NCBI GenBank assembly: GCA_017543725.1
Contig: JAFYFO010000326.1
Location: 1 to 11,973 of the forward strand
DNA: 11,973 bases
Reading direction: 5' to 3'
From: Eubacterium sp.
Lineage (GTDB): Bacteria; Bacillota; Clostridia; Oscillospirales; Acutalibacteraceae
The translations under genes and the position numbers were made by a program. Each line of letters starts with the position of its first letter. Position 1 is the stretch's first letter. The notes beneath the pieces are model-generated. The model did not search any database and was not told the origin of the DNA. It was given only the letters and a program-made list of their open reading frames with translations. Below are positions 1 through 11,973 of this stretch, piece by piece.

Positions 1-397
1 GTCCGGCGAAAGCGCTCTTGCCCTTTTCAACTGTTTTGCCGACATTGTCGCCCTCATCCTTGATGGTTTTGCACCAGTCAATAGCCTTTGTAACCTTTCT
101 TGAAGAAAGAAGAAGACCGAGGATAACAAGTTCTTTAACAGCGTTTGCGTTTGCACCGGGAGTGTTGAAAACAACAATTCCTTTTTCAGCGCAGTCTGCA
201 ACGGGAATATTATTTGTTCCCGCGCCCGCTCTTGCAATTGCAAGAAGGCTTTCGGGCATTTCCATATCGTGCATTGAAGCGCTTCTTACCATTATTGCGT
301 CGGGATTTTCAATATCGTCAGCGTAGGTATATTTAGTTGTGTCAAACTTTGAAAGACCTACATTTGAAATCTTATTGAGAGTTTTAATATTAAACAT
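1..397 (-). CDS. serA: D-3-phosphoglycerate dehydrogenase, N-terminal part (cut by window edge)
   Basis: This is the first 132 codons of a gene that runs off the left end of the window. SerA oxidises 3-phosphoglycerate with NAD+ to 3-phosphohydroxypyruvate, the first step of phosphorylated serine synthesis in the cytosol. The visible part is the substrate-binding half of a D-2-hydroxyacid dehydrogenase. ARAGAGTNNIPV (residues 56-66) and the NTPGANANAVKELVI stretch (78-92) are typical of the short clostridial SerA type. The NAD-binding Rossmann motif would lie just beyond the edge. The ATG is preceded by AAGGAG (plus-strand 408-413) at good spacing. The gene follows serC on the same strand, 126 bp downstream, so both probably share a transcript unless the hairpins between them interrupt it. 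Family call is firm; the exact subtype and length cannot be judged. Confidence 0.93.
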   Translation of the reverse strand, partial: MFNIKTLNKISNVGLSKFDTTKYTYADDIENPDAIMVRSASMHDMEMPESLLAIARAGAGTNNIPVADCAEKGIVVFNTPGANANAVKELVILGLLLSSRKVTKAIDWCKTIKDEGDNVGKTVEKGKSAFAG

Positions 398-407
398 ATA
401 AATAAAT

Positions 408-413
408 CTCCTT
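408..413 (-). promoter_or_regulatory. Ribosome binding site of serA
   Basis: AAGGAG on the minus strand, about ten bases before the ATG at 397-395. It fixes the serA start. Confidence 0.8.
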
Positions 414-430
414 ATATTATAACCTTAATG

Positions 431-481
431 GCCTTCCCCCCTCGGGGGAAGGCGGCTGCCGCAAGGCAGACGGATGAGGGG
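431..481. repeat. GC-rich double-hairpin intergenic element (REP-like)
   Basis: Within an otherwise AT-rich spacer there is a compact GC-rich block. Positions 431-440 and 444-453 form a perfect 10-bp stem (GCCTTCCCCC with GGGGGAAGGC) with a three-base loop. Positions 456-460 and 465-469 form a second stem (CTGCC with GGCAG) closed by a GCAA loop. The tail GATGAGGGG can pair alternatively with CCCCTC at 438-443. From memory, elements of this layout (C-run/G-run hairpin, second hairpin, then GGATGAGGGG) recur between genes in many gut Clostridia, but only one copy is present here, so 'repeat' is an inference. No T-run follows on either strand, so it is not a standard terminator. It could stabilise mRNA or partly separate serC from serA expression. 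Confidence 0.6.
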
Positions 482-493
482 AATTAATCAGGC

Positions 494-521
494 AAACCGG
501 CTGTGAAAAGACAGTCGATTT
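494..521 (-). other. Hairpin directly downstream of serC
   Basis: AAACCGGCTGT (494-504) and ACAGTCGATTT (511-521) pair in 10 of 11 positions (one mismatch, one G-U) around a six-base loop. It starts two bases past the serC stop. No run of U follows in the minus-strand transcript, so a full terminator is doubtful. A 3'-end stabiliser or weak attenuator between serC and serA is possible. Confidence 0.5.
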
Positions 522-523
522 GA

Positions 524-1609
524 TTATTTATTCTCCTCTTCGAATTTCTTCATAAATGCAACGAGTTTTTCAACGCCTTCAATCGGCATTGCGTTATAGA
601 TGGACGCTCTCATACCGCCAACGCTTCTGTGACCTTTGAGGTTAACAAAGCCCGCTTCGGTTGCCTCTTTGATGAATTTTGCGTTGAGTTCATCGCTGTC
701 TGTTACAAACGGAACATTCATAAGGCTTCTGTCTTCGGGAACAACCGTACCCTTGAACATCTCTGAAGAATCAAGGAAGTTATAAAGAACTGCAGCCTTC
801 TTTTCATTATGAGCCTTCATTGCTTCAAGGCTTCCGAACTCTTCCTTAATCCAATCAAGAACGAGTTTGCAGATATAAATAGTCCAGCAGGGAGGAGTGT
901 TGTAAAGAGAATCAGCGTCTGCCTGAACTTTATAGTTCATCATAACGGGAGTGATATCTCTTGCGTTGCCTAAAAGGTCTTCGCGGATGATTGCAACAAC
1001 AAGACCTGCGGGAGCAACATTCTTCTGAGCGCCGAAATAAACAACGCCGAACTTGCTGATATCAAGGGGCTCTGAAAGAGCGCAGGAAGAAACGTCTGCA
1101 ATAAGAACTTTATCGCCAACGGGAGGAAGTTCTTTATAAACAGTTCCGTAAATAGTGTTGTTCATACAGATATAAACATAGTCTGCGTCTTCTCTGAAGT
1201 CCTCTGCCTTGGTTTTGGGAATATAACTGAAAGTTTTATCAGCCGAAGAAGCAACAGCCTTAACATCGCCGTATTTCTGCGCCTCCTGATAAGCCTTTTT
1301 AGCCCACTGACCTGTTATAATATAGTCAGCCTTGCCGCTGCCGTTCATAAAGTTGAGCGGAATTGCCGAAAACTGTGCGGAAGCGCCGCCCTGAAGGAAT
1401 AAAACCTTATAGTTATCCGGAATTTTATAGAGTTCTCTCATAAGAGCCTCTGCCTCTTTGATGATATCGTCAAAAACTTTTGAACGGTGGCTCATCTCCA
1501 TAACGCTCTGACCGCTGCCTTTGTAGTCCATCATCTCTGCCGCTGCCTTCTCGAGAACGGACTCGGGAAGTGTTGAAGGACCTGCGCTGAAATTATAAAC
1601 TCTTGCCAT
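524..1609 (-). CDS. serC: Phosphoserine aminotransferase
   Basis: SerC transfers the amino group of glutamate to 3-phosphohydroxypyruvate, giving phosphoserine; it is a cytosolic, pyridoxal-phosphate-dependent class V aminotransferase. The 361-residue length is normal for the family. Visible motifs are NFSAGPS at the N-terminus (6-12), GQSVMEMSHRS (33-43), FLQGGASAQF (71-80), the cofactor lysine in FGAQKN (K196), and GHRSVGGMRASIYNAM near the C-terminus (327-341), which carries phosphate-binding residues. The start ATG is preceded by GAAAGAGG. Its product's substrate comes from SerA, encoded next on the same strand, so the pair forms a serine operon. Transcription very likely starts from the consensus promoter at 1694-1721. 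No defects are seen. Confidence 0.97.
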   Translation of the reverse strand: MARVYNFSAGPSTLPESVLEKAAAEMMDYKGSGQSVMEMSHRSKVFDDIIKEAEALMRELYKIPDNYKVLFLQGGASAQFSAIPLNFMNGSGKADYIITGQWAKKAYQEAQKYGDVKAVASSADKTFSYIPKTKAEDFREDADYVYICMNNTIYGTVYKELPPVGDKVLIADVSSCALSEPLDISKFGVVYFGAQKNVAPAGLVVAIIREDLLGNARDITPVMMNYKVQADADSLYNTPPCWTIYICKLVLDWIKEEFGSLEAMKAHNEKKAAVLYNFLDSSEMFKGTVVPEDRSLMNVPFVTDSDELNAKFIKEATEAGFVNLKGHRSVGGMRASIYNAMPIEGVEKLVAFMKKFEEENK

Positions 1610-1638
1610 AATAAGTACCTCTTTCGTTTGTTATAGTA

Positions 1639-1685
1639 TGCTTTTTATTAAAATGCGATAAACTTTCACGCCTTTTAAAAAAGCA
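1639..1685 (-). promoter_or_regulatory. Hairpin in the serC 5' leader
   Basis: In the minus-strand transcript, TGCTTTTTTAAAA (plus 1685-1673) can pair with TTTTAATAAAAAGCA (plus 1653-1639), with a two-base bulge. The stem lies in the roughly 78-nt leader between the predicted start point and the serC start. It is AT-rich and ends well before the ribosome binding site. It may only protect the 5' end. I see no riboswitch or T-box pattern. Confidence 0.35.
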
Positions 1686-1693
1686 CTAAACCT

Positions 1694-1721
1694 ATTATAT
1701 AGATATTCATCTTTTTGTCAA
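1694..1721 (-). promoter_or_regulatory. Sigma-A type promoter of serC
   Basis: On the minus strand, TTGACA (1721-1716) and TATAAT (1699-1694) are separated by 16 bp. Both hexamers match the consensus perfectly. Predicted transcription start is near 1687, giving a leader of about 78 nt before serC. Confidence 0.85.
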
Positions 1722-1802
1722 TGTGAGTTAAAAATCTTTGGTGAATCTTACAACAGATTGTTATTTTTTTAACAATGATATGCAAAAACGCTTTCAATCC
1801 CG

Positions 1803-1833
1803 ATAAAAAATCGGGAACGCAAAGTTCCCGATT
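1803..1833 (-). terminator. Rho-independent terminator of the three-gene operon
   Basis: On the minus strand AATCGGGAAC (1833-1824) pairs perfectly with GTTCCCGATT (1818-1809) over a five-base loop, followed by a run of T. It begins about ten bases after the stop of the membrane-protein gene. A second, mutually exclusive stem (CCCGAT 1799-1804 with ATCGGG 1810-1815) overlaps its lower arm. Confidence 0.88.
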
Positions 1834-1843
1834 CCATTATTTA

Positions 1844-2668
1844 TTAGTCTTCATCTCTTATTTTAGCATCAATAACTTTCATTGCGGAGAATGCGCTGAC
1901 CGCAACTATAACCGAAAAGAAAGTTATTATAAGGAAAATCTTTGAAGAAGTTGAAACCATAGCCGCTTTATGGATTTGCGGAAGAATATCAATTGTTGAG
2001 CCGAGCCCGGTTATAACAAGCAATAATGTTCCTATCGCCGTTGCGCCCGAGCCTGCGAGTATTCCGCCGATTGCGTTGAAATAGCCGTGTTTCTTTCTTT
2101 TATACATAATCATAATGGAGGGGAAACAGGCAAACGCCAGAAGGAAGGAAACAATCGTTGCAACAGAGAAAATTCTTGCCAGACGGCTCAGCCTCGCTTC
2201 AATTCCGCCTGCGTTATGAAGACCGACGGTATCGCTGTATATTTTCGCCGCCTTCTGAGCAACTCTTTTTATATCGTCTTTTTTATAGGAAATATCGTTT
2301 CCTTCAAGATATTCAACGCTCAGTTCATAGAAATAACTGACTTTGTTTTCACTGTAAAGCGTTTCATTCTCTTCACTGAAAACGCTGAGCGCCGCCTGAC
2401 GGAGAGCCTCATCGGTCGGATAATCAACCTCAACTCTTTCAAAAACCCTTGCAGGAATGGAAGTTTCGTGAGAAAGCGCCTCATATTTCATATTGAGTTG
2501 GCTGTTGCACTCCGCTTCAAGTTCCTGGGTTGCAAACTGATTGATAAAATAGTTTTTATCGGCGGTTGTGAAAGTCATAATTGCCGATATCAGAAAAACA
2601 ATCGTGCATATCGCAGTAACAATTTCAAGAATCATTGCAACAATTCTTCTTGATTCATCAAAACTCAT
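1844..2668 (-). CDS. Uncharacterised four-helix membrane protein
   Basis: I do not recognise a family. The 274-residue product has one hydrophobic helix near the N-terminus (about 13-33), a long hydrophilic segment rich in Glu, Lys and Tyr (about 35-160), and three further hydrophobic helices (about 166-190, 196-225 and 242-264). With four helices, the middle domain and both ends lie on defined sides; the basic YKRKKHG loop after helix 2 (about 189-195) argues that this loop is cytoplasmic and that the large 35-160 domain is outside. The start overlaps the stop of the preceding gene as TAATG and is preceded by a strong GGAGGT (plus 2675-2680), so translation is coupled. It is the last gene of the operon and precedes a strong terminator. 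No transporter or enzyme motif is visible. Confidence 0.8.
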   Translation of the reverse strand: MSFDESRRIVAMILEIVTAICTIVFLISAIMTFTTADKNYFINQFATQELEAECNSQLNMKYEALSHETSIPARVFERVEVDYPTDEALRQAALSVFSEENETLYSENKVSYFYELSVEYLEGNDISYKKDDIKRVAQKAAKIYSDTVGLHNAGGIEARLSRLARIFSVATIVSFLLAFACFPSIMIMYKRKKHGYFNAIGGILAGSGATAIGTLLLVITGLGSTIDILPQIHKAAMVSTSSKIFLIITFFSVIVAVSAFSAMKVIDAKIRDED

Positions 2669-3276
2669 TACCCCACCTCCTCATAAACAAGCGCATTATA
2701 ATGCGAGGTAAAGCCAACGCCTTTCGACTCATGGTAATAAACAACAATTGCCTTTTCGCATCTCGGAGCGAAGTTTAAAACCGCAAATTCGCTGTTGAAA
2801 CTGTATTCGCCGACAAATCTGTATTTCTTTTCTCCGAAAACCGAGCCAACATTGAGAATTGTTGATTTCTTTATCTCGTTTGCGATAACATTCGAGGCTG
2901 AAATATAAGAAAATCCGGTCTGCCCGAAAGCAACGCTTTCTTTATTGAATGAAACTGCAACCTGAATCCTTGAATAATCCATATCATATAATATGGGGAA
3001 TTCGCCGCCGGCCCTGATAACGCCGATGCACTGATTTTTTTCAAAATCCGCAGGGTTTGCGTTTTTATCCTCTTTATAAGTATACTTATCCGAATCGTGA
3101 ATTTCGGTTCGCTCTTTCTCATCAATGAATTCATCGTGATAAGCATATTCGGCGTGGTTAAAAAGCGGAATAAAATCACTTATATTAACTTTCAGATAAA
3201 CGAAAAGAACAATTGAAAAGACAACCGCCATTATAGCGGGAACAATTATTGCCCTTCTAAAAAAATCCTTGTTCAT
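2668..3276 (-). CDS. Membrane-anchored protein with faint sortase-like layout
   Basis: The 202-residue product has a single hydrophobic helix (about 9-29) after a short basic N-terminus (KDFFRR), so it is probably anchored with the C-terminal 170 residues outside. The outer part loosely follows the order of class B sortases: a CIGVIRAGGEFPILY segment (83-97) where sortases have a strand entering the core, FGQTGFSYI (118-125) where they have the catalytic GH, then KKYRFVGEY (150-158) and AVLNFAPRC (165-173) near the usual TLxTC position. The His is replaced by Gln and the Cys context is wrong, so catalytic activity is unlikely. This resemblance is by eye and may be chance. AGAGGA precedes the ATG. 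It sits 21 bp after the upstream gene and overlaps the next by one base. Confidence 0.7.
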   Translation of the reverse strand: MNKDFFRRAIIVPAIMAVVFSIVLFVYLKVNISDFIPLFNHAEYAYHDEFIDEKERTEIHDSDKYTYKEDKNANPADFEKNQCIGVIRAGGEFPILYDMDYSRIQVAVSFNKESVAFGQTGFSYISASNVIANEIKKSTILNVGSVFGEKKYRFVGEYSFNSEFAVLNFAPRCEKAIVVYYHESKGVGFTSHYNALVYEEVG

Positions 3277-3297
3277 ATTTTCCTCTTTGTTTCAGAA

Positions 3298-4134
3298 TTA
3301 CTGCTGGTTGAGTGCGTTTGCAACAGAAAACTTTTTATTCTTTTTGGGTTTATATGCAGGAGGGTTTGCAAGTTTCTTTGTGAAACGGTTGTTTTTTGCG
3401 GTTATTTTATTTATTTCGTGAACGGGACCCGCCATATATTCGGTCATATATTTATCCGCAACCGCCATCATTTCTTTATCGTTTTTCATCTCGCCGAGAA
3501 TTGTTACTCCGATAATATCCTGAACTTCGTTTGTTCCGTCTTCAAAAATCTCACCGAGCATTTTGAAAAGTCTTTTCTGCTCCGCGTCAGTTCCGTTTTT
3601 GATTATATCAAGAACCTTTTTGTTTCCGTGCTCAATAAAGAAAGTTTCGGGAAGAAATTCGCCGTACTGAGCGATATTCATTTTGATTTCATCTTTGTAT
3701 TCGGGATAGAGCGCTCCGAAACGGTTTGCAAGAGAATCAACATCATAACTGATTGCGCCGTTTTTCGCCTTTGTTCTTGAAACAGCCTTGGGCATTTTGA
3801 TTTTTTCAAGGTCCGCCTTCTTTTTAACGCCGAAAAGGTGAACTATTTCATCCCTTGCCTCGTTTGCGGCGGAGCGGGCGTCTCTCTCATCAATGTTATC
3901 AAGTTCGAAAAGGCTTCTTGAAGTTGTGTTGAACTCGGTTTTTTCGCCGAGGTCCTCATAGGCGCATTCAAAGGAAAGAATACTTGTTTCCTCATCAAAA
4001 ACCATTCGATATATTCCCTTTTCGCCCGAAAAACTAACCGAATTATCGCTTTGCGCGGTTTTTTTGAAACCGAGTTCGTTATTAACATCGTTTAAGTTTT
4101 TTTCGATAATATTAAAAGCTTCGTTTAACTGCAT
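3298..4134 (-). CDS. Uncharacterised soluble protein, first gene of the operon
   Basis: The 278-residue product has no signal peptide or membrane helix. An N-terminal region (about 1-100) alternates charged and hydrophobic residues like a small alpha/beta domain. A helical region follows (about 130-245), containing NRFGALYPEYKDEI and AQYGEFLPETFFIEHGNKKV. The C-terminal tail (about 246-278) is Lys/Asn-rich and probably disordered. The helical part reminds me of a small DUF found in hypothetical proteins of gut Firmicutes, but I cannot name it safely. AAAGGAT precedes the ATG, and a consensus promoter lies 34 bp upstream. As a cytosolic protein encoded with two membrane proteins it may be a partner of an envelope complex; that is inference from context only. 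Confidence 0.8.
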   Translation of the reverse strand: MQLNEAFNIIEKNLNDVNNELGFKKTAQSDNSVSFSGEKGIYRMVFDEETSILSFECAYEDLGEKTEFNTTSRSLFELDNIDERDARSAANEARDEIVHLFGVKKKADLEKIKMPKAVSRTKAKNGAISYDVDSLANRFGALYPEYKDEIKMNIAQYGEFLPETFFIEHGNKKVLDIIKNGTDAEQKRLFKMLGEIFEDGTNEVQDIIGVTILGEMKNDKEMMAVADKYMTEYMAGPVHEINKITAKNNRFTKKLANPPAYKPKKNKKFSVANALNQQ

Positions 4135-4167
4135 TTTTTTAATCCTTTCATATAAACATACAAAGAC

Positions 4168-4196
4168 ATTATATCATCATCAATCCCTTTTGTCAC
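4168..4196 (-). promoter_or_regulatory. Promoter of the unknown three-gene operon
   Basis: On the minus strand GTGACA (4196-4191) and TATAAT (4173-4168) are 17 bp apart, with TG one base before the -10 (extended -10). Only one base deviates from consensus. Predicted start point is near 4161, giving a leader of about 27 nt. Confidence 0.8.
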
Positions 4197-4319
4197 TATT
4201 TATTTTTAAAAGTTTAAAACAGGGATTTTCAGGAGTTATTTTATATCACACGCTTGTTTTCCTGCGTTTAGCAATTTTATGACTTTTTTGAATATTTGAT
4301 AATAAACAAAAACTTTGTG

Positions 4320-4348
4320 TTGATATTATTTTATTTATATGATAAAAT
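4320..4348 (+). promoter_or_regulatory. Promoter of the murI-argS operon
   Basis: TTGATA (4320-4325) and TAAAAT (4343-4348) are 17 bp apart. It faces away from the operon promoter at 4168-4196. The 120 bp between the two is AT-rich and shows no other clear site. Confidence 0.75.
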
Positions 4349-4380
4349 ATTAGGAATTAAAATTTCAAGGGTGAGAGCAA

Positions 4381-5196
4381 ATGGATAAAAGACCTGTCGG
4401 AGTGTTTGATTCCGGGCTCGGCGGACTTTCAACTGTTCGGGCTATGAAGAAAATTCTTCCGAATGAGGATATAGTTTATTTCGGCGATACGGGAAGAGTT
4501 CCCTACGGAAGCCGCTCAAACGAAACAATCGAAACATACGCCGCTCAGGATATAAAATTTTTAAGAAGTTTTTCGTGCAAAATGATTGTTGCCGCCTGCG
4601 GAACTGTTTCAACAGCCGCTTCAAGCGTTATCGAAAGAATTCAGGAGCCTGCAACGGGCATAACAAAGCCTTCGGCAAAAGCGGCGGCTCTTGCAACTAA
4701 AAACAATATTATCGGCGTTATGGGAACAAGCGCAACCGTTAATTCAAACGCGTTTGAAGAGGAAATCCGCAAAACTAACCCAAACGCAAAAGTTGTTTCC
4801 GTTGCCTGCCCGATGCTCGTTTCCCTTGTTGAAAACAACTGGATTGATATAAACGACGAAGTTGCAAATGCGGCGGTTAAAAGATATCTGCGCCCGATTC
4901 TTGAAGCAGGAGCGGATACGGTTATCCTCGGCTGCACCCATTTCCCGATTCTTGCCCCGATTATTCAGAAAGCGGCGGGCGGATATGTTAAACTAATAGA
5001 CACAGGGTATGAAGAAGCGCTTTATGTTAAAGAAGTTCTGAAAGAGAACAATCTTGAAAACAGCGCCGAGCATAAAGGAAATCAGCAATACTTTGTTTCG
5101 GATAAAACCCAGAATTTCTGCGATGTTGCAAATGTTCTTCTGGGAGAAGATATTGAAGATAAATGTCAGTTCATTGATATTTTTAAGTTTATTTGA
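4381..5196 (+). CDS. murI: Glutamate racemase
   Basis: MurI interconverts L- and D-glutamate without a cofactor and supplies D-Glu to peptidoglycan synthesis in the cytosol. The 271-residue length is normal. The N-terminal GVFDSGLGGLS (7-17) holds the substrate-binding Asp10 and Ser11; YFGDTGRVPYGSRS (33-46) is a second signature. The two catalytic cysteines are Cys73 in AACGTVS and Cys185 in LGCTHFP, followed by His187. The first cysteine motif reads CGT where most family members have CNT; I believe this form is common in Clostridia, so it need not mean lost activity. Start ATG lies behind AAGGGTGAG. The gene leads a plus-strand operon with a DUF1934 gene, argS and a radical SAM gene; the next start is within a few bases of its stop. 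Confidence 0.95.
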   Translation: MDKRPVGVFDSGLGGLSTVRAMKKILPNEDIVYFGDTGRVPYGSRSNETIETYAAQDIKFLRSFSCKMIVAACGTVSTAASSVIERIQEPATGITKPSAKAAALATKNNIIGVMGTSATVNSNAFEEEIRKTNPNAKVVSVACPMLVSLVENNWIDINDEVANAAVKRYLRPILEAGADTVILGCTHFPILAPIIQKAAGGYVKLIDTGYEEALYVKEVLKENNLENSAEHKGNQQYFVSDKTQNFCDVANVLLGEDIEDKCQFIDIFKFI

Positions 5197-5198
5197 TT

Positions 5199-5633
5199 AT
5201 GGATAAGAAAGCACTTATTAAAGTTGTCGGAAAACAGCGTTTCGGCGACGATAAAGATAAAATTGAATTAACAACCATCGGAACTTTTGAGGAAACAAAC
5301 GATTGTTTTATTCTCAGATACGATGAAGAATCCGAAGCCCCCGGCGCAAGGATAAAAACAACCCTGAGCATTTCAAAGGATGAAAAAACCGTTCAACTGA
5401 TGCGCGAGGGAAAAAGCGGCTCGCTTCTGATAATTGAGCGCTCAAAGAGGAATCTTTGCAACTATCCAACCGATTTCGGCGATATCCTTATGGGAATTTT
5501 CGGGAAAAATATTGAGCATGACTGCAGCGAAAACGGCGGCAAGTTCAATTTTGATTATGATATTGATGTAAACGGAGCGATCTCCTCGCAAAACGAGGTT
5601 GAAGTTACATATAAACTAAAGAGATTAAATTAG
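5199..5633 (+). CDS. DUF1934 (YwiB-like) beta-barrel protein
   Basis: The 144-residue product matches the pattern of the DUF1934 family, small calycin-like beta-barrel proteins of unknown role that sit next to argS in many Firmicutes (ywiB-argS in Bacillus subtilis). Visible signs are the KVVGKQRFGDDKDKIELTT start strand, the EDT-like polar turns, and YDIDVNGAISSQNEVEVTYKL near the C-terminus, typical of the last strands. It is cytosolic, with no signal or membrane helix. I chose ATG 5199, two bases after the murI stop; a TTG at 5193 overlapping the murI stop would add two residues. Neither start has a good ribosome binding site, so translation is probably coupled to murI. Family is fairly sure from context plus sequence; function unknown. 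Confidence 0.85.
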   Translation: MDKKALIKVVGKQRFGDDKDKIELTTIGTFEETNDCFILRYDEESEAPGARIKTTLSISKDEKTVQLMREGKSGSLLIIERSKRNLCNYPTDFGDILMGIFGKNIEHDCSENGGKFNFDYDIDVNGAISSQNEVEVTYKLKRLN

Positions 5634-5642
5634 GAGAAAACA

Positions 5643-7331
5643 ATGTCTCAGTTAGTACAGGAAACACAAAAAACAATAAAAGAGGCTGTTATTTCGGCTA
5701 TTAACGCGGCTGTTCTCAAAGGCGAACTTCCCGAGGCTGAAATGCCCGATTTCATTATCGAAAAGCCCTCCGATAAAAAGAACGGCGATTTTTCAACAAA
5801 TGTTGCAATGGCAGGCGCAAGAGTATACAGAAAAGCGCCGCAGATGATTGCAAAAAGCATTGTTGATAATCTCAATCTTGAAAACACTCTTTTTGAAAAA
5901 GCCGAAATTGCAGGTCCCGGTTTCATAAATTTCTATCTTTCTCAGAAATACTATTCCGAAATAGTCAGGGATGTTATCGCAAAGGGCGAAGACTACGGAA
6001 AAAGCGATTTCGGAAAAGGAAAAAGCGTTCTTGTTGAATTTGTTTCGGCAAACCCAACGGGTCCGATGCACATAGGAAACGCAAGGGGCGGCGCTATCGG
6101 CGACTGTCTGGCGGCGGTTCTTGAATATGCGGGCTATGAAACAAAGAGAGAGTTTTATGTTAACGACGCGGGAAATCAGATTGAAAAATTTGCAACCTCG
6201 CTTGAAATTCGCTATCTTCAGGCTTGCGGAGAAGAAATTGAACTTCCCGAAGACGCTTATCACGGCGCGGATATAATCGAACACGCAGATAATTTCAAGG
6301 CTCAGTACGGCGATAAATATGCAAAGTGCGGCAGCGAAGAAAGAAGAAAAGCGCTTGTTGACTTTGCTCTTCCCAAAAACATTGAGGGTCTTGAAAGGGA
6401 CTTAAAGAAATACAGAATAACCTATGATAAATGGTTCAGGGAATCAACTCTCCACGCAGACGGCTCTGTTGAAAAGGTTATAAACGCGCTCAAAGAAAAA
6501 GGCGTAACCTATGAGCAAGACGGCGCTTTGTGGTTTAAAGCAAGCGAATTCGGAAATGATAAAGATATCGTTCTTGTTCGCGCAAACGGACTTCCGACTT
6601 ATATAGTTCCTGATATTGCATATCATTATAATAAACTCATAACAAGGGGATTTGATAAGGCGATAGATGTTCTCGGCGCAGACCACCACGGCTATATCGC
6701 AAGAATGAAAGCGGCTTTAACCGCTCTCGGAATAGACGCTTCAAGGCTTGATATTGTTATAATGCAGATGGTTCGCCTTGTTCGCGACGGCGAAACAATC
6801 AAACTTTCAAAGAGAAGCGGAAAGGCTATAACGCTCGGAACACTGCTCGAAGAAGTTCCGATTGACGCGGCAAGATTCTTCTTCAATCTCAGAGAGCCGA
6901 ATTCGCATTTTGATTTTGATTTGGAACTCGCAGCAAAGCAATCAAGCGATAACCCTGTTTATTATGTTCAGTATGCTCATGCAAGAATTTGCTCAATCAT
7001 CAGAAAGGCTCAGGAACAGGGCGTTGTTATCAAATCGCCCGACGAAATCAATCTCGATTTACTTTCAGGCGATGAAGAAAGAGAACTGATAACCCATCTT
7101 TCAAAACTTACCGATGAAATAATTTCTGCGGCAAGGCAATACGACCCTGCAAAAATAACCCACTATGTTATTGAACTTGCAACTCTTTTCCATAAGTTTT
7201 ATAATGCAAAAAGAGTTGTTGTTGAAGAGCAGGAACTTATGCAGGCAAGGTTAACGCTCTGCATAGCAGTTAAAAACACAATCGCGAATATCCTGACAAT
7301 GCTTAAAATTGATGCACCTCAGTCAATGTGA
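5643..7331 (+). CDS. argS: Arginyl-tRNA synthetase
   Basis: ArgS charges tRNA-Arg with arginine using ATP, a cytosolic class I synthetase. The 562 residues fit the bacterial form. The N-terminal Add-1 domain (about 5-95) contains the family's KNGDFSTNVAM. The catalytic core carries ANPTGPMHIGNARGG with the HIGH-type motif HIGN (143-146), FYVNDAGNQ (171-179), and a KMSKS-equivalent LSKRSGK (388-394). The C-terminal DALR-type anticodon-binding domain runs from about 435 to the end and includes HKFYN. AGGAG overlaps the stop of the preceding DUF1934 gene (TTAGGAG) and lies six bases before the ATG, so the two are tightly linked. No defect is seen. Confidence 0.97.
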   Translation: MSQLVQETQKTIKEAVISAINAAVLKGELPEAEMPDFIIEKPSDKKNGDFSTNVAMAGARVYRKAPQMIAKSIVDNLNLENTLFEKAEIAGPGFINFYLSQKYYSEIVRDVIAKGEDYGKSDFGKGKSVLVEFVSANPTGPMHIGNARGGAIGDCLAAVLEYAGYETKREFYVNDAGNQIEKFATSLEIRYLQACGEEIELPEDAYHGADIIEHADNFKAQYGDKYAKCGSEERRKALVDFALPKNIEGLERDLKKYRITYDKWFRESTLHADGSVEKVINALKEKGVTYEQDGALWFKASEFGNDKDIVLVRANGLPTYIVPDIAYHYNKLITRGFDKAIDVLGADHHGYIARMKAALTALGIDASRLDIVIMQMVRLVRDGETIKLSKRSGKAITLGTLLEEVPIDAARFFFNLREPNSHFDFDLELAAKQSSDNPVYYVQYAHARICSIIRKAQEQGVVIKSPDEINLDLLSGDEERELITHLSKLTDEIISAARQYDPAKITHYVIELATLFHKFYNAKRVVVEEQELMQARLTLCIAVKNTIANILTMLKIDAPQSM

Positions 7332-7342
7332 AAGGAAAACAA

Positions 7343-8770
7343 ATGGCTAAAATAAGCAGCAAAACCCTGCATAAATTAGGAAATTCAATATTTAAATATG
7401 TTTATAAGAATCCCGAGAAAAACCTTCTCAGAATTGTTAAGGTCGGCAAAATGGTTGCAGGAAAAATGTATCCGAAATCAACCTTTGAAAAGCCGATTGA
7501 GATAATATGCGATAAATCAAACATCTGGCACGATTATCTTTTCAACGGTCTTGAGAATTTGGACAGAGAGGCTTTCGCAAATCTCGCGCTGACCTTTGCA
7601 ATAGACGCAGGATATATCGGAACTTCCGCCCTGCGCTCAAACAGGGAAAAACTCGGCTGCAACATTCCCTGGGTTATTCTTCTTGACCCGACAAGCGCCT
7701 GCAACCTCAAATGCAAGGGCTGCTGGGCGGCTGAATACGGGCATAAATCAAACCTGCCTCTTGACGATATGAGAAGGCTCATAAAAGAGGCGAAAGAACT
7801 CGGAACCCACTTTTTTATGTTCACGGGCGGCGAACCGCTTGTCAGAAAGAATGATGTTTTAACCCTTGTCAGGGAGAATAAAGACTGCATTTTTCTTTGC
7901 TTCACAAACGGAACCCTTGTTGATGATGAATTCTGCGAGGAAATGAAAAAAGCGGGCAATCTTGCTCTTGCCCTTTCAATTGAAGGAAGCGAAGAAACAA
8001 CAGATGAAAGAAGGGGCGACGGCGTTTATCAGAAAGTTTTAAACGCTATGCAGATTCTTAAAAAACATAAATGCATTTTCGGAACTTCCGTTTGCTACAC
8101 AAGCAAAAACTATGAAGCAGTAACAAGCGACGAATTCTATGATATGGAAATCGAAAACGGCGCTATTTTCAGTTGGTATTTCCACTATATGCCGATTGGC
8201 GCGGGCGCAGATACAAGCCTGCTTCTTTCCCCCGAACAGCGTGAACATGTTTACAGAGCAATCAGGGAAAAGCGAAACAGCAAAACAGGCAAGCCGATTT
8301 TCACTGTTGACTTCCAGCACGACGGCGAGTTCGTCGGCGGCTGCATTGCCGGCGGCAGAAACTATTTCCATGTTAACTCCGAAGGCGATGTTGAACCCTG
8401 CGTTTTCATTCACTACAGCGACTGCAATATTAAAGAAAAAAGCGTTCTTGAATGTTTGAGAAGTCCCCTTTTCAAGGAGTTTTATAAAGGTCAGCCTTTC
8501 AATGATAATATGCTGCGCCCCTGCCCGATGCTTGAAAACCCCGATAAACTCAGATATATCGTTAAAACAAGCGGCGCAAAATCAACAAATCTTGTTCAGG
8601 CTGAATCAGCCGAAGAACTTTGCGCAAAAACAGATGAATACGCCAAAAACTGGGCGCCGAAAGCAAAAGAAATCTGGGAGGAGCAGGAGCGCTTCCACCC
8701 CTTCACCCAGTATTGGCGCGATACGGAAGAAGGCAAAGCAGAACTTAAAAAATCGGAGGCGGCAGACTAA
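7343..8770 (+). CDS. Radical SAM protein with C-terminal cysteine (SPASM-like) region
   Basis: This 475-residue enzyme binds a [4Fe-4S] cluster through CNLKCKGC (C120, C124, C127) and S-adenosylmethionine through GGEP (162-165), the radical SAM core. Further cysteines at C334 (GGCIAGG), C353 (EPCVF), C361 and C394 (RPCPM) are placed like ligands for auxiliary Fe-S clusters of SPASM-type proteins. The N-terminal 100 residues are helical and specific to this subgroup. I recall close relatives as 'radical SAM protein' across gut Firmicutes, with unknown substrate. ATG 7343 is preferred because AAAGGA lies seven bases before it; a GTG at 7328 overlapping the argS stop would add five residues. The gene ends the murI operon; its stop codon sits in the loop of the terminator. 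No precursor-peptide gene is seen nearby, so peptide modification is not indicated. Confidence 0.9.
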   Translation: MAKISSKTLHKLGNSIFKYVYKNPEKNLLRIVKVGKMVAGKMYPKSTFEKPIEIICDKSNIWHDYLFNGLENLDREAFANLALTFAIDAGYIGTSALRSNREKLGCNIPWVILLDPTSACNLKCKGCWAAEYGHKSNLPLDDMRRLIKEAKELGTHFFMFTGGEPLVRKNDVLTLVRENKDCIFLCFTNGTLVDDEFCEEMKKAGNLALALSIEGSEETTDERRGDGVYQKVLNAMQILKKHKCIFGTSVCYTSKNYEAVTSDEFYDMEIENGAIFSWYFHYMPIGAGADTSLLLSPEQREHVYRAIREKRNSKTGKPIFTVDFQHDGEFVGGCIAGGRNYFHVNSEGDVEPCVFIHYSDCNIKEKSVLECLRSPLFKEFYKGQPFNDNMLRPCPMLENPDKLRYIVKTSGAKSTNLVQAESAEELCAKTDEYAKNWAPKAKEIWEEQERFHPFTQYWRDTEEGKAELKKSEAAD

Positions 8771-8785
8771 CGCCCCCGATTTTTT
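8747..8785 (+). terminator. Terminator of the murI-argS-radical SAM operon, enclosing the stop codon
   Basis: AATCGG (8751-8756) pairs with CCGATT (8776-8781) and GGCG (8758-8761) with CGCC (8771-8774), with one A-C mismatch between. A T-run follows and an A-run precedes, so it could work both ways. The loop (8762-8770) contains the TAA of the radical SAM gene. Confidence 0.85.
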
Positions 8786-8880
8786 ATGCATATTAATTCA
8801 ATCAAACAATCAATCTCCGCCCATTGAAACGATTAATACCAAGCGTTTTATAAAAATTTCAAAGAAAAGCAAAAAAAGAC

Positions 8881-8909
8881 TTGAATATTAAGTTTGAATG
8901 TGTTATATT
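8881..8909 (+). promoter_or_regulatory. Promoter of the tRNA-Gln gene
   Basis: TTGAAT (8881-8886) and TATATT (8904-8909) are 17 bp apart with TG one base before the -10. Start point would be near 8916, giving a 22-nt 5' leader for RNase P to remove. The stretch from 8786 to 8880 shows no gene or other clear signal. Confidence 0.65.
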
Positions 8910-8937
8910 ATCATTTGCAAAAAGCAGAAAAACACAT

Positions 8938-9011
8938 AGAGGCATAGTGTAACGGTAACACTCCGGACTCTGACTCCGTCATTTAAGGTTCGAATCCTTA
9001 TGCCTCTGCCA
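8938..9011 (+). tRNA. tRNA-Gln, anticodon CTG, CCA encoded
   Basis: A complete cloverleaf folds. Acceptor stem AGAGGCA (8938-8944) pairs with TGCCTCT (9001-9007). The D stem is GTGT/ACAC. The anticodon loop is CTCTGAC (8968-8974) with anticodon CTG at 8970-8972, which reads CAG. The T stem is TAAGG/CCTTA around TTCGAAT (8989-8995). G9008 is the discriminator and CCA is encoded at 9009-9011. The anticodon-arm sequence resembles known bacterial tRNA-Gln genes. The outermost anticodon-stem pair is C8963-T8979, a mismatch, and the first acceptor pair is A-T instead of the T-A usual for tRNA-Gln. In Firmicutes this tRNA is expected to be charged through GluRS and GatCAB, since GlnRS is normally absent. 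Confidence 0.95.
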
Positions 9012-9015
9012 AGAG

Positions 9016-9046
9016 AAAAGAGAGCACTCAATGTGCTCTCTTTTTT
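9016..9046 (+). terminator. Terminator of the tRNA-Gln gene
   Basis: AAAAGAGAGCAC (9016-9027) pairs perfectly with GTGCTCTCTTTT (9033-9044) over a five-base loop, followed by T residues. It starts five bases after the CCA end. Confidence 0.92.
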
Positions 9047-9052
9047 CTTCGT

Positions 9053-9173
9053 AGAAGAAGATAAGGATTCGAAACGAGCTTCTGTTTTTGCTGTGCAGCT
9101 CGCTGCTGAGCAAAAACAGGAAGAAAGCCCAGTGGGCTTTCTGTCCGCGAGAGGAGAATCTTCTTTTTTGGAC
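9053..9173. other. Cluster of hairpins with an inverted copy of the tRNA T-arm
   Basis: About 120 bp after the tRNA terminator hold several nested inverted repeats. (1) CTTCTGTTTTTGCT (9079-9092) pairs with AGCAAAAACAGGAAG (9109-9123) with one bulged G; inside it GCAG (9095-9098) pairs with CTGC (9103-9106) around CTCG. (2) AGAAAGCCC (9122-9130) pairs perfectly with GGGCTTTCT (9134-9142). (3) AGAAGAT (9056-9062) pairs with ATCTTCT (9158-9164), enclosing both and followed by a T-run. (4) GTCC (9143-9146) can pair with GGAC (9170-9173). In addition ATAAGGATTCGAA (9061-9073) is the exact reverse complement of 8989-9001 in the tRNA. Short reading frames here are not convincing. It could be a structured RNA, a small mobile palindromic element, or an integration scar; I cannot decide between these. 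Confidence 0.6.
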
Positions 9174-9219
9174 AACAAGCGTTGGCTTTAATAAATGTCT
9201 TTAATTATGCTTCTTATTG

Positions 9220-9228
9220 TGGTATAAT
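9220..9228 (+). promoter_or_regulatory. Extended -10 promoter of the restriction-modification operon
   Basis: TGGTATAAT (9220-9228) is a perfect extended -10. The -35 region (around 9200-9205, TTTAAT) is weak. The start point would be near 9235, so the leader is only about 26 nt to ATG 9261, or 11 nt to ATG 9246. Confidence 0.65.
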
Positions 9229-9260
9229 TCTTATATCAAAACATAATGGTGATTATTCTT

Positions 9261-9974
9261 ATGAACACATTAAAAGTAATTGTGCTTGAAGGGCTTGATG
9301 AACGGCCAGAAGAGAATTATGTTGTTTTTGGAAAATTAGAAATCAAATACTGTTATGATAAACAAACTACGTTAAAAAAGTTCTATACAGATATTAACAG
9401 AATTCTTTTTCCTGGTAGCAGTAGTTATAAACCTTATATGTTTAAAGTGTTCACAACAGACTATAAAAAAACAAAATGCTTTTCAGATAAAGATTCAAAT
9501 AAAGATATCTGCAACCTATTTGATCTAAGCAAACCAATAAGATTAATATATTATCATGATTACGAGGGTGCGGGCTGTTGGGGCGAATCTAACGGCTTAC
9601 GATTTGATATCAAATTTAATGAAAATAACCATATGGCTACTCCACATGTTCACGTTAGTTACGGAAAAAACCAAAAGGCGCGCATTAACATAATTAATAT
9701 TAAAGTTTTGGATAACAGCAATAAAAAGCACGAATTAAGCAGAAAGCATTTAAAACAAGCATTAAAATTTGTTAAGAAGCATCAACTCGATTTTATAGAA
9801 ATGTGGAACGATTTCACATTGTGTGATATGATAATTGATATTAATTATTTTAAAAACACTAAAAAATTACGATTAGTGAAAAGGACGGAAAATATAAATC
9901 TATATCACAGACAATTTCAAAGCAAAAAGAACAACAAATGGTCAGAAGTTGAGGATAAAATCATTTTTAATTAG
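9261..9974 (+). CDS. DUF4160-like protein encoded before the HaeIII-type gene
   Basis: The C-terminal part (about 112-188 of 237) matches the pattern of DUF4160: an H-x4-PHVHV motif (H124, H129, H131), a KARINI strand, a variable strand, then a helix ending [13 protein letters not shown], the usual 'H..EL...W' close. DUF4160 proteins are small and of unknown function, often found in toxin-antitoxin-like pairs; I place this by eye. The N-terminal 110 residues, rich in Lys, Tyr and Asp, I do not recognise. No helix-turn-helix is visible, so a classical controller protein is unlikely. ATG 9261 is preferred because GGTGA (9248-9252) lies eight bases before it; ATG 9246 would add five residues. 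The stop is 16 bp before the methyltransferase start, so the two are one operon. Base composition is clearly more AT-rich than the genes to the left. Confidence 0.75.
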
Positions 9975-9990
9975 AAAGAATTGTTTTACT

Positions 9991-11949
9991 ATGAAATTAA
10001 TCAGCCTTTTTTCCGGTGCCGGCGGTTTAGACCTAGGCTTTGAAAAAGCCGGATTTGAAATTGCTATGGCTAACGAATACGACAAAGGTATTTGGGATAC
10101 ATACGAAAAAAATCATACTGCCCCATTAATCAAAGGTGATATCAGGAATATCAAGGAATCTGATTTTCCTGATGAGGTTGACGGCATAATAGGCGGTCCT
10201 CCTTGTCAGAGTTGGAGTGAAGCAGGTTCTTTAAGAGGAATCAACGATTCACGTGGTCAGTTGTTTTTTGACTACATAAGAATATTAAGAGAAAAACAAC
10301 CCAAATTTTTTCTTGCTGAAAATGTTTCGGGAATGCTTGCCAACCGCCATTCTGAGGCAGTAAAGAACATAGTATCTCAATTTGAAGATTGCGGATATGA
10401 TGTTTCAATAACTCTTGTTAATGCTGCTGATTATGGAGTTCCACAAGACAGACATAGGGTTTTCTATATCGGTTTCAGAAAAGATTTAAATATCAATTTT
10501 GAATTTCCAAAGCCAACTACACCTTATAAATCACAAAAACTCACAATGAGAGATGCAATAGGTGATTTAGCAGGAACAGCCATTCCTGCATTGCCACATA
10601 ACAAAACAAACGGTAACTTAAAAATTCCCAATCACGAATACTTTACTGGCGCATATTCAACAATTTTTATGAGCCGAAACAGAGTTAGAGCATGGAACGA
10701 ACAGGCGTTTACTGTTCAAGCAAGCGGAAGGCAATGCCAGTTACATCCGCAAGCTCCAAAAATGAAATTTGTTGAAAAAAACAAGCGCATATTCGTTCCG
10801 GGATATGAAGACCTTTACAGAAGACTAACCGTAAGGGAATGTGCAAGAATACAGGGCTTTCCTGATGACTTTGAGTTCATTTATACCGATGTAGATTACG
10901 GATATAAAATGATAGGTAACGCCGTACCGGTCAATTTAGCTTATGTAATTGCTTGTGCAATAAAAAACGCTTTAGACACAAAAAGGAATCGTAGAATGAG
11001 TAATGCAAGTAATAATCAAGGCAGAGCATATGAATATATTTGCTTGTTAACCCTTGAAAAAGAAATAAGTAAATATAGAAGTGTAAAAATCGAAATCAAT
11101 TCAAGCTATGAGGCTGCAAAAAGCGCATGGGAATCTATTGATTTTGAGTTGCAAAACACTTTAAAACTAAGTGCAAGCGCTGCTGTTCAAACTATATTTG
11201 ATATGGAGCCGTTAATAATTGAAGACGGAAAAGATGAATTAGAGCTTAAAATTCAAAAAGACAGCGAAGGCGAATCCGGAGATGTCAGAGATATTCTCAT
11301 TATAAGAAGAAACATAAAATGGGAAATCGGTTTAAGTATTAAGCACAACCACTTTGCAGTTAAACATAGCCGTTTATCCCCTTCAATAGATTTTGGAAAC
11401 AAGTGGTTTGGCGTTGATTGTTCGCAAGAATACTGGAACGCCGTTAATCCAATCTTTGAAAACTTGAAAAAGCAAAAAACACAAGGCTTAAATTGGCGTG
11501 ATTTATCGGACAAAGAAAATGATGTTTATATTCCGTTACTGAAAGCGTTTGTAAATGAAATCAAAAACAGCAATGAAAGCAGTCTCGATATTCCAAAGAA
11601 AATGGTTGAATATCTTTTAGGCGAATTTGATTTTTATAAGGTTATCAGTATTGACAATAAAAAGCTTACACAAATTCAAACTTACAACTTAAGAGGCACG
11701 TTAAATCAACCGAGTAAGCAGCAAACCGCAAAAATTAAAGTGCCGGTTTCATATTTACCGACACGCATTATCAGTTTAGATTTCAAGCCCAACAGTAATA
11801 ATACGGTTGAGCTTTATATGGATAACGGTTGGCAATTCAGTTTCCGAATCCATAACGCTTCAACAAAGGTTGAAACCAGTTTAAAATTTGATATTCAGAT
11901 TATCGGTATGCCAGCAACAATTGTTTCGATTAATTGTATATGGACATAA
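9991..11949 (+). CDS. HaeIII-type C5-methyltransferase fused in frame to HaeIII-type endonuclease
   Basis: Residues 1-335 form a complete DNA cytosine-C5 methyltransferase: [12 protein letters not shown] (motif I, 6-17), GGPPCQSW with catalytic Cys72 (IV), AENV (109-112, VI), QDRHR (152-156, VIII), the target-recognition stretch around [20 protein letters not shown] (227-246), [15 protein letters not shown] (IX) and GNAVP (X). As I recall M.HaeIII, similarity runs through the recognition region, so the target is predicted to be GGCC. Residues 336-652 (317 aa) match the R.HaeIII family: NNQGRAYEY at the start, [15 protein letters not shown], and [18 protein letters not shown] with a PD-(D/E)XK-like site (D431 or D434, E445, K451). 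In Haemophilus these are two proteins; here no stop separates them. ATG 9991 is chosen because it matches the M.HaeIII start; an upstream ATG (9949) adds 14 residues inside the preceding gene. No good ribosome binding site precedes it, suggesting coupling. Confidence 0.93.
10980..10998 (+). promoter_or_regulatory. Methyltransferase-endonuclease junction: A5 run, internal ribosome binding site, out-of-frame TAG and ATG
   Basis: The junction holds an A5 run (10980-10984), AAGGA (10983-10987) about eight bases before ATG 10996-10998, and TAG at 10992-10994 in the -1 register. The ATG is the natural first codon of the endonuclease (MSN...NNQGRAYEY). If the run had six A, the methyltransferase would read ...DTKKES and stop at this TAG, one base before the ATG. 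So the site looks like an old two-gene boundary. A separate endonuclease could still be started here. Confidence 0.7.
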
Positions 11950-11973
11950 ATTATGCTTCGAAATTGAGTTCTA

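Follow-up and report, generated by a model that had tools for sequence, protein, structure and literature searches.

A HaeIII-type methylase-endonuclease fusion with a putative start for free endonuclease at its joint

What does a restriction-modification (R-M) system make, and in what proportion, when its methylase (M) and endonuclease (R) share one open reading frame? The question is raised by the stretch of gut-bacterial DNA analysed here (11 973 nt, bases 1-11973 of contig C260), referred to below as the window, in which a single open frame of 652 amino acids plus a stop codon occupies positions 9991-11949 of the forward strand; an in-frame TTG upstream, at position 9949, would extend it by 14 residues. 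A first-pass annotation had read this frame as an M.HaeIII-like and an R.HaeIII-like protein in one polypeptide, both near full length and differing in architecture from Type IIG enzymes, with a ratio of M to R fixed at 1:1.

The N-terminal half, encoded by codons 1-335 (positions 9991-10995, forward strand) without a stop codon of its own, is a C5-cytosine methyltransferase of the M.HaeIII type. Pfam family PF00145 (C5 methylase) covers residues 1-325 of the fused protein (357.6 bits), and the best solved match is the M.HaeIII structure 1dct (489.5 bits, residues 1-328), in the alignment to which the recognition region closely resembles that of M.HaeIII. The C-terminal half (positions 10996-11949, forward strand) is a HaeIII-family restriction endonuclease: PF09556 (RE_HaeIII) matches at positions 11020-11913, corresponding to residues 344-641, over profile positions 1-298 of 298 (Pfam, 475.1 bits), and no solved relative of this half was found among the best 60 of 71 structure matches. 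An AlphaFold2 model of the fusion (mean pLDDT 84.0, pTM 0.51) contains two folded halves connected by a flexible joint at residues 332-338 (positions 10984-11004, forward strand; pLDDT < 50), which is flanked by helices 314-333 and 339-359; pLDDT is also low in part of the methylase recognition region (residues 210-226 and 228-230). In agreement with the annotation, the frame at 9991-11949 truly joins an M.HaeIII-type to an R.HaeIII-type protein, ordinary Type IIP partners that are each near full length, and its predicted specificity, by similarity, is GGCC. The full-length PF09556 domain and the M.HaeIII-type C5 methylase assign the system to the HaeIII-type Type IIP R-M systems, and the presence of both predicted enzymes in a single frame assigns it to Type IIC. 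Type IIG enzymes are defined by an N-terminal nuclease joined to an amino-methylase with a shared recognition domain; here the methylase comes first and is a C5 enzyme, and R belongs to a family of its own, so the architecture is not that of Type IIG.

We searched for homologues with the full 652-residue protein, as the annotation had proposed, and found that all 120 homologues listed (of 5694; 60-96% identical) carry both Pfam domains; this search admits lengths of 0.55-1.75 times the query, a range that shuts out M or R genes standing alone. A search of genomes with the R half, in which 80 of 295 loci were kept, gave 2 fused loci (L003 and L031), 68 with an M gene followed by an R gene, 9 with the reverse order and 1 (L081) without a methylase in reach. 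Full-length R matches numbered 27 across the genomes sampled, and 4 of these lay in frames of at least 655 codons (G000, G1371, G188 and G486). The endonuclease was present in 5 of 80 genomes of the window's genus, fused in two and as part of a two-gene system in three. Further genome searches gave no additional fused DNA, and no fused form was observed in plasmid records (at least 5000 matched, of which 5 cover at least 80% of the query in one place, all annotated as two genes), in phage records (none covers 80% of the query) or in viral contigs (7 loci: 6 two-gene, 1 without M). The two-gene arrangement is the rule among relatives, and the fusion recurs. One recurrence, L003 (the same record as L121), comes from a second genome of the genus, with an M half 97.6% and an R half 94.0% identical to those of the window; the R half of P0002 is identical to that of L003, and the two are not independent. 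P0080, one of the 120 fused homologues listed, occurs on 514 contigs.

Other arrangements were also observed. The nine loci with R before M (L025, L026, L066, L068, L075, L076, L079, L080 and L082) belong, by their record titles, to Bacteroidota families, and their methylase starts close behind R; in L066, L075 and L080, a second M.HaeIII-like match lies behind the first. In L101 and L105 (G645), a HaeIII-family endonuclease stands in pieces (profile positions 1-47 and 109-298) behind the methylase. P0247 (505 amino acids) joins a radical-SAM part (PF04055) to a HaeIII-type endonuclease and may be an assembly chimera.

We then placed the fused proteins on a FastTree phylogeny of 230 R halves with the start residue omitted, comprising 121 fused proteins together with 109 separate ones, which were chosen by us from 240 listed and entered without view of the neighbouring methylase, so that the counts of changes describe this sample. 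The fused or separate state changed at least 21 times among the 230 proteins, or 9 times when only branches with support of at least 95 were counted. The window and P0002 are nested among separate relatives, and the fusion of the window accordingly looks young. The clade of P0080 is fused in 68 of its 73 members, with a tree length of 6.39. On this tree, fusion recurs in several lineages that switch between the fused and two-gene states. The annotation had called the fusion unusual; this is borne out to the extent that two-gene relatives are the rule, but the arrangement is less singular than was claimed.

The junctions of two-gene systems are closely packed: M and R overlap at 42 of 96 junctions (by 4 nt at 22 of these) and abut at 5, and the gap between them measures 1-20 nt at 46 and more than that at 3, counts in which some records are double (for example L004 and L122) and in which the R start is misassigned for L034, L047, L059 and L077, whose M stop abuts the R start. 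The two-gene locus L004 is one in-frame stop codon away from a fused frame. In the window, the stretch from TTAGA to AAGGA, the ribosome-binding site (RBS) of R, is 6 nt long, compared with 4 nt in the two-gene locus L005, whereas the distance from AAGGA to the R start is 8 nt in both. M is in frame with R in the window because the stretch upstream of the RBS is 2 nt longer than in L005; since the spacer differs before AAGGA and is the same after it, the frame differs upstream of the RBS, which kept its place. We also considered a selected linker specific to fusions in the P0080 clade and rejected it, because the separate methylase of L092 has a tail like that of the fused L091; the L092/L091 tail resembles the P0080 tail more loosely.

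At the joint of the window, the RBS-like sequence AAGGA (positions 10983-10987, forward strand; read directly, duplex energy -5.6) lies 8 nt before an in-frame ATG (10996-10998, forward strand), which aligns with the R start of two-gene relatives and is the putative start of a free R of 317 amino acids (36.5 kDa). The element as a whole spans 10983-10998, the position at which the separate endonuclease starts in relatives, and AAGGA and its spacing to the R start are common to the window, L003 and the two-gene locus L005. In a single frame, a free methylase would be impossible, while a separate R start appears to be kept. The energy of the internal site is the strongest among the 19 in-frame ATG, GTG and TTG codons of the frame and is moderate among codon positions of any kind (55 of 683 are as strong).

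Comparable sites were found in all five fused genes read at the DNA level (the window, L003, L031, L091 and L094, of which four are independent): AAGGA-8-ATG in the window and L003, GGAGG-8-GTG in L031, AGGAGG-7-ATG in L091 and GAGGAGG-8-TTG in L094. The joint start ranks first among the in-frame starts of the window (1/19), L031 (1/25), L091 (1/34) and L094 (1/27), and in L003 it comes second of 21, behind the M start; sites as strong as that of the joint occur at 4 of 658 codon positions in L031, 3 of 689 in L091 and 3 of 719 in L094. The product of the site ranks is 2.3e-6, a value that enters the window in place of L003, the more favourable of the two, and takes the four genes as independent. 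For comparison, the R start of two-gene loci is ATG, GTG or TTG in 93 of 94 cases, with a median site energy of -8.0 and an energy of -4 or stronger in 77 of 93 (some records are double in both counts, for example L004 and L122). At the joint, four of the five fused genes have weaker mRNA structure than their frame median; L031 is the exception, with structure above its median (at 447 of 638 positions it is no stronger than at the joint). The claim that M:R is fixed at 1:1 finds no support here: an RBS and an in-frame start codon for R are present at the joint in 5 of 5 fused genes, and the residues at this position are of the start-codon type in 119 of 121 fused proteins.

In the R-start column of these 121 proteins, we counted M 84, V 32, L 3, I 1 and R 1, and the protein with R has a Met one residue later. 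On the R tree, this position changed at least 19 times, nearly always between residues that ATG, GTG or TTG can encode, while the two residues that precede it changed 26 and 30 times among 11 residue types each. Two binomial figures, 6e-7 and 4e-4, presuppose a simple codon model. The columns in which M and V each occur 10 times or more (336, 475, 521, 534 and 640) served as controls: three of the four columns other than 336 hold much I (67, 67 and 30), and column 640 resembles column 336 (M 97, V 15, T 6, A 2, I 1). The near absence of isoleucine at the R start is telling in our view, although not unique. These counts make it less likely that the M/V/L pattern arises from a hydrophobic site in the protein structure, with the qualification that column 640 is also M/V almost without I. 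The isoleucine of P0046 at the R-start position counts against a kept start. The P0080-type clade, the largest with 68 fused proteins, was judged by residues alone, and its residues before the Met spell no obvious GGAGG; its R-start position changed at least 10 times and holds M 47, V 19, L 1 and I 1.

We consider it likely from these patterns, with slightly less confidence in view of column 640, that closely packed Type IIP M and R genes merged into one frame that gives both an M-R fusion and a free R. The first product, of ~74 kDa, would be the sole source of methylase, with the two enzymes tethered by the flexible joint, and the second, of ~36 kDa, would arise by internal initiation at 10996; ribosomes would have to use this start, and both halves would presumably be active. 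As M has no stop codon, every methylase would carry an endonuclease, and internal initiation would add free R, so that R would equal or exceed M, the reverse of a host guarded by surplus methylase; a constant 1:1 ratio of M to R is thus improbable. Any methylase-first delay would come from enzymology (the methylase acting as a monomer, the endonuclease as a dimer) rather than from expressing the two separately. Once tethered, R may have lower activity than when free, and we conjecture that the internal start is kept for this reason, since a loss of activity like that in a fused Eco29kI would give free R a use. Where a fusion is young, the start may just have had no time to disappear. In our assessment, the chances are about even for the broader proposal that single-gene Type IIP R-M systems of this kind form a class that recurs in nature: all methylase would bear endonuclease, free R would come from a selectively kept start, one internal RBS would set R:M at 1 or above, and safe entry into a new cell would rest on enzymology rather than on methylase being made first.

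An error of sequencing or assembly that merged two genes has a negligible probability: two-gene relatives do exist in the same genus, but this fused frame stands in a second, independent genome as well (L003), L031, L091 and L094 are also fused, and so are all 120 homologues listed, among them P0080 with its many contigs. The annotation's reading of the joint as real is upheld. It is also unlikely that the fusion alone is made, with M:R at 1:1 and the internal start surviving unused from an ancestor with two genes. The nesting of the young fusion of the window among two-gene relatives would fit such a relic, and a single-chain enzyme is favoured by the engineered Eco29kI R-M fusion, which kept both activities, that of the methylase at 80% and that of the endonuclease at one third (PMC3039593). 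However, a relic should drift freely, whereas the R-start position of the P0080 clade kept almost exclusively M and V through its repeated changes, and equally strong sites are scarce in L031, L091 and L094.

The remaining alternative overlaps with the two-product reading and differs from it in the role of the fused chain: the cell would rely on free R started internally, and the fusion would be near-neutral, a methylase with an inert R tail. This is a serious possibility, held at somewhat less than even confidence. The frequent switching between the fused and separate states on the tree speaks for this alternative; the inertness of a tethered R is, however, a supposition of which these data give no sign. 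We retain the reading in which the merged frame yields both the M-R fusion and free R.

The neighbourhood of the fused gene was examined as well. A 242-amino-acid gene at 9246-9974 (forward strand), with a C-terminal DUF4160 or DhiT-like stretch (Pfam 43.6 bits; NCBIfam DhiT 41.4 bits, below its cut-off of 100), ends 16 nt before the methylase start. This start has almost no RBS in the window (-0.9, compared with -6.3 in L003), and translation of the methylase may for this reason be coupled to that of the 242-amino-acid gene. A tRNA-Gln at 8938-9011 (forward strand), upstream of the DUF4160 and R-M genes, is a possible insertion site of the block. In L003, the system has neighbours other than those of the window, an IrrE-type peptidase upstream and a TIR protein downstream, which suggests that it moves as a unit; at 320-2166 and 4551-5603 of L003, the fused system stands beside the IrrE-type peptidase with a partner, resembling the candidate defence system PDC-M69, and beside the TIR-domain protein. 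In positions 1-9990 of the window, GGCC occurs 3 times against 26.4 expected. We rejected this avoidance as a sign of long activity, because within the genus (12 of 14 stretches used, L131 and L132 being too short) GGCC stands at 0.21 of expectation with the system (4 stretches) and at 0.25 without it (8 stretches). In the same positions, AGCT is found 3 times against 28.6 expected and is unavoided in stretches from 12 other genomes of the genus (1.08 and 1.02 of expectation), and GATC is strongly avoided (2 against 32.3 expected); the scarcity of both may point to a further R-M system in the species.

Fusions of this kind have already been predicted in print, with HaeIII as a candidate, being named among the head-to-tail systems able to give them (PMC3039593; the word 'internal' is absent from its text), and fusions of two-gene Type II partners are reported to be rare: according to PMC4176335, which takes such fusions as rare, just 0.9% of Type IIC systems are similar to the two-gene Type II ones, for the most part in Firmicutes, while PMC4081073, dealing with Type II enzymes in general, describes gene fusion as common there. 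MTase-REase fusions are expected to dimerise via the REase part (PMC3850674), and a PvuII endonuclease gene that overlaps the upstream gene is described as translated independently (PMC2997769). A Gardnerella GGCC system with HaeIII-family endonucleases is described in PMC7559349, in the available portions of which the words fused and fusion are absent, and no report of a natural HaeIII-family M-R fusion, or of a kept internal start in one, was found in the portions of the open-licence literature searched. The genes described here are natural cases of the predicted and reportedly rare fusion, with both states within one genus. They make it testable how an R-M system settles in an unmethylated cell if the methylase is inseparable from the endonuclease, and they warn that gene-calling programs list a single fused protein for a gene likely to have two products.

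Among known systems, both halves match the families of the HaeIII R-M system (Type IIP, GGCC), and M precedes R; HaeIII itself has two genes, whereas the window has one frame and no free methylase. Type IIC and IIG enzymes (MmeI, Eco57I and others) likewise combine methylase and endonuclease in one chain. The architecture of enzymes such as MmeI and Eco57I centres on recognition shared by both activities, and their cuts usually fall outside the recognised sequence, whereas the window joins a C5 methylase to a whole Type IIP endonuclease by a short joint. In the engineered RM.Eco29kI, a two-gene Type II pair was also joined in one functional chain, as activity is predicted for the window, but this chain was made in the laboratory, in the order R-M and from other enzymes (PMC3039593). 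Natural C-REase fusions such as CR.NsoJ138I join a Type IIP endonuclease to a partner gene of its own system, the partner being a controller protein and not a methylase (PMC3850674). As for the putative internal start, an RBS and a start codon inside the frame are present as in E. coli McrB, where in-frame internal initiation gives a shorter restriction protein (McrBS) from one gene; the short McrB is without the DNA-binding part and dampens restriction, whereas the putative free R of the window would be a whole endonuclease (PMC12707154).
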